This document shows positions 1 to 64,000 of a stretch of 64,000 nt of DNA, piece by piece; the first letter of the stretch is position 1, and every line of letters starts with the position of its first letter. Source of the stretch: Sphingomonas sp. LaA6.9. GTDB taxonomy: Bacteria > Pseudomonadota > Alphaproteobacteria > Sphingomonadales > Sphingomonadaceae. The stretch lies in contig NZ_JAKVIO010000012.1 of NCBI RefSeq assembly GCF_022601895.1, positions 1 through 64,000 on the forward strand, given 5' to 3'. A model generated the notes under the pieces. That model searched no databases and was not told where the DNA came from. It saw only the letters and a list, made by a program, of their open reading frames with translations. The position numbers and the translations under genes are program-made.

Positions 1-299
1 TAGGCGGGGTAGTCACCCGGGGTGCGATGATAAAGCTCCGCGGTTTCTTCGAAATGGCTCTTGGTATTCAGGCCAATACCGATCACGAGGGTTGGCCGCG
101 TAATGGGCGGCAGCCAACGAACACGGCTCAGTTCCACGCGATCACACTGGTCAAGCAGCTCTGCTCGACGCCCAGGCTCCCAAGTAAGCAACGCCTCCAC
201 GCCGCTCGCCAGGCGAGAGTCTACCGGTGCCACCGACGTGTCGTCGGGAACGAAACCAAACGCCGGCTGCTCATCGATCAGAAAGCTTGCCAATCGCAT
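1..299 (-). CDS. FAH-family hydrolase, N-terminal part (runs off left edge)
   Basis: The reverse strand reads an open frame from an ATG at 299 to the window edge. The product starts MRLASFLIDEQPAFGFVPDD and contains WLPPITRPTLVIGIGLNTKS. This is the usual N-terminal subdomain and entry into the catalytic fold of the fumarylacetoacetate hydrolase family, and it resembles the complete FAH gene at 6716. An AAAGGA-type ribosome site lies about 8 bases upstream. The gene follows the VOC gene at 340 by 40 bases on the same strand, so both are probably co-transcribed. In ring-cleavage pathways such proteins hydrolyse or hydrate the open-chain product. The catalytic metal-binding part is outside the window, so the exact reaction is unknown. 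Confidence 0.8.
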   Translation of the reverse strand, partial: MRLASFLIDEQPAFGFVPDDTSVAPVDSRLASGVEALLTWEPGRRAELLDQCDRVELSRVRWLPPITRPTLVIGIGLNTKSHFEETAELYHRTPGDYPA

Positions 300-339
300 T
301 ATCGTATATTCCTTTGCAGCTTATCTCGCCATGTCGCGC

Positions 340-1593
340 CTAGGCGAGCGGTCCGAGAAACACCTGTCCATTGAAGGCGTCGGAGCGTCCAGGAACTTGA
401 TCCGGCCAGGTCGATACCGGCCCTGCCGGCGCGCGCGCTCCTCGGGTCTCTCCGTTCCAACCGACTTGGTCCATAGACCAATAGAGCAGCAAGCAATGAC
501 CATCCGGGTCGAAAGCCCATACGGCGTGGTCGATGCCCGGGTGCACACCGGGGGTCAGGTCGTCGCGGACCGTCACGCCCCGTTCACGCAGAAAATCGAT
601 GGCGCGACGGAGTTGACGGTAGTTCCCAAGCTGCAGCCCAAACCACGCGAGCGTGCTATGCGCACTGAGCCCCAGTTTATCGCGCAGTTCGATCGGCACG
701 AGCGCCAAGGAGTGATGCTCAGTGTTATTGCGCAGATAGATGATCTGTGACTCGCCTACCGGCACACGTTCCGTTTCTACAAATCCCATGGAGTCGCGAT
801 AGAATTGCAGAGCCCTTTCCGCGTCCTCGACCAGGAGACCTACTGGGCCAATACGCGTGATCTTGAATGGTCGGGACATGAGGATGCCATCGACTTCATG
901 CACCGGAGGCAAGGTCTCAATGTCCCGGTGACCTGCGGTCAGATCGACGCCCGCAGCAGCAGCATCATCAATCTCTTGCCATTCGCTCGGCTGAGGGAGT
1001 TCGGGAGGCTTCTCGATACGTTGATAGAGCGTCGTCGGCTTGCTTCGACCATCCCAACCGATCTGTTCAATGCCGTAATAAATTTCGTTCGCGCGTCCCT
1101 CGGAATCTTCGATGTAGCAGTGCCAGTTCGATCCCGGCATGTCACGACCTGCAATAAGGACCCGAATCCCACGTGCCGCGAAATAGTCTCGGCCATTCAC
1201 CACTTCGGCGAGGCTGCCGACCTGCCATGTGATCTGGTTTGTGGTGATCTCTTTGACCGGATTTCGCTTCCGCAGTATCCGTTCGCCAAGGTCGTTCACG
1301 CTTGTGCTGATCAACACCAGCGTGTGATGCTCGGTATTGTGCCGGAGCATCACGACGTCGCGGTCCTTGATCATCTTGATCAAGGGTCGAACGACCGCAG
1401 GTGCATTTTGCGCAACGTCCTGTCGCTCCGAGATTCGGAAGCCGAGGATTTCGGTATAGAAGCGAACGCCCTCTTCGAACTTCGCTAACGTGAGGCCGAA
1501 GTGCCCTAGCCGCGTGATTTGAAACGGCCGCTCAAGCAGGACACCGCCCACGTCATATTGCTGTTCAGCCTGTTTAATTGACGCCATCGTCAT
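340..1593 (-). CDS. VOC family protein, two-domain extradiol dioxygenase-like
   Basis: The protein has about 417 residues and two vicinal-oxygen-chelate domains, each opening with an RPF(Q/K)ITR(L/I)G motif. This is the layout of type I extradiol dioxygenases. The start at 1593 is chosen because GGTGGAA lies 5-11 bases upstream; an in-frame start at 1623 lacks such a site. In the first domain a His (LGHFGLTL) and a Glu (NEIYYGI) fit metal-ligand positions. The matching His of the next module appears replaced (ITWQVG), and the second domain has Pro and Leu at the ligand positions. The family call is firm, but ring-cleavage activity is doubtful from these residues. It sits between the nitroreductase and the FAH gene, all on the minus strand. 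Confidence 0.8.
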   Translation of the reverse strand: MTMASIKQAEQQYDVGGVLLERPFQITRLGHFGLTLAKFEEGVRFYTEILGFRISERQDVAQNAPAVVRPLIKMIKDRDVVMLRHNTEHHTLVLISTSVNDLGERILRKRNPVKEITTNQITWQVGSLAEVVNGRDYFAARGIRVLIAGRDMPGSNWHCYIEDSEGRANEIYYGIEQIGWDGRSKPTTLYQRIEKPPELPQPSEWQEIDDAAAAGVDLTAGHRDIETLPPVHEVDGILMSRPFKITRIGPVGLLVEDAERALQFYRDSMGFVETERVPVGESQIIYLRNNTEHHSLALVPIELRDKLGLSAHSTLAWFGLQLGNYRQLRRAIDFLRERGVTVRDDLTPGVHPGIDHAVWAFDPDGHCLLLYWSMDQVGWNGETRGARAPAGPVSTWPDQVPGRSDAFNGQVFLGPLA

Positions 1594-1726
1594 CAATGGT
1601 TCCACCTTTGATGTCCAACGCACAAAAATTGCGTTTGACTATTATGACATTTCCACGCGGCGCAGCGGTGCCGAGCTCGTTGATTTTGCGGGCGCCCAGC
1701 CTTCACCGCGCCGGAATTGACCGCCC

Positions 1727-2323
1727 CTAGAGAATCCGGCACGCCTCTTCGAAATCCAGCCGCGGCATACGGGGGAAGCCAGTTGCGCCGTCCCGGTAAC
1801 CGATATTGCAAAGAAAATTGGTGGTCCATCGACCGTCGGGAAAGAACTCGGCGTCAAGAGTCGCCCGATCAAATCCCTGCATTGGCCCCGCGCCTAGTCC
1901 GAGCGCGCGCGCGGCAATAATCAGATAGGCGCCCTGCATCGCCGAATTGCGCGTCGCTGTGTCGAGTGCCATCTCGGGCATGTTTTCGAATAGCGGCTTG
2001 ACGTCGAGGTACGGCACAAGCTTCGGCATGTATTCGTAAAACTCTTTGTCGTAGGCGATGATGACGCAGCATGGCGCCGCCATGGTCTTGCCAACATTCT
2101 TCTCGCTAATATGAGGCTTGAGGCGCTCCTTGCCCTCGGGCGATGTGACGAACACGAAGCGGGCCGGATTGGTGTTGGCGCTGGTCGGCCCCATCCTTAC
2201 GACATCGTACAGATGCCGAAGCAGGCTTTCAGGCACTGGCTTATCAAGCCAAGTGTTGGCTGTTCGCGCTTCGCGAAAAATCAGATCAAGTCCGGCGTCA
2301 TCCAGTTCCGTCAAAGCTTCCAT
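1727..2323 (-). CDS. Nitroreductase family protein (RutE/HadB-like)
   Basis: A protein of about 198 residues beginning MEALTELDDAGLDLIF. GPTSANTNPARFVFV (FMN-binding region), a central ATRNSAMQGAYLIIAARALG helix and GLGAGPMQGFD are typical of the small nitroreductase subfamily that includes malonic semialdehyde reductase RutE, which has a similar length. The start at 2323 has GGAG 8 bases upstream; an upstream in-frame start at 2383 would add 20 unlikely residues. It is probably an FMN-dependent NAD(P)H oxidoreductase acting on a small aldehyde or enoyl intermediate of the local catabolic pathway. The substrate cannot be read from sequence. It is the first gene of the minus-strand block and diverges from the VOC gene at 2839. 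Confidence 0.85.
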   Translation of the reverse strand: MEALTELDDAGLDLIFREARTANTWLDKPVPESLLRHLYDVVRMGPTSANTNPARFVFVTSPEGKERLKPHISEKNVGKTMAAPCCVIIAYDKEFYEYMPKLVPYLDVKPLFENMPEMALDTATRNSAMQGAYLIIAARALGLGAGPMQGFDRATLDAEFFPDGRWTTNFLCNIGYRDGATGFPRMPRLDFEEACRIL

Positions 2324-2838
2324 CGTCAAACTCCAGTTCACGGCCATCCGAACGATACGTTCGAGGCAGAATAGCCCTGCCATTAGCCCAACGTAGTTTT
2401 ATACGCAATCGTCATTTTGACATGGACGTCGAAGGCTCGCTGACGGTATGGCGGGTCGAGAGGGGCACGAAACTTATATTGAGGCAATTTCTCGTTCATC
2501 TTCTGCACTCAAATAAAAAAGGCGCCACTTGACTCACGGGCGGGGATTTTCTCGCCGCTGATTCTGGACGGCGGTAGCCGAAGCGATCGCTCCAGGCTTG
2601 GTGGCGTGACGCCGCAGATCGTGCGCAACTGGGTGTTGCGCTTCAACGCGGCTATGCCCGCGACTTGAACGACTCTTCTGACCGTTAGGCACAGTTTCCC
2701 ACTTCTCCGGGATTTGCGAACGACAACGCCAAACCCATTGCCTCTCCTCTCTTAAAATGACAAACATGTTCAAATCTAAAAATCTCGCGCCCGCCGGCGC
2801 GGTGCCGGTTGCGAAGCTTGGTAAGAGGAAACCTTTGA
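2324..2838. promoter_or_regulatory. Divergent control region with operator-like palindrome
   Basis: This 515-base gap separates the minus-strand nitroreductase from the plus-strand VOC gene and should hold both promoters. No coding frame in it looks like a protein. At 2410-2422 the minus strand reads TGTCAAAATGACG, one mismatch from the perfect TGTCA-N3-TGACA palindrome in front of the TetR gene at 13773-13785. The position, about 90 bases upstream of the nitroreductase start, suits regulation of that block. The operator role is inferred. Confidence 0.5.
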
Positions 2839-3477
2839 ATGACGACCGACCTCCATGCCAATACGACAACCGCCTATGTGCCCGAGCGGCGTCAAACGCC
2901 ACATCCGCGCGAGTACGCTCATATCGTGCTAAAAACGGCCCGCACGAAGGACATGATTGCTTGGTACTGCAAGGCACTCGGCATGTCGGTTGTGCTGGAG
3001 ACCCCGTTCATAAGCTTTTTGACGTGGGACGACAGCCAAGACCGACTAGCGCTTATAGAGGTGCCGCAGGCGGCCGCGATGCGGGGTCCGCAGTCCAACT
3101 TGCATCATGTCGCCTTCACCTACGACAGGCTGGCCGACACCGTCTCCGTTTACCGCGCGCTCAAGGCCGAGGGTATCGAGCCGCACTGGTGCGTCAACCA
3201 TGGTGTGGCGACCTCATTTTATTATCACGATCCCGATCAGAACAGCGTCGAGTTGAGTGTCGAGAACTTTCCCGATCGCGACACGCTCAACGCTTGGCTC
3301 CGCACAGGTGCGTTTAACCGCAACCCGATCGGGGTAACGCTGGATCCGGATGAACTGGCGGCGCGGGTTGAGAGCGGCGAGCCCGAGGCCTCGATCCTGC
3401 AGCCTCACCCGGAGCATGGCGACCTGCTCCAACCGGAGCTTGAGCGCATAATGCGTGAGCGCCAGGCTCAAGCCTAG
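2839..3477 (+). CDS. VOC family extradiol dioxygenase
   Basis: A 212-residue protein with one VOC unit of two modules. H28 (EYAHIVLK), H90 (LHHVAFTY) and E138 (NSVELS) sit where the two His and one Glu Fe(II) ligands of type I extradiol dioxygenases fall. The pattern resembles small biphenyl-diol or catechol ring-cleavage enzymes. AAGAGGA lies 9 bases before the ATG. It is probably the enzyme that opens the aromatic ring in this cluster, giving a product suited to the alpha/beta hydrolase at 5549. The exact catechol is unknown. It diverges from the nitroreductase, and the MFS gene follows after a 230-base gap with its own operator-like site. Confidence 0.8.
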   Translation: MTTDLHANTTTAYVPERRQTPHPREYAHIVLKTARTKDMIAWYCKALGMSVVLETPFISFLTWDDSQDRLALIEVPQAAAMRGPQSNLHHVAFTYDRLADTVSVYRALKAEGIEPHWCVNHGVATSFYYHDPDQNSVELSVENFPDRDTLNAWLRTGAFNRNPIGVTLDPDELAARVESGEPEASILQPHPEHGDLLQPELERIMRERQAQA

Positions 3478-3548
3478 CTGGGCGGGATCGACATTCGGCG
3501 CAGCCAGATCAGGTAGCGGCAATGGCGCATTTTTGAAATGGACGAATA

Positions 3549-3561
3549 TGTCATTTTGTTA
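3549..3561. promoter_or_regulatory. Operator-like TGTCA-N3-TGACA variant upstream of MFS gene
   Basis: The sequence TGTCATTTTGTTA matches the inferred palindrome with two mismatches in the right half. It lies about 150 bases before the MFS start, within the 3478-3707 gap. It is weak alone and is listed because it recurs with three better sites in the same cluster. Confidence 0.3.
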
Positions 3562-3707
3562 TAGCAGCGAGATCGTTCCATAGCGCCTGAGGGCGTTTTC
3601 GAGCGATAATCGTCGAAATCGTTTCGAGCCCCGTCTTCGCCAGCCAAGGGCAATAAGGGCGAATCGATTCAAGCAATCACCAAGCAATTCTGCGGAGAGA
3701 TCCTGAC

Positions 3708-4979
3708 ATGAAAATGACGGATATGGAGTGGAGAAGGGGCTGGCACGTCGTTCTCGGAGCATTTCTGGGTCTGGCCAGTGGACCGCTCATCTACCAACAT
3801 ATCTCCAGCATATTCATGCTCGAAATGGTCCGCGAATTCGGCTGGTCGCGCAGCCAGGTCTCCAGCATCATGGGGATGGTCGCAGTGGGCGCGGTGACTG
3901 CTCCGATCACGGGATACGTGGTCGACCGTGTTGGTGCGAAACCGGTGATCTTCGCGGGAACGATCGGCCTCGCGATCGCCTACATGCTTTACGCAATCCT
4001 CCCGTCGAGCATCGGAAACTACCGCCTGGTGGTGGCCCTGTCAGCGGTATCCGGGGTAGCGTGCAGCGCCCTGACCTACACGCGCACAGTCAACGCCTGG
4101 TTCGACAAACAACGTGGAACAGCGTTGGCGATCGCGGCGACGGGCGTTGCTGTTTCCGGGCTGGTGATGCCGCTGGTGCTGCGCCAGGTCATCGATGCCG
4201 AGGGCTGGCGTGGGGGGTACGTGTTGCTCTCGACTCTGGTGTGGGTCGTAGGACTGCCGGCCATCTTCCTGATGTTCGCGCGCCCACAGCCCGAACGAAA
4301 TCGGCTTCAGCCTGTCCGTCCAGCCCAGCGGGAGCCTTGGCGCGCCATGTTCCGTCTGCCCGCCTTCTGGCTCATCTTCGGCGCTATGATGTTCGTTCAC
4401 ATTCCCGCGGTCGGAACGTTGAGCCATTTTGTGCCAGTCATGGTGAGTAAGGGTTTTAACGAAGATCAGGCTGCCCTCCTGCTCTCTTTGTACAGTTTCT
4501 CTGTGCTGATCGGACGACTCTGCGTCGGATATTTTCTTGATCGCACCAATCCTCACTACGTCGCCTTCGTGATCACCATGAGCGGCGCGATCGGCATTCT
4601 TGCCCTTCTGGCGATCCCCTTACCGGGTATTGCTTTAGCCGCCTGCGTCACCATGCTGCTGGGCGTTCAAATGGGCGCTGAACTCGATTTTCTACCGTAC
4701 TTCGTATCCCGCCACATGACGCTGCGCATTTACGCGTCGGTCTACGGGATCATGACATCATCCATTCTTCTATCGGCCGGCATCGCGGTGCAGACCTACG
4801 GTCTCCTTTACGATCTCAACGGCAACTACACGGTGGCGCTGATCGTCGGGGCGATCTTCTTTGCGATGGGCGCGCTTGCCTTTCTCATGCTCGGGCGGGT
4901 CCCGCTTGCAACGAATGAAGCCATTCCGGACGAGGGCGAGCCTCCGCCAGTCGGTGAGCGTGCTCTGGCTGAAGGGTGA
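3708..4979 (+). CDS. MFS transporter
   Basis: A 423-residue major facilitator protein with about twelve hydrophobic segments. Between segments 2 and 3 it has GYVVDRVGAKPVIFAG, the MFS loop motif, and a matching loop in the second half (GYFLDRTNPH). The length fits the family. GGAGAG stands 8 bases before the ATG, supporting this start. The closest style is the oxalate/formate antiporter-like group often found in aromatic-acid clusters. Its place between a ring-cleavage dioxygenase and a ring-cleavage hydrolase suggests it imports the aromatic substrate or exports an intermediate across the inner membrane. The substrate is not readable. Confidence 0.9.
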   Translation: MKMTDMEWRRGWHVVLGAFLGLASGPLIYQHISSIFMLEMVREFGWSRSQVSSIMGMVAVGAVTAPITGYVVDRVGAKPVIFAGTIGLAIAYMLYAILPSSIGNYRLVVALSAVSGVACSALTYTRTVNAWFDKQRGTALAIAATGVAVSGLVMPLVLRQVIDAEGWRGGYVLLSTLVWVVGLPAIFLMFARPQPERNRLQPVRPAQREPWRAMFRLPAFWLIFGAMMFVHIPAVGTLSHFVPVMVSKGFNEDQAALLLSLYSFSVLIGRLCVGYFLDRTNPHYVAFVITMSGAIGILALLAIPLPGIALAACVTMLLGVQMGAELDFLPYFVSRHMTLRIYASVYGIMTSSILLSAGIAVQTYGLLYDLNGNYTVALIVGAIFFAMGALAFLMLGRVPLATNEAIPDEGEPPPVGERALAEG

Positions 4980-5548
4980 TCTTCTTCTCTCCGGCCCAGT
5001 TCAGCTTCGATTGAGATTGAAGAAGCGCGGGCTTTCAGCATGTCGGTCGCGCAACAGGGACCTGGGGTAGCGAATGAGCAGGCCGGTCGAGCCGCTAAGA
5101 AGGGCCCCATTCCCGGGTGCAGGTGGACCGGGATCGCAAGCGCCATCTCGGGGTGCGACGATCAACGCACGCCTCCTGATGCCGCCATAAAGACCGGTTG
5201 AATCCGCCCAGGGAGTACGTGGGCGGGGGCGATCGCCACTCATCCGCCTCGAACCTTGCTGCGCATGCTCCCAAGCGCGAACGACGCCCTATCGGTTGAA
5301 GTGTCCTTAAATGTCTTATTGACATAAACGTGCAGTTTGATAATTCTGCGACACGTTAAGCAACAACAGACCGGATGCCATGCGGCCAGTTCGCTTCCGT
5401 GCAGCCGTGGGAGGGTGTCGATGGCTACGGAAAGGGTCTTTACCAGACCATCGGGTCGCCTCCCTCCAACGCCCAACTCGTCGCGGTATCGCCCGCGCGG
5501 CGACCGGGGCTTTTATTTCGTTTTAAGCCAAGACCTCTGGAGTACATC
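4980..5548. other. Gene-free interval before the hydrolase
   Basis: I see no credible coding frame in these 569 bases. The right half is more AT-rich and contains the promoter/operator-like segment listed at 5312-5344. The left half has no recognised repeat or mobile-element end. Confidence 0.5.
5312..5344 (+). promoter_or_regulatory. Probable promoter overlapping an operator palindrome
   Basis: TGTCTTATTGACA at 5312-5324 is one mismatch from TGTCA-N3-TGACA, and the wider ATGTC-N5-GACAT is a perfect inverted repeat. Its right arm contains a consensus -35 box TTGACA (5319-5324). A GATAAT/TAATTC -10-like element follows at 5339-5346 with sub-optimal spacing. A repressor bound here would cover the -35 box of the hydrolase promoter. 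This is inference from sequence only. Confidence 0.45.
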
Positions 5549-6457
5549 ATGACAGCAAACACCGCCGATGTTCCCTATCGTAGCTTCTGGACCTACGTGT
5601 ATGACGTTCCGCACAAGGTGGACTGGATCGACGCGGGGGGGGTGAGGACGCGGTACATCGAGGCAGGCGATCCTTCGAAGCCGACGGTCCTGATGCTCCA
5701 TGGTATTGCGGGAAGCCTCGAGAATTTCATGGCCAACATCGGGCCGTTCTCGAAGGATTTTCACGTCCTAGCAATGGATTTTGTCGGAACGGGTTTTTCG
5801 GATAAGCCCGACAAAGATCTGTTTATCGCTGACTATATTGCCCAGGTCGACGGCTTCCTGAAGGCGAAGAACGTCGAGAAGGCCTCTTTGATCGGCGTGT
5901 CGCTCGGGTCGTTCGTAACTATGGCCTTTACCGCCAAGTATCCCGAGAAGGTCAACAAGATTGTGATGATCGCCGCCGCCGGCAAGCTCGTGCCGGCGAT
6001 GCTGGCCGCTGCCGTAAAACCCGACACCGCAGCGATCGCGGAACACATCCGCAAGCGGCGGATCAGTACAGTCCAGAACCCCACATGGGAAGCCGTGCGC
6101 GAGATGTTCGATGAATTGATCTTGGAAGAGAAGAACAAGATCGATGACGTTATCGGTGTGCGCCAAAGTATCTACAAACTGCCAGAAATGCCGAGCTCTA
6201 TGGAGCGGATCGTCGCGCTATTGTCGCCCCAGGCGATTGCTGAGAATCTTGTCGCCCAGGAGCACTGGGATCATCCCAAGGTGCCAGCCCTGTTCATCGA
6301 AACGCCGGACTCGCACGACTTCTCGTATGACATCTGCCAAGAGGTAAAAGGGAACCCGAACGTTACCGTTCATCCCATCCCGAAGACCAAGCACTGGCCT
6401 CAGTTCGAGGCGCCGGAAACCTTTAACCAGGTTGCGATCGACTTTATCAAGGCTTGA
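5549..6457 (+). CDS. Alpha/beta hydrolase, meta-cleavage product hydrolase type
   Basis: A 302-residue alpha/beta-fold hydrolase. It has the oxyanion-hole HGIAG (51-55), the nucleophile elbow GVSLG with S118, an acid region around ETPDSHD and H282 in KTKHWPQFEAP, completing a Ser-Asp-His triad. Length and motifs match BphD/MhpC-like hydrolases that split the C-C bond of 2-hydroxy-6-oxo-dienoates after extradiol ring opening. The start at 5549 has CTGGAG 8 bases upstream; a longer frame from 5375 is rejected. Together with the dioxygenase at 2839 and the FAH enzymes this makes a meta-cleavage route likely. Substrate side chain unknown. Confidence 0.85.
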   Translation: MTANTADVPYRSFWTYVYDVPHKVDWIDAGGVRTRYIEAGDPSKPTVLMLHGIAGSLENFMANIGPFSKDFHVLAMDFVGTGFSDKPDKDLFIADYIAQVDGFLKAKNVEKASLIGVSLGSFVTMAFTAKYPEKVNKIVMIAAAGKLVPAMLAAAVKPDTAAIAEHIRKRRISTVQNPTWEAVREMFDELILEEKNKIDDVIGVRQSIYKLPEMPSSMERIVALLSPQAIAENLVAQEHWDHPKVPALFIETPDSHDFSYDICQEVKGNPNVTVHPIPKTKHWPQFEAPETFNQVAIDFIKA

Positions 6458-6715
6458 GCCACAGGCGGCCCGTCACGTCCGAACGGCGTGGCGGGTCGAC
6501 AAGTACCAGCGTTGAGAGCCCGCCGCCGCCCCCCCCGCTAAGGATCTATGGGCGGCGCGCAAACGACGTCAACCCGCCGGGGCGAATGCAGGTTTCTGGC
6601 GATCCGGTGACAAGCGATTGTGCGCATCAGTTGGTGCAATGGATCCCTTGGGTCCGCAGCGGTTCGGAACCCCTTCCGCGACCGATGCAAGATTGAGACA
6701 AAATGGGAGAATTCG

Positions 6716-7585
6716 GTGAAACTTGCATCCTACATGATCAGCGGTCGGAGTTCCTACGGTGTGGTCATCGATGATGAAATCTTGGATATCGGCGGTCGGC
6801 CAGGTGCTCCGGCAACGTTGCTCGATGCGCTGACGGTTCCTCAGGCTTCGCTGCTGGAGCTGCCAGCCGGAACTCACCCGGCAGGCTCAGACCGCATCGC
6901 CGTGTCGGATGTGACGTGGCTTCCGCCGATCTGGAATTCGGACAGAATCATCTGCGTCGGCCTCAACTATCGCTCGCACGTTCTGGAACTCGGACGCGAG
7001 CCACCCGAGCATCCAATGCTGTTTGTTCGCTTTGCTGACAGCCTCGTCGGACAGGATGAGCCTCTCGTGCGGCCACGCGCGTCGCAGATGTTCGACTTTG
7101 AGGCCGAACTCGCGGTCGTGATTGGAAAGGGCGGCCGGCACATCGCAGCAGAACGGGCCATGGAACATGTCGCGGGTTTTGCTGGCTTCAACGATGGCTC
7201 GATACGGGATTTCCAGTTTCATTCCGGGCAGTTCCTGTCCGGGAAGTCCTTCTGGAGATCCGGCGCGTTCGGACCGTGGATCGTGACGGCAGATGAGGTT
7301 GGCGACATCTCGAACCTTGAGATCAGGGCGCTGTTAAACGGGCAGGAAATGCAGCGGGCGAGGTTCGACGATCTGTTGTTCGGCGTTCCAGACCTGATCG
7401 CCTACATCTCGCAAGTGATGCCGTTGCAGACCGGCGACGTCATCGCAACTGGCACAACCGGAGGAGTGGGTGCCGCGCGCAACCCTCAAGTCTGGATGAA
7501 GCCCGGAGATGTGATCGAGGTCGTGATCGACAAGATCGGCACACTCCGCAATACTATTGTCGATGAAGCTGATGCTGCGGCCTGA
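6716..7585 (+). CDS. Fumarylacetoacetate hydrolase family protein
   Basis: A 289-residue protein with an N-terminal subdomain (VKLASYMISGRSSYGVVIDD) and the FAH catalytic fold. Visible motifs are ICVGLNYRSH, the acidic metal-binding segment FDFEAELAVVIGK, FNDGSIRDFQF and TGDVIATGTTGGVG. The GTG start at 6716 follows GGGAGA by 6 bases. Family members hydrolyse acylpyruvates or hydrate 2-oxopent-4-enoates, which would be the step after the alpha/beta hydrolase. It resembles the partial gene at 1-299, so the cluster has two FAH enzymes. The 258 bases before it hold no recognisable feature. Confidence 0.85.
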   Translation: MKLASYMISGRSSYGVVIDDEILDIGGRPGAPATLLDALTVPQASLLELPAGTHPAGSDRIAVSDVTWLPPIWNSDRIICVGLNYRSHVLELGREPPEHPMLFVRFADSLVGQDEPLVRPRASQMFDFEAELAVVIGKGGRHIAAERAMEHVAGFAGFNDGSIRDFQFHSGQFLSGKSFWRSGAFGPWIVTADEVGDISNLEIRALLNGQEMQRARFDDLLFGVPDLIAYISQVMPLQTGDVIATGTTGGVGAARNPQVWMKPGDVIEVVIDKIGTLRNTIVDEADAAA

Positions 7586-7641
7586 CGACCTGAGGCCCTT
7601 TGTCAGAGGATCGATGGTAACAAGTGCTTGCCCAGGACCGG

Positions 7642-7870
7642 TTACGTCGGCTGCATAGTGCCTCGACCGGGCTTCGGGTTTCCGTTCGTGGCGCTCGATA
7701 ATGTACGGATGTCGGCCTCGATCTGACTGGTAGAGGTTGAGACACCGCATTGCCGCTGTTTTCGGGTCAGTTCGGCGAACCAGCGCTCTACCTGATTGAT
7801 CCAGGATGTCGAGGCGGGCGTAAAGTGAACATAGTGTGCGTCAAAGCGCGCGATCGTTACCGGCATGCAC
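7642..7870 (-). pseudogene. IS630 family transposase, C-terminal remnant
   Basis: The minus-strand frame contains VHFTPASTSWINQVERWF (near 7835-7780) followed by AELTRKQ. This is the C-terminal DDE-domain signature of IS630 transposases, including the last acidic residue region. No N-terminal two thirds is present, and the tail after IEADIRTL departs from the family, so the copy is truncated and decayed. It lies between the FAH gene and the broken acyl-CoA ligase. The 5' limit is approximate. Confidence 0.75.
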
Positions 7871-7980
7871 TGGGCGAGCGGTTCGCCTTCTCGCCACTGC
7901 TTGTCCGTCGATGCATCGCCGAAGGCAAGTCGCTCAACCGCCAGCCCAAACAGTAAATGATAGAAAAAGAGGACAGGATC

Positions 7981-9639
7981 ATGCCCTTGCGCTTCGCCGA
8001 GCCCGCTGCCGAGGCGTATCAAGTACCGCTGACCATCCGGCATCTGCTGGACGGCATCTTGGTGAAGGCTGCCGACCAACAGATCGTCTATCGGGATCAG
8101 GGAAGCTATAGCTATCGCGAATTCGTCGGACGTGTGGGTCGGCTAGCCGGCTTGCTCGCGGCGCTGGGCGCGGAAGCGGGCATGACGGTGGCGGTGATGG
8201 ATTGGGACAGCCATCGCTATCTGGAAGCCTATTTCGCCGCACCAATGATGGGCGCAGTGCTGCAGACGGTGAACATTCGCCTGCCGGCGCTGCAGATCGG
8301 CTACACGCTGCAGCATGCGCGCGCCGAGATCCTCTTCGTCCACCGCGACTTCTTTCCGATCGTCGAAGCCATCTTGCCGTCGCTTCCCGAGGTGAAGGCG
8401 CTGATCGCGATCATGGACGGCACCGAGGGCGATCTGCCGGCTTGGGCCAGCGGCGAATATGAAATGCTATCGGCCGCCGCTTCGCCCGATTACCCCTTCG
8501 AGGATTTTGACGAGAATGCGGTCGCCACCACATTCTACACCACGGGCACGACCGGCAACCCAAAGGGCGTGTGCTTCACTCATCGCCAGCTCGTGCTCCA
8601 CACGCTAGCCTCCGCCGCGCATTACGGTGCATCGCTAGCGTCGCCGGGGCTCGGCATCGACGACGTCTACATGCCGCTCACCCCCATGTTCCACGTCCAT
8701 GCCTGGGGCATACCCTATGTCGCGACGATGCTGGGGGTAAAGCAGGTCTATCCCGGGCGTTACGAACCAGCGCTGATTTGACGATTGCGCAGCGAGCACC
8801 GGGTTTCCTACTCGCATTGCGTGCCGACCATGCTCGAGATGGTAATCCAGGCCGCGAACCAGACCGGTACCGACCTCACCGGCTGGAAGATGACTATCGG
8901 CGGCAGCGCGTTGACCAGGGCGCAGTGTGCGGAGGGCCGCCGGCGCGGCATGGACGTCGCGGCTGGCTACGGTATGTCCGAAACCTGCCCGCTGGTGGCG
9001 AAGGCTGCCCGGCGCTTCCCGACTCTACTTGATGATGATGTGCTGTCCACTCTCACGATGACGGGCATTCCGGCGCCGCTGGTCGATGTCCGCATCGTCG
9101 ACCAGGACATGAACGAGCTACCGCAGGACGGCCGGACGCGCGGCGAGCTGATATTGCGCGCGCCGTGGCTGACCCTCTGTTACACCGGCGATACGAAGGC
9201 CTCAGAGGCCCTGTGGCGCGGCGGCTGGCTGCACACGCAGGACATCGCGACGATAGATCCGCAGGGACAAATTCAGATCCGCGACCGGCTGAAGGATGTG
9301 ATCAAGACGGGTGGCGAGTGGATCGATTCGATCCATCTTGAGGAACTCGTCGCGACCGCAGAAGGATTCGCTGAAGCCTCGGTGATCGCTGTACCCGATG
9401 TCAAATGGGGTGAGCGCCCGCTTGCTGTAATCGTGGCGAGGCTGGGCGCGACGCCTACCCTCGATCTCCTCAATGTGCCCGTGGAGAAGGCGATCGCGGA
9501 GGGAGTGATCACGCGATATGCCAGGCTCGACCAGTTCGAGATCGTCGATCAGCTTCCCCTCACCAGCGTCGGCAAGATCGACAAGAAGGTGCTGCGCGCG
9601 CGCTTTGCCGATGCCGTGGAGGTGACCGCACAGCCGTGA
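7981..9639 (+). pseudogene. Acyl-CoA synthetase (AMP-binding) with one in-frame stop
   Basis: One reading frame runs from 7981 to 9639 (about 550 codons, normal for a fatty-acyl-CoA ligase), interrupted only by TGA at 8779-8781. Upstream are the P-loop-like TTFYTTGTTGNPKGV and the PLTPMFHVHAWG motif. Downstream are GYGMSETCP, the adenylation motif segment GDIATIDPQG-like (TQDIATIDPQG), IRDRLKDVIKTGGEWI and the C-terminal catalytic Lys region SVGKIDKK. The stop replaces a residue that is usually Leu in YEPxLILRL, so a single base change (for example TTA to TGA) explains it. GAGGA lies 8 bases before the 7981 ATG. Either the gene is recently inactivated or this is a base error. It would activate a carboxylate in the catabolic cluster. 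Confidence 0.8.
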
Positions 9640-10061
9640 CGCGTCGCCCTCGCCTCGTTTCGGGCGAAGGCGTATCCGTGCGTGTCGGCAAGTGCGCGCG
9701 CATCCCGCGCCATCCTGACGATCGCCGATCGACGTGGGCGAGCTTCGACCTCGTCAATCCAAATGTTGAGTGTTTGCGCACGCTCGGCCGGGGCAATCTT
9801 CGACACGATCGAGGCCGATCCCTGGCGCGCTATTTTGGTGGCGGTCGCAATGGGGCGCGACATGCAGCCCGATCGGCGAATGACCCCTCCCACCGTTTTC
9901 TCCAAACGGCCGCTGACCGCCTTTCGATCTCGGCGGATGGGATCACATTTCCGGTGTTGAATTGGTCACGATCGTCATATTGGACATTGTCGTCAAATCG
10001 GTTTATGGAGGACCATACATAATCAGATCGGGCACTTGAACGCTCGGGTGGGGAGGAAAGC
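9640..10061. other. Gene-free interval upstream of the TonB receptor
   Basis: No frame in these 422 bases has recognisable protein features; short open frames on both strands are low-complexity arginine-rich. At 9974-9986 the minus strand reads TGTCCAATATGAC, which shares half-sites with the cluster palindrome but has different spacing. The segment probably holds the receptor promoter. Confidence 0.4.
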
Positions 10062-12233
10062 ATGAGGACTTGGTTAGTATCAGTGCCTGCGTTGCCTTTG
10101 GCTCTGGCTGCGGTCGAGGCAAATGCCCAAGTGTCGGAACCTCCAGTGGTGCAAGTGCCCAAACCCCAGATCGACACGGCAACTATTGAAGAAATAATTG
10201 TAACCGCGCAGCGGCGCGCGGAGAGTCTCCAGGACGTTCCGGTGACCGTCACCTCGCAGTCGGCTCAATCCTTGGAGGACGCGGCTGTCCGCAACCTGGA
10301 AGAACTCAAGACTCTCGTGTCCGGTTATCAGGGTCCCGGCGACAACGCTGCCCAATCGCCCCATATCCGCGGCGTCGGCAGCACCGCCATCCAGCCAGGA
10401 TCGGAGAGCGTCGTAGCCCTCTATGTGGATGACATCTACATCGGTACCCCGTCGCCTGCACTGATCACATTGAACAATGTCGATCGCGTCGATGTTCTCA
10501 AGGGGCCGCAGGGTACGCTCTTCGGTCGCAACACGACCGCCGGTGTCGTCCAAGTGACGACACGATCGCCAAGCGAGACGACGTGGTCCGGCGAAGTGAC
10601 CGCAGGCTACGCCAACTACGAGGTCTTCAACGGCACGTTCTACGCCGGAGGGCCGATTTCGGAGGCGATCTCCAGCGACCTCGCGGTACAAGCCAGGACA
10701 CAGGGCGAGGGCTGGGGCACCAATCTCTTTACAGGCAAGGATGTCTACAAGACCAATCTCGACCTCGGCATCCGGTCAAAGTCGATCATTCGCCTCGCGC
10801 CTGAAACAAAGGTGGAGCTTTCCGCTGACTACGAGTTGAACAAGACGAGGGGCATGAACGTCCTCACTCCACTCGAGGGCTCGCGGTCGATTTTGGGTTA
10901 TGTGTCTCAAGCCACAGGTTGGGATGCCGATTCAAACCTGAGCGAAGCCGGGCGCACGGAGGCTTGGGGCGTCAACGGCAAGGTCCGGCATGACTTCGGT
11001 TTTGCGGAGTTCGTCAGCATCACGGCCTACCGTCGCACGAGCTACACGACGACTGATTCCGACGTAGACGGTACGCCCGCAGCCCTTCTTGGGAATTTTC
11101 GGGATGCCAAAAACAAGCAGTTTACCCAGGAATTACAACTGCTTTCGCCGGCCGACGCCCCCTTCACTTGGACGGCGGGTCTCTTCTATTACCGCTCTGA
11201 CGACGACGCACTTTATCTGACCACCCTTTCACCATTGATATTCCGCGGCCTGACCCGGCAGACGACTGCGGCATCGATCGAGACGGAGTCCTTCGCCGCC
11301 TATGCGCAGGGCACTGTGCGCCTCAGTGATCGGACCAATCTGACCTTGGGTGGGCGCTACACCGACGAAAACGCCAAGCTTGACGCGCAGGTCGATACCT
11401 TCGCCGGGCCGGTGTCCCGGCCTGGAACTCCGATAAGCGACGAAACGTCGGACAATTCTCCGACGTGGCGGATTTCGCTCGACCATCACTTCACCCCGGA
11501 TGTGATGGCATACGCGTCTTACAATCGCGGTCAGAAGAGCGGCGGCTTCAACATAGCTAACCCAGCCACCCCACCCTATCTGCCCGAGAAGCTGAATGCG
11601 TACGAGGTAGGGTTCCGATCCGAATTCTGGGACCGTCGCCTGACGCTCAACACCTCAGCCTTCTATTATGATTATTCCGATGTCCAGGTGCTTGGGTTCG
11701 TCGGGACAGCCATTCAATTGTTCAACGGGGCTGGCGCCGAACTCTACGGCGTTGACGTGGACTTCCATGCCAGGCTGTCGAACCGCTTTACGGTAAGCGG
11801 CGCATTGGAGTACCTCCATTCGGAATTCACATCCTTCCCAAATGCGACGATCTCAACGCCGAGGCCAACCGGAGGATTTACGCAGGTTTCAGGCTCGGCC
11901 ACCGGCAATGAGCTTCCGCAGGCGCCCCATTTTACGGGCTCGATCACCGGAACCTACCGCCTTCCAATCGATTCTGGCGATTGGCGGGCTTCAGCCACCT
12001 ACTACTACAATGACGGCTTTTTCTTCGAGGCCGACAATCGGGTGCGACAGCCAAACTATAGCCTGCTGAGCACATCACTCACCTACACCCAGGGCGATAT
12101 GTCTGTACGCTTGTGGGGCAATAATCTGACTAACGAGCAGGTCATGAACACCGTCCTCACAAGCCAGCTCAATTCTGTCCGCAAGCTCAACGCCCCGCGA
12201 GCTTACGGAGTTACGCTCGAGTACCGCTACTAG
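10062..12233 (+). CDS. TonB-dependent receptor
   Basis: A 723-residue outer-membrane receptor. A signal peptide ends near VEANAQ. It is followed by the TonB box/plug start EEIIVTAQRRAESLQDVPV, plug motifs VALYVDDIYIG and KGPQGTLFGRNTTAGVV, and a long beta-barrel ending in an aromatic residue (YGVTLEYRY). GGAGGA precedes the ATG at good distance. The EIIVTAQRRxE style is that of the large sphingomonad receptor family whose ligands are often not siderophores. Its position beside a ring-cleavage cluster suggests uptake of the aromatic substrate or a precursor. The ligand is not readable. Confidence 0.93.
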   Translation: MRTWLVSVPALPLALAAVEANAQVSEPPVVQVPKPQIDTATIEEIIVTAQRRAESLQDVPVTVTSQSAQSLEDAAVRNLEELKTLVSGYQGPGDNAAQSPHIRGVGSTAIQPGSESVVALYVDDIYIGTPSPALITLNNVDRVDVLKGPQGTLFGRNTTAGVVQVTTRSPSETTWSGEVTAGYANYEVFNGTFYAGGPISEAISSDLAVQARTQGEGWGTNLFTGKDVYKTNLDLGIRSKSIIRLAPETKVELSADYELNKTRGMNVLTPLEGSRSILGYVSQATGWDADSNLSEAGRTEAWGVNGKVRHDFGFAEFVSITAYRRTSYTTTDSDVDGTPAALLGNFRDAKNKQFTQELQLLSPADAPFTWTAGLFYYRSDDDALYLTTLSPLIFRGLTRQTTAASIETESFAAYAQGTVRLSDRTNLTLGGRYTDENAKLDAQVDTFAGPVSRPGTPISDETSDNSPTWRISLDHHFTPDVMAYASYNRGQKSGGFNIANPATPPYLPEKLNAYEVGFRSEFWDRRLTLNTSAFYYDYSDVQVLGFVGTAIQLFNGAGAELYGVDVDFHARLSNRFTVSGALEYLHSEFTSFPNATISTPRPTGGFTQVSGSATGNELPQAPHFTGSITGTYRLPIDSGDWRASATYYYNDGFFFEADNRVRQPNYSLLSTSLTYTQGDMSVRLWGNNLTNEQVMNTVLTSQLNSVRKLNAPRAYGVTLEYRY

Positions 12234-12263
12234 TTTCTGGATTAACACCAAGGAGGAAGTATC

Positions 12264-12566
12264 ATGACGAATGTTGATGGAGTTTGGGACTGGTCCGCCA
12301 AGACGCCGCTGGGCGAACAGCGCGTCCAGCTGACGGTAAAGCGTGAGGGCGATACGTTCACCGGGGGCATGGAAGGTGCATTTGGCTCGGTACCGGTGAC
12401 CGACGGGACGATTAGCGGCGACACTCTCACATATTCTGCGGCAGTCACGAAGCCCATGCCGATTACGCTACAGTGCGAGCTCACCGTGTCTGGCGACACG
12501 CTTTCGGGCACCGTGAGTGCGGCAGGCGTTGGGTCGTTTCCTGCGAGCGGTCAACGCGCTGCCTAG
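12264..12566 (+). CDS. Small conserved protein of unknown function, copy 1
   Basis: A 100-residue protein, MTNVDGVWDWSAKTPLGEQR at its start, made of alternating short beta-like segments (VQLTVKREGDTFTGGMEG, ISGDTLTYSA, LTVSGDTLSGTV). The pattern suggests a small beta-sandwich or lipocalin-like barrel. There is no signal peptide, cysteine pair or catalytic motif apart from one Cys in ITLQCELTV. AGGAGG lies 8 bases before the ATG. It follows the receptor by 30 bases and is probably in the same transcript. Function unknown; a binding role for a pathway compound is only a guess. Confidence 0.8.
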   Translation: MTNVDGVWDWSAKTPLGEQRVQLTVKREGDTFTGGMEGAFGSVPVTDGTISGDTLTYSAAVTKPMPITLQCELTVSGDTLSGTVSAAGVGSFPASGQRAA

Positions 12567-12574
12567 GCTGCGAT

Positions 12575-12598
12575 GCGGGCGGCTTCACGGCCGCCCGC
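12575..12598 (+). terminator. GC-rich hairpin after copy 1
   Basis: GCGGGCGGC (12575-12583) pairs perfectly with GCCGCCCGC (12590-12598) around a 6-base loop, 9 bases after the stop of copy 1. No strong T-run follows, so it could be an attenuating or mRNA-stabilising hairpin rather than a full terminator. Confidence 0.5.
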
Positions 12599-12683
12599 CT
12601 TGCCGGTTTCGTCGGTTCGCTGGGTTCGGGGCAAGGTCGGTTACCGCCGGTGATTTCCGGATTAACGTTGAGGAGGAGATGTC

Positions 12684-12986
12684 ATGGGTAACGTTGATGG
12701 AGTTTGGGACTGGTCCGCCAAGACGCCGCTGGGCGAACGGCGGGCCCAGCTGACGGTAAAGCGCGCGGGCGATACGTTCGTCGGTGACATAGAAGGTGCA
12801 TTTGGCTCGGTGTCGGTGGCCGACGGGAAGATCGAGGGCGATACCCTCACATTTTCCACGGCAGTCAAGAAGCCCATGCCGCTTACCCTTCGGTGCAAGC
12901 TCACCGTGTCGGGCGACACGCTGTCGGGCACTGTAAGTACGGCAGGCCTTGGGTCGTTTCCCGTGACCGGCCAGCGCGCAGCCTAG
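12684..12986 (+). CDS. Small conserved protein of unknown function, copy 2
   Basis: A 100-residue paralogue of the gene at 12264, aligning end to end without gaps. The first 18 residues differ only at position 2, and most differences are conservative (TYSAAVTKPMP versus TFSTAVKKPMP). It has the same single Cys (LRCKLTV) and the same C-terminal GSFPxxGQRAA. Its own AGGAGG site is present 8 bases upstream. Retention of both open frames with mainly conservative changes suggests both copies are used. Function unknown. Confidence 0.8.
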   Translation: MGNVDGVWDWSAKTPLGERRAQLTVKRAGDTFVGDIEGAFGSVSVADGKIEGDTLTFSTAVKKPMPLTLRCKLTVSGDTLSGTVSTAGLGSFPVTGQRAA

Positions 12987-12994
12987 ACTGCATC

Positions 12995-13014
12995 GGGCGG
13001 CTTCCGGTCCGCCC
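12995..13014 (+). terminator. Hairpin after copy 2, before the convergent TetR gene
   Basis: GGGCGG (12995-13000) pairs with CCGCCC (13009-13014) around an 8-base loop. It is the shorter counterpart of the hairpin after copy 1 and lies between two convergent genes. No clear T-run follows. Confidence 0.4.
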
Positions 13015-13029
13015 CCCTTGCCGGTTTTG

Positions 13030-13701
13030 TCAGTTCGCTGGGAGTTCGGACGTTACCGCGCTGAGGTCTTGGAATGGCCTGCGCGCAATTTCTGCGGCCA
13101 TCGATGGTTCCATACCCAATGCCATCAGCAGGAGTGTCGCGATCTGCTCAGGGTAATCCTGAGGGCGCGCGAGCGATGCGGCCGCCCGGATGCCCTGTCC
13201 CGTGGTGCCGATAATTAGATCGACACCGATTTCCAAATTTTGTTTCGGCAAAATTCCCCGCGAGATACAATCTTTCAGATCGCGCCGCGGTCCGCGGCGA
13301 AACTCCGCTTCAGCGCTGCTAACGGAGGCGGGCATTTGCAGAAGAAGCAGGCCCCATCTGGGATTCTCCCGCGAGTTGCGGATCAAGAACCTGATCCCAC
13401 CCACCAAACGTTCGGCCGGATCGCTGATCCGCAGTTTGGCTTCCTCATATGTTACCATCAGTTCCTTACGAAGCACCGTACTGACGGCTTCGAGAAGTTC
13501 CTCTTTCGTCTGAAAGTGATTGTAGAAAGAGCCGCGGGATACATCGGCCGCCGCCACGAAATCCTCAATTACAGGCGCTTCAAAACCGAAATCGAGAAAT
13601 ACGCGGATGCCCGCCTCGATCAAGCGCGAGCGGGTCCGCGTGCGACGTACCAGCCCCGTCTTCTTGTTGCGCTCTGCATAGCGCGAAACACCATTCGGCA
13701 T
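13030..13701 (-). CDS. TetR family transcriptional regulator
   Basis: A 223-residue regulator. The N-terminal helix-turn-helix is clear: RSRLIEAGIRVFLDFGFEAP, then FVAAADVSRGSFYNHFQTKE at about residues 48-67. The C-terminal ligand domain is variable, as usual for TetR. It is convergent with the duplicated small genes. Upstream of its start lies the perfect palindrome at 13773-13785, a likely autoregulatory operator. Variants of the site occur before the nitroreductase, MFS and hydrolase genes, so it may control the catabolic cluster in response to a pathway compound. The start is the first ATG of the frame; a somewhat later start is possible. Confidence 0.88.
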   Translation of the reverse strand: MPNGVSRYAERNKKTGLVRRTRTRSRLIEAGIRVFLDFGFEAPVIEDFVAAADVSRGSFYNHFQTKEELLEAVSTVLRKELMVTYEEAKLRISDPAERLVGGIRFLIRNSRENPRWGLLLLQMPASVSSAEAEFRRGPRRDLKDCISRGILPKQNLEIGVDLIIGTTGQGIRAAASLARPQDYPEQIATLLLMALGMEPSMAAEIARRPFQDLSAVTSELPAN

Positions 13702-13772
13702 TGAATTTGCTCTCGGTAAAAGATTGGTTTCCGACTGCCATCACATGACTCAAAATGCTGCTGCGAACAACC

Positions 13773-13785
13773 TGTCAAAGTGACA
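13773..13785. promoter_or_regulatory. Perfect TGTCA-N3-TGACA operator candidate of the TetR gene
   Basis: TGTCAAAGTGACA is a perfect inverted repeat with 5-base arms and a 3-base centre, extended by one C/G pair on each side (13772-13786). It lies about 75 bases upstream of the TetR start. Size and symmetry suit a TetR dimer. Confidence 0.55.
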
Positions 13786-13936
13786 GCATCGTTGAAATGC
13801 TCCCCCTTTCTTCCTCCACTTATGAATAAAGTCCGGGGTTGTCTTGAGCTGCACCCCGAACTTGGACCGCCCTGCTGGTGGCTTTCCAGCGTGCCGGCAT
13901 CAGGGCGGGCCATGTGCCGCTGATGCTAACATGTGG

Positions 13937-14006
13937 ATTCCGACGAAGCCGCCCCCTCGTTCCGAGAAGATGGCGCCTCCTCATTCCGAGATGATGTCGC
14001 CCCCTC
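13937..14006. repeat. IS21-type multiple terminal repeats
   Basis: Three consecutive units at 13937-13958, 13959-13982 and 13983-14006 share (A/G)TTCCGA near the start and GCC(C/T)CCTC or a close variant at the end, 22-24 bases each. Direct repeats of this kind near the ends are a feature of IS21 elements. The terminal TGTGGATTCC at 13932 is the probable element boundary. Confidence 0.65.
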
Positions 14007-14058
14007 GGAGGCAGGGCTTAACTGGTCTTGATGGTTGTTGTTTCGAACGCGCTTTCGG

Positions 14059-14442
14059 TCAAGCCTCTTGGTCGGTTTTCGTTCGGCGCATGCTGTCGCC
14101 ATCGAGGTTCAAGCGATGGGCATTGTGGACGAGCCGATCGAGGATGGCGTCGGCATAGGTTGGATCCCCGATGACCTCATGCCATGCCGCGATTGGGAGC
14201 TGGCTTGTTACGAGGGTGGAGCGGCGACCATAACGTTCCTCGAGAATTTCAAGCAGGTCGTGACGCGCATGCGCGTCAAGCGGTTCGAGCCCCCAGTCAT
14301 CAAGGATCAGCAGCTGGACGCTACCCAGAGTTCGCTGCAGCCTGGCATGGCGACCATCACCGCGGGCAAGGGCAAGACTGGAAAAGAGCTTGGGAACGCG
14401 TTGATAGAGCACAGAGCGGTCATCACGGCAGGCCTTGGGCGT
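14059..14442 (-). pseudogene. istB: IS21 helper ATPase IstB, C-terminal fragment
   Basis: The fragment reads KACRDDRSVLYQRVPKLF, then the Walker B segment SVQLLILDDWGLEPL, sensor-like RRSTLVTSQLP and the family end DAILDRLVHNAHRLNLDGDS. It lacks the N-terminal part with the Walker A motif. At its 5' side the frame continues without a stop into IS630 transposase sequence, so it is a chimera produced by recombination between two elements. IstB normally assists the IstA transposase; no istA is present. Confidence 0.85.
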
Positions 14443-14914
14443 CATGTTCGTCTTGGCCCAGGTCTCGTCGATGAAGACGAGACGCCGCGGATCAAGGCGA
14501 CCCTGATACTTCTTCCACTGTGCTCTTCTTCTGGCGATCGCGGGCCTGTCCTGCTCGGTGGCGAACAGACTTTTTTTTGAAGCTCATGCCTTCGGCACGA
14601 ACCAGGCGCCATACCGATACCGGGCAGGTTTCGATGCCGTGGGCGGCTAACTCCGCCACCATCTCGCGCACTGTAATCTCAGGTGTCGCGACCAAGCGCT
14701 CCAGAACCAAGGCCCGGTGCGGAGCAAGCAATCGCTTGCGGTGACCGCCCATCGGCTTTGCGGCTGCCGTCCCTGTCGTACGCAATCGCTGCGACCATTT
14801 AACAGCACTCGCCACACTGACATCAAACAGGGCCGCAACTTCCCGGCAGCTCCGGCCTCCAGCTACGGCTGCCGCAACCCGCTCTCGAAGATCATCGGAA
14901 TAAGGTTTCGCCAT
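14443..14914 (-). pseudogene. IS630 family transposase, N-terminal part with +1 frame change
   Basis: The start at 14914 (MAKPYSDDLRERV) has GGAGG 9 bases upstream. The helix-turn-helix region GRSCREVAALFDVSVASAVK and the linker RLLAPHR are clear. At a run of eight A (minus strand, 14571-14578) the family sequence continues in the +1 frame (SLFATEQDRPAIARRR ... FIDETWAKTNMT, containing the second DDE Asp). IS630 elements commonly use ribosomal frameshifting at A-runs, so the shift may be natural. The element then breaks off into IstB. The frame-0 product stops at 14492. Confidence 0.8.
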
Positions 14915-15004
14915 GCCTGCTGGCCTCCAACCCAGCCTCAAGGTTGAATCAGAAACCAGCCGCCGTGGGAATCCCCATTCGATTCAATCAAGCAGAAACA
15001 GACT

Positions 15005-15271
15005 CTAGAGCTTTCGCGAGACGACATCCTGCAGCATCGCCTTGTCCAGACTGAGGTCAGCCACCAGGCGCTTCAGCTTCGCGTTCTCCTCCTCAAGCTG
15101 TCGCAGCCGCTTCATCTCCGACGGCATCAATCCGGCGTAATTCTTGCGCCAATTATAGTACGTCGCCTCGCTGATCCCAGCCTTGCGGCACACCGCGCCA
15201 ACCGACATGCCATCGTCCGCCTGCTTCAGCACGAAGGCAATCTGCGCCTCCGAAGACTTTGTCCTCTTCAT
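15005..15271 (-). pseudogene. IS3 family transposase OrfA, cut off from OrfB
   Basis: An 88-residue OrfA starting MKRTKSSEAQIAFVLKQADD, with a helix-turn-helix (GAVCRKAGISEATYYNWRK) and a leucine-zipper-like end (MKRLRQLEEENAKLKRLVAD). GGAG stands 6 bases before the ATG at 15271. The OrfA frame is complete to its TAG. OrfB, which carries the DDE catalytic domain, is absent because IS630 sequence begins at the stop codon. OrfA alone cannot transpose. Confidence 0.85.
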
Positions 15272-15350
15272 CGACACTCCGTATCCTGCCCCTCCATTCA
15301 TAACTGGAATTCTCCAACCCAAAACGGTCCAGAATTCCCGGAGCAGGTCA

Positions 15351-15786
15351 GGTGCGCAAGGTCATGACCGTGTCACAGATCGGTCGATGACAATTACGCG
15401 CATATTTTCGCCACTCGCGTCAAATGCTCCATTTTGGCGGCTATGCCGGGCATGGGCTGCGGGCAAAGGCGGCCACTGGAGGGCGCGCGAGGCCCCTCTG
15501 CGCGACCGAAGCAAAGCTTCAGCAAAGCACGGATATGGAGACGAAATCTGGTCCGCTCAACGCGCGGGAGCCAGAACAGAGGCTCTGTCCGTGGTCCTCC
15601 ATGGATCCACCGTCGAGGCGGCGGATCCCAATTTCCGGGCTTGCAAGACAGCGTCCGGATCACGGTAATCCGCTTGAAACTGCGAAAATCGACGATGACC
15701 TCTGCACCGGCATTCGCCCTCGCCGGAAGGCGCTTCCACCCGTCGACTGTCGTTCAGTGTCGCGCGCCCGGTCTCCGCAGGTGATC
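15351..15786. other. Gene-free interval between IS debris and the six-gene operon
   Basis: No frame here shows a recognisable protein, and frames on both strands are short and arginine/proline-rich. The interval probably contains decayed sequence left by the insertion events. Confidence 0.5.
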
Positions 15787-15815
15787 TTGACAGGTTATTT
15801 GAGGTCTAATATCAT
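15787..15815 (+). promoter_or_regulatory. Sigma70-type promoter of the six-gene operon
   Basis: A consensus -35 TTGACA (15787-15792) and a -10 TATCAT (15810-15815, one mismatch) are separated by exactly 17 bases. Transcription would start near 15822, about 80 bases before the TTG start at 15903. The leader is AT-rich. It contains an imperfect palindrome GCCTATATT...AATATTAGGC (15824-15846) and TGACATTTGTCA (15852-15863, 5-base arms), which could bind a regulator. Confidence 0.6.
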
Positions 15816-15902
15816 GTTACTTCGCCTATATTAATAAATATTAGGCAAGCATGACATTTGTCAAGTTGCTGTGCGACTACTCTCAGAAAAGGAGGGCGGG
15901 CG

Positions 15903-16184
15903 TTGGATTCTTATACTAGGCTTAACATCAGACCCAACTTCCGGCAGGACAAGCTGCCCTGCGACGGCAAGGTCGGCGATGTCCTGATCCTCACGCCCCT
16001 GGCGGAGGACGAGTTCGACAGTTCGCCCAATGGGCTTGCAAGCCTGTGGGTCTGCATCAAGGGCTCCTGGGAACCGGAGCGCACCCACGCCGTCTGGGCC
16101 CGGGTGAAGTTCGACGGGGTCGCCACATGCGAACAGCCGGTGCCTCAGCCTCCCCAGGATCACCCCAGCCTTGTTCGCGGTTAG
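15903..16184 (+). CDS. Small protein of unknown function, first gene of the operon
   Basis: A 93-residue protein from a TTG start, chosen because AGGAGG lies about 6 bases upstream; an in-frame ATG at 15858 lacks a site. The core GKVGDVLILTP and SLWVCIKGSW ... AVWARVKFDG looks like a compact beta structure with two short sheets. The C-terminus is proline-rich. It has no signal peptide or catalytic motif. It lies 79 bases before the GVYGE-repeat gene, whose products often go with small beta-rich partners, but this link is only inferred. I do not recognise the family. Confidence 0.65.
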   Translation: MDSYTRLNIRPNFRQDKLPCDGKVGDVLILTPLAEDEFDSSPNGLASLWVCIKGSWEPERTHAVWARVKFDGVATCEQPVPQPPQDHPSLVRG

Positions 16185-16263
16185 AGCCGCGCAGCGCTGC
16201 GCGTCCCGCGGCTGGACGCAGCCTTGCAACCCATAGCAACCGGACCGGGAAGGACGCCTTGCG

Positions 16264-17097
16264 ATGCCAAGCTTCACCAGCACGAACAACAATCCCGCCG
16301 ACTCGGCCATTTTGGCCAGCTCGGCCGGCGAAGGGCTGCATGCGGAATCGACCTCGACCGCAGTTGCGGCGGTTGCTGCCTTTCAACTGGACCAGGCACC
16401 TGCAAGTACGGGACCAGCGGTGTTCGGGGAGGCAAGGGGCGGTGGCACCGCGCTTGTCGGACTGCAGGTCAACGCGCAGAGCGGCGGCTCGGGCGTCTAT
16501 GGCGAATGCAAGGGAAGCGGCTCGGGCGTCCACGGCGAGGCCAAGGGAAACGGCAATGGTGTCTTCGCCAAGGTCAACAATCCCAATGGATCGGGTGCGG
16601 CGCTTTATGCCGAACATAGCGGCGACAAGACCGCTGGCTTTTTCAAGGGCAACGTAGTCGTGACTGGTGACGTGTCGTTCCCGGGAATGGACTGTGCGGA
16701 GGAATTCGTCGTCAGCAGCGACCCCGCGATCGGACCGGGCACGCTCATGTCCATTGGCGACGATGGCGTGCTCGAGCCCTCGGCAAGCGCCTATGACAAC
16801 AGGGTCGTGGGCGTCGTTGCGGGCGCCGGGGATTTCCGGCCCGGCATCGTGATGGGCAAGGGGCAGCACGGAGAACGTCCCGCAAGGCCGATCGCGCTTG
16901 TCGGGCGCGCCTATTGCAAGGCCGATGCACGCTATGGTGCGATCAGGGTGGGCGATTTGCTGACCAGTTCGCCGCATCCTGGACACGCAATGAAGGCCAG
17001 TGACCAGGGACGCGCCTTTGGCGCGGTCATCGGCAAGGCCATGGCGCCGCTCGACGAGGGGGCGGGCCTCGTTCCGATACTCATTGCGCTGCAATAA
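16264..17097 (+). CDS. GVYGE-repeat protein with Peptidase_G2-like C-terminus
   Basis: A 277-residue protein. Residues about 40-125 contain repeating glycine-rich units (VFGEARGGGTALVG, SGVYGECKGSGSGVHGEAKG, NGVFAKV, ALYAEHSG), as in fibre or beta-helix type surface proteins. A trimer-like GFFKGNVVVTGDVSF follows. The C-terminal region (IGPGTLMSIGDDGVLEPS, RPIALVGRAYCKAD, IRVGDLLTSSPHPGHAMK) resembles the IMC/Peptidase_G2-type autoproteolytic domain that follows such repeats in phage tail spikes and bacterial relatives. The similarity is recalled, not computed. It suggests a structural, possibly trimeric part of an extracellular or particle-like assembly. The next gene follows after 15 bases. 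Confidence 0.75.
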   Translation: MPSFTSTNNNPADSAILASSAGEGLHAESTSTAVAAVAAFQLDQAPASTGPAVFGEARGGGTALVGLQVNAQSGGSGVYGECKGSGSGVHGEAKGNGNGVFAKVNNPNGSGAALYAEHSGDKTAGFFKGNVVVTGDVSFPGMDCAEEFVVSSDPAIGPGTLMSIGDDGVLEPSASAYDNRVVGVVAGAGDFRPGIVMGKGQHGERPARPIALVGRAYCKADARYGAIRVGDLLTSSPHPGHAMKASDQGRAFGAVIGKAMAPLDEGAGLVPILIALQ

Positions 17098-17112
17098 CCC
17101 AAGGATCCGGCC

Positions 17113-18444
17113 ATGGAATTCGCCCGGCATCACGTAAAGGCGAGCGGCAACACCACGCTGCGCGGCTTCTTCGCATCCGAAAATGTCGACTATGATCCGC
17201 CGAGCCTGAGCCTGCGCCACAATATCAAGAAGGCCAAGTGCCGATACGTTTACTCGCTCGCCTCGGGTGCGACCGACGATGACGACGAGATCGCCATTCG
17301 CGATGCGATGAAGACGTCCGAGAACAGCTATGAACTGATCCGCATGGTCTTTGCGATGGGGGGATGGTCGGGTATCGACGACGAGCTCGAAGAGGCCATG
17401 CTCGATGACGTCGCCCGCCAGATCTCGCAGGTGCTCGATCAGCGCGACTATGTCGTCTACCAGCTGATCCGGCGCTGCCTGTTCATCCTCGACTATAATG
17501 CGAGCCCGAATCTCGGCGACGTCTTCGCAAAGATCCTGCAATGGCCGGTCGAGTATCAGGCGGCCGAGTTCGACGTCATCCTCAACGACAAACGGGCGGA
17601 CTTGCTGAAAGGGATTGCGAGCGCGACCTTGCGCCACCGCGACGCCATGGTGAATGCCTCGCTGATCCTGAAGGACGTCATAACCGCATATGACAATGCC
17701 GCGCCATACCGGAAAGACGACCTCATCCGGCTGATGCACCAGGTCAACTATACGAGGCGCATCTGTGCTTCGCTCGAAATGCTGCGCTACGACGACCTCT
17801 ACAATGTCATCCTCGACCTGGCGGACCCAGCCATCACCGATGCGAGGCAGCGCCAGGCATGCCATGATGCGCTCAAGGAACTGACGCTGGAATTCGCGGC
17901 CGCCGAGGGTGCCGTAAAATATGCAGGGTCCAATGAGGCCAAGACGACTGTCGGGCGCTTCATGCTTGCCCGCAAGGCCGCACTCGACAACTTCACGCCC
18001 GCAGCTCCCCCGGCCACCATATTGGCAGCCATCGCAGCGGTGATCGCGCCGCTTGCGGGCACGCTTGCCGACCTGAAGACCGCGATCATCAACCTGCCTG
18101 ACATACTCACTGCCACGCTCAGCCTTCCCAGTCTCACGGGCTCGGACGAGGATGACAATGCGCGCCACCTGATCAGCGAGGCGCATGCTCAGGGCTGGCT
18201 CGAGCACATGCCACGAGCGATCAAGCTGCGGGCGATCAATGCCTGTCTCGGCGGCGGGGATATTATTCCAGCTGTCGACGATGACGACGAGATCGCGATC
18301 AACAAGGTCCTTGCCGCCGCAAAATCCCATGACCAGGCCGAGCTCTACGAACTTGTCGCCGGCGCGACCTGGGAATCGCTCTACTCGAATATCGATGGCG
18401 ACGAATATGACGCGCTCGAAACCATGTTGAATCAGCCGACCTAG
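17113..18444 (+). CDS. Unknown protein with paired DDDDEIAI acidic repeats
   Basis: A 443-residue, mostly helical protein of no family I can name. The octamer DDDDEIAI occurs exactly twice, at residues 55-62 and 389-396. Each time it is followed by a similar helical unit (SYELIRMVFAMGGWSGIDDE and AELYELVAGATWESLYSNID) and an acidic end (LEEAML / YDALETML). The repeats therefore bracket a long central helical domain. The acidic run could bind Ca2+ or another cation. There is no signal peptide or membrane segment; a hydrophobic stretch near residues 295-340 (PPATILAAIAAVIAPLAG) may be buried or membrane-active. Second-largest gene of the operon. Confidence 0.75.
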   Translation: MEFARHHVKASGNTTLRGFFASENVDYDPPSLSLRHNIKKAKCRYVYSLASGATDDDDEIAIRDAMKTSENSYELIRMVFAMGGWSGIDDELEEAMLDDVARQISQVLDQRDYVVYQLIRRCLFILDYNASPNLGDVFAKILQWPVEYQAAEFDVILNDKRADLLKGIASATLRHRDAMVNASLILKDVITAYDNAAPYRKDDLIRLMHQVNYTRRICASLEMLRYDDLYNVILDLADPAITDARQRQACHDALKELTLEFAAAEGAVKYAGSNEAKTTVGRFMLARKAALDNFTPAAPPATILAAIAAVIAPLAGTLADLKTAIINLPDILTATLSLPSLTGSDEDDNARHLISEAHAQGWLEHMPRAIKLRAINACLGGGDIIPAVDDDDEIAINKVLAAAKSHDQAELYELVAGATWESLYSNIDGDEYDALETMLNQPT

Positions 18445-18537
18445 GCGCCGGCGGGACATCGGGCGAAGCGGACGATCCGGGCAGCGCGGGCCATCCGCGA
18501 CGCTGTGAGATATGGGTGTTGATGGTTGGAGGTCGCG

Positions 18538-21360
18538 ATGATCGAACTCACGCGTTTTCAGAACTTGCGGCCAGTAGAGTGGCTTCCGGACGAGGCGGTC
18601 AGACAAGCGGGCCTCACCCTCTATCCCGACGAAAAGCTGTCCGAGCTCGCCGTCTCGCTGAACGGGGCACCGGACCGGGAAACGCATGGCGCGCTCATGG
18701 AGCGCTTTCGCAAGCAGCACCGCGCCGAGCTCGTAACCGGCGTTGATGCACTCTCGCCTGTCGTGCGTACGCTATATGACTGGCTGAATTTCAAGTCGCG
18801 CCCGATCCTGCCGCAGGACCTTGCTCAGGTGGCGGCGACGCTGAATGCCAGCGACCTGCCCGACATCGAGACCCAATGGCGGCGCTACGCCGACAATTTC
18901 CTGCTCGCGATCGAGGCCAACCTCCTGAGCAAGAATTATTGTGTCGACTTCCAGCTGGTTATCAGGATCTTCCACCTGATCCGGCGCGCGCTGAAGGAAA
19001 GCGGCGGGCGCTACGAGCTTGCCGGCGATGTCACGATCGCGCTGATCGAGCAGCTGCTCAGCCAGGCCATCATCCTGCCCGTCGGTGCCATATTCGACCG
19101 CTGTCACAAGAAGTGCAGCGAGCGCAACACCATGCAATTGCCCGAGCCCGCAAGGGAAAAGGAGGGCCGTCTCGTCTGTGAATGCAAATGCGATGAAAGC
19201 TGCAAGAGGCCCGTCCATCACTGCATCTGCATCCGGCCCTATATCGGCGACCTGTTCCTCATCCGCGAGGAACTCGCGAGATACGATGCGGGCGAGATCG
19301 CCGATATCGAGAATATCCTTGCAGGGGAAATGAAGGTCCGCAGGCACCGGATGCTCACAAGGACCGAGGAAACGCTCGAGCTCGACGCCGAAACCGTCAG
19401 TTCGTCCGAGCGCGATCACGGTGTCACCGAGAAATTCAACCTGCAAAGCGAGGTCAAGAGCACGGTCGACCAGAAGATCAACCTCGATGCGGGCGTCACC
19501 GCCACGCTAAAATATGGAGAGTCGATCACGGTCACGCCGCACGCCAATGTGACCGCGAACTGGGCGAAGTCTGAATCGCGCAACCTCGCGCGATCGCACG
19601 CCAAGGATGTCGTCGACCGGGCGGTCACCAAGCTCCAGGAAAAGACGCGCCGCCTCCAGATCAGCAAGACGATCCGGGAGATCGAGGAGCACAACAAGCA
19701 CAGCATCAAGAATGACGATGCCGGCGCGGTCCACCGCGCGGGCCTATATTACTGGGTGAACAAGATCACCCACGCCCAGGTCATGAACTATGGGCGCCAC
19801 ATGATGTTCGACATGATCGTCCCCGAGCCTGCGGCGATTTTCAGGGCGCTCTACACGAAAAAAATGGCTGCGGACGATGAGCGCAAGGAGCCGCAAAAGC
19901 CGAATATCACGCCGGACATCGTGCAAAGGGGCAATTACGGCCAGTTGCTGGCCGAAAACGGCATCGCCACCACCGAGGAACTGCAGCCGCCCGATGAAAA
20001 GGCGGCTGTGCAATGGGGTTTCAGCCATAATCTGGGCGAACCCGAAAAGGGCGAGGCCGTCGGTTTTTCCTCGCACGAGTACAAGTCGCCCGAGATCCCG
20101 GCGGGCTACCGCGCCAAGAGCATCAGCTATGACGTGCGCTGCTCTACGGGCCACCCCAAGTCGACCGATCCCAGGGACGAGGTGGCGGTATCGGTACACG
20201 TCGCCGATACCTGCATCTTCACCAACACGATGAACGAATATTCGGGTGGCGGGGGCCAGTCGAACAAGAATTGGTCGGCGACGGGTTCGAAAACCATGAA
20301 GGGCGAGCAGGGCGTCGTGACTGCCGCCGTCGCCGGCTTTTCCTCGCTTGCCCTGTCTTTGAGTGGCACGCTGACCATCACGGCGGAGCTCACCACCGAG
20401 GCATTCCAGAAATGGCAGTTCCAGATTTTCAACACGATCATGGGCGAATATGCACGCAAGCTCGAGACCTATAACATGGTCAAAGAAGCGCGGAGCGGTC
20501 TGTTCGAAATCAGGGGGCGCAACCCCTTTCTCAACAGGGAAATCGAGCGAAACGAGCTCAAGCGGCATATCGTTGCCGCGCTCATGTGCAATTACTTCAA
20601 CGGACTGGGCTCGATGATGGAGCATGTCGCTCCCTGCGGCTTTCCCGAGATCGATTTTGCGAAGCTGGAGAAGGATGCGCCCATCATCCAGTTTTTCGAG
20701 CAGGTGTTCGAGTGGGAATATGTCACCTACCTCTTCTATCACAGCATGTGGGCCAGGAAGTGCAAATGGCCCGATCTGATCGACGAGAATTCGGGCGACC
20801 CGCTGTTCGACAAGTTCCTCACCGCAGGTGCGACACGGGTCCAGGTCCCGGTCAGGCCCGGCATGGAGAAGATCTTCGCCTGGTTCCTCGCAACTGGGCA
20901 GATCTGGGGCGCGACGGGGCAGCCGCCGCTTCCGGGCGAAAATGAATATGTCGCGATGATCCAGGAGCTCAAGGAGGCGCGCCAGGGCAATTATGATGAG
21001 CGCCCGGGGCTCATCGATGCGACACAGGGCAGCGATGTGCTGATGCTGCATGACAGCAGCTATTATTGGGACGCGCTCAACAATGCGGTGGACTTGTCGG
21101 CCGTCGAGAACGACCGCGACCGCGAGATCCTGGTGAACTACGAAGTCTACCGGATCGTGAAGGTCGAGCAGGTGGCGCCGGCTGATCCCACCAAATGGCA
21201 GATCACGATCGACCGGCAATTTCCCGACCCGAGCGCCAGTAACATGAAGCATGCGGCCGGCGCGATATTCGTGGGTGCGCCCTGGGAGGTCGTGACGCCG
21301 ACCCAGCTCGTCTATCTGCGCAACCCCAACGACACCCTGCCGACCTATCCGCTGGTATAG
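18538..21360 (+). CDS. Large unknown protein with eight-cysteine cluster
   Basis: A 940-residue protein. The ATG at 18538 has GGAGG 7 bases upstream, so it is preferred to the start 12 bases earlier. Order: a helical N-terminus; a Cys/His-rich segment at residues about 189-231 (DRCHKKC, VCECKCDESC, HHCICI; eight cysteines), probably a metal site; and a conserved-looking stretch DIENILAGEMKVRRHRMLTR with many charged residues. Next comes a long coiled-coil-like part (to about residue 390) and a lectin- or jelly-roll-like middle (EIPAGYRAKSISYDVRC). The C-terminal third contains GSDVLMLHDSSYYWDA. There is no signal peptide. The architecture suggests a scaffold. I recall similar proteins in other bacteria without assigned function. 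Confidence 0.75.
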   Translation: MIELTRFQNLRPVEWLPDEAVRQAGLTLYPDEKLSELAVSLNGAPDRETHGALMERFRKQHRAELVTGVDALSPVVRTLYDWLNFKSRPILPQDLAQVAATLNASDLPDIETQWRRYADNFLLAIEANLLSKNYCVDFQLVIRIFHLIRRALKESGGRYELAGDVTIALIEQLLSQAIILPVGAIFDRCHKKCSERNTMQLPEPAREKEGRLVCECKCDESCKRPVHHCICIRPYIGDLFLIREELARYDAGEIADIENILAGEMKVRRHRMLTRTEETLELDAETVSSSERDHGVTEKFNLQSEVKSTVDQKINLDAGVTATLKYGESITVTPHANVTANWAKSESRNLARSHAKDVVDRAVTKLQEKTRRLQISKTIREIEEHNKHSIKNDDAGAVHRAGLYYWVNKITHAQVMNYGRHMMFDMIVPEPAAIFRALYTKKMAADDERKEPQKPNITPDIVQRGNYGQLLAENGIATTEELQPPDEKAAVQWGFSHNLGEPEKGEAVGFSSHEYKSPEIPAGYRAKSISYDVRCSTGHPKSTDPRDEVAVSVHVADTCIFTNTMNEYSGGGGQSNKNWSATGSKTMKGEQGVVTAAVAGFSSLALSLSGTLTITAELTTEAFQKWQFQIFNTIMGEYARKLETYNMVKEARSGLFEIRGRNPFLNREIERNELKRHIVAALMCNYFNGLGSMMEHVAPCGFPEIDFAKLEKDAPIIQFFEQVFEWEYVTYLFYHSMWARKCKWPDLIDENSGDPLFDKFLTAGATRVQVPVRPGMEKIFAWFLATGQIWGATGQPPLPGENEYVAMIQELKEARQGNYDERPGLIDATQGSDVLMLHDSSYYWDALNNAVDLSAVENDRDREILVNYEVYRIVKVEQVAPADPTKWQITIDRQFPDPSASNMKHAAGAIFVGAPWEVVTPTQLVYLRNPNDTLPTYPLV

Positions 21361-21365
21361 GGGCA

Positions 21366-22307
21366 ATGAGCGACGGCTCCGACTATGGTGCCCAGCAGCA
21401 AGGCGGCGGCAATTATGGCGGCTCGACCGGCGGTTCGGGCGGTTATGGCCAGAGCAGGAACCCGCCTGCGCTCTATGGCGGAGCAAGGGTCGTCCTGGCC
21501 GGCCAGCCCGCAAGGAAGTCGAAGAATGATTGGCTCAAACAGGCCCTGAGCGAGTTCATCACCTACAAGACGCAGGTGCCCAACCAGATCAATGTGTCCG
21601 ACGCCCAGGCCTATAACCGCCAGGTCACGACCGCCTATGCAAGGATGTACCTCTCCAATCCGGCGGCCTTCAAATGGGCCGGCATGGCGGCATTCGCCTC
21701 GAAGGGGGTGGGAGAGGGCATGCACGCGGCATGGACTTTGGGCTGGGGGGCAGGCGCGCAGACATTTACCCCTGCCGCACTCTGGATCGGCGGGCTGATC
21801 CTCGGGCGCACGGCGACGCCCAAAATGGGCCAGCTCCTCTTCTGGGCGCTGAGCGGGGGAAACCGCCTGCTCTGGGCTGACGTCTTCTGGCAGCACCTTG
21901 CCTATCGCGACGCCGGATACCAGGCGCTGAAGGACGCAAAGGCCGCAGGCGAGATCACCGACCGGGTGCTGGCCGCATGGACGCTGATCGACGCGGGCGT
22001 GAACGCGAAGGACCAGGACAAGATCTGGGCCGGCAATGCGGCGCTGCTCAAATATGAGCAGGAAGTTTTCCTGCAGGGAACCATCTATGACCGCAGCGAG
22101 GTAAAGGCGCTGTGGAAGGAAATTTCCGCCGACGTGCCCTCGCCAATCCCCGGGCACAATATCAAGTTCATCGATCATGTCCCGGGGGGGGATATCGGTG
22201 TCTTTGCCGATCGCTGGAAATGGGTGGAAGAGAGCATGCTTCCGGCGTGGAAAAGCCTCGAAACCGGCGACCCGGTGAGAGTCGGCAAACTGATAGGGGC
22301 TTTGTGA
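21366..22307 (+). CDS. Unknown helical protein with Gly/Tyr-rich N-terminus
   Basis: A 313-residue protein starting 5 bases after the previous stop, so translational coupling is likely. Residues 1-36 are low-complexity Gly/Ser/Tyr/Gln (SDYGAQQQGGGNYGGSTGGS). The rest is helical, with an AFKWAGMAAFASKGVG segment, two hydrophobic stretches (AALWIGGLILGR, QLLFWALSGG) and LLKYEQEVFLQ. The arrangement faintly recalls DUF2515-like proteins, but I would not rely on this. The tail is similar in composition to that of the next gene (272 residues), which suggests that both are recruited to the same structure through it. Confidence 0.72.
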   Translation: MSDGSDYGAQQQGGGNYGGSTGGSGGYGQSRNPPALYGGARVVLAGQPARKSKNDWLKQALSEFITYKTQVPNQINVSDAQAYNRQVTTAYARMYLSNPAAFKWAGMAAFASKGVGEGMHAAWTLGWGAGAQTFTPAALWIGGLILGRTATPKMGQLLFWALSGGNRLLWADVFWQHLAYRDAGYQALKDAKAAGEITDRVLAAWTLIDAGVNAKDQDKIWAGNAALLKYEQEVFLQGTIYDRSEVKALWKEISADVPSPIPGHNIKFIDHVPGGDIGVFADRWKWVEESMLPAWKSLETGDPVRVGKLIGAL

Positions 22308-22362
22308 TGCGTCTTTGCGAAGCACAGAGCGCGAATGACGCGCGCGCCGCCGGGACAAGCCG

Positions 22363-23181
22363 ATGAACGATCCGGCCGGCTATGGCATGTTGCAGCAGCC
22401 GACAGGCGGATATGGCTCAAGCCAGAGTTCGACGTCGCCCTATCGCGGGGCCCCGCCACGCATCGCGCAGGCGCCAAAGAAGAAGCCCAGCCCCAACAAG
22501 GAGCCGCGGACGCGGAAAGCGCAGTGGAAGGCGGTCAAGGACGGACCGCGCCAGGCCACCAGGAACATCTATTTCCTGCTCTATTTTTCGGACATTTCCC
22601 GGTCTTTCACATTCGACACCTTCCTGCAGAACCTGCACGGGTCGACCGATCCGACCCAATGGGGCCTGACAAGCGATTTCGAACAGGCCCAGGTCAACCT
22701 CGTCAGGCTGAGCAATTCGGACACGGCCTGGACCGACCTCGGCAATGCGCTTCACGAAACCGGGGCAATCGTCGTCTATTGGGGGCATAGCGAAAGGGCG
22801 AAAAACTCGAGGAAAGCGCGCAATCTTCGTCCGCGGCCCGATTCCGACGACGCTTCGCGCGACATCGCCATCACGCAGCTGAAGGCGCTCGTAAAGACGA
22901 TGAACGCCAAGGCGTTCATCGTTGCTGCCTGTGCATCCAATGGCTGTATCGGCAAGGTCGACCGGGATACCGCGCTCATCGCCACGGACTCGGGCAAGGA
23001 TCTGCTGACAAACTCGCTCGACTGGGCGAACGCGCTGCTGATGTTCCTGAAGAAATTCATCGCCTCGGGCACAATCAATGAATGCATTGCCGAAGCCAAT
23101 GCCTCATTCGCGCAGTCAAGCGATCCCGATGACCGATTCGTGCTGGCGAGCGGGGTGGGGGCAATGACCCTGACCAGCTAG
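22363..23181 (+). CDS. Caspase-like cysteine protease (clan CD) candidate
   Basis: A 272-residue protein. Residues 1-30 are Gly/Tyr/Gln/Ser-rich (YGMLQQPTGGYGSSQSSTSP), then a basic linker (KKKPSPNKEPRTRK). The domain from about residue 68 has strand NIYFLLYFSD, strand plus His AIVVYWGHSE (H142), and strand plus Cys AFIVAACASNGC (C190). This order is that of caspase/CHAT/clostripain proteases, where His and Cys follow neighbouring beta strands. RDIAITQLKALVKTM fits the helix between them. No other protease motif is seen. It may be the effector of the operon, cleaving a partner protein when activated. The protease call rests on motif order and has not been confirmed by a profile search. Confidence 0.65.
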   Translation: MNDPAGYGMLQQPTGGYGSSQSSTSPYRGAPPRIAQAPKKKPSPNKEPRTRKAQWKAVKDGPRQATRNIYFLLYFSDISRSFTFDTFLQNLHGSTDPTQWGLTSDFEQAQVNLVRLSNSDTAWTDLGNALHETGAIVVYWGHSERAKNSRKARNLRPRPDSDDASRDIAITQLKALVKTMNAKAFIVAACASNGCIGKVDRDTALIATDSGKDLLTNSLDWANALLMFLKKFIASGTINECIAEANASFAQSSDPDDRFVLASGVGAMTLTS

Positions 23182-23296
23182 GTACAGGGCACCGCGAGAT
23201 ACACGCACAGCCCTGGCAACGCATATGGGTGCGAGGCGCTTTCCTCTGTCCAGATCTTGCAATCCGCGTGATCGAACCCGGTCGGGAACGCGCCCG

Positions 23297-23944
23297 CTAT
23301 TGCAGCATGAGCTGTTCGCCGACCAGCTTTCCTGCCTTGTTCCAAGGCTCGTTGGTGCGCTCCATCACGATCAGATCGTCTGGGAAGCAGCGCTCCTGAA
23401 ATGCAAGCGCATCCTCGAAACTGCCACCCAGCCAGCGGTCATAGTCCTCAGGCATCAGCAGCACGGGCATGCGGTCATGGACCGGGCGGATCGCCTCGTT
23501 GCAATCGGTCATGACGCCCGAATAGACCGGGCCCCATTCGTCGCTCACACGCCATAGCCCCGCCCAGGCAGCGACTGGCTGATCGGTCACCGAAAACCAT
23601 GTCTTGGTCTTCGCGCCTTTTGGCCCCTCGGCCTCGGCGAAATGACTGAGGGGGATGAGGCAGCGCCACTGCGGTTTGCGTGCAAGTCCGATCCACATCG
23701 GTTTTCTGAGGTCAGCAATATTGTTGACCGGTTTGGGCTTGGACTCGGGCTTCATGCCCTTGAGACGCAGCGGAAACCCCCAGGTCATCGACTGCATGAC
23801 GCGCTCGCCGTCGACCTCGTGGACGACCATGCCGGGATAGCCGGGATAGATTTCCTGCGGCGCGTTCGAGGCGCCGAAGGATTTCACCCGGAAATGTGCC
23901 GCAACCTCGTCGCGGCTTGGACGCAAGGCATATTGGTTGCACAT
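23297..23944 (-). CDS. SOS response-associated peptidase (SRAP, YedK/HMCES family)
   Basis: A 215-residue SRAP protein. The start at 23944 places Cys at position 2 (MCNQYALRPS), which is required because this Cys forms the covalent link to abasic sites. The other active residues are present: N75 (PVNNIADLR), E104 (SHFAEAEG) and H156 (RPVHDRMP). The family shields abasic sites in single-stranded DNA by a DNA-protein crosslink. It lies 48 bases downstream of a degenerate paralogue on the same strand and is probably co-transcribed with it. An upstream in-frame start at 23989 would bury Cys2 and is rejected. Confidence 0.92.
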   Translation of the reverse strand: MCNQYALRPSRDEVAAHFRVKSFGASNAPQEIYPGYPGMVVHEVDGERVMQSMTWGFPLRLKGMKPESKPKPVNNIADLRKPMWIGLARKPQWRCLIPLSHFAEAEGPKGAKTKTWFSVTDQPVAAWAGLWRVSDEWGPVYSGVMTDCNEAIRPVHDRMPVLLMPEDYDRWLGGSFEDALAFQERCFPDDLIVMERTNEPWNKAGKLVGEQLMLQ

Positions 23945-23992
23945 GGCCAAGCCTATATCACGAATGGCCGACACCGGCACATGGGCCACGCG

Positions 23993-24652
23993 CTACAGGA
24001 GATCGAGCTGTGGCTGGGCGATCGTGGGCAACTTGCCGCTGCGCCATAGATCCTCGGTTTTCAGCACTTCCATGCGTTCGGCGGCGAACGGCGCGCGGAA
24101 CTGGAACTCGATCACGTCGCTGATCGAGCCGTGGAGCCAGAGCGTATATTCATGGGGCTCGAGAAGCACGGGCATGCGATCATTGGTCGGCATGACCGCG
24201 GCATTGGCGTCCATCGTCATGCCGGCATAGACCGGCCCCAATTCTGGAGTGTTGCGGCAAAAGCCCGCCCAGCACGCAATGGGCTGGTCCCTCACCGAGA
24301 ACCATGTGCGCGTCATCGCACCCGGAGGCCCGTCAGGATTGCCGAAATGGGTGAGCGGAATGAGGCAGCGATAGCGTGGGTCGACCACGATCTGCTCCCA
24401 CATCGGATTGGTGAGATCAGCGACAAGGCCGACGCGCCCCGGCGGATCGCCGCCGAGCCGCATCTCGCGCGTGAGCCTTGGAAAGCCCCAGCTCAGCCGC
24501 TTCAGCACCCGCCGGCCCTGGTTCTCGATCACGACAAGATGGGGGCAGCCCTCGATCACCTCATAGGGAGGGCTGAGCGCATCGCTCGGTTCGGCATCGA
24601 AGTGGCACGCGATCTCCTCGACGCCCGCCATCACCGCATGAAGCCTGGACAT
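23993..24652 (-). CDS. SRAP-fold paralogue lacking all active-site residues
   Basis: A 219-residue protein clearly homologous to the neighbouring SRAP (RCLIPLTHFGNPDGPPGA, TRTWFSVRDQPIACWAGF, NDRMPVLLEPHEY, MWEQIVVD). Position 2 is Ser instead of Cys (MSRLHA). The Asn pair is Gly-Leu (RVGLVADL). The Glu of HFAE is Asn (HFGN), and the His of VHDRMP is Asn (TNDRMP). The frame is intact and the fold-defining segments are kept, so this looks like a pseudo-enzyme rather than random decay. It may bind DNA or the active paralogue without crosslinking. It is the upstream gene of the pair. Confidence 0.85.
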   Translation of the reverse strand: MSRLHAVMAGVEEIACHFDAEPSDALSPPYEVIEGCPHLVVIENQGRRVLKRLSWGFPRLTREMRLGGDPPGRVGLVADLTNPMWEQIVVDPRYRCLIPLTHFGNPDGPPGAMTRTWFSVRDQPIACWAGFCRNTPELGPVYAGMTMDANAAVMPTNDRMPVLLEPHEYTLWLHGSISDVIEFQFRAPFAAERMEVLKTEDLWRSGKLPTIAQPQLDLL

Positions 24653-24819
24653 GATCGGGTTCCACTCACAGCGACTCGTTGGATAAGCTTATCATGGAAC
24701 AAATGTAGAACGAAATGGGGTGCGGCATCGGTGCAACCGAGACGTCACGCGCCTTAGCTTCTTCAAAGCCTTAGCAGAGCGCTGTTGCCAATGTTCGTTC
24801 TTTGTTCCGATAATGCTGC

Positions 24820-25089
24820 ATGCCGAATCGCCAACCCTTTTCGCTCGACGACCTGCGCCTCCATCTGGCGATCAGGCTGGCGGTCGCCCCGCGCTTCTTG
24901 TTCCGTGATCTCTGGGCGCCAAAGAACCGCTCGAAGGACGTCGTACGTGACCAGCTGACAGACCATCTCGTCCATGGCCTCTCTAATCTGGAAATGGTGC
25001 GGCTCATCCCCGATGACGAGCCCGATCCCTTTGCAACCGCGGGCGCGCGCTCCCGTCGCCTGCCCGAGGATCCGGTGGGAAAGTCATGA
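24820..25089 (+). CDS. Small hypothetical protein
   Basis: An 89-residue protein with a helical, basic/hydrophobic first half (SLDDLRLHLAIRLAVAPRFL, DVVRDQLTDHLVHGL) and an acidic middle (LIPDDEPDPF). There is no recognised domain. The stop overlaps the next start in an ATGA at 25086-25089, which supports real translation and coupling. It points away from the SRAP genes across a 167-base gap. Function unknown. Confidence 0.6.
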   Translation: MPNRQPFSLDDLRLHLAIRLAVAPRFLFRDLWAPKNRSKDVVRDQLTDHLVHGLSNLEMVRLIPDDEPDPFATAGARSRRLPEDPVGKS

Positions 25090-25397
25090 CGATCGCGTCG
25101 CCCAATCCGATGAAGGACCTGTTCGACGCGGCAGCAAGGCACAAGACGCTGCGCTTCACGTGTCGCTGCGGGCATAGCGCGATCTTCGACGGCCATGCGC
25201 TGTGGTGGCGCTTCGAAAAGAAGGGCTGGAACGATGCGCTGAGACTGGTGCCCTTCCATATGCGCTGCGGCAAATGCCGCGCGCTCGGACGACCCAAAAT
25301 CCCGCCGCGCCTCGAACTCACTGACCTCGACAACGACACTGACCTGCCGATGCCGAGCGAGGAAGACTGGAAACGCGCGCTCCGGCGGAGACGCTGA
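25086..25397 (+). CDS. Small zinc-ribbon-like hypothetical protein
   Basis: A 103-residue protein. CRCGHSAIF at about residue 27 and MRCGKCRALG at about residue 60 provide four or more cysteines in two knuckles, the usual layout of a small zinc ribbon. The C-terminal tail ends in arginines. It is translationally coupled to the preceding gene by ATGA overlap and followed after 18 bases by the next small gene. It may bind nucleic acid; no more specific role can be read. Confidence 0.65.
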   Translation: MTIASPNPMKDLFDAAARHKTLRFTCRCGHSAIFDGHALWWRFEKKGWNDALRLVPFHMRCGKCRALGRPKIPPRLELTDLDNDTDLPMPSEEDWKRALRRRR

Positions 25398-25415
25398 CGG
25401 AAAGGAAGGAAATCA

Positions 25416-25766
25416 ATGACGATACTGATCGAACCCGATTTCGATCGGCTGAGGATCTCGGGCGATATCGAGCAGGAGATCATGCTCACCCCCGATAACG
25501 AGGGCCTGGCGCGTTTCTCGATCGCGCTCAGCGACGGCGCGCTGCTTGCGGTGCGCTGGGACGGTGAGAGTCACAGCTTTGCGGTTGCGCGCGATGGTGC
25601 CGGCATCACCACGATCCGCCCTGCCGGGGCAAGCGAAAGCGTGCGCCATGATTTCCCCATCGACTGGGCGGTGGTCGTGCCCGCAGGCAAGGTGGCCGAG
25701 CGACGGCCGGGTCGATCGCCGTTGCCGCTGTTTCCGGAGCATGATGCAGTGGCGATGAACGCGTAA
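25416..25766 (+). CDS. Small hypothetical protein
   Basis: A 116-residue protein with a beta-rich pattern (FDRLRISGDIEQEIMLTP, LLAVRWDGESHSFAVARDG, HDFPIDWAVVVP). There is no signal peptide or known motif. AAGGAAGGAAATCA before the ATG is a good ribosome site. It is the last of three co-directional small genes at 24820-25766. Function unknown. Confidence 0.65.
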   Translation: MTILIEPDFDRLRISGDIEQEIMLTPDNEGLARFSIALSDGALLAVRWDGESHSFAVARDGAGITTIRPAGASESVRHDFPIDWAVVVPAGKVAERRPGRSPLPLFPEHDAVAMNA

Positions 25767-25855
25767 GGCAACAGCGGTTGCGAGCAGTCTATCGTCCGGC
25801 TTTCTCCTTCGCGCGAACGCCAGGAAGACAGGCCATCCGCTGCGCTCCCGCAGGT

Positions 25856-26200
25856 TCAGCCGCGATTCCGGTCGTTGGTGCGGATCAGTTCGCCTATCTC
25901 GAGTTCGTCGATGCGCAGCTTGCGAATTTGCGCGCTTCCGATTCTGAGTCGACCAATAGCCAGGGCGCCAATGGCGATCGCGCCAATGGCCAGGACCCCA
26001 AGACTTGCGGCCGCCAATGCAAGCGTGCCGACACTGACCGAACCGGTGGCGGACGCCCCCGTCGCTGACGCGCGCGTAATGACGACCTTGCGCGCCACGG
26101 CGGGCTTGCTCGTGTCGGTGACGATATCCGAAACCTCGGATACGGGCAGCGGACGTGCGCTCGCCAGTTTTTGCCTGTTCCTGTCAATCATTTCGTTCAC
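25856..26200 (-). CDS. Hypothetical protein with GALAIG / five-residue repeats
   Basis: A 114-residue protein. The first 50 residues are polar. The rest is an almost regular five-residue repeat with I/L every fifth position (LGVLAIGAIAIGALAIG, then RLRIGSAQIRKLRIDELEIG). The first half is hydrophobic enough for a membrane segment. The second continues the same repeat with charged residues, as in a right-handed pentapeptide-like coil. The frame can start with GTG at 26200 or ATG at 26191; neither has a strong ribosome site. It is convergent with the small genes to its left. Function unknown. Confidence 0.6.
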   Translation of the reverse strand: MNEMIDRNRQKLASARPLPVSEVSDIVTDTSKPAVARKVVITRASATGASATGSVSVGTLALAAASLGVLAIGAIAIGALAIGRLRIGSAQIRKLRIDELEIGELIRTNDRNRG

Positions 26201-26968
26201 CGCGCTTCAGGATTTGAATGGCAAGCCGATGACCATCGCGGCGAAGACCGGTGGGCTGCTTGCCATGTCAGCATGGCTGTAGCTGCTCATCGTTGCAACG
26301 GGTTGCGACGAGCTGTCGGTTCGGCAGCCATCAGCAGCCAACATCCCCATTTCGGAATATTCAACCACGCGCTTGAAGTGTCCGAATGCCGGAATCCATT
26401 GATTTTCGTTCGGTGGGGCAGCCTTTGGCGACGCTCGCCATTGCTGTGGATGGCCCTGGCGCATCCCTTGGGTTGTTCCACAAAGAGAGATGGAGGATCG
26501 CCGCAGCGGTGGGGGGGTGTGCGTCGGTCCTCCATCTCTGCCGAGCCGGTCAAAGGGGGAGACCGGGCCGGTCCCAAAGCGGGAAGCCAGACCCGGTAGT
26601 CGCGAGGCATGACGCGATCATTGATACATGTCATCCGCAGCGAATTGAAAAGCATCGATTAAGCCGGTCCGCGCCGATAGCCCGTTCAATTGGCGCTGCA
26701 AGCGCCTGGATCGCTAACAATGGGGCGGCGCAGCCGATCCGGCGGGTGCATCGGATCGCGACCATCTCTGCGTTCGTTCATGTCCCGACATTTGCCATTT
26801 GGCGTGCCGGCCGTGTTCATTGCCGATCTGTCGTGCTGAGCCGTGCGAAGGCTCGCTGACACCGTCCAGTGCGAAGCGAAATATGCCCAGATTGTTACCT
26901 AAGGTGTTACCTATGGGGGCGCTAGAGCCGGGCCCTGATCGCTATCATATTGATTTTTAATTTGATTT
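26201..26968. other. Gene-free interval next to tRNA-Lys
   Basis: These 768 bases have no convincing coding frame; the longer open frames are proline/arginine-rich on both strands. Just before the tRNA 3' end lie two 12-base direct repeats TGTTACCTA(A/T)GG at 26893-26904 and 26905-26916. The position, at the 3' end of a tRNA on the accessory side, is where an integrase gene and attachment site would normally sit. No integrase is readable, so at most this is a relic. Confidence 0.5.
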
Positions 26969-27044
26969 TGGTGAGCCGTGCTGGATTCGAACCAGCGACC
27001 TACTGATTAAAAGTCAGTTGCTCTACCGACTGAGCTAACGGCCC
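26969..27044 (-). tRNA. tRNA-Lys (TTT anticodon)
   Basis: The minus strand folds as a standard 76-base tRNA with encoded CCA. The acceptor 5' strand GGGCCGT pairs with ACGGCTC. The D arm contains AGCTCAGTCGGTAGAGC, the anticodon loop is CTTTTAA (anticodon TTT, Lys), and the T arm contains GGTTCGAATCC. The 5' end overlaps the last 10 bases of folK on the same strand. The 3' end faces the accessory region to the left. Confidence 0.97.
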
Positions 27045-27571
27045 TCACCAAGGCGGTTTTCCCTAGGAGGGCGGGGGCGCCCGGTCAACGGGGTTCTGCG
27101 TTCAAGGCGATAAAGATGGTGGAGAATGCTGCGGTTGGCGAGGGGGTCGCGCCAGTCGGGGGCGATGTCGGCGAGCGGGCGGAGCACGAAGGTGCGGTCG
27201 CGGAAATGGCGGTGGGGAATGCCCAGCGCGGGTGACGCCCAGATACCGCCCGACCACAGGATGATGTCGAGGTCGAGCGCGCGCGCCGCCCAGCGTTGCG
27301 CGGGGCGGCGGCCGAAGGTGCGTTCGATCCGCTTGAGCCTTGCCAGCAGCGCGGGGGGCGTGTCGTCGCATTCGATGATCGCGGCGGCGTTGGCGTAGCG
27401 GCGGCGCGACGGGCCGATCGGCGCGGTTTCGATCGTCGGCGAAATGGCGCGCAGCACGATGCCTTCGGCCTTGATCGCCGCGAGTGCGGCCGCGATCACG
27501 TGACGTGGCGCGCCATGGCGACCATGACGCTTGTTGGAACCGAGCGCGATCGCATAGGTTGAAACCGGCAT
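27035..27571 (-). CDS. folK: 2-amino-4-hydroxy-6-hydroxymethyldihydropteridine diphosphokinase
   Basis: A 178-residue enzyme that transfers diphosphate from ATP to 6-hydroxymethyl-7,8-dihydropterin in folate synthesis. Signatures: YAIALGSNKRH at the start, the IETAPIG segment, LKRIERTFGRRPAQRWAAR, the catalytic DLDIILW (Mg2+ Asp pair), and IPHRHFRDRTFVLRPLADIAP. Length is normal. The C-terminus is basic and proline-rich, and its stop lies inside the tRNA-Lys gene. The divergent uracil-DNA glycosylase starts 24 bases away, so both promoters must be very compact or share the short gap. Confidence 0.95.
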   Translation of the reverse strand: MPVSTYAIALGSNKRHGRHGAPRHVIAAALAAIKAEGIVLRAISPTIETAPIGPSRRRYANAAAIIECDDTPPALLARLKRIERTFGRRPAQRWAARALDLDIILWSGGIWASPALGIPHRHFRDRTFVLRPLADIAPDWRDPLANRSILHHLYRLERRTPLTGRPRPPRENRLGEGR

Positions 27572-27594
27572 GACCAGCCGCCTATCCCCTTGGC

Positions 27595-28272
27595 ATGTTC
27601 ATTGAAAGCCCCATCCCGCAAAGCGAACCGCCGCATGACTGCCCGCTGTGCCCGCGGCTTGTGGCGTTGCGCGAGATGCTCCGCGCCGAGCACCCCGACT
27701 GGTGGAATGCGCCGATCCCCGCATTTGGCGATCCCGACGCCTGGCTTGCGGTCGTCGGGCTGGCGCCGGGCAGGCAGGGCGCCAACCGGACGAGCAGGCC
27801 GTTCACGGGCGACTATGCGGGTGACCTGCTGTTTGCGACATTCGACAGGTTCGGACTGCTCGAGGGGCGTTACGAGGCGCGGGTGGACGACGGGGTCCGC
27901 CTGAGGGGCGCGATCATCGTCAATGCGGTCAAATGCCTGCCGCCCGAGAACAAGCCGACGCCCGAGGAGATCCGGACGTGCCGCCCCTTTCTGGAGCGGA
28001 CGCGCGCATCGTTGCCTCAGGCGCGCGTATTCATTGCACTGGGACAGATCGCGCACCAGTCGACGGTGAAGGTGCTGGGTGGGCGCCTGCCCAAAGCGCG
28101 GTTCGCGCATCTCGCCGAACACCGCATGCCCGGCGGCGAGGTGGTGATCGATAGCTATCACTGCTCGCGGTACAACACGAATACGGGGCGCCTGACGCCC
28201 GCGATGTTCGAGGCGGTGTTCGCGCGCGCGCTCGAACTCAGACGTCTTGATAGGAATATCCTTACGCGTTGA
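27595..28272 (+). CDS. Family 5 uracil-DNA glycosylase (UDGb type)
   Basis: A 225-residue repair enzyme. C16/C19 (CPLCPRLV) start the iron-sulfur cluster ligands. GLAPGRQGANRTSRPFTGDYA is the long family-5 active-site motif, with Ala where other families have an acidic residue. The C-terminal motif HCSRYNTNTGRLT is also family-5 specific. It removes uracil and some other deaminated bases from DNA. Divergent from folK with only 23 bases between starts. The ribosome site before the ATG is weak. Confidence 0.9.
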   Translation: MFIESPIPQSEPPHDCPLCPRLVALREMLRAEHPDWWNAPIPAFGDPDAWLAVVGLAPGRQGANRTSRPFTGDYAGDLLFATFDRFGLLEGRYEARVDDGVRLRGAIIVNAVKCLPPENKPTPEEIRTCRPFLERTRASLPQARVFIALGQIAHQSTVKVLGGRLPKARFAHLAEHRMPGGEVVIDSYHCSRYNTNTGRLTPAMFEAVFARALELRRLDRNILTR

Positions 28273-28328
28273 AGCGCGGTTTTTGGCCATTAGATCGACA
28301 TATATAGGAATTTACCTATCTGCGCCCG

Positions 28329-29177
28329 TCACACATCTTCGGCCAGTCGGCCATAGAGATCGGGGCGACGATCGCGGAAGAAGCCCATGCCCGCGCGATG
28401 CTTGCGGACCCGATCGAGATCGAGCGTGGCGACGATCGCGCCCGTTTCCTCGCGGCCGAAGTTCGCCTGATAATCCCCCCATTCGTCGGCGATGAAGCTG
28501 TGGCCGTAGAAGACCTGGCCATTCTCGTTGCCGATGCGGTTGGCGGCGATGACGGGGACGACGTTGGAGACGCTGTGCCCGACCATCGCGCGCTGCCACA
28601 TGCGGCTGGTGTCGAGCTCGGGATCATAGGGCTCCGACCCGATCGCGGTGGGATAGAAGAGCAGTTCCGCCCCCATCAGCATCATCGCGCGCGCGCATTC
28701 GGGATACCACTGGTCCCAGCAGACCCCGACGCCGATCGTGCCGTAGCGCGTCTTCCACACCTTGAAGCCGGTATTGCCGGGGCGGAAATAGAATTTCTCC
28801 TCATAACCCGGACCATCGGGAATGTGGCTCTTGCGATAGACGCCCATGACCGCGCCGGCATCGTCGATCATCGCGAGGCTGTTGTAATGATGCGGCCCGT
28901 CCTGCTCGAAGAAGCTGGTCGGGATATAGACCGAAAGCTCGGCGGCGAGCTTCTGCATCGCCAGCACCGCGGGATGCTCGGACGTCGGCCGCGCGCGTGC
29001 GAACAGCGCCTCATCCTCGACCTGGCAGAAATAGGGGCCCTCGAAGAGTTCCGGAGGCAGGATGATCTTTGCGCCGCGCGCCGCGGCGTCGCGGACCAGA
29101 TCCGAGACCGCGGCGATATTGGCGTCGATGTCGTCGGTCAGCGCGAGCTGCAATGCGGCGACGGTGATCTCGGTCAT
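28329..29177 (-). CDS. aguB: N-carbamoylputrescine amidase
   Basis: A 282-residue nitrilase-superfamily enzyme that hydrolyses N-carbamoylputrescine to putrescine, CO2 and ammonia. The catalytic triad is visible: E43 (LPPELFEG), K116 (YRKSHIPDG) and C153 (GVCWDQWYPE). HIPDGPGYEEKFYF and TAIGSEP are typical of AguB. The ATG at 29177 has GAGG 9 bases upstream; a longer frame to 29255 is rejected. Its pathway partner aguA lies at 35594, on the same strand but not adjacent. Confidence 0.93.
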   Translation of the reverse strand: MTEITVAALQLALTDDIDANIAAVSDLVRDAAARGAKIILPPELFEGPYFCQVEDEALFARARPTSEHPAVLAMQKLAAELSVYIPTSFFEQDGPHHYNSLAMIDDAGAVMGVYRKSHIPDGPGYEEKFYFRPGNTGFKVWKTRYGTIGVGVCWDQWYPECARAMMLMGAELLFYPTAIGSEPYDPELDTSRMWQRAMVGHSVSNVVPVIAANRIGNENGQVFYGHSFIADEWGDYQANFGREETGAIVATLDLDRVRKHRAGMGFFRDRRPDLYGRLAEDV

Positions 29178-29411
29178 CGGACAAACCTCTTCAAATGCGA
29201 TGCGCGCGACATAGAGACGCGCCGCCGCCGGGCCAAGGGGCACGGACCGGAGCACGGCTTAAAACCGCTGCGCAGCGGGCCTTAGCTTCACTTAGCTTCA
29301 CAGATTTCTCACAAACGCGCATCCCGACCGGGCTTCCGTTCCGCACGCCGGATGCGCGTCCGCGGCAGAACGTACAGGGAACGGGCGGTGTAGGAAAGGG
29401 GAGGTGACGCC

Positions 29412-29447
29412 GCGTTCGGCTTGGGTCGAGTGACTCAAGCCGAACGC
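29412..29447 (-). terminator. Hairpin downstream of the TonB receptor gene
   Basis: GCGTTCGGCTTG (29412-29423) pairs perfectly with CAAGCCGAACGC (29436-29447), a 12-base stem with a 12-base loop. It lies 37 bases behind the stop of the minus-strand receptor. There is no clear T-run on the minus strand, so the terminator role is probable rather than certain. Confidence 0.6.
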
Positions 29448-29483
29448 AGGGTCTTGACTCGCAGCGCCTGGCTGCGCCCTGCC

Positions 29484-32306
29484 TTACATCTTGAACGTCG
29501 CCTTGGCGTACAGATAACGGCCATTGAGATCATAGGTTGTCGGGTCGAAATTGTTGATGTCGCAGGTCACGCATCCGGGCGCCGTGGTGTTGAAGATATT
29601 GTTCACGCCCAGCGCAAAGCCGAAATCCTTGTCCTCGCCGACCGTCAGGCGGAACTGCACATCGGTGTAGAAGCGGTCCTTCATGACGTTGCCGCCCGCT
29701 TCGTCCAGCTCGGAAACATAACGGCCGGTCAAGGTCATGCCGAAGTCGTCCTTGTCCCAATCGATAATCCCGATGGACTTCCATTCGGGGAAGCCCTGTG
29801 ACGGACTGCCCTGTTCGGTCCCTTCGCGGCTGATGACCTGTGTGCCGCCCGCCGTGGGTACGATCACGTCATAGTTGAACAGGAAGGTGTTGTTCCAGGT
29901 GAAGCCGAACCGCCCGGCACCCGTCTCCCCCGTGCGATAGGTCAGATTGACATCGAGCCCGTCGGTGTTGATGCCCGCGATGTTCTGGAGCAGGCCAACG
30001 ACCTGAGTGAGCTGTCCGGCGCCGGCGCGCGTCACGAGCGCACAGGCCGTCGGATCATTGCTCACCATGCAGTTGGTGACCGTGACCTCCGCGTCGATCG
30101 ACTGGATCGCGCCCCTGACCTTGATGTCGTAATAATTGGCCTCGATCGAAAAGCCGGGGAAGTAGGAGGGGCTGTAAACTCCCCCAAAGATCCAGCTTTC
30201 CGACGTTTCGGGATCGAGATCGTCATTGCCACCGACCAGGACCGAGATTTGCGGGTTGGCCTGTTGATAGCTTCCATTCGCCGGAACACCGGCGGCAACA
30301 CAGTTCGCGCGCACGGTGGCGTCATTCTGGAAGCGGAGCGGGGCGGTATTTCCGGGATGCGACGAACAGGGATCGTCAAGCTGCTGGTCGAAGCGCGACT
30401 GCGTTCCGAAAAGCTCGCCGATCGAGGGGGCGCGGAAACCCTCGGCATAGGAAGCGCGCAGGCGCAGATCGTCGATCGGTTTCCAGTTGACCCCGCCCTT
30501 GAACGTCCATGTCGAACCCGAGGTCGAATAGTCGGAAAAACGCACCGCCCCTGTCAGTTCGAGCAACTGGAAGAAGGATGTGTCGGCCAGAAGCGGCGCA
30601 TTGAGTTCGGCATAGCCTTCCCAGACCGAATAGCTGCCGCGCGTCGGCAGCGCCGGAATATCCGAGCTGAATCCTGCCGCGACGATCGGGTCAGGATCGA
30701 ACCTGCCGCTGAGGTCGCGATATTCGACGCCCGCGGCAATACCGAGATCTCCGCCCGGCAGCGTGAAGAGACTGCCGGTAATATTGCCCGTGAAATCCCA
30801 CAGCTCGTTCTCGCTGCTGTCATGTTGTTCGAAGGTGACGAAATCCATCATCGCCTGGGTGATCGATCCGGCGCCCCCGAACAGGTTGAAGGGGACGCAG
30901 GGATTGGTGCAGTTCGCGATCGGACCGAGCGCCTGACGCAGAAGGTTCGAGTTTATGTTCCCGAACATCGTCTGCTTGGCCTTGTTCTTGCCATAGGCGG
31001 CGTTCACGTCCCAATACCAGTTGCCTTCGCCGACGGCGAAATCGCCATCGAGCGTGGCAACGCCGTAAAAGGTGTCGACGGTCTGGTTGAACCGACGCGG
31101 CCCGCCTTCGACGAACCGCCGGTAGATCAGATCGGTGTTGGACGCATCGAGCGTGACGCCGAAGGGGTTGAACGGATTGGTGGCGTGGACCGTGGTCGCG
31201 TCGAGTACCGGGGTGAGGCCGGCGGCCTGACCGATGCCGAATGGCAGGGGAGCCGCTTGATTCTTGGACTTGCGCTGATTCCAGATCAGCTTGGTGGAAA
31301 AGTTGACCGCGTCCGAAATTTCGTAGCGGAGATTCCCGAACACGCCGTACCGCTCGACCGGGATCTGCAGATAGTTATATGGCCCGAAATTGAACCGATC
31401 ATCAGGGCTGACGAAGGCGCGAAAATCGCCTGGCGTCGAGACTCGATTGAGGACCGGCGCACTGAGCGTCAGATCCTGCCCGAATACCTGATATCGGCCA
31501 TTGGGCAGGAAACCCGAGCAGCCGCCGTCGGCGCAGGTGTCCGAATAAGGGGCGGGGAAGCGCGAGATATCCCGTGCGCCGGCCGACACGCCTTCCTGCT
31601 TCACATAGTTGCCGCCGATGACGATCTTCAGCGGGCCGTCACCGCCATTGCCCCAGCTCAGCTGGTAGTTCTGGGTGGCGCCATCGCCACGGTCATAGAG
31701 ACCGATCTGGGCCGCGGCCATCAGGCCTTCCTGCTGCTTCTTCGTGATGATGTTGACGACGCCCGCGATCGCGTCGGAACCGTAGATCGACGAGGCGCCG
31801 TCCTGCAGCACCTCGACGCGCTCGATTGCGCTTTCGGGAATCGAATTGAGGTCGGTCGAGCCGGGCACGCCGCTCGCCGAGGCGCCGTTCACATAGCGAA
31901 TGCCGTCGACGAGCACGAGAACGCGCCGCGATCCGAGATAGCGCAGGTCGATCTCGGCCGAACCCGCGCCCACGCCACCGCCATCGGGCGGATTGCCGAG
32001 ATTGCCGCTGTTGTTGAACTTGCCATTGAGGCCGCCACCCGAGCTTGGAAGGCGCTGGAGAACGTCGTTGACCGAGTTGAGGCCGGTCTTGGCGATGTCT
32101 TGCTGATCGACAAAGACGATCGGTGCATCCTGTTCGAGCGGGCTGCGGCGGATGCGCGAGCCTGTGACGATGATATCTTCCCCGGACGTCGCGGAGCCCT
32201 GATCGTCGGCGGGCACGTTCGACTGCGCCAGGGCCGGCGCGGCGACACCCGCGGCGAGAGCGAAGGAGGCGCAAGAGATCCAGAGATGTTGAGGTAGTTT
32301 CGACAT
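29484..32306 (-). CDS. TonB-dependent receptor
   Basis: A 940-residue outer-membrane receptor. The ATG at 32306 has GGGGAAAG upstream and gives a normal signal peptide ending PALAQ. Next come the TonB box [12 protein letters not shown] and plug motifs [34 protein letters not shown] and GVVNIITKK. The large barrel ends [10 protein letters not shown]. The IVTGSRI style and length match the sphingomonad/xanthomonad receptor group for complex organic ligands. It stands alone, so the ligand is not indicated. A cysteine pair (CVTCDINN) near the C-terminus may form an extracellular disulfide. Confidence 0.93.
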
Positions 32307-32521
32307 GGCTTTCCCCTGACAAAACATGCGGCCCGGGATCGCAATGTCGCGTCTCGGCGCCATTGATCAAAAGTAAAGCATAGCCCAATGGCCCAGGCTA
32401 ACTGGAAACCGTTTGGGCTGACATTTTCTCTGAACTTGTTGCATCGACGCTACAGGTCGATTTTTCTGCGTCGGATCATCGGGGCCGGCAAGTTGAGCCG
32501 CGGCACAACATGCCGGGCGAT

Positions 32522-35534
<3,013 letters not shown>

Positions 35535-35556
35535 CTCCGGGCCTGATCCATATGGA

Positions 35557-35584
35557 CGAGGCCCCGGTCGGTGCCGGGGCCTCG
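35557..35584. terminator. Bidirectional terminator between katG and aguA
   Basis: CGAGGCCCCGG (35557-35567) pairs perfectly with CCGGGGCCTCG (35574-35584) around a 6-base loop. It stands between two convergent stops (35534 and 35594) and can serve both. T-runs are short. Confidence 0.75.
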
Positions 35585-35593
35585 TTCGGCGGA

Positions 35594-36574
35594 TCAGTAA
35601 GGCAGCTGCTGGCTGATGCAGTGGAAGCTGCCGCCCCCGACAAGGATATGGTCGGCGCGCAAACCCACGGCCTTGCGACCGGGAAACAGCGCCTGGATCG
35701 CGGCGACCGCGGCATCGTCATTGGGCGCGCCATAGACGGGCACGACCACCGTGGCGTTGCCGATATAGAAGTTCATGTAGCTCGCCGGGATCACCTCGCC
35801 GCCACGGACGACACGGCCGGGCGAGGGGAGGGCGACGACCTCGACCCCCATCGCTTCTGCGCGCGCCTTTGCATCGGCATAGATGGCGGCATTGGGATCG
35901 TCTTCGCCCTCGGGCATCGGAAGCGCGAGGCGGTTCTCGCCGACGAAGCGCGCGAGATTGTCGACATGGCCGTCGGTATGGTCGTTGAGCAGTCCATCGC
36001 CGAGCCAGAGGATGCGATCGAAGCCAAGATCGGCCTTCAATCGCGCCTCGATCTGGTCGCGGGACAGATCGGGATTGCGGTTGGCGTTGAGTACGCATTG
36101 CTCGGTGGTGACGACGAGGCCCGTGCCGTCGGCGTCGATCGCGCCGCCCTCGAAGATCCAGTCGCAGCGCGTGGCCTTGAGGCCGATCGTCGCGGCGAGG
36201 CGCGCGCCGATATCCTCGTCGCCGGGCATTTCATATTTGCCGCCCCAGCCGTTGAAGCCGAAGTCGCGTGCTTCACGGGCTGAGCCGGTGCCGACGATGA
36301 TCGGGCCGGTGTCGCGCAGCCAGATGTCGCCGAAACGGTGTTCCTCGACGATCACGCCGGGGGCTGCGAGCGCGCGCGCGGCTTCTGCCGAGACGGCATC
36401 GGCGGCGACCAGACAGACGTCTTCGCCCGCGCCACCGGCATGGACGGCATTGGCGAAGGCCGCCACCTCGGCGCGCGCGGCATCGAGCACGCCGGGCCAT
36501 TCGACCTCATGGCTGGGAAAACCGATCCAGACGCGCTCGTGCGGCGCCCATTCGGGGGGCATTTTAAGTGTCAT
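35594..36574 (-). CDS. aguA: Agmatine deiminase
   Basis: A 326-residue enzyme of the guanidino-group-modifying superfamily that converts agmatine to N-carbamoylputrescine and ammonia. Motifs: PPEWAPHERVWIGFPS at the start, FGDIWLRDTGPI, FNGWGGKY, FEGGAIDADGTG, HTDGHVDN with the catalytic His, and the nucleophile C319 in GGGSFHCISQQ. Its product is the substrate of AguB (28329), so both steps from agmatine to putrescine are in the window although separated by 6 kb. Confidence 0.95.
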   Translation of the reverse strand: MTLKMPPEWAPHERVWIGFPSHEVEWPGVLDAARAEVAAFANAVHAGGAGEDVCLVAADAVSAEAARALAAPGVIVEEHRFGDIWLRDTGPIIVGTGSAREARDFGFNGWGGKYEMPGDEDIGARLAATIGLKATRCDWIFEGGAIDADGTGLVVTTEQCVLNANRNPDLSRDQIEARLKADLGFDRILWLGDGLLNDHTDGHVDNLARFVGENRLALPMPEGEDDPNAAIYADAKARAEAMGVEVVALPSPGRVVRGGEVIPASYMNFYIGNATVVVPVYGAPNDDAAVAAIQALFPGRKAVGLRADHILVGGGSFHCISQQLPY

Positions 36575-36583
36575 TGAAATTCA

Positions 36584-36757
36584 CCGCTCGTCCTGAGTAG
36601 CCGTTGAGCCTGCCGAAGTGAACAGGTGCGAATTGCCCCCGGCAATCCGCAGCCATGCCGGGGGCATGGCGGCCTGTCCACCGTATCGAAGGAGCGGCTT
36701 GGTGCGTCCTTCGATACGGGCTCTCGGCTGCGCTCGATCCCTACTCAGGATGAGCGG
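36584..36757. repeat. Dispersed palindromic repeat (CGCTCATCCTGAG family)
   Basis: A unit CCGCTCGTCCTGAGTAGCCG opens the segment and its inverse (CCTACTCAGGATGAGCGG) closes it at 36757, with an internal GTATCGAAGGA/TCCTTCGATAC pair. Other copies lie at 40554, 44886, 44957, 45307 and 56715. It is a typical intergenic REP-like element. Confidence 0.75.
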
Positions 36758-36769
36758 AGAATGGGAGCC

Positions 36770-38413
36770 CTATTTCCCCGCGTCGGCGAGGCTCTTGTCG
36801 CGGGTGGCGCGGAATTCGTCGCCCTTGTTCCAGTTGGGCCAGACGCTCGAATTGGCGACCTCGCGGCCCAGCGCGTAATAGAGCTGGAGATCCTGCACCG
36901 CGCCGTCCCAGTTCCAGTTGGGGTCATATTCATCCGATGCCTGGTGATAATGCTGGTCGGTGTACTCGGCGGCGATCTTCATGCCCTGCGCCTTGCCGCC
37001 CGCGACGAGATCGTCGCCGCTGCCCGCGTTGAACATCGGCACGCCGAGCTTGGCGAGGCTGAAATGGTCCGAACGGTAGTAAAAGCCCTTTTCGGGCGTG
37101 GATTCGGGCGAGATATAGCGCCCCTGCGCCTTCACCGCCTTTTCGAGGATCGGGTCGAGCCCGGACTTGCCCCAGCCGACCGCGGTGACGTCCTTCGTCG
37201 GACCGAGGATGTTGAGCCCGTCCATGTTGACGCCGCTGACGGTCCTGGCGAGCGGATAGACGGGATTTTCGGCATAATATTTGGAGCCGAGCAGCCCCGA
37301 TTCCTCGGCGGTGACCGCGAGGAAGATCAGCGAGCGGTCGGCTGCGCCCGCCTTGACGTGCGCCTCGGCCATCGCGATCAGCCCTGCGGTGCCCGTGGCG
37401 TTGTCGAGCGCGCCGTTGCAGATGTCGTCGCCCGTTTCGTCGGGCATGCAGCGGCCGAGATGATCCCAGTGCGCGGTGTAGAGGAAGGTTTCGTCGGGGC
37501 GAGCCTTGCCGGGCAGGATGCCGATGACGTTCTTCGATTTGCTGCGCTTGATCGCGTTGTCGAAGCTGACCGATGCCTTGACGCCCAGCGGCACCGCCTT
37601 GAAGCCGGGTTGCTTCGCGGCGGCGGCGAGCGCCGCGAAATCCTTGCCCGCAGACGTGAAGAGCGCCTCAGCCGCGGGCTTCTGGATCCAGCCCACGGCC
37701 TGGCTCTGGTCCATGTGGTTGTTGACGTCGTCGGCGCCAAGCTGCGGGCCGGTCCAGCTCGAATCCACGGTCTTCCAGCCATAAGCGGCCGGTTCGGTGT
37801 CATGGACGATGATCGCGGCGGCGGCGCCCTGACGCGCGGCTTCCTCGTATTTGTAGGTCCAGCGGCCATAATAGGTCATGGCGCGGCCGTTGAAGGTGCC
37901 GCCGACATCGGGCTTCTGCCAGTCGGGATCGTTGATGAGGATGATGACGGTCTTGCCCTTCACATCGACGCCCGCATAGTCGTTCCAGCCGCGCTCGGGC
38001 GCGTTGACGCCATAGCCGACGAAGACGACGTCGCTGTTGCTGATCGCGATATTGGGGACGACGCGGTAGGTGCCGATCACCATGTCCTTGTGCAGATCGA
38101 AGGCGAGCGGCGTCTTGCCGCCGGTGAAGCTGAGTGGCGAGACATTGCTGTTGGTGATCTCGACCAGCGGTACGTCCTGATACCAGCTCCCGTTATTGCC
38201 GGGCTTGAGGCCGGCCTTTGCGAAGCGTTCGGCGATCAGCGCGACGGTCTTGTCCTCGGCGGGCGTCGTCGGCGCACGGCCTTCAAAGGCGTCGGACGAA
38301 AGCGTCTCTGTGACGGATTTCAGGGTGTCGAGCGAAATGGCGCCCGACTGGGCCTGTGCGCTGACGGCAGCAAGGGCGAGCGGGGCGGCGGCAAGCAACA
38401 GTATCGAACGCAT
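36770..38413 (-). CDS. M28 family metallopeptidase, secreted
   Basis: A 547-residue peptidase with a signal peptide (LLLAAAPLALAAVSAQAQ). A PA-domain-like insert contains GYGVNAPERGWNDYAGVDVK. The two-zinc catalytic part follows: TAHWDHLG (His/Asp), GALDNATG (bridging Asp), TAEESGLLGS (catalytic and ligand Glu), GVNMDGLN (Asp) and the last His near DQHYHQASDEYD. The start at 38413 is followed by a clear signal peptide; the open frame continues far upstream without meaning. It is probably a periplasmic or exported aminopeptidase. It diverges from the S9 gene at 38558 across 144 bases. Confidence 0.92.
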   Translation of the reverse strand: MRSILLLAAAPLALAAVSAQAQSGAISLDTLKSVTETLSSDAFEGRAPTTPAEDKTVALIAERFAKAGLKPGNNGSWYQDVPLVEITNSNVSPLSFTGGKTPLAFDLHKDMVIGTYRVVPNIAISNSDVVFVGYGVNAPERGWNDYAGVDVKGKTVIILINDPDWQKPDVGGTFNGRAMTYYGRWTYKYEEAARQGAAAAIIVHDTEPAAYGWKTVDSSWTGPQLGADDVNNHMDQSQAVGWIQKPAAEALFTSAGKDFAALAAAAKQPGFKAVPLGVKASVSFDNAIKRSKSKNVIGILPGKARPDETFLYTAHWDHLGRCMPDETGDDICNGALDNATGTAGLIAMAEAHVKAGAADRSLIFLAVTAEESGLLGSKYYAENPVYPLARTVSGVNMDGLNILGPTKDVTAVGWGKSGLDPILEKAVKAQGRYISPESTPEKGFYYRSDHFSLAKLGVPMFNAGSGDDLVAGGKAQGMKIAAEYTDQHYHQASDEYDPNWNWDGAVQDLQLYYALGREVANSSVWPNWNKGDEFRATRDKSLADAGK

Positions 38414-38557
38414 CGGCGATGTCCTCGGAAACGCTTTGGTTGCGCGCTTCATGGCAGCGCGGCGTGGCGCGCGCAACGCCGCGCCGACCAATTCACTATT
38501 GCACGCGACCAATGTTCGCGGCAGCATCGCCAATGTATTGAAATTGGGGGGAATAGA

Positions 38558-40531
38558 ATGCATCGTTTCGTTGCCGCGCTGTTTGCGGCCACCATGCTCG
38601 TACCTGTCGCGCAGGCGCAGGCCAATGATGCCGCCGCGCTGTTCGGCGTGCGCGAGCATGTCGAAGATATCAGCCTGTCTCCCGATGGCCGCCGCGTTGC
38701 GTTCATAGCGCCGGATCAGGCGCGCGGATCGATCCTCTACACAGCCGAGGTCGCGGCCGAGGCCGCACCCGTTCGCGCGGCGTATTCGGACGGTGATCCC
38801 GAACGTCTGCGTGGCTGCGGCTGGGTGTCGAATACACGGCTTGTATGCAGCGTGACGAGCATGACCGATCAGGCCGGGCTGAAGATCGGCTTTTCGCGGC
38901 TGATCGGCGTCGATGCAGATGGCAAGAACCTTAAGCTCGTGAGTGCACGCACCGGATCGCGCGCGTTGGGCCTGAACCAGGATGGCGGGGAGGTTCTCGA
39001 CTGGCTGCCGGACGAAGATGGCGCGATTCTGCGCACGCGCGAGTTTGTTCCCGAATATTCGACCGGTACCCATCTTGCGCAGAAGGAGGCCGGTCTGGGC
39101 GTGGAGCGTGTCGACACGATGAGTTTGGCGAGCAAACGCGTCGAACCGCCCAAGGATGATGCGGCTGACTATATTTCGGATGGCCATGGCCGCATTCGTA
39201 TCATGAGCAGCCTGCCGAAGAACGACTCCACTGGTTATTTGAAGGCGACGCTCAAATATTTCTATCGCACCAAGGACAGCGACAACTGGCGCGAATTCGG
39301 CAAGCGCGACATCTCGACGGGCGAGGGCTTCAATCCCGTCGCGGTCGATCGCAACCTGGATGCCGTTTACGGCTTTCGCGACAAGGATGGTCGCAGGGCG
39401 GTCTTCCGTGTCGCGCTCGACGGGACGATGCGAGAGGAACTGGTCTATGCGCATCCCGAAGTGGATGTCGACGGTCTCGTGCGCATCGGCCGGCAACACC
39501 GCGTCGTCGGGGTCACCTTCGCCACCGACAAGCGGCAGACCGTTTTCTTCGACCCCGCACTGAAGTCTCTGGGGGCCGCGCTTTCAAAGGCATTGCCGGG
39601 GCTGCCGCTGGTAAGCTTCATCGATTCAAGCCTTGATGAGAGCCGGTTGCTGCTCTGGGCGGGAAGCGACACCGATCCTGGGCGCTATTATGTCTTCGAC
39701 AAGAAGGCCAAGAGCCTGAACGAAGTGCTGTTGGCGCGCCCGCAACTGGAGAGTGTGAAGCTGGCGACGGTGAAGCCGGTGAACTACAAGGCGGCGGACG
39801 GCACGATGATCCCCGGCTATCTGACGCTGCCTGCCGGTAGCACCGGTAAGAACCTGCCCACGATCGTGATGCCGCATGGCGGGCCTTCGGCGCGCGATGA
39901 ATGGGGGTTCGACTGGCTGGCGCAATATTACGCCAATCGCGGCTATGCGGTTCTGCAGCCCAATTTCCGGGGATCGTCCGGCTATGGCGACCAGTGGTTT
40001 CAGAAGAACGGATTCCAGTCATGGCGCACCGCGATCGGCGACGTGAATGACGGCGGACGCTGGCTGGTGTCCGAGGGAATTGCCGATCCCGGGAAGCTGG
40101 CGATCGTCGGCTGGTCCTATGGCGGCTATGCCTCGCTCCAGTCTGCGGTGCTCGATCCCGATCTGTTCAAGGCGATCGTCGCGATCGCGCCGGTAACCGA
40201 TCTGGAAAGGTTGCGGCAGGAAGCGCGCCAGTACACCAACTTCAAGCTGGTCGATGCCTCCATCGGCAATGGCCCGCATGTGAAGGAAGGATCACCCGCG
40301 CAGAATGCCGGGAAGATCAAGGCGCCCGTGCTGATGTTCCACGGCGATCTTGATGCCAATGTGGACGTCGCGGAATCGCGGCTGATGGCCGACAGACTGA
40401 CCGCTGCGGGCAAGAAGCACGAACTGGTCGTCTACCCCAAGCTCGAACATTCGCTGGCCGATTCGAAGGTCCGCACCGAGATGCTGGGCAAGTCCGACGC
40501 ATTCCTTCGGGCATCGCTGGGCATCAACTAG
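38558..40531 (+). CDS. S9 family prolyl oligopeptidase-like peptidase, copy 1
   Basis: A 657-residue peptidase with a signal peptide (MHRFVAALFAATMLVPVAQA), a beta-propeller-like N-terminal domain (ISLSPDGRRVAFI) and a C-terminal alpha/beta-hydrolase domain. The triad is clear: Ser in GWSYGGYASLQ, Asp in FHGDLDANVD and His in PKLEHSLADS. HGGPSARDEWGFDW is the family oxyanion region. The start at 38558 has a G-rich site upstream; the open frame extends to 36626 but that part is antisense to the M28 gene. It is probably a periplasmic dipeptidyl or oligopeptidase. The paralogue follows at 40709. Confidence 0.93.
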   Translation: MHRFVAALFAATMLVPVAQAQANDAAALFGVREHVEDISLSPDGRRVAFIAPDQARGSILYTAEVAAEAAPVRAAYSDGDPERLRGCGWVSNTRLVCSVTSMTDQAGLKIGFSRLIGVDADGKNLKLVSARTGSRALGLNQDGGEVLDWLPDEDGAILRTREFVPEYSTGTHLAQKEAGLGVERVDTMSLASKRVEPPKDDAADYISDGHGRIRIMSSLPKNDSTGYLKATLKYFYRTKDSDNWREFGKRDISTGEGFNPVAVDRNLDAVYGFRDKDGRRAVFRVALDGTMREELVYAHPEVDVDGLVRIGRQHRVVGVTFATDKRQTVFFDPALKSLGAALSKALPGLPLVSFIDSSLDESRLLLWAGSDTDPGRYYVFDKKAKSLNEVLLARPQLESVKLATVKPVNYKAADGTMIPGYLTLPAGSTGKNLPTIVMPHGGPSARDEWGFDWLAQYYANRGYAVLQPNFRGSSGYGDQWFQKNGFQSWRTAIGDVNDGGRWLVSEGIADPGKLAIVGWSYGGYASLQSAVLDPDLFKAIVAIAPVTDLERLRQEARQYTNFKLVDASIGNGPHVKEGSPAQNAGKIKAPVLMFHGDLDANVDVAESRLMADRLTAAGKKHELVVYPKLEHSLADSKVRTEMLGKSDAFLRASLGIN

Positions 40532-40553
40532 AGCCGCATGCGTAAAATCAGAC

Positions 40554-40609
40554 CCGCTCATCCTGAGGAGCCGTTTCGCCTTCGCTCGGTCCCTCCTCAG
40601 GAGGAGCGG
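40554..40609. repeat. Dispersed palindromic repeat copy
   Basis: CCGCTCATCCTGAGGAGCCG on the left and CCTCCTCAGGAGGAGCGG on the right form an inverted pair around TTTCGCCTTCGCT. It is the same family as the copies at 36584, 44886 and 56715. It sits between the two S9 genes. Confidence 0.75.
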
Positions 40610-40708
40610 AAGGTGGTGCCGATTTTGCGCAACGTGCTCCAAACGAAAAAGGGGCGGTCGTTGCCGGCCGCCCGTTCAGCCAACTCCAGATACACAAGAG
40701 GAACCCCG

Positions 40709-42673
40709 ATGCCTGGAGCCGGAATGCACCGATTTGTGATCGCGATTGTTGCGGCTCTCGACGGGGCGCCCTTTGCCATGGCCCAGCCTGCCTCCGAGGC
40801 GGCAGCGCTGTTCGGCGTGCGCCCGAACGTGGATTATGTGACCCTTTCGCCTGACGGGACGAAGCTTGCCTTTATCAGCGCAGTGGGCGAACGCGGGACC
40901 GATCTTTACACGGTTTCGATTGGCTCTGGAGAAAAGCCGCACCGTGCGCTGATGGCTGATGGCCTTCCCAAGCGCCTGTCCGATTGCCGCTGGGTTTCGA
41001 ACCAGCGCCTCCTGTGCCAGTTGCTCATCACCACGCAGATCGCCACATCGCTGGATGATGAGCCCACCACGCTTTCGCGGCTGGTTGCGGTGGATGCCGA
41101 TGGCACGAACCTGAAGCTCGTGAGCGACCGCAGCCTTGACCGCTATTATAACCGGCCCACGCTGTTCGGGGGCAATGTCGTGGATTGGCTGCCCGGAGAG
41201 GATGGCGTCGTCCTGATCGGTCAACTGGAGCCCCGTGGCTATGTCGTGGCCAGGGTGGACACGAGGACGGGCAAGCGCGAGCTCGTCGCCGACAGCAACG
41301 CCGATGTCGTGGAATATATATCGGACGGGCACGGCGACGTGCGGATCCAGGGCGTGGGTCAGCGCAAAGGGGCGACGGGCTATGAGTCGTCGCAACTGAT
41401 CTATTATTACCGGCGCAAGGGCGAAAAGAAGCTCGAGCGGCTCGACACGTACGACACGCTGACCGAGGCTGGCTTCAACCCGCTGGCAGTCGATCGCGAC
41501 AAGGACGTCGTCTACGGTTTTCGCAAGGTGGGCGGCAAGCGCGCGGTCTATGCGGTCTCGCTCGACGGCTCGTTCGGGGACAGGCTGGTTTTCGAGCACC
41601 CGCAGGTCGATGTCGACGGGTTGATCCGTTTCGGCCGACAGGGACGCGTCGTGGGAGCGACCTATGTGACCGAGAAGCGCGAGGCGGCCTATTTCGACCC
41701 CGCGCTCAAGGCGCTCTCCGCTTCGCTTTCCAAGGCGCTGCCGGGCCTGCCGCTGATCCACTTCCTCGACGCGAGCCTTGATGAGAGCCGCATCCTGCTA
41801 TGGGCGGGAAGTGATACCGATCCCGGGCGCTACTTCGTTTTCGACAAGAACACCAAGAAGCTGGAGGAAGTCCTGCTGCAACGCCCGCAACTCGAGGGCG
41901 TGAAGCTGGCGACGGTGAAGCCGATCAGCTTTCCGGCCGCGGACGGCACCGTGGTGCCCGGCTATCTCACGCTGCCGCCGGGGAGTAACGGACGGGGTCT
42001 CCCGGCGATCGTCATGCCGCATGGAGGACCGAGCGCGCGCGACGAATGGGGTTTCGACTGGCTTGCGCAATTCTACGCCAATCGCGGCTTTGCCGTGTTG
42101 CAGCCCAATTTCCGGGGTTCGGCGGGCTATGGCGATGCGTGGTTCGAAAAGAACGGCTTTCAATCCTGGCGCACCGCGATCGGAGACATCAACGACAGCG
42201 CGCGCTGGCTGATCTCGTCGGGCGTGGCGGATCCCGCCAAAATGGCGATCGTGGGCTGGTCCTATGGCGGCTATGCCGCATTGCAATCGAATGTGGTCGC
42301 GCCCGATCTTTTCAAGGCGATCCTGGCGATCGCGCCTGTCACAGACCTGCAGCAGCTCAAGCAAAGCGCGCGCAACTTCACCAATGGTCCCGCAGTGCAG
42401 GCGTTCATCGGCACGGGGCCGCATGTGCGCGAGGGATCGCCGGCGCAGAACGCGGCGCAAATCAAGGCGCCGGTGCTGATGTTCCACGGCGACCTCGATG
42501 CGAACGTCAAGCTCGAGCAATCACAGCTGATGGCGGACAGGTTGAAGGATGCCGGCAAGCGCGCGGAGCTGATCGTATATCCGCGGCTGGATCACGATCT
42601 TCGCGATTCAAAGGCGCGCACGGAAATGCTGAGCAAGTCCGACGCGTTCCTGCGCGCCGCCATGGGGATGTGA
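40709..42673 (+). CDS. S9 family prolyl oligopeptidase-like peptidase, copy 2
   Basis: A 654-residue paralogue of the gene at 38558 with the same layout: signal peptide, propeller, then catalytic domain with Ser in GWSYGGYAALQ, Asp in FHGDLDANVK and His in PRLDHDLRDS. Long identical stretches in the catalytic half (PHGGPSARDEWGFDWLAQ) show a tandem duplication; the propeller halves have diverged more. The start is ambiguous: ATG 40709 has GAGGA at good distance, while ATG 40724 also has GGAG and matches the MHRF start of copy 1. The stop is certain. Confidence 0.92.
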   Translation: MPGAGMHRFVIAIVAALDGAPFAMAQPASEAAALFGVRPNVDYVTLSPDGTKLAFISAVGERGTDLYTVSIGSGEKPHRALMADGLPKRLSDCRWVSNQRLLCQLLITTQIATSLDDEPTTLSRLVAVDADGTNLKLVSDRSLDRYYNRPTLFGGNVVDWLPGEDGVVLIGQLEPRGYVVARVDTRTGKRELVADSNADVVEYISDGHGDVRIQGVGQRKGATGYESSQLIYYYRRKGEKKLERLDTYDTLTEAGFNPLAVDRDKDVVYGFRKVGGKRAVYAVSLDGSFGDRLVFEHPQVDVDGLIRFGRQGRVVGATYVTEKREAAYFDPALKALSASLSKALPGLPLIHFLDASLDESRILLWAGSDTDPGRYFVFDKNTKKLEEVLLQRPQLEGVKLATVKPISFPAADGTVVPGYLTLPPGSNGRGLPAIVMPHGGPSARDEWGFDWLAQFYANRGFAVLQPNFRGSAGYGDAWFEKNGFQSWRTAIGDINDSARWLISSGVADPAKMAIVGWSYGGYAALQSNVVAPDLFKAILAIAPVTDLQQLKQSARNFTNGPAVQAFIGTGPHVREGSPAQNAAQIKAPVLMFHGDLDANVKLEQSQLMADRLKDAGKRAELIVYPRLDHDLRDSKARTEMLSKSDAFLRAAMGM

Positions 42674-42682
42674 GACAAAAGA

Positions 42683-42710
42683 AAAGGGCGGTCCCGAGGG
42701 GCCGCCCTTT
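42683..42710. terminator. Bidirectional terminator between S9 copy 2 and rpsD
   Basis: AAAGGGCGG (42683-42691) pairs with CCGCCCTTT (42702-42710). T-rich tracts follow on both strands (TTTCTTGTTCTTT on plus, TTTTCTTTTG on minus), so it can end both convergent transcripts. Confidence 0.85.
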
Positions 42711-42734
42711 CTTGTTCTTTGGCTGGAAAGCCGA

Positions 42735-43349
42735 TCAGCGCGAGTAGAACTCGACGACCAGATTGGGTTCCATCTTCACCGGATAGGGCACTTCGTCGAG
42801 CGAAGGCACGCGGGTGAAGGTGACCTTGGCCGCGCCATCGACCGCGACATAGTCGGGGATGTCACGCTCGGCGAGGCTCTGCGCTTCCATGACGAGCGCC
42901 ATTTCCTGCGCCTTCTTGCCCAGCGTGATCTCGTCGCCCGGCTTCACCAGACGCGACGCGATGTTGCACTTCACGCCGTTCACATAGATGTGGCCGTGCG
43001 AGACGAGCTGGCGTGCCGAGAAGATCGTCGGCGCGAACTTGGCGCGGTAGACGAGCGCGTCGAGGCGACGCTCGAGCAGGCCGATCAGGTTCTGGCCGGT
43101 GTCGCCCTTCATACGGGCGGCTTCGAAATAGGCCTTCTTGAACTGCTTCTCGGTGACTTCGCCGTAATAGCCCTTGAGCTTCTGCTTCGCGCGGAGCTGG
43201 ATACCGAAGTCCGACATCTTGCCCTTGCGGCGCTGGCCGTGCTGGCCGGGGCCGTATTCGCGGCGGTTGACGGGGCTCTTCGGGCGACCCCAGATGTTCT
43301 CGCCCATGCGGCGATCGAGCTTGTACTTGGCGCTGTTGCGCTTCGACAT
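42735..43349 (-). CDS. rpsD: 30S ribosomal protein S4
   Basis: A 204-residue S4. The start at 43349 gives [20 protein letters not shown] with AAGGAA 6 bases upstream; a longer frame to 43388 is rejected. The typical [20 protein letters not shown] and the S4 RNA-binding domain ([30 protein letters not shown]) are present. It binds 16S rRNA early in 30S assembly. It is monocistronic here, as in many alphaproteobacteria, and ends at a strong bidirectional terminator. Confidence 0.98.
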
Positions 43350-43537
43350 GTCAGTTCCTTCAATTGCTACAACGTGGTCCGTCCGCAAAGGACGGGGTTA
43401 GTCCCGGTACCGCTCTGCTGATGATCGAAGATCGAGGCAGGGCCGCCGCTTCACCGGGGTGCGGGGCCAATTGCGAAGGGCGCGCTAATACGCGCGCTGG
43501 CATGAAAGTCAAGTGATGCGGCGGCGAACCGCGCCGA

Positions 43538-43765
43538 TCAGCGCGTCATGCGCTGCACGTCGCGCAGATTATTGTCGTTGCGCTGGTCTTCGGCTGCCCA
43601 TTCCTCGGCGGTCTTGCAGATCTTCTTTTTCGCCAGCCGCGTGCCGGTTGCCAGCTTGTTGGCGCGGCAGACCTTTTCAGCCTTTGGCTCTTTGGCTTCA
43701 TCGGAAGATGCGAAGGCGGGGGTCATGACGAGGGCGGACGCGACGAAAGCAACGAACATACGCAT
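43538..43765 (-). CDS. Small exported protein of unknown function
   Basis: A 75-residue protein starting MRMFVAFVASALVMTPAFAS, a clear signal peptide. The mature part is polar, with two cysteines (KVCRANKLATGTRL, KKICKTAEEW) that may form a disulfide, and the end DNNLRDVQRMTR. GGAAAG lies 8-9 bases before the ATG at 43765. Similar short CRxxKxTGTRL-type exported proteins occur in sphingomonads without assigned role. It stands alone between rpsD and the divergent chorismate mutase gene. Confidence 0.7.
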   Translation of the reverse strand: MRMFVAFVASALVMTPAFASSDEAKEPKAEKVCRANKLATGTRLAKKKICKTAEEWAAEDQRNDNNLRDVQRMTR

Positions 43766-43880
43766 GGTGAATGTCTTTCCATGGGAACTTAAGCTACGGC
43801 GAAAAACCATAATTTCGCACAAATGTACATGGCGATATTGTGTGCTCGACGGAGCGGTTTTGCGCGGCTAGATCGCCGCC

Positions 43881-44186
43881 ATGATCGAAGAACGCAAAGC
43901 AGCCGAGATGTGCGGGACGATGACAGAGGTCCGCGCCGGCGTCGATTCCGTCGACCGTGAATTGTCGAGACTTCTGGGCGAGCGCTTCCGCTTCATGGAG
44001 GCCGCGGCGCGGATCAAGCCCGAGCGGAACATGGTGCGCGACGAGGCGCGCAAGGCGGAGGTGATCGCCAATGCGCGCGCCAATGCGGTGGCCAACGGCT
44101 TTCCGGCGGACATCGCCGGCGAATTGTGGGAAGTGCTCGTCGAGGCGTCGATCGCCTATGAACTGGACGCCTTCGATCAGCGCTGA
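43881..44186 (+). CDS. Chorismate mutase (AroQ/PchB type)
   Basis: A 101-residue all-helical chorismate mutase. VRAGVDSVDRELSRLLGERF is the first long helix with the active-site Arg and Asp. RIKPERNMVRDEARKAEVIA holds the Lys/Arg substrate contacts, and LWEVLVEASIAYEL is the last helix. It converts chorismate to prephenate for Phe/Tyr synthesis; the related isochorismate-pyruvate lyase PchB has the same fold, but no pyochelin-type genes are near. The last 10 bases overlap the end of the convergent GIY-YIG/TrmJ gene. Confidence 0.88.
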   Translation: MIEERKAAEMCGTMTEVRAGVDSVDRELSRLLGERFRFMEAAARIKPERNMVRDEARKAEVIANARANAVANGFPADIAGELWEVLVEASIAYELDAFDQR

Positions 44187-45286
44187 CGCGGATTGGCGAG
44201 GCTGGAGAGCACGCCGCGCAGTGTCCGCACCTCCATGCTGTTCCAGCCGGGCTTGGTGAGCAGCGTCCGCAGCGTGCGCCGCGTCGAGGGCGCGCGATCG
44301 GGCGGGAAGAAATAGCCCGCCTTGTCCAGCATCGCGTCGAGCTGGCCGATCATTCCGTCGAGTTCGTCCTGCGGCGCGGGCGGGTCGATCTCGACCGAGG
44401 GCGGCGAGGCGAGGGCTTCGCCCTTCGACCATTCATAGGCGACGAGGATCACCGCCTGGGCGAGATTGAGCGAGCCGAATTCGGGGTTGATCGGCACGGT
44501 CAGGATCTTGCGCGCGACCGCGACATCGTCGGTCTCGAGGCCCGAGCGCTCGGGGCCGAAAAGGATCGCGGACCTGCCGCGCGCCGCGCGCATCTCCTGC
44601 GCGGCGACCTCGGGGGTGACCACGGGCTTGGTGACGCCGCGCTTGCGGACGGTGGTAGCGTAGATGTGCTGGCAGTCGGCCACGGCGTCGGCGACGCTCT
44701 CGAAGACCTGCGCGCGCTCGAGCACGATGTCCGCGCCCGAGGCGGCGGGTCCTGCCGAGGGGTTGGGCCAGCCGTCGCGCGGCGCGACGAGGCGCATCTC
44801 GGTCAGCCCGAAATTGAGCATCGCGCGCGCGGCCTTGCCGATATTCTCGCCAAGCTGCGGACGGACGAGGACGATGGCGGGGGCGCTTCGAGACAGGCCT
44901 TCGCCTTCGCTCAGTCCCTCCCCAGCGTGAGCGGATATCGCGTTGTTTCCTTGATTCCGCTCATCCTGAGGAGAGGCTGAGCCTGGCGAAGTCTCGTCTC
45001 GAAGGATCGCGCCGCGCCGGGAAAGCGCACGCACTGCATCCCAGTCGCCACGGATCAATGCTTCCTTCTTGGCGCGCGACCAACCCTTGAGCCGCTGCTC
45101 GACCGCGAAGGCCTGATCGCGATCGGGGAAGCTATCGGACCATATCAGTTCGATCGGGCGGCGTGATTGCGTGTAGCCTTCAATCTCGCCGTGCTGGTGC
45201 TGCCCAACGCGCGCTTCGAGGTTGTCGGTATGGCCGACATAGTAGCTGCCATCAGCGCAGCGAAGCATATAGGTGAAGAAGCTCAC
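44177..45286 (-). CDS. GIY-YIG nuclease domain fused to TrmJ-type tRNA methyltransferase
   Basis: One open frame of 369 residues from a GTG with GAGGG upstream. Residues 1-93 are a complete small GIY-YIG domain (TYMLRCADGSYYVGHTDNLE, KGWSRAKKEALIRGDWDAV). Residues about 135-369 are a SpoU-class methyltransferase of TrmJ type (VLVRPQLGENIGKAARAMLN, ILFGPERSGLETDD, INPEFGSLNLAQAV), which 2'-O-methylates tRNA position 32. The linker (about 94-134, GSASPQDE...GEGLSEGEG) is a translation of two dispersed palindromic repeats. The parts are separate genes in most relatives I know, so a repeat insertion seems to have joined them. It is downstream of nrdR. Confidence 0.85.
   Translation of the reverse strand: MSFFTYMLRCADGSYYVGHTDNLEARVGQHQHGEIEGYTQSRRPIELIWSDSFPDRDQAFAVEQRLKGWSRAKKEALIRGDWDAVRALSRRGAILRDETSPGSASPQDERNQGNNAISAHAGEGLSEGEGLSRSAPAIVLVRPQLGENIGKAARAMLNFGLTEMRLVAPRDGWPNPSAGPAASGADIVLERAQVFESVADAVADCQHIYATTVRKRGVTKPVVTPEVAAQEMRAARGRSAILFGPERSGLETDDVAVARKILTVPINPEFGSLNLAQAVILVAYEWSKGEALASPPSVEIDPPAPQDELDGMIGQLDAMLDKAGYFFPPDRAPSTRRTLRTLLTKPGWNSMEVRTLRGVLSSLANPRQR
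44886..45006. repeat. Two dispersed palindromic repeats inside a coding frame
   Basis: Units at 44886-44934 (CTTCGAGACAGGCCTTCGCC ... GTGAGCGG) and 44957-45006 (CCGCTCATCCTGAGGAGAGG ... CTCGAAGGA) are inverted relative to each other. They match the intergenic family at 36584, 40554, 45307 and 56715. Here they are translated as the linker of the GIY-YIG/TrmJ fusion without any stop codon. Confidence 0.8.
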
Positions 45287-45306
45287 TGCATGCCCTCTGG
45301 CTGCGG

Positions 45307-45356
45307 TCCTTCGAGACGGGCCTTCGCCATGCTCAGTCCCTCCTCAGGATGAGCGG
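45307..45356. repeat. Dispersed palindromic repeat copy
   Basis: TCCTTCGAGACGGGCCTTCG ... CCTCCTCAGGATGAGCGG in the gap between nrdR and the GIY-YIG/TrmJ fusion. It is the same family as the copies within the fusion, 300 bases away. Confidence 0.75.
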
Positions 45357-45379
45357 CCAGGTGAGGCGGCAGCACAAGG

Positions 45380-45841
45380 TCACTTGTCCCCCATTTCCTT
45401 CACCGACCCTGCGAAATCCTCGAAATCCTTGGCTTCGGTGAAGTCCTTGTAGACGCTGGCGAAGCGGATATAGGCGACGCTGTCGAGCGCCTTCAGGCCA
45501 TCCATCACCATGCCGCCAAGCTGGGTGGCGGTGACCTCGCTCTCGCCGCTCGTCTCGATCTGGCGCTGGATCGCGGAGACAAGCTTGTCGATGCGGGTCT
45601 GGTCGATCGCGCGCTTGCGACAGGCGATCGCGATCGAGCGTTCGAGCTTTTCGCGGTCGAATGGTTCGCGGCCGCCCTCGCTCTTGACCACGGTCAGCTC
45701 GCGCAGCTGGATACGCTCGAAGGTCGTGAAGCGCGCGCCGCAGCCCTCGCACTGGCGCCGCCGGCGGATCGCCGCCCCGTCTTCGGTGGGGCGGCTGTCC
45801 TTCACCTGGCTGTCTTCATGGCCGCAGAACGGGCACTTCAA
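45380..45841 (-). CDS. nrdR: Transcriptional repressor NrdR
   Basis: A 153-residue regulator of ribonucleotide reductase genes. The N-terminal zinc ribbon has C3, C6, C31 and C34 ([31 protein letters not shown]). The ATP-cone follows ([20 protein letters not shown]), sensing ATP/dATP. Length is typical. It starts 3 bases after the glyA stop, so it belongs to the rpiB-glyA-nrdR operon, a common alphaproteobacterial arrangement. Confidence 0.97.
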
Positions 45842-45844
45842 GGA

Positions 45845-47158
45845 TCAGGCCCCCGGATAGATCGGGAAGCGATCGCACAGCGCGCGGACGCGGGCCTTCA
45901 CATCGGCCTCGACCGCGGGGTCGCCATGCTCGCCCTTGGCCTTCAGCCCGTCGAGCACGTCCGCGATCATGTTGCCGATCTCGCGGAACTCGGCGGCGCC
46001 GAAGCCGCGCGTCGTGCCGGCCGGCGAGCCCACGCGGATGCCGCTGGTCTTGGTCGGCGGCAGCGGATCGAACGGGATGCCGTTCTTGTTGCAGGTGATC
46101 GCCGAACGCTCAAGCGCCTCGTCGGCGTCCTTGCCCGTGACGCCGAGCGGGCGCAGGTCGACGAGCGCGAGGTGCGTGTCGGTGCCGCCCGAAACGAGAT
46201 CGGCGCCGCGCTCCTTGAGCGTCGCGGCGAGCGTCTTGGCGTTCTCGACCACGGCCTTGGCGTAGCTCTTGAACTCGGGCTGGAGCGCCTCGCCGAACGC
46301 GACCGCCTTGGCGGCGATGACGTGCATCAGCGGGCCGCCCTGAAGGCCGGGGAAGACCGCCGAGTTGATCTTCTTCGCGATGGCCTCGTCATCGGTCATG
46401 ATCATGCCGCCGCGCGGACCGCGCAGCGTCTTGTGCGTCGTGGTGGTGACGACATGCGCGTGACCGAAGGGGGTGGGGTGGACGCCACCCGCGACGAGCC
46501 CCGCGAAATGCGCCATGTCGACCATGAAGATCGCGCCGACTTCATCGGCAATGGCGCGGAAGCGCGCGAAGTCGATGTGGCGCGGATAGGCCGAGCCGCC
46601 CGCGATGATGAGCGTGGGCTTGTGTTCCTTCGCCAGCTTCTCGACCTGGTCGAAGTCGATCAGGTGATCCTCTTCGCGCACGCCGTACTGGACGGCGTTG
46701 TACCATTTGCCCGAGAGCGCGGGACGCGCGCCGTGGGTCAGGTGGCCGCCAGCATCGAGCGAGAGACCCATGATCGTGTCGCCGGGCTTGGTGAGCGCGA
46801 GCATCACCGCGCCGTTCGCCTGCGCGCCCGAGTGCGGCTGGACGTTGGCGAAGCCGCAGTTGAACATCTTCCTGGCGCGCTCGATCGCGAGCGTCTCGAC
46901 CTCGTCCGAAGGTGCACAGCCCTGATAATAGCGCTTGCCGGGATAGCCCTCGGCGTATTTGTTGGTGAAGACCGAACCCTGCGCCTCGAGCACCGCGCGC
47001 GAGACGATGTTTTCCGACGCGATCAGCTCGATCTGGTGCTGCTCGCGCTCAAGCTCGTGCGTCACGCCCGCGAACACCGCAGGATCGGCATCCTGAAGGT
47101 TGCGCGTGAAGAAGCCGGTGGGCTGGACGTCGCTCAGTTTGGCGGGATTGGTGCTCAT
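45845..47158 (-). CDS. glyA: Serine hydroxymethyltransferase
   Basis: A 437-residue PLP enzyme converting serine and tetrahydrofolate to glycine and methylene-tetrahydrofolate. The start at 47158 has AAGGAG upstream and overlaps the rpiB stop in ATGA; the longer frame to 47254 is rejected. Signatures: [41 protein letters not shown], the PLP Lys in [14 protein letters not shown], and [16 protein letters not shown]. Middle gene of the operon. Confidence 0.98.
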
Positions 47159-47607
47159 GCGGACTCCTTCTCGAAGCGGGGATGGGAGAGTTTCTCGACG
47201 CGGCGGACATGACGGTCGCCGCCGAATTCGGTGGTGAGGAACACCGCCAGGCAATCCTTGGCGATATCGACGCCGATCAGCCGCGCGCCCATCGCGATGA
47301 CGTTCGCGTCATTATGCTCGCGTGCGAGCCGCGCGGAAAGGTGGTCCGAGACGAGCGCGCAGCGCGCGGCGGGGTGGCGGTTGACCGCGATCGAGATGCC
47401 GATGCCCGATCCGCAGAGCACGATGCCGCGATCGGCCTCTCCCTCGGCAATCGCGTGCGCGAGCTTGTAGCCATAATCGGGATAGTCGACGCTCTCGATG
47501 GCGTGGGGTCCGAGATCGGTCACCTCATGCCCCTGTTCGCGTGCCCATTCGGCCAGCACCGCCTTCAATTCGATGGCGGCATGATCGGAAGCGATGGCGA
47601 TACGCAT
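47155..47607 (-). CDS. rpiB: Ribose-5-phosphate isomerase B
   Basis: A 150-residue RpiB/LacAB-family isomerase interconverting ribose-5-phosphate and ribulose-5-phosphate. D9-H10 ([11 protein letters not shown]), C65 in [17 protein letters not shown] (catalytic base) and [18 protein letters not shown] are the active-site segments. GGAG lies 8 bases before the ATG. First gene of the operon, coupled to glyA by a 4-base overlap. Confidence 0.96.
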
Positions 47608-47767
47608 GGGCTGCGCTCCTGCTTGGAATTCTCGAGAGAGTCGGATGCGGGCTCTCTAGGCGAGCTTGCCCCGAAACGCCACCCAATATGCGGCGACAAT
47701 AAGCCATGGACAGTAAGTGCCGGGATCGGGCTATATCCTCGGTGATATATGGATCGACAGGACGAGG

Positions 47768-48241
47768 ATGAGGACGATGCGCCACCTGCTTACCTTCGCC
47801 GCAGCCGCGCTGCTGCTTTCGGGATGCGGCAGCAAGACCGCAGACAATGCCGCGGCGGGGGGAGAGGGCGAAAACGCGCTCGCCAATGTCGAGGAGGTTC
47901 CCGCGAATGAGGAGCCTGTCGACGCCAATCTGATCGAAACCGCCGACGCCCCCGATGTCAGCGTGACCGATGGCTGGGTCGGCAAATGGGTCGGCGTCGA
48001 GGGCCTGGCGCTCGATATTGCCAGGGCCGAAGTGCCGGGCACCTACACGCTCAACGTGACACTGCTCGACGGCACCAGGAGCTATGAGGGGACGTCGGAC
48101 GGCAGCGCAATCCACTTCACGCGCGGCGGCAAGGAGCAGACCTTGCGCAAGGCGACCGGCGAGGAGACCGGGCTGAAATATCTGGCGGGCAAGAAGGACT
48201 GCCTGATGATCCAGCCTTCCGAGGGTTTTTGTCGCGACTGA
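47768..48241 (+). CDS. Putative lipoprotein of unknown function
   Basis: About 157 residues. MRHLLTFAAAALLLSGC is a lipoprotein signal with lipobox LLSGC, so the Cys should be lipid-modified. An acidic Asn/Glu-rich linker follows, then a compact domain (WVGKWVGVEGLALDI, GTYTLNVTLLDGTRSYEG, KKDCLMIQPSEGFCRD) with two cysteines that may pair. The ATG at 47768 or 47777 may be used; both keep the signal. Similar exported domains occur without assigned function. Diverges from rpiB. Confidence 0.75.
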   Translation: MRTMRHLLTFAAAALLLSGCGSKTADNAAAGGEGENALANVEEVPANEEPVDANLIETADAPDVSVTDGWVGKWVGVEGLALDIARAEVPGTYTLNVTLLDGTRSYEGTSDGSAIHFTRGGKEQTLRKATGEETGLKYLAGKKDCLMIQPSEGFCRD

Positions 48242-48403
48242 TCGGTCGGGAGCTCGGGCGCGAATACCCGCCGAATGGCGGGTGCGCCAACGCGGCGGCG
48301 ATCTCTGCGATCGCATCTTGCGCGAGCGGACGCTTTGGCGTTCGATTTTCACGGCGTCAGCCGCTAGACGCACCGGAAATTGCGAAGAGGGGATTGGGGT
48401 TCG

Positions 48404-49630
48404 ATGACTTGCTATGATGTGCTGATCGTGGGTGCCGGCCATGGCGGTGCGCAGGTGGCGGTGGCATTGCGCCAGCACGGCTTTGAAGGGACCATCGCGG
48501 TCGTCGGCGACGAGCCCGAAATTCCCTATGAGCGCCCGCCGCTGTCCAAGGATTATCTGGCGGGTGAAAAGGCCTTTGAGCGCATCCTGATCCGCCCCGC
48601 CAGCTTCTGGAGCGATCGCAAGGTCGACATGCTCACGGGCAGGCGCGTGTCCGAGGTTGATCCCAAGGCGAAGACCGTCGCCATCGCTGGGGGCGAGGCG
48701 ATCGGTTATGGGAAACTCGTCTGGGCGACGGGTGGCACGCCGCGCATGCTTGGCTGCGAGGGCGCCGGGCTGAAGGGCATCCATGTCGTCCGCACCAAGG
48801 CCGATGCCGATGCGATGATGGCCGCGCTCGACAGCACGACCGACGTCGTGGTCGTGGGCGGTGGCTATATCGGGCTGGAGGCCGCGGCGGTGCTCGCCAA
48901 GTTCGGCAAGAAGGTGACCGTCCTCGAGGCGCTGCCGCGCGTGCTCGCGCGCGTGGCGGGCGAACCGCTGTCGCGTTTCTATGAGGCCGAGCACCGCGCC
49001 CACGGCGTCGATGTGCGCCTCGACGCGTGCATGGCGGCTTTTGTCGGCGACGGCGGCGCGGTTTCGGGCGTGCGCATGGATGATGGCGAGGTGATCCCCG
49101 CCCAGATGGTGATCGTCGGGATCGGCATCATTCCCGCGGTTGGCCCGTTGATCGCGGCGGGCGCCGCGGGCGGCAACGGCGTTGACGTCGATCCCTTCTG
49201 CCAGACCACGCTGCCCGACATCTATGCGATTGGCGACTGCGCCGCGCATGTGAACGATTTTTGCGATGGCGATCGCATCCGGCTGGAATCGGTCCAGAAC
49301 GCCAATGACCAGGCGAACACCGTTGCCAAAGCGATCCTGGGCGATCCGCAGCCCTATCATGCGGTGCCCTGGTTCTGGTCCAACCAGTATGATTTGCGGC
49401 TCCAGACCGTCGGGCTCGCCACGGGCCATGACGATGTCGTGCTGCGCGGCGATCCCGCGGCGCGGTCCTTCTCGGTCATCTATCTGAAAAAGGGCCGCGT
49501 GATCGCGCTCGACTGCGTCAACGCGACCAGGGACTATGTCCAGGGGCGCAAGCTCGTGACCGAGCGGCTGTCGCCCGACAAGGCGCAGCTCGCAGATGCC
49601 ACCGTGCCGCTCAAGGAAATCGCGGCCTGA
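48404..49630 (+). CDS. FAD-dependent ferredoxin reductase-type oxidoreductase
   Basis: A 408-residue flavoprotein. The FAD-binding [14 protein letters not shown] is at the N-terminus. [17 protein letters not shown] is diagnostic for the rhodocoxin/putidaredoxin reductase group. The NAD(P)H-binding [20 protein letters not shown] lies at about 145-165, and [10 protein letters not shown] is the second FAD motif. Such enzymes pass electrons from NAD(P)H to a [2Fe-2S] ferredoxin serving a P450 or ring oxygenase. No ferredoxin or P450 is adjacent, so the partner is elsewhere. The start is the ATG at 48404, with a G-rich stretch upstream. Confidence 0.92.
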
Positions 49631-49757
49631 AGTGCGATGCGGCAAGCGACCGCGGTGCGCCGGCGATATGGATGACCGTGACCGGAATGTCCGGGTTAAC
49701 GGCCGCTTTTATCAGCGTCATGCGCCGCCCTGACGTCTGAAAAGTCGGGAAAGCGGA

Positions 49758-50372
49758 CTAAGCGGAACCATGCACGACAAAAGCAGCGTCGAGAGATTGC
49801 TCTGGCACCCCCAGCTTACCGTCAGATTGCCACAAAAGGTCCATTTCGGCCGCAAGCATTCGGAGTGCTGTGACGATGTTTGGGTACTGCCGGAGCTGCC
49901 TCCCAGTCTCCTCATCGAAGACGACAATATCGTCGTGCTTGTTACAGGCTATGATTGCTTTGCGGCTGTAACCAACCCAAGTCCCGATGGGGAAGTAACC
50001 AAGTCGATGCCAGCTTGGATGCAAGCCCGGGAAGGTGCTCGCGCGTATCATGGGGCAGAACGGCTGAAATTTCCCCGGAATGCGGCTGAAGTCCTCAACC
50101 AAACCATTCACGTTCAACAGCGCTTCGAACAGCTGCAGCCCGTTCATTTTGGTGTAAAAGTCCCGGAGCAAGGGTGGCAGTTCGGCGCCAAATATTTGGG
50201 CGAGTTCTGTCAGCTCCGCACATTTCAATCCCGGGTGAATGACATGGAGGTACGCAAATTCGCCCCGCCATGGTTGACGGCAGATGAGGCGAACGCCGTT
50301 CGGTTCCGTGGAGCACCCACATCCAGCCCTGCTATCAAGCGCAGACATTAGAGCCCCCGTATCGTCAGTCAT
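49758..50372 (-). CDS. SMI1/KNR4 (SUKH) family protein
   Basis: A 204-residue protein. ELAQIFGAELPPLLRDFYTK is the SUKH-type helix preceding the short MNGLQLFEAL motif. PIGTWVGYSRKAIIACNKHD and DDIVVFDEETGRQL are the usual beta hairpins. Bacterial members are often immunity proteins of contact-dependent toxins, but others stand alone. No toxin gene, Rhs repeat or CdiA tail is next to it, so its role here is open. The ATG at 50372 has GGGAAGA upstream. It lies between the FAD reductase and btaA. Confidence 0.8.
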   Translation of the reverse strand: MTDDTGALMSALDSRAGCGCSTEPNGVRLICRQPWRGEFAYLHVIHPGLKCAELTELAQIFGAELPPLLRDFYTKMNGLQLFEALLNVNGLVEDFSRIPGKFQPFCPMIRASTFPGLHPSWHRLGYFPIGTWVGYSRKAIIACNKHDDIVVFDEETGRQLRQYPNIVTALRMLAAEMDLLWQSDGKLGVPEQSLDAAFVVHGSA

Positions 50373-50559
50373 GCTCTTCCCTCAGACGGTCAAATTTTCT
50401 GGACCACGTGCCACCGCGGCCCAATGTCCGCAATGTCGGCGTGTCCGGACCGGCAGCTTTTTGCGAAAAGTGGCGGATAGCTGCCATGTCCGGTTTCGGC
50501 AGGCTTGCCCGGCACGCCGAATGACCGAAGAGTCGGGGGAAGCGGTCGTTGCGCAACCT

Positions 50560-50747
50560 CGTCACCCCGGGCTTGACCCGGGGTCCCGCTTTCTCGGCTA
50601 TTTTGATCCGAAATCAGATCGGCAAGCAGCGCGCGAATGGAAGTTCGCGTTGATCGACCGCGGCAATCCCGACCGGCAAGGCCTCTATGAGCGACTTGCC
50701 AGACGCTCGCGCAAAAGCGGGACCCCGGGTCAAGCCCGGGGTGACGA
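50560..50747. repeat. Large inverted repeat of the CCCCGGGCTTGACCCGGGG family
   Basis: A 34-base left arm (50560-50593) and its exact inverse (50714-50747) flank 120 bases. Each arm is itself palindromic around CCCCGGGCTTGACCCGGGG. Units of this type are scattered through sphingomonad genomes. The whole 50373-50954 gap (582 bases) between the SUKH gene and btaA has no other recognisable feature. Confidence 0.75.
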
Positions 50748-50954
50748 GAAGGGGGTGTCATCGTCCGCAATGCCGGCGTTGTGCGACGGCTGTTCTGGCG
50801 TTCGCCACCATCCATCCCGACAATCGCCGCATTTGTAGTTAGCGGGCCAAGGCGTCTTCGAAGCGACGCCGATCTGTCATCGCCCGGTCACCGCGTGCCC
50901 ATAGGGGCTGCTCTGCCGGCGGCGCATCGGGCGCTCGCGGATCGGGAGGGCATC

Positions 50955-52205
50955 ATGGGCGCAGCCGCAATCAGCACGGGTTCGAAACATTCGCGGGGGG
51001 ATCGCGTGCGCCAGGCCGTGTTGCGCGATGTGAAGCTGAGCAAGCAGGGGCTGCTCGACCGCGCCTTCGCGCTCGCTTTTCAGCGGCTGGTCTATGCGCA
51101 GATCTGGGAAGATCCCGTGGTCGACCTCGAGGCGCTGGCGATCACCCCCGATTGCCATGTCGTGACGATCGCGAGCGGCGGCTGCAACGTGCTTTCCTAT
51201 CTGACCGCCGATCCCGCGGCGATCACCGCGGTCGACCTCAACACCGCGCATATCGCGCTCAACAAGCTCAAGCTCACCGCGGCGGAGCATCTGCCCGGTC
51301 ACGACGCCTTTTACCGGTTTTTCGGCGAGGCCGATCGCGACGACAATATCGAGGCTTATCACGCGCATGTGCGTGCGCACCTTGACGATGTTTCGCGGCG
51401 TTACTGGGAAGGGCGCGACCTGACGGGCCGGCGGCGGATCACGGGGTTCGCCAGGGGAATCTACAAGCGCGGACTGCTCGGCAATTTCATCGGGACCGCG
51501 CACCTTGTCGCGAAGCTCTATCGCCTCGATCCGCGCGAACTGCTCGACGCCGGAAGCATCGAGGAACAGCGCGCGATCTTCGACGCGAAATTCGCGCCGG
51601 TGTTCGACAAGAAGTTCGTGCGCTGGCTGACCGACCAGCCCGCATCGCTTTTCGGGCTCGGCATCCCGCCCGCGCAATATGACGCGCTGGCGGGCGATGA
51701 TCCGCAGGGCATGGCGTCGGTGCTGCGCCAGCGGCTCGAGAAGCTGGCGTGTGATTTCGACATCCGGAACAATTACTTCGCCTGGCAGGCATTTGGCCGC
51801 GGCTATGGCAAGGGCCCGGATGCGCCCGTGCCGCCCTATCTGCAGCGCGGCAATTATGACGCCGTCGTCGCGCGGATCGGGCGGGTCGATGTCCGGCACG
51901 CCAATTTCGTCGAGTTTCTGGCGCAGAAGACTGCGGCCAGCCTCGACCGCTATGTGCTGCTCGACGCGCAGGACTGGATGAGCGACGCGCAACTGACGCA
52001 TCTCTGGGCCGAGATAACGCGTACCGCGAAGCCGGGCGCGCGCGTCGTCTTCCGCACCGCGGCCGCGCCCAGCCTGCTGCCGGGCCGCATCCCGAACGAA
52101 CTGCTCGCACGCTGGCATTACGAGGCCGATAAGTCCGCCGACTATACGCGTCGCGACCGTTCCTCGATCTATGGCGGGGTGCATCTTTACGTGCTCAGGC
52201 CGTGA
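50955..52205 (+). CDS. btaA: S-adenosylmethionine:diacylglycerol 3-amino-3-carboxypropyl transferase (BtaA)
   Basis: A 416-residue DUF3419/BtaA protein. The ATG at 50955 has GGAGGG 6 bases upstream. LVYAQIWEDPVVDLEAL and the SAM-site-like HVVTIASGGCNVLSYLTA, then VDLNTAHIALNKLKLTA, are typical of BtaA. Its partner btaB overlaps the stop codon. BtaA adds the aminocarboxypropyl group of SAM to diacylglycerol, giving homoserine lipid, the first step to the betaine lipid DGTS, which can replace phospholipids when phosphate is scarce. No Pho box was identified upstream. Confidence 0.92.
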   Translation: MGAAAISTGSKHSRGDRVRQAVLRDVKLSKQGLLDRAFALAFQRLVYAQIWEDPVVDLEALAITPDCHVVTIASGGCNVLSYLTADPAAITAVDLNTAHIALNKLKLTAAEHLPGHDAFYRFFGEADRDDNIEAYHAHVRAHLDDVSRRYWEGRDLTGRRRITGFARGIYKRGLLGNFIGTAHLVAKLYRLDPRELLDAGSIEEQRAIFDAKFAPVFDKKFVRWLTDQPASLFGLGIPPAQYDALAGDDPQGMASVLRQRLEKLACDFDIRNNYFAWQAFGRGYGKGPDAPVPPYLQRGNYDAVVARIGRVDVRHANFVEFLAQKTAASLDRYVLLDAQDWMSDAQLTHLWAEITRTAKPGARVVFRTAAAPSLLPGRIPNELLARWHYEADKSADYTRRDRSSIYGGVHLYVLRP

Positions 52206-52873
52206 GCGCCGCGCTGGAGTCGGGTGGCGCGGGGCATATGGATGCGATCTATCGGCATCAGCGCCATATCTATGACCTGACGCGCAAATATTACCTGCTG
52301 GGGCGCGACCGGCTGATCGCGGGGCTCAACGTGCCGGTCGGCGGGACGGTGCTCGAGATCGGCTGCGGGACGGGGCGCAACCTGATCGCCGCGGCGCGCA
52401 GCTGGCCGCACGCGCAATGCTTCGGGTTCGACATTTCATCCGCGATGCTCGAGACTGCGGGAGCGTCGGTGGCGCGCAGGGGACTGGCGGGGCGGATCGC
52501 TCTTACCCAGGGCGATGCAACCGCGTTCGATGCGCAGGGATTGTTCGGACGGGCAAGCTTCGACCGGATATTCCTGTCCTACACGCTGTCGATGATCCCG
52601 GGCTGGCAGGCGACGATTGCCGCCTCCTGCGATGCGCTGGCCGACAAGGGCGCGTTGCACATCGTCGATTTCGGTCAGCAGGAGCGCCTGCCGCGCATCT
52701 TCCGGGCGCTGCTTTTCGCGTGGCTCGCGCGCTTCGACGTGACCCCGCGCGCTGATTTGAAGCAGGTGCTCGTCGATATCGCCGAGGCGCGCGGACTTGT
52801 TGTCGATTTCGTGCCCTTGTGGCGCGGCTATGCGTGGAGCGCTGTGCTCAGGAAGCCCGCGCGGGCTGCCTGA
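52202..52873 (+). CDS. btaB: Diacylglycerylhomoserine N-methyltransferase (BtaB)
   Basis: A 223-residue class I SAM methyltransferase. The motif I is TVLEIGCGTGRNLI, then CFGFDISSAMLE (motif II) and RIFLSYTLSMIPGW. YRHQRHIYDLTRKYYLLGRD is typical of BtaB. It methylates the homoserine lipid three times to DGTS. It starts at GTG 52202, overlapping the btaA stop by four bases, so it is translationally coupled. The last 26 bases overlap the convergent STAS-like gene. Confidence 0.9.
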   Translation: MSAALESGGAGHMDAIYRHQRHIYDLTRKYYLLGRDRLIAGLNVPVGGTVLEIGCGTGRNLIAAARSWPHAQCFGFDISSAMLETAGASVARRGLAGRIALTQGDATAFDAQGLFGRASFDRIFLSYTLSMIPGWQATIAASCDALADKGALHIVDFGQQERLPRIFRALLFAWLARFDVTPRADLKQVLVDIAEARGLVVDFVPLWRGYAWSAVLRKPARAA

Positions 52874-53237
52874 TATCGGCGGCCCAGTCGATCGCCGCCT
52901 GCCGCTCCCCGGGTTCGAATGCCTTGATTTCGATGAAGGGCAGGACAATGTCCGCGCCGTGCATCATGGTCCGGATCCACTGCCTGTCGGTGACGACCGC
53001 CTCGCGCCTGAAGCGGGTCCAGTCGCGGATATGGCCGAAGCCATAGCGCAGATCCTCGAGTGCGGCCTTGAAGGTGATGTCTTCGAATCCCGTGAGATCG
53101 ACCATCATCGCGACGTGATCGTGCGCCTTCAACCTGGCGTCGACGTCAGCGACCAGCCGGTCGAAGTCCTCCTTGGTGAGCGTGCCCGAGATGGCATAGG
53201 CGCCGACATGATCGGGCGAGGGCAGGATATTCAGCAT
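52848..53237 (-). CDS. SpoIIAA-like (STAS/SEC14-fold) protein
   Basis: A 129-residue protein of the small SpoIIAA-like group. AYAISGTLTKEDFDRLVADV, HVAMMVDLTGFEDITFKAAL and DWTRFRREAVVTDRQW form the alternating beta/alpha pattern seen in this family (also called STAS/SEC14-like). AGGAGGTGG before the ATG is an excellent ribosome site. The role is unknown; members may bind a lipid or a regulatory partner. The 3' end overlaps btaB by 26 bases. Confidence 0.85.
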   Translation of the reverse strand: MLNILPSPDHVGAYAISGTLTKEDFDRLVADVDARLKAHDHVAMMVDLTGFEDITFKAALEDLRYGFGHIRDWTRFRREAVVTDRQWIRTMMHGADIVLPFIEIKAFEPGERQAAIDWAADIRQPARAS

Positions 53238-53288
53238 GAACCACCTCCTGCCGCTAGCAACGCCGGGCCATGCGCGCGGTTCCGGCGG

Positions 53289-54539
53289 TTATGAGGCGGG
53301 CCGCGTCGCGGTGAAGGAAAAGGCGATATCGACCCCCGCGGCGATCGCGTCGGTCGCGGCCCATTCGCCCTGTCCGACGCCGAAATCGGTGCGGTCGATG
53401 CGGCTGGTGCCCGAGACGCGCGCCTTGTCTCCATCGATACGCAGCGTGAAGCGGAGCGTTGCGGGCTTGCTCACGCCACGCAGCTCGAGCGTGCCGCGCG
53501 CCTCGTAGCGGTCGCCTTCGAGGTCGCGGATGTCGCGCGCGGTGAATGTCGCGGTCGGGTGCGATGCGGTGTCGAAGAAGTCGCTGCTTTTGAGCGAATC
53601 GTCGCGCTGGCTGTCCTCGGTATTGGCTGATGCCAGATCGACGGTGACGCGGATGCGCGAATCCCCGAGCGCGTCGGGGCTGAAACGGATCGCTGCGCGC
53701 CAGCGGTCGAAACGGCCGTTGATCGCCTCGCCGTTCCAGCTGGCGGTGAAGCCGAGGCGGCCACCGGGGCGGACCGTCCAGTCGGCGATCGGCTGCGTCT
53801 CTTCGACCGGGATGGCTTGCTGCGCGTTTTCGACGGCCGCCGGGACGATCTCGGTGACCGGAGCAGGCGCCGCGGTGCGCGCGGGTGTCATGACTGCGGC
53901 GGGCGCTGTCGGCTCTGCCTGCGCGCGATTGGGGAATGCCAGCTTGCCAGCGATCAGCCCCGCAACGATGAGCAGAAGCGCCGCGATCGCAGCGGGGATC
54001 GCGCGACCGCGCGCAAGGGGGATCATGCGCTGCAGTTCGGGCTTGCCGAGCAGCCACTGGTGGCGCAGCGCTCCCGCCACATGCAGCACGAACAGGGCGA
54101 CGGCGAGCCAGGCCAGGGCCTCGTGGATGCCTTCGGCGGGTTCGTGCCAGGCGCGCCCGACGGGAAGGTGGGGCAACGGAACGACGCCGTAGAGCAGCGT
54201 CGGCACCTGGATCTTTGCGGTCGATACGATCAGCCAGCCGGCCAATGGCGCCGCGATCATCACCAGGTAGAAACCGGCATGGACCGTGCTCGCAAGCGCG
54301 CGTGCCCAGAAGGGCCCCTCGGTCGGCGCGGGGCGGGGGACGGTGAAACGGATCGCGAGCCGGATGACCGTCAGCAGCAATATGGTGACGCCCACCGACT
54401 TGTGGAGCTGGTAGCGTGCGAAGAGCTCGGGGCTGTTGGGGCCTTCCAGCGCCCAACCCAGCGATAGCTGGAATGCCAGCGCGACGGCGAGCAGCCAGTG
54501 AAGCGTGATTGCCGCGGCGTGATAACGGTTTGGCGACAC
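53289..54539 (-). CDS. Cytochrome b561 fused to a YceI domain
   Basis: A 416-residue fusion from a GTG start. Residues 1-200 are a four-helix cytochrome b561 domain with haem-ligand His candidates (ITLHWLLA, YQLHKSVG, STVHAGFY, VLHVAGAL). A further helix (PAAIAALLLIVAGLIAG) leads through an Ala/Pro linker to a YceI-like lipocalin domain at about 250-416 (WTVRPGGRLGFTASWNGEAI, DLEGDRYEARGTLELRGV). YceI domains bind isoprenoid quinone-like molecules. The b561 part may exchange electrons with a quinol held by the periplasmic YceI part (inference). Its start is 6 bases behind the hemA stop. Confidence 0.9.
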   Translation of the reverse strand: MSPNRYHAAAITLHWLLAVALAFQLSLGWALEGPNSPELFARYQLHKSVGVTILLLTVIRLAIRFTVPRPAPTEGPFWARALASTVHAGFYLVMIAAPLAGWLIVSTAKIQVPTLLYGVVPLPHLPVGRAWHEPAEGIHEALAWLAVALFVLHVAGALRHQWLLGKPELQRMIPLARGRAIPAAIAALLLIVAGLIAGKLAFPNRAQAEPTAPAAVMTPARTAAPAPVTEIVPAAVENAQQAIPVEETQPIADWTVRPGGRLGFTASWNGEAINGRFDRWRAAIRFSPDALGDSRIRVTVDLASANTEDSQRDDSLKSSDFFDTASHPTATFTARDIRDLEGDRYEARGTLELRGVSKPATLRFTLRIDGDKARVSGTSRIDRTDFGVGQGEWAATDAIAAGVDIAFSFTATRPAS

Positions 54540-54544
54540 GCGCG

Positions 54545-55759
54545 TCAGGCGGCCTTGCGCATCTCCAGCCGTTCCCAGATCTCGACGAGCGCCTGCGTCA
54601 GTTCGCGCATCATCGCTTCGTTATGGGCGGGGCCGGGGGTGAAGCGCAGGCGCTCGGTGCCGCGCGGGACCGTGGGATAATTGATCGGCTGCACATAGAC
54701 GCCATATTCGGCGAGCAGGATGTCGCTGACCTTCTTGGCCCTCACCGGATCACCGACCATCAGCGGAACGATGTGCGTGGTCGAGGCCATGACGGGCAGG
54801 CCAGCGTCGGCGAACAGCGTCTTGAGCATCGCGGCGGCGGCCTGCTGGGCCTCGCGCTCGACGCTCGACGCCTTGAGGTGACGCACCGCGGCGAGCACGC
54901 CGGCGACGAGCACGGGCGACAGCGAGGTCGTGAAGATGAAGCCCGGCGCGTAGGAGCGGATCACGTCGACGATCATCTTGTCGGCGGCGATATAGCCGCC
55001 CATGACGCCGAACGCCTTGCCCAGCGTGCCTTCGATGATCGTCACGCGGTGCGCGACTTCGTCACGTTCCGAAATGCCGCCGCCGCGCGGACCGTACATG
55101 CCCACTGCATGGACCTCATCGAGATAGGTCAGCGCATTATACTTGTCGGCGAGATCGCAGATTTCAGCGATCGGCGCGATGTCGGCATCCATCGAATAGA
55201 CGCTTTCGAACGCGATCAGCTTGGGCGTCTCGGGATCTTCGGCGGCGAGCAGTTCCTCGAGATGCGCGAGGTCGTTGTGGCGGAAGACGCGCTTTTCGCA
55301 GCCCGAATTGCGGATGCCCGCGATCATCGAGGCGTGGTTGAGCTCGTCGGAAAAGATGATGCAGCCGGGCAGGATCTTGCCGAGCGTCGCGAGCGTCGCC
55401 TCGTTCGAGACATAGCCCGAGGTGAAGAGCAGCGCGCCCTCCTTGCCGTGCAGGTCGGCAAGCTCGTTCTCGAGGTCGATATGATAATGAGTGTTGCCGC
55501 CGATGTTGCGCGTGCCGCCCGAGCCCGCGCCGACGTCGTGCAGCGCCTCTTCCATCGCGGCGATGACCTTGGGGTGCTGGCCCATGGCGAGATAGTCGTT
55601 GGAGCACCAGACCGTGATCGGCTTGGGACCGTTATGCCCCGCGAAGCAGCGCGCATTCGGGTATGCACCCTTGTTGCGCAGGATGTCGATAAAGACGCGG
55701 TAGCGGCCCTCGGCATGGAGCCGATCGATCGCCTGGCTGAATACGCGCTGATAATCCAA
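54545..55759 (-). CDS. hemA: 5-aminolevulinate synthase
   Basis: A 404-residue PLP enzyme joining glycine and succinyl-CoA to 5-aminolevulinate, the C4 route of haem synthesis used by alphaproteobacteria. [35 protein letters not shown] and the PLP Lys at K248 in [14 protein letters not shown] are diagnostic. The start is a TTG ([20 protein letters not shown]) with AAGGG 7 bases upstream, matching the conserved family N-terminus; no ATG is nearby. The b561-YceI gene follows at once, possibly linking haem supply and a haem protein. Confidence 0.97.
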
Positions 55760-55892
55760 TGTTCTGCCCTTCAGACCCTTGTCTGCCTCTGGCTCTTTGG
55801 AGGAGCCTTTACGCCCGCGGCACCCCGAATGCCAGCGAGAACGGTTCGCAACAAGGTGTGATTATTGCGATCACGATCAGCTATCAGGTCGA

Positions 55893-56690
55893 TCAGAGTG
55901 CTTCGCTACGTGATAGTCCGTAATTCGCAAGCGCCGGACGCATCGCATCGAGCGCGCGATTTTCGCCCGTGAACACCGCGATGCCCTCGCCGGGGGTGCT
56001 CGGCCATTGCTGGCCCTGCGTCAGAAAGGCGATCCGGCGCGCAATCCCCTGTGCCCCGTGGATGAAGGCAATGGGGTGCGGTGCGGCGGCTGCCAGTTCG
56101 TCCTCGACGAGCGGGAAATGCGTGCAGGCAAGAACGACGGTGTCGAGCCGGTCGCCGTCCGGCTGGTTCGTCAGCCCCGCGATGGCGCGTGCGAAGATGG
56201 CGGGATCGGGCGTCTCGCCGCGCAGCTTCGCCTCGGCCGCCTCGACCAGTTCGGCCGAGCCGTGGCGCAGCACGCGGCAGTCGCGCGCAAACTCGGCGGC
56301 GAGATTGTCGACATAGGGCTGGCGTACCGTCGCGTCGGTGCCGAGGACGCCGATGACCCGCGTCCTGGAGGCCAGCGCCGCAGGCTTGATCGCGGGAACG
56401 GTGCCGACGATCGGCAGTTCGAGCGCCGAGCGGACATGCGCCAGCGCAATCGTGGACGCGGTATTGCACGCGATGACGATGATGCGCGGATGGTAGCGCT
56501 CGGCAAGCCGCCCGAGCAGCGCCGGCACGCGCGCTGCGATCTCGGCCTCGCTCTTGGTGCCATAGGGGAAGCCCGCATTGTCCGCGACATAGACGAAGGG
56601 CGCCTGTGGCAGCAGCGCGCGTGTCGGCGCGAGCACCGAAAGCCCGCCGACGCCGGAATCGAAGAAGAGGATCGGGCGGGTGTCGGTCAT
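55893..56690 (-). CDS. murI: Glutamate racemase
   Basis: A 265-residue enzyme making D-glutamate for peptidoglycan. It has FFDSGVGGLSVL at the N-terminus and the two catalytic cysteines C75 (IACNTAST) and C189 (VLACTHFPLV). GFPYGTKSE is also typical. ATG start at 56690. The gap to hemA is 133 bases, and upstream lies a dispersed repeat. No linked cell-wall gene. Confidence 0.96.
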   Translation of the reverse strand: MTDTRPILFFDSGVGGLSVLAPTRALLPQAPFVYVADNAGFPYGTKSEAEIAARVPALLGRLAERYHPRIIVIACNTASTIALAHVRSALELPIVGTVPAIKPAALASRTRVIGVLGTDATVRQPYVDNLAAEFARDCRVLRHGSAELVEAAEAKLRGETPDPAIFARAIAGLTNQPDGDRLDTVVLACTHFPLVEDELAAAAPHPIAFIHGAQGIARRIAFLTQGQQWPSTPGEGIAVFTGENRALDAMRPALANYGLSRSEAL

Positions 56691-56714
56691 TGGGCATCCT
56701 TCGGGCCGATAACT

Positions 56715-56828
56715 CCGCTCATCCTGAGGAGCCGTTGAGCTTGCCGAAACGGCGTCTCGAAGGACGCAACGCGCATGATCCTTCGAGACGAGGCTTCGCC
56801 GGGCTCAGCCTCTCCTCAGGATGAGCGG
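56715..56828. repeat. Dispersed palindromic repeat copy (double unit)
   Basis: Two inverted units: CCGCTCATCCTGAGGAGCCG at the left, CCTCTCCTCAGGATGAGCGG at the right, with GTCTCGAAGGA and TCCTTCGAGAC facing each other inside. Same family as at 36584, 40554, 44886 and 45307. Lies between divergent murI and plsY. Confidence 0.8.
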
Positions 56829-56950
56829 ACCGGTGGAAGATAGCGCGCTACTCGATTGTCCGTCCGTTGCGCAATCTGCAGCAGGTCATTGACGCGGATT
56901 GTTGCGGGGACGCGATAATCGACTATGTTCCGCCCTCGACTAAGAAGGCG

Positions 56951-57580
56951 GTGGACGCGACTGTGATTGGGGCACCCTGGATCGCGCCGGCAACGGCACT
57001 TATTTTGGGCTATCTGCTGGGGAGCATCCCGTTCGGGCTTGTCCTGACGCGGATGACGGGCGCAGGCGATCTGCGTTCGATCGGATCGGGCAATATCGGC
57101 GCGACCAATGTGCTCCGGACGGGGCGCAAGGGCCTGGCCGCGGCAACGCTGCTGCTCGACGCCGCCAAGGGCGCGGTCGCCGTGCTGCTGGGCGAAGCGT
57201 TGATCGGCGGTGGCGGCGCGCTCGCTGCGGTCGGCGTTTTCTTCGGACATTTATATCCGGTCTGGCTCAGGTTCAGGGGCGGCAAGGGCGTTGCCACCTT
57301 GTTTGGCATCGCGCTCGCGTCCAACCTGATGTGCGGCCTCCTGTTTGCCGCGGTCTGGATCGGGGCGCTGGTGATTACACGGACATCCTCGCTTGGCGGC
57401 ATGAGCGCGGCGATCGCGCTGCCCGTCGCGGCCGCCGCGATAGGACGCTTCGATCTGGTCGTGCTGTTCCTGATCTTCACGCTGATGGTGCTGTGGAAGC
57501 ACCGCGAGAATATCGGCCGGCTGCTCGCGGGGACCGAACCCAGGATCGGTGGAAGCAAGGATCCCGGCAAGGGTGAGTGA
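56951..57580 (+). CDS. plsY: Glycerol-3-phosphate acyltransferase PlsY
   Basis: A membrane acyltransferase of about 209 residues moving acyl groups from acyl-phosphate to glycerol-3-phosphate. Motifs: LGYLLGSIPFGLVLTR, RSIGSGNIGATNVLRTGRKG, and HLYPVWLRFRGGKGVATLFG, all catalytic-loop signatures, with several hydrophobic helices. The start is unclear: GTG 56951 gives the normal family length; GTG 56963 or the ATG at 56867 are alternatives with no better ribosome site. The end overlaps dprA. Confidence 0.93.
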   Translation: MDATVIGAPWIAPATALILGYLLGSIPFGLVLTRMTGAGDLRSIGSGNIGATNVLRTGRKGLAAATLLLDAAKGAVAVLLGEALIGGGGALAAVGVFFGHLYPVWLRFRGGKGVATLFGIALASNLMCGLLFAAVWIGALVITRTSSLGGMSAAIALPVAAAAIGRFDLVVLFLIFTLMVLWKHRENIGRLLAGTEPRIGGSKDPGKGE

Positions 57581-58685
57581 ACGCGCCGCAGCGACGCAGT
57601 CGGACGAAGACAGGCTCGCACGGCTGCGGCTCATCCGCTCGGCCAATATCGGCCCGGTAACCTATGCACAGCTGATCGCGCGGTTCGGCACGGCACAGGC
57701 TGCGCTCGACGCCATCCCGCAGCTTGCCGCGCGCGGCGGAGGACGTGCCCCGCGCATCGCCGACATCGCCCGCGTCGCCGAGGAGATCTGCGCCGTAGAT
57801 AGGCTGGGCGCACGCTATCTGTTCCGCGGGCAGGGGCTCTATCCGCGACTGCTGAACGAACTGGAGGATGCGCCGCCCGCGCTGATCGTTCGCGGCAATA
57901 CTGCGTTGCTCGAGCGCCCGGCGATCGCCATCGTGGGCGCGCGCAACGCGTCGGCGGCGGCCTGCCGCTTCGCGCGCCAACTCGCGCAGGCACTGGGCGC
58001 GGAGGGCGTGCTGGTGGTATCCGGACTGGCGCGCGGCATCGATACGTCGGCGCATGTCGGATCGCTCGGCACAGGCACTGCGGGCGTGATTGCGAGCGGG
58101 ATCGACATCGCATTCCCGCCCGAAAATGCCCGGTTGCAGGAGCAGATTGCACAGGACGGGCTGCTGATCGCCGAACAGCCGCCGGGGCGCGAGCCACTGG
58201 CGCGGCATTTCCCGTCGCGCAACCGCATCATCGCAGGGCTTGCGCTGGGGACCGTGGTGGTCGAGGCGGCGCCGCGTTCGGGATCGCTCATCACCGCGCG
58301 GCTCGCCAACGAAGCCGGACGCGAGGTGATGGCGGTGCCCGGATCGCCGCTCGACCCTCGGGCGCAGGGCTGCAACCTGCTGATCCGCGACGGTGCGACG
58401 CTGATCCAGTCGGCCGCCGATGTGATCGAGGCCGTGCGCCCGATCGGCGGGGGCTTCGTGGCGCAGGGCGCGCGCGATTATGACGGGCCTCCGGTCGATT
58501 ACGATGCGGGAGAGGGCGAAAGGCGCATCGTGCTGCGCCTGCTGGGCGCTGCGCCGGTCAGCGTCGACGAGATCATCCGCCAGTCCGAATTGGCGCCAGC
58601 GATCGTCCAGACGGTATTGCTCGAACTGGAACTTGCCGGACGCCTCGAGCGTCATGCAGGAGGCCGCGTGAGCATCATCGCCTGA
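57549..58685 (+). CDS. dprA: DNA-processing protein DprA
   Basis: About 378 residues. The N-terminal SAM-like part contains LIRSANIGPVTYAQLIARFG. The Rossmann-like core has PAIAIVGARNASAAACRFAR, VVSGLARGIDTSAHVG, HFPSRNRIIAGLALGTVVVE, AAPRSGSLITARLANEAGRE and AVPGSPLDPRAQGCNLLIRD, the DprA ssDNA/RecA-loading signature. A winged-helix-like C-terminal domain follows. The GTG at 57549 overlaps plsY by 32 bases; GTG 57573 is an alternative. It mediates uptake or recombination of single-stranded DNA. The plsY-dprA-topA order is common. Confidence 0.94.
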   Translation: MEARIPARVSERAAATQSDEDRLARLRLIRSANIGPVTYAQLIARFGTAQAALDAIPQLAARGGGRAPRIADIARVAEEICAVDRLGARYLFRGQGLYPRLLNELEDAPPALIVRGNTALLERPAIAIVGARNASAAACRFARQLAQALGAEGVLVVSGLARGIDTSAHVGSLGTGTAGVIASGIDIAFPPENARLQEQIAQDGLLIAEQPPGREPLARHFPSRNRIIAGLALGTVVVEAAPRSGSLITARLANEAGREVMAVPGSPLDPRAQGCNLLIRDGATLIQSAADVIEAVRPIGGGFVAQGARDYDGPPVDYDAGEGERRIVLRLLGAAPVSVDEIIRQSELAPAIVQTVLLELELAGRLERHAGGRVSIIA

Positions 58686-58758
58686 TTGCCTCTTGACGCC
58701 TGCCCCACTACCTCACCAGCCTCACGCGTATACGCGAACAGGGATCAGAACCACTTCC

Positions 58759-61323
58759 ATGCAGCTTGTCATCGTCGAATCGCCCGCCAAGGCGAAGACC
58801 ATCGAAAAATATCTGGGTGGCGATTTTCGCGTGCTCGCCTCCTATGGCCATATCCGCGACCTGCCGCCCAAGGACGGATCGGTGGACCCCGATGAGGGGT
58901 TCGCGATGCAGTGGGAGAATTATGCGGACAAGGGCAAGCAGCTCAAGGCCATCGCCGATGAGGCCAAGAAGGCCGACCGCCTGATCCTCGCGACCGACCC
59001 TGATCGCGAGGGCGAGGCAATCTCATGGCATGTGCAGGAAGTGCTGCGCGCGAAAAAGGCGCTGCCGCAAAAGGTTGACCGGGTCACCTTCAACGCGATC
59101 ACCAAGGCTGCGGTGACCGACGCGATGAAGGCGCCGCGCGCGCTCGACGAGGACCTGATCGACGCATATCGGGCGCGCCGCGCGCTTGACTATCTGGTTG
59201 GTTTCACACTCTCGCCCGTGCTGTGGCGCAAGCTGCCCGGCGCGAAATCGGCGGGCCGCGTGCAGTCGGTCGCGCTGCGCCTGGTCGTCGACCGCGAACG
59301 CGAGATCGAACTGTTCCGCCCACAGGAATACTGGTCGGTCTTTGCCGATATGGAGCATGACGGCACGGGCTTCATCGCACGGCTGGTGCGCTTTCAGGGC
59401 GAGAAGATCGACCGGCTGACGATCGGCAATGCGGGCGACGCCGAGAAGGCCAAGGCGGCGGTCGAGGCCGGGCGCTTCAGCGTCGCTTCGGTCGAAACCA
59501 AGCCGCTCACGCGCAATCCGCCGCCGCCCTTCACCACCTCCACGCTGCAGCAGGAGGCCGCGCGCAAGCTCGGATTCTCGGCGAGCCACACGATGCGCGT
59601 GGCACAGGGGCTCTACGAGGACGGCGCGATCACCTATATGCGTACCGACGGCGTCCAGATGGACGGCAGCGCGATCTCCGCCGCACGCAAGGCAGTCGTC
59701 GACCGCTATGACGGCGGCTATGTCCCCGACAAGCCGCGCCAGTACACCACCAAGGCCAAGAATGCGCAGGAAGCGCACGAGGCGATCCGGCCGACCGATT
59801 TCTCGAAGGACAAGGCGGGTTCGGGCGACCATGCGCGGCTCTATGACCTGATCTGGAAGCGCGCGCTGGCAAGCCAGATGGCGTCGGCGCGGCTCGAGCG
59901 CACCACGGTCGAGATGACCGACGGCACCGGGCAGACCGCACTGCGCGCCACCGGCCAGGTCGTGCTCTTTCCCGGTTTCCTCGCGCTCTACGAGGAAGGC
60001 CGCGACGATGCCGAGGACGAGGACAGCCGCCGCCTGCCGCGTCTTGCCGAGGGCGATGCCCCCGCGAAGAAGGCGGTGCATTCCGAACAGCATTTCACCC
60101 AGCCGCCGCCCCGCTTCTCCGAGGCGAGCCTCGTCAAGAAGATGGAGGAACTGGGGATCGGGCGGCCGTCTACCTATGCGTCGACGCTGCAGACATTGAA
60201 GGACCGCAACTACGTCCGCATCGAGAAGAACCGCTTCTTCGCCGAGGAGAGCGGGCGGCTGGTGACGGCCTTCCTCGAACGCTTCTTCGAGCGCTATGTG
60301 AGCTATGACTACACCGCCGGCCTCGAGGAAGAACTCGACGAGATTTCGGGCGGCCGCGCGCAGTGGCAGGCGGTGCTCGAAGCGTTCTGGAAGGACTTCA
60401 AGCCCAAGACCGCGCAGGTCATGGAGCAGAAGCCGTCGGACATCACCGCGGCGCTCGATACCTTCCTCGAGCCCTTCCTGTTCCCCGATAAGGGCGACGG
60501 CAGCGATCCGCGGCTCTGCCCCAATTGCGGCGAGGGCCGGCTGGGCTTGCGCGGCGGACGCTTCGGCGCGTTCGTGGCGTGCTCCAACTATCCCGAGTGC
60601 AAATATACGCGTCGCTTCGCGCAGGGCGGCGGCGAGGGCGCAGAGAATGGCGATGCGGGCCCGGTCGAACTGGGCGAGGACCCGGTGACGGGCGAGAAGG
60701 TGACGCAGCGCTCGGGTCGTTTCGGGCCATATATCCAGCTGGGCGACGGCAAGGATGCCAAGCGCGCCTCGATCCCCAAGGATGTGCCCGGCGAGGACTT
60801 CGGGCTCGAATGGGCGCTCAAGCTGCTGTCGCTGCCGCGCACGATCGGCGATCACCCCGAGACCGCCAAGCCGATCACCGCGAGCATCGGACGCTACGGC
60901 CCCTATCTGGCGCATGACGGCAAATATGCGCGGCTGACCTCGACCGCGGAAGTGTTCGAGACGGGCATGAACGCCGCGGTCGTGAAGCTCGCCGAGGCCG
61001 CCAGCGGCGGCGGACGCCGTCAGGGCTCGCGCGAGCCGCTGAAGGTGCTGGGCGCGCATCCGCGTACCGAGCTCGAGATCAAGCTGATGGAAGGCCGCTT
61101 CGGCCCCTATGTCACCGATGGGACGACCAACGCGACCTTGCCCAAGACACTTGCGCCGGACCAGTTGACGCTGGAAGAGGCGGCGCAACTGATCGACGAC
61201 CGCGCGGCGAAGGGACCGGCCAAGGGCAAGAAGAAGCCCGCGGCGAAGAAGGCCGCGCCCAAGAAGGCACCGGCCAAGAAGGCGGCTCCGAAAAAGGCGG
61301 CGGCAAAGAAGAAGGCGGAGTGA
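58759..61323 (+). CDS. topA: DNA topoisomerase I
   Basis: An 854-residue type IA topoisomerase relaxing negative supercoils. The ATG at 58759 gives MQLVIVESPAKAKTIEKYLG (TOPRIM domain with Glu); TDPDREGEAISWH is the TOPRIM acidic motif, and Y293 in GAITYMRTDGV is the nucleophile. One classic zinc finger (CPNCGEGRLG...CSNYPEC) and several degenerate ribbon repeats (GRYGPYL type) follow. The last 35 residues are a Lys/Ala/Pro tail that resembles histone H1 and probably binds DNA. Starts 73 bases behind dprA. Confidence 0.98.
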   Translation: MQLVIVESPAKAKTIEKYLGGDFRVLASYGHIRDLPPKDGSVDPDEGFAMQWENYADKGKQLKAIADEAKKADRLILATDPDREGEAISWHVQEVLRAKKALPQKVDRVTFNAITKAAVTDAMKAPRALDEDLIDAYRARRALDYLVGFTLSPVLWRKLPGAKSAGRVQSVALRLVVDREREIELFRPQEYWSVFADMEHDGTGFIARLVRFQGEKIDRLTIGNAGDAEKAKAAVEAGRFSVASVETKPLTRNPPPPFTTSTLQQEAARKLGFSASHTMRVAQGLYEDGAITYMRTDGVQMDGSAISAARKAVVDRYDGGYVPDKPRQYTTKAKNAQEAHEAIRPTDFSKDKAGSGDHARLYDLIWKRALASQMASARLERTTVEMTDGTGQTALRATGQVVLFPGFLALYEEGRDDAEDEDSRRLPRLAEGDAPAKKAVHSEQHFTQPPPRFSEASLVKKMEELGIGRPSTYASTLQTLKDRNYVRIEKNRFFAEESGRLVTAFLERFFERYVSYDYTAGLEEELDEISGGRAQWQAVLEAFWKDFKPKTAQVMEQKPSDITAALDTFLEPFLFPDKGDGSDPRLCPNCGEGRLGLRGGRFGAFVACSNYPECKYTRRFAQGGGEGAENGDAGPVELGEDPVTGEKVTQRSGRFGPYIQLGDGKDAKRASIPKDVPGEDFGLEWALKLLSLPRTIGDHPETAKPITASIGRYGPYLAHDGKYARLTSTAEVFETGMNAAVVKLAEAASGGGRRQGSREPLKVLGAHPRTELEIKLMEGRFGPYVTDGTTNATLPKTLAPDQLTLEEAAQLIDDRAAKGPAKGKKKPAAKKAAPKKAPAKKAAPKKAAAKKKAE

Positions 61324-61345
61324 CCGGGACGGCGGGCTGGGGCGC

Positions 61346-61708
61346 TTAAAGCGTCACCAGCCTGTCGTCGCCGAGCGATGAGAGCAGGCTGACGAGCCCG
61401 CCGGCCTCGATATTAGGGCCAAGCGCGCCGGCGTCGAGCGAGGCCAGCGCGAGGCCCGTCTGGCAGACGATCAGTCGTACGCTGAGGGCGCGCACCTCCT
61501 CAATGAGCTGCGCGAGTGTGGGCAAGCCGCCTGCCGCGTAACGCGCATCGTCGGGGCAATCATGCGGCGGGGCTGCGAGCGCGACCGCGTCGGCGTGGAG
61601 ATAGACGCGCGTCGGTGCACTGGTGGCGGCGCTTGCGGCCGCGATCGAAAGCGCGGCGTGGAAGCGCGTCGGATCTGCGCTTGTGACGATGATGGTCAGT
61701 CCCGGCAT
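61346..61708 (-). CDS. DsrE family protein
   Basis: A 120-residue DsrE/F-like protein. GLTIIVTSADPTRFHAALSI is the first strand-helix; YLHADAVALA and VRLIVCQTGLALASLD include the single Cys where sulfur-relay DsrE proteins often carry their active Cys. GGGGTG precedes the ATG at 61708, inside the end of the ThiF/MoeB gene (13-base overlap). The pairing with a ThiF/MoeB-type adenylyltransferase suggests sulfur transfer, but the partner is unknown. Confidence 0.8.
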   Translation of the reverse strand: MPGLTIIVTSADPTRFHAALSIAAASAATSAPTRVYLHADAVALAAPPHDCPDDARYAAGGLPTLAQLIEEVRALSVRLIVCQTGLALASLDAGALGPNIEAGGLVSLLSSLGDDRLVTL

Positions 61709-62448
61709 GCTGGACACCCCGGATCCTTGGGCAGCGCCAGCGTGCGGAAGCGGAACGACAGCGCGTCGACGAGCAGCAGCTTGCCTGCATTGTCTTCGCC
61801 AAAACCGGTGATCACCCGGATCGCCTCCAGCGCGGCGAGGCTTCCCATCACGCCCGTGAGCGCACCGAGCACGCCCTGATCGGCGCATGACACATCGGGG
61901 CGGTCGGGATCATGGCCGACGAAGCAGCGATAGCAGGGCTTGTCCGGTTCCCAGCCGCGATAGGTGGCGAGCTGTCCCTCGAACTGGCCGACGGCGGCGG
62001 AGACGAGCGGGATGCGGAGTTTCAGCGTGGCATCGGCGACCGCGAGCCGCGTGCTGAAATTGTCGCAGCCGTCGAGCACGACATCGGCGCCTTCGAGCAG
62101 CACCGCCGCATTGTCGGCGGTGACCCGCTCCTGCCTGAGCGTCAGCGCGACATCGGGGGTCAGGCGCGCCACCGCATCGGCTGCGGCCTCGATCTTGGGG
62201 CGGCCGATATCGGCAGTGCCGAAGAGCGTCTGGCGTTGAAGATTGGAGAGCGACACCGCGTCGTCGTCGATCAGCGTCAGCCGCCCGACGCCCGCAGCGG
62301 CGAGATACTGGATCGCGGGCGAGCCGATCCCGCCCGCGCCGATCAGTACGGCATGGCTGGCAAGCAGGCTTGCCTGACCCTGCCCGCCAATCTCCTTGAG
62401 GATTATGTGGCGGGCGTAGCGGTCGAGCTGGGTGTCGGAAAGGTCCAC
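61696..62448 (-). CDS. ThiF/MoeB/HesA family adenylyltransferase
   Basis: A 250-residue E1-like enzyme from a GTG start directly behind the dut stop. ATP site LIGAGGIGSPAIQYLAAAGV; DDDAVSLSNLQRQTLFGTAD; catalytic region PCYRCFVGHDP and zinc cysteines C..C with PGCPACRD at the end. MoeB and ThiF activate the C-terminal glycine of MoaD or ThiS for sulfur transfer in molybdopterin or thiazole synthesis. Neither carrier gene is present, so the specific partner cannot be told. Confidence 0.92.
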   Translation of the reverse strand: MDLSDTQLDRYARHIILKEIGGQGQASLLASHAVLIGAGGIGSPAIQYLAAAGVGRLTLIDDDAVSLSNLQRQTLFGTADIGRPKIEAAADAVARLTPDVALTLRQERVTADNAAVLLEGADVVLDGCDNFSTRLAVADATLKLRIPLVSAAVGQFEGQLATYRGWEPDKPCYRCFVGHDPDRPDVSCADQGVLGALTGVMGSLAALEAIRVITGFGEDNAGKLLLVDALSFRFRTLALPKDPGCPACRD

Positions 62449-62904
62449 CTAGGCCTGAAGCGCGTGAACGCCCGTCGAGCCGAAGCCGCCCGCGCCGCGC
62501 GCGGTATCGTCGAGTTCGTCGACCTCGGCGAAGACGGCGCGCTGGACCTTTGCGGGCACGAGCTGGGCGATGCGTTCGCCGCGCCGGACCTCGAAGGGCT
62601 CGCTGCCGTGGTTGATCATGATCACCTTCATCTCACCGCGGTAATCCGCGTCGATCGTGCCCGGCGTGTTGGGCATGCTGATCCCGTGCTTGAGCGCAAG
62701 GCCCGAGCGCGGACGCACCTGAACCTCATAGCCCTCGGGGATCGCGATCGCGAAGCCCGTGGCGACCGCATGGCGGCCGCCGGGAGCGAGCGTCACGTTC
62801 TCGGCCGAGACGATGTCCATGCCCGCGGCATGTTCGGTGGCATAATGGGGGAGGGGCAGGCCTTCGCCGTGCGGAAGCCGCTTCAATGCGATCGAGATGG
62901 TCAT
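62449..62904 (-). CDS. dut: dUTP diphosphatase
   Basis: A 151-residue trimeric dUTPase hydrolysing dUTP to dUMP and diphosphate. All five motifs are visible: [49 protein letters not shown] and the C-terminal [12 protein letters not shown] at 62904 overlaps the doxX stop in ATGA. A long upstream open frame to 63225 is antisense-like and rejected. Dut next to coaBC is a conserved bacterial arrangement. Confidence 0.97.
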
Positions 62905-63326
62905 TTTCGCCTTTCGAGAATCGTATCGAGGGCATAGCGGCCCGCGCCCTGAGTCGCAAAGAGCAAGCCGAGCCCGACGAGCACGATCGCGGGCCACCAC
63001 TCGCGAAAGCTCTGATTCCAGTGGACCATGACGACGCCGACAATGAAGTTGAAGGCGAGCAGCAGCCCCGCCCAGCGCGTGGTGAGGCCGAGGATCAGTG
63101 CGATGCCGATCAGGAACTGCGCATAGACCGAAAGCGGCGCCATGAAATGAGGCGCGACAAAGCCGCTGGCGGTGAGGAAGCCCGTGAACTCGGCCATGCG
63201 CTCGGCGCTGATGATATTGTCCCACACACCGTGGACGAGGAAGGCTCCGGTCAGCAGGCGGAGCGCGAGCAGCGCGATATCTGTGAAGCGGGCAAGCGGT
63301 TCGAGCAGAAGCAGATCGCGTGTCAT
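62901..63326 (-). CDS. DoxX family membrane protein
   Basis: A 141-residue protein with four hydrophobic segments ([64 protein letters not shown]). The VHGVWDNI and HWNQSFREW motifs match the DoxX/DoxD-like family. The function is not established; some members work in redox or sulfur metabolism. It is inserted between coaBC and dut, overlapping dut by 4 bases. Confidence 0.88.
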
Positions 63327-63349
63327 TGGTCCTCCCCCTGTTCGCCGCG

Positions 63350-64000
63350 CTATGCCTCCCGGAGCGCGGCGGCGATGCGCTCGGCGATCTTCATTGCGAC
63401 GACGTCCTTGGGCTGGTCGTCCCAGCTTTCGACACCGTTACCGGTCACGATATGGACGCGGTTGCGGTCGCCGCCCATCACGTCGCCGGATACATCGTTG
63501 GCTATGATCCAGTCGGCGTTCTTGCGCGCGCGCTTGGCTTCGGCATGCGCGACCACGTCGTTGGTCTCGGCGGCGAAGCCGATGACGAGGCGTGGGCGTC
63601 CGTCCGAGCGCGCGAGTGTGGCCAGGATATCGGGATTTTCGGTGAGCGTGAGCGTCGGCGTACCCTGGCCTTCGACCTTCTTGATCTTGGTGGCCGCGCT
63701 GGCCTCGGTGCGCCAGTCGGCGACCGCGGCGACCATCACCGCGGCATCGGCGGGGAGAGCGGTGTTGACCGCGTCCGCCATCTGGCGCGCGGTCTCGACG
63801 TCGATCCGCTCGACGCCCGCGGGGGTGACGAGATCTACGGGCCCCGAGACGAGCGTGACGCGCGCGCCGAGCATCGCGAGCGCCCCTGCGATGGCGAAGC
63901 CCTGCTTCCCCGAGGACCGATTGGCGATGTAGCGCACGGGGTCGATCGGCTCATGCGTCGGGCCAGCGGTGACGAGGATATGACGTCCCGCGAGCGGCAG
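63350..64000 (-). CDS. coaBC: CoaBC, C-terminal (CoaB) part, runs off right edge
   Basis: The minus-strand frame is open from the edge to the stop at 63350. [60 protein letters not shown] and [20 protein letters not shown] are the CoaB (phosphopantothenate-cysteine ligase) domain. [20 protein letters not shown] is the strongly conserved C-terminal motif. The CoaC decarboxylase half lies beyond the window. The bifunctional enzyme makes 4'-phosphopantetheine for coenzyme A. First gene of the doxX-dut-ThiF/MoeB-dsrE block. Confidence 0.96.

Follow-up and report, generated by a model that had tools for sequence, protein, structure and literature searches.

A GIY-YIG nuclease gene bracketed by REP sequences and joined in frame to trmJ in Sphingomonas and related genomes

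Among the closest described counterparts of the locus reported here are REPtrons, in which one small enzyme gene, a RAYT encoding a Y1 HUH transposase, is bracketed by dispersed palindromes of the GTAG type (REPs), often arranged as dimers (PMC3733652). The 2013 survey that describes them also defines CGTC REPs, with the tag CGTC (or TGTC, CCTC), an 8-9 bp stem starting with AT, a 4-5 nt loop and a CCA tail; these are known from five phyla, include dRS3 of Neisseria and the Rickettsia elements RPE-4 and RPE-6, and in the survey's description "apparently lack a dedicated transposase" (PMC3733652). A related protein fusion has been named as well: ELI_05635 of Erythrobacter litoralis, reported in 2007 with its function left open, consists of an N-terminal GIY-YIG domain and a TrmJ-family SPOUT methylase (COG0565), and TrmJ-family proteins of other Alphaproteobacteria are described as fused to a C-terminal PD-(D/E)XK (DUF559) domain (PMC1829167).

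Both kinds of organization meet in the window, by which we mean the whole 64,000 nt stretch of Sphingomonas sp. LaA6.9 that was analysed. As in a REPtron, an enzyme gene has on either side REPs that recur at scattered places in the genome. However, the enzyme is a GIY-YIG nuclease and not a Y1 transposase, no PF01797 match being present in the 95-contig assembly, and a RAYT was rejected as the mover of the window REPs for this reason. The repeats likewise differ from GTAG, being CCGTTCG- or CCGCTCA-tagged around the class of GIY-YIG genes to which that of the window belongs (class A) and often CGTC-tagged around a second class (class B). The domain order of the window's fusion is that of ELI_05635, and Erythrobacter is again among the genera with fusions found here (L123); the published passage on ELI_05635 treats it as a single protein and makes no mention of repeats (PMC1829167), whereas we describe 47 distinct loci, REP-derived linkers and cassettes that differ at a shared site. 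The fusion itself is therefore of a known kind, and its probable derivation from a nuclease cassette with REPs on both sides appears new as far as the literature was searched. In the titles and abstract openings among the matches listed, a set with preprints and most subscription journals outside its scope, no paper links GIY-YIG to REPs; 'GIY' does not occur in the main text of the 2013 survey (PMC3733652), and in the searched portion of the 2006 GIY-YIG phylogenomics paper 'palindrom' does not occur and 'repeat' refers to protein repeats (PMC1564403).

The features of the locus are collected in Table 1. Residues 3-74 of the fused product match the GIY-YIG family (Pfam PF01541, 61.2 bits, cut-off 22.6), a membership that the conserved residues also bear out, and residues 137-284 match the SpoU methylase family (Pfam, 78.4 bits, cut-off 29.7). 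The TrmJ/YjtD model TIGR00050 of NCBIfam matches residues 137-364 with 157.7 bits, just below its cut-off of 167.15. The reading frame and the Pfam matches confirm the proposal of the sequence-only reading that the two parts are joined in one frame of 369 codons, and its further claim that the linker is the in-frame translation of two REPs was equally borne out. The gene upstream is one that we take to be nrdR. Scans of a defence library gave no match for the fusion or for GIY-YIG genes of class A or class B, and those of a phage library gave none for the fusion or class A; one class B protein has weak matches to phrog_314, phrog_5123 and TIGR01453.

Table 1. Features of the fused locus and of the REP copies in the window
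Feature	Position	Strand	Remarks
Fused GIY-YIG + REP-derived linker + TrmJ ORF	44177..45286	-	369 aa, GTG start
GIY-YIG nuclease domain, class A (residues 1-91)	45014..45286	-	Y6, G18, R26, H30, E63 present
Linker, translated REPs (residues 92-133)	44888..45013	-	sequence, AlphaFold2, dN/dS
TrmJ part (residues 134-369), SPOUT tRNA 2'-O-methyltransferase by similarity	44180..44887	-	
nrdR, neighbour upstream of the fused ORF	45380..45841	-	annotated nrdR at homologous locus
REP 3' of the GIY-YIG gene, inside the linker	44957..45010	-	
REP 5' of the GIY-YIG gene, between nrdR and the fused ORF	45303..45356	+	tag GAGCGG outward
Extra linker REP adjoining the TrmJ part	44886..44934	+	
REP dimer, same family	56715..56835		no gene inside
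REP pair, same family	36584..36757		first arm absent from genome-wide match list
REP, same family	40554..40609	-	at mechanical start of an ORF

The REPs 5' and 3' of the GIY-YIG gene form an inverted pair that encloses it, with 292 nt between arms that are 89% complementary. A search of the 4.39 Mb genome with the window REP gives 74 places at E <=10 and at least 52 at E <=1e-6, and among these 74 listed places there are 30 tag-outward neighbour pairs with spacers of 0-14 nt. Wider tag-outward pairs among these places number just two, with spacers of 89 and 292 nt, and the 292-nt pair is the one holding the GIY-YIG gene. The gene-less dimer at 56715 has a single-strand fold of -43.6 kcal/mol (z -6.8); the idea that a single REP is a stable hairpin was rejected, as single copies fold no better than shuffled DNA (z 0.27, -0.80 and -1.01). 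The family ends in GAGCGG and has a different core from the CGTC type, an identification that was dropped after comparison with the survey's description (PMC3733652). Copies had been placed at 36584, 40554, 45307 and 56715, and all four are present; that they lie only between genes is nearly but not strictly right, since the 40554 copy overlaps the start of the ORF at 40538-42673. The mechanical N-terminus of that ORF is a translated REP, and its true start is probably downstream.

An AlphaFold2 model built with 17 relatives gives the GIY-YIG domain (residues 1-90) pLDDT block means of 83-95 and the linker (residues 91-131) values below 50, with mostly moderate confidence in the TrmJ part (block means 53-91). 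Over the whole protein the mean pLDDT is 75.4 and the pTM 0.44, so that the placing of the two parts relative to each other is not predicted. Between G000 (the window's genome) and G002, one species pair, dN/dS is 0.09 for the GIY-YIG domain, 0.81 for the linker and 0.05 for the first 150 codons of TrmJ. The linker is predicted to be disordered and is nearly neutral, and the GIY-YIG domain is under purifying selection. The TrmJ part encoded in G002 (L035) carries a short in-frame insert, HAPSEAEGG, that resembles another translated REP.

Fusions of this kind recur. The same in-frame fusion is found in four of the five genomes searched in the window's genus (G000-G003, absent from G004), which shows that it reflects neither chance nor an indel. 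A draw of 149 genomes of the family gave a single match spanning both domains in 16. Some match was present in 146 of them, and reading 30 loci and 40 regions from these added G107 and G086. Among the best 80 of 557 relatives, taken as the class A loci, 29 are fusions, all in frame and with no stop. Altogether 49 loci, 47 of them distinct, have an in-frame GIY-YIG-TrmJ fusion at the nrdR|trmJ junction, nearly all titled or placed as Sphingomonadales, and Y6, G18, R26, H30 and E63, a subset of which we take to be catalytic, are conserved in 49/49 fused domains. GIY-YIG genes that precede trmJ are fused to it in 49 of 50 cases. The exception is Sphingomonas parapaucimobilis, in which nrdR, the GIY-YIG gene and trmJ are separate, the GIY-YIG stop and the trmJ start overlap by 4 nt (GTGA) and a REP sits at the end of the GIY-YIG gene; the arrangement of separate genes with a REP between them, predicted for relatives from the sequence alone, was found this once. 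Of the 52 trmJ loci that have no GIY-YIG gene in front, 38 show the end of nrdR no more than 30 nt from the TrmJ core; in 9 nrdR lies further off, and in 5 it was not matched. That nrdR mostly lies directly before trmJ where the cassette is absent identifies the GIY-YIG gene as the newcomer, and an ordinary fusion of two resident genes was rejected on the same ground. The earlier suggestion that a repeat merged two neighbouring genes accordingly stands as to the joining through REPs and the loss of the TrmJ start, and fails as to the GIY-YIG gene being an original neighbour.

The linkers carry the mark of REPs throughout. Of the 49 linkers, 40 contain a REP tag motif, as against 0 of 232 TrmJ segments cut to equal lengths; with tag or core motif counted, the figures are 45 of 49 and 19 of 232. 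The four linkers with no scored motif (L037, L057, L061 and L247) are by eye variant REPs, and the same fusion without repeats, which would have spoken against the sequence-only reading, was not clearly found. Several distinct REP families are represented across the fused loci. At 26 of the 49 loci, that of the window among them, the 30 codons ahead of the TrmJ core contain no in-frame ATG, GTG or TTG; at 13 an in-frame ATG lies within 12 codons of the core, from which TrmJ alone could be made. Three of the 49 fused domains lack a start codon at the aligned first residue and must start elsewhere.

Class A GIY-YIG genes are also found on their own, and these too mostly lie between REPs. Bracketing was scored by comparing 250 bp on each side, a matching repeat scoring >=16 being counted, at 79 class A loci (L147, with a short flank, was left out). 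Matching repeats on both sides were found at 65 of 79 class A loci as against 8 of 888 control ORFs of the same loci; controls of 240-360 nt were bracketed in 2 of 133 cases. By type, 45 of 50 stand-alone genes and 20 of 29 fused ones are bracketed, five of the 50 stand-alone genes having no detectable repeat pair, and this predominance of REP-bracketed stand-alone relatives argues against a repeat having merged two ordinary neighbours. Three stand-alone genes in G002 each lie between a different REP family. In many class A arms the tag is CCGTTCG or CCGCTCA and points outward, and the core resembles GAGC..GTCGA. With a fixed motif, the nearest REP upstream of the 79 genes is tag-outward in 55 cases, inward in 9 and absent in 15, and the nearest downstream is tag-outward in 65, inward in 5 and absent in 9. 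A tag-outward REP is present on both sides of 50 of the 79, and a REP motif was found in the same span at 38 of 1316 random positions. The nearest solved structures to class A by sequence are the UPF0213/YazA proteins (PDB 1zg2 and 1ywl, E 4.8e-22 and 1.7e-19).

Two departures from the usual setting may be recorded. On a plasmid of Sphingomonas paeninsulae, rnc and era enclose a class A gene for which no pair of matching repeats was found (L314, score 10). Class A genes also occur in metagenome-assembled contigs titled Dehalococcoidia, Chloroflexota and Anaerolineae (L156, L121, L094 and L152); L156 falls among Sphingomonadales sequences in the GIY-YIG tree, so that transfer or a binning error is possible.

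The association extends to one further class of GIY-YIG genes. A phylum survey took 80 stand-alone loci from a 120-genome draw, in listed order among the matches listed (G261:C203 was passed over), with the class A limit at 85 bits, a value chosen after a gap between 71 and 90 had been seen. Bracketing was found for 7 of 8 class A genes, 22 of 29 class B genes, 0 of 43 other GIY-YIG genes and 1 of 156 control ORFs, and is limited to these two classes in the survey. UPF0213-type genes make up much of the 43 unbracketed loci, and yazA of a B. subtilis plasmid has a bracketing score of 8. One class B gene from each of 25 further genomes gave 15 of 25 bracketed and controls 0 of 11; no repeat pair was detectable for 7 of the 29 class B genes of the phylum survey and 10 of the 25. 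In the window's genus all ten class B genes lie between repeats, nine of them from relatives and the tenth that of the window's genome (L003, G000:C16:20794-21012), which is enclosed by perfect inverted repeats of 35 nt (TCGTCACCCCGGGCTTGACCC...). A CGTC tag, an 8-bp stem starting with AT, a 4-nt loop and a CCA tail can be recognised in class B flanks such as TGTCATTCCCGCGAAAGCGGGAATCCA, a fit judged by eye against the survey's description (PMC3733652) and with only part of the arms in the full form; the full CGTC-1 form occurs in the arms of 4 of the 10 genes of the genus and in several arms of the other class B sets. Records were also examined from groups that the 2013 survey names. There, matching repeats on both sides, of the CGTC type, accompany class B genes of Neisseria and Azospirillum lipoferum, and matching repeats on both sides accompany that of Sinorhizobium meliloti and a Rhizobium plasmid gene; a Photobacterium class B gene has no matching repeats on both sides. 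A class B gene is present in 11 of 17 genomes with the strict CGTC-1 pattern as against 32 of 125 (Fisher p 0.003, kinship ignored), and at E 1e-15 none was found in the other 6 of the 17. On plasmid AZO_p3 of A. lipoferum the class B gene, with CGTC REPs on both sides, separates sufB from sufC and so occupies an operon junction as well (L310).

At the nrdR|trmJ junction itself, relatives with matching neighbours carry different cassettes. Percent identities for nrdR, GIY-YIG and TrmJ are 93/63/94 between L082 and L112, 99/67/94 between L080 and L148, 84/53/90 between the window and G003 and 96/63/92 in a further pair of relatives; other close pairs keep all three alike, as with the 93-98 percent of L063 and L065 (L079 and L105, which are short, were omitted from this comparison and from the TrmJ tree). 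About 10 nt past the cassette, L112 and L099 both carry the outer half of the other REP family, as if an older cassette had given way to the present one through a break in that REP's core, in what would probably be one event. Mapping fusion onto the TrmJ tree takes a minimum of 25 changes, of which 10 fall on well-supported branches, and a single clade of fused TrmJ is rejected (AU p 6.8e-5). The GIY-YIG tree is poorly resolved; there, grouping the fused domains in a single clade is not rejected (AU p 0.79), and the constrained tree scored better. The TrmJ tree thus speaks against a single fusion inherited with its host and the GIY-YIG tree does not, and the two together leave one GIY-YIG lineage with many losses and one that spread both in place.

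Genes of free-standing GIY-YIG homing endonucleases are patchily distributed and undergo replacement at a given site. The GIY-YIG gene of the cassette has both features in common with them, and differs in that no extra domain appears in library scans and that the palindromes around it have copies throughout the genome. As regards site-specific spread into cognate empty alleles, its hosts are scattered and the cassettes found at one site differ; no homing event was observed in the genomes compared.

Within the window's genus, the REP family that is amplified goes with the type of cassette present. The window family has at least 52 copies in G000 and at least 55 in G002, which carry alike cassettes, with 2 in G001 and none in G003 or G004; the REP of the G003 cassette has 7 copies in G003, 1 in G001 and 0 in the other genomes of the genus. 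The rule holds only in part in Sphingobium, and the result there is mixed. Five Sphingobium and two Sphingomonas genomes (G400-G406) were compared, some counts being minima of the form at least n. Family 1 has 26, 8 and 6 copies in the hosts of its cassette (G400, G401 and G402). It also has 8 copies each in G403 and G404, both with the other type of cassette, while G405 contains 8 and G406 contains 2. Family 2 has 2 copies in each of the hosts of that cassette (G403, G404 and G406), one of them the linker's own, and 0 in G400, G401, G402 and G405.

A probable scenario, to which we give a probability of roughly 0.7, is that a small mobile-type REP cassette is built around the GIY-YIG gene and that the fusion is such a cassette lodged at the nrdR|trmJ junction. 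The alternative of a domesticated host nuclease, which would act on REP hairpins in repair, replication or at transcript ends, be regulated by the nearby REPs and no longer be mobile, has in its favour the dN/dS of 0.09 in the one species pair, the active-site residues kept in 49/49 fused domains and the flanking sequence that G001 and G002 have in common at one stand-alone gene (L040 and L045). It is rather unlikely given the scattered hosts, the 25 changes on the TrmJ tree with a single clade rejected at AU p 6.8e-5 and the different cassettes at one site between relatives. That the GIY-YIG genes are cargo or mere neighbours of REPs moved by another enzyme, the nuclease having no REP role, is unlikely too. 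Such an arrangement would fit the 6 of 17 CGTC-1-positive genomes that have REPs and no matching GIY-YIG gene, and the family 1 REPs in hosts of the other cassette type, but not the restriction of bracketing to two GIY-YIG classes (0 of 43 others, nearly no control ORFs); the window's genome moreover has no Y1 transposase match, and the 2013 survey's account ties no transposase gene to CGTC REPs (PMC3733652).

Other readings concern the fused product. The frame could be split in part of the loci, with TrmJ either translated from a start codon inside the frame or released from the finished protein, as the in-frame ATG within 12 codons of the core at 13 of 49 loci and the separate, overlapping genes of S. 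parapaucimobilis would allow; with no in-frame ATG, GTG or TTG within 30 codons of the core at 26 of 49, window included, we consider this improbable, and nothing was found that points to splitting after translation, as had been suggested. It had also been suggested that the nuclease is directed to tRNA, and nothing was found pointing there either. A bifunctional tRNA enzyme whose nuclease acts on RNA bound by TrmJ would account for a fusion that is present in many genomes with both domains constrained, yet it is very improbable in view of the predicted disorder and near neutrality of the linker, the 52 trmJ loci with no GIY-YIG gene in front and the occurrence of the same nuclease class alone between REPs elsewhere. 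A sequencing or assembly artefact is refuted, since 47 distinct loci from many assemblies share the frame. A single ancestral fusion followed by many losses would agree with the fused-GIY clade (AU p 0.79) on a poorly resolved tree.

Returning to the mobile cassette, its unit would be REP - GIY-YIG gene - REP, the two repeats facing each other in inverted orientation and each tag pointing away from the gene, and the abundant REP dimers would be its gene-less form. By analogy with RAYTs, we conclude that the small GIY-YIG nucleases are probably the partner enzymes of these REPs. We infer that they cleave DNA and mobilise REPs: the nuclease would most likely recognise and cut REPs of its own family, and cassettes and dimers would spread by cut-and-repair. 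One GIY-YIG lineage may then have become established between the closely spaced nrdR and trmJ genes of Sphingomonadales, where its 3' REP came to be read through and the start of TrmJ itself was lost or made optional. The cell would make a single polypeptide of nuclease, disordered linker and methylase, the GIY-YIG and TrmJ domains probably working independently. Being tied to a conserved gene would, we propose, secure both expression and retention of the cassette.

The link of GIY-YIG genes to non-GTAG REPs is the important part of the finding, and a gene class located inside CGTC REP pairs, for which the 2013 survey names no dedicated enzyme in its description (PMC3733652), provides a directly testable enzyme candidate. 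The wider proposal is one that we regard as evenly poised: the two GIY-YIG classes would be the missing enzymes of non-GTAG REPs (CGTC and CCGTTCG/CCGCTCA) in a non-HUH form of REP mobility, the dimers their gene-less derivatives, and the TrmJ fusion a cassette homing to the nrdR|trmJ junction and tied to a host gene. If true, this would explain how a nuclease came to be fused to a tRNA methylase through residues encoded by repeats.
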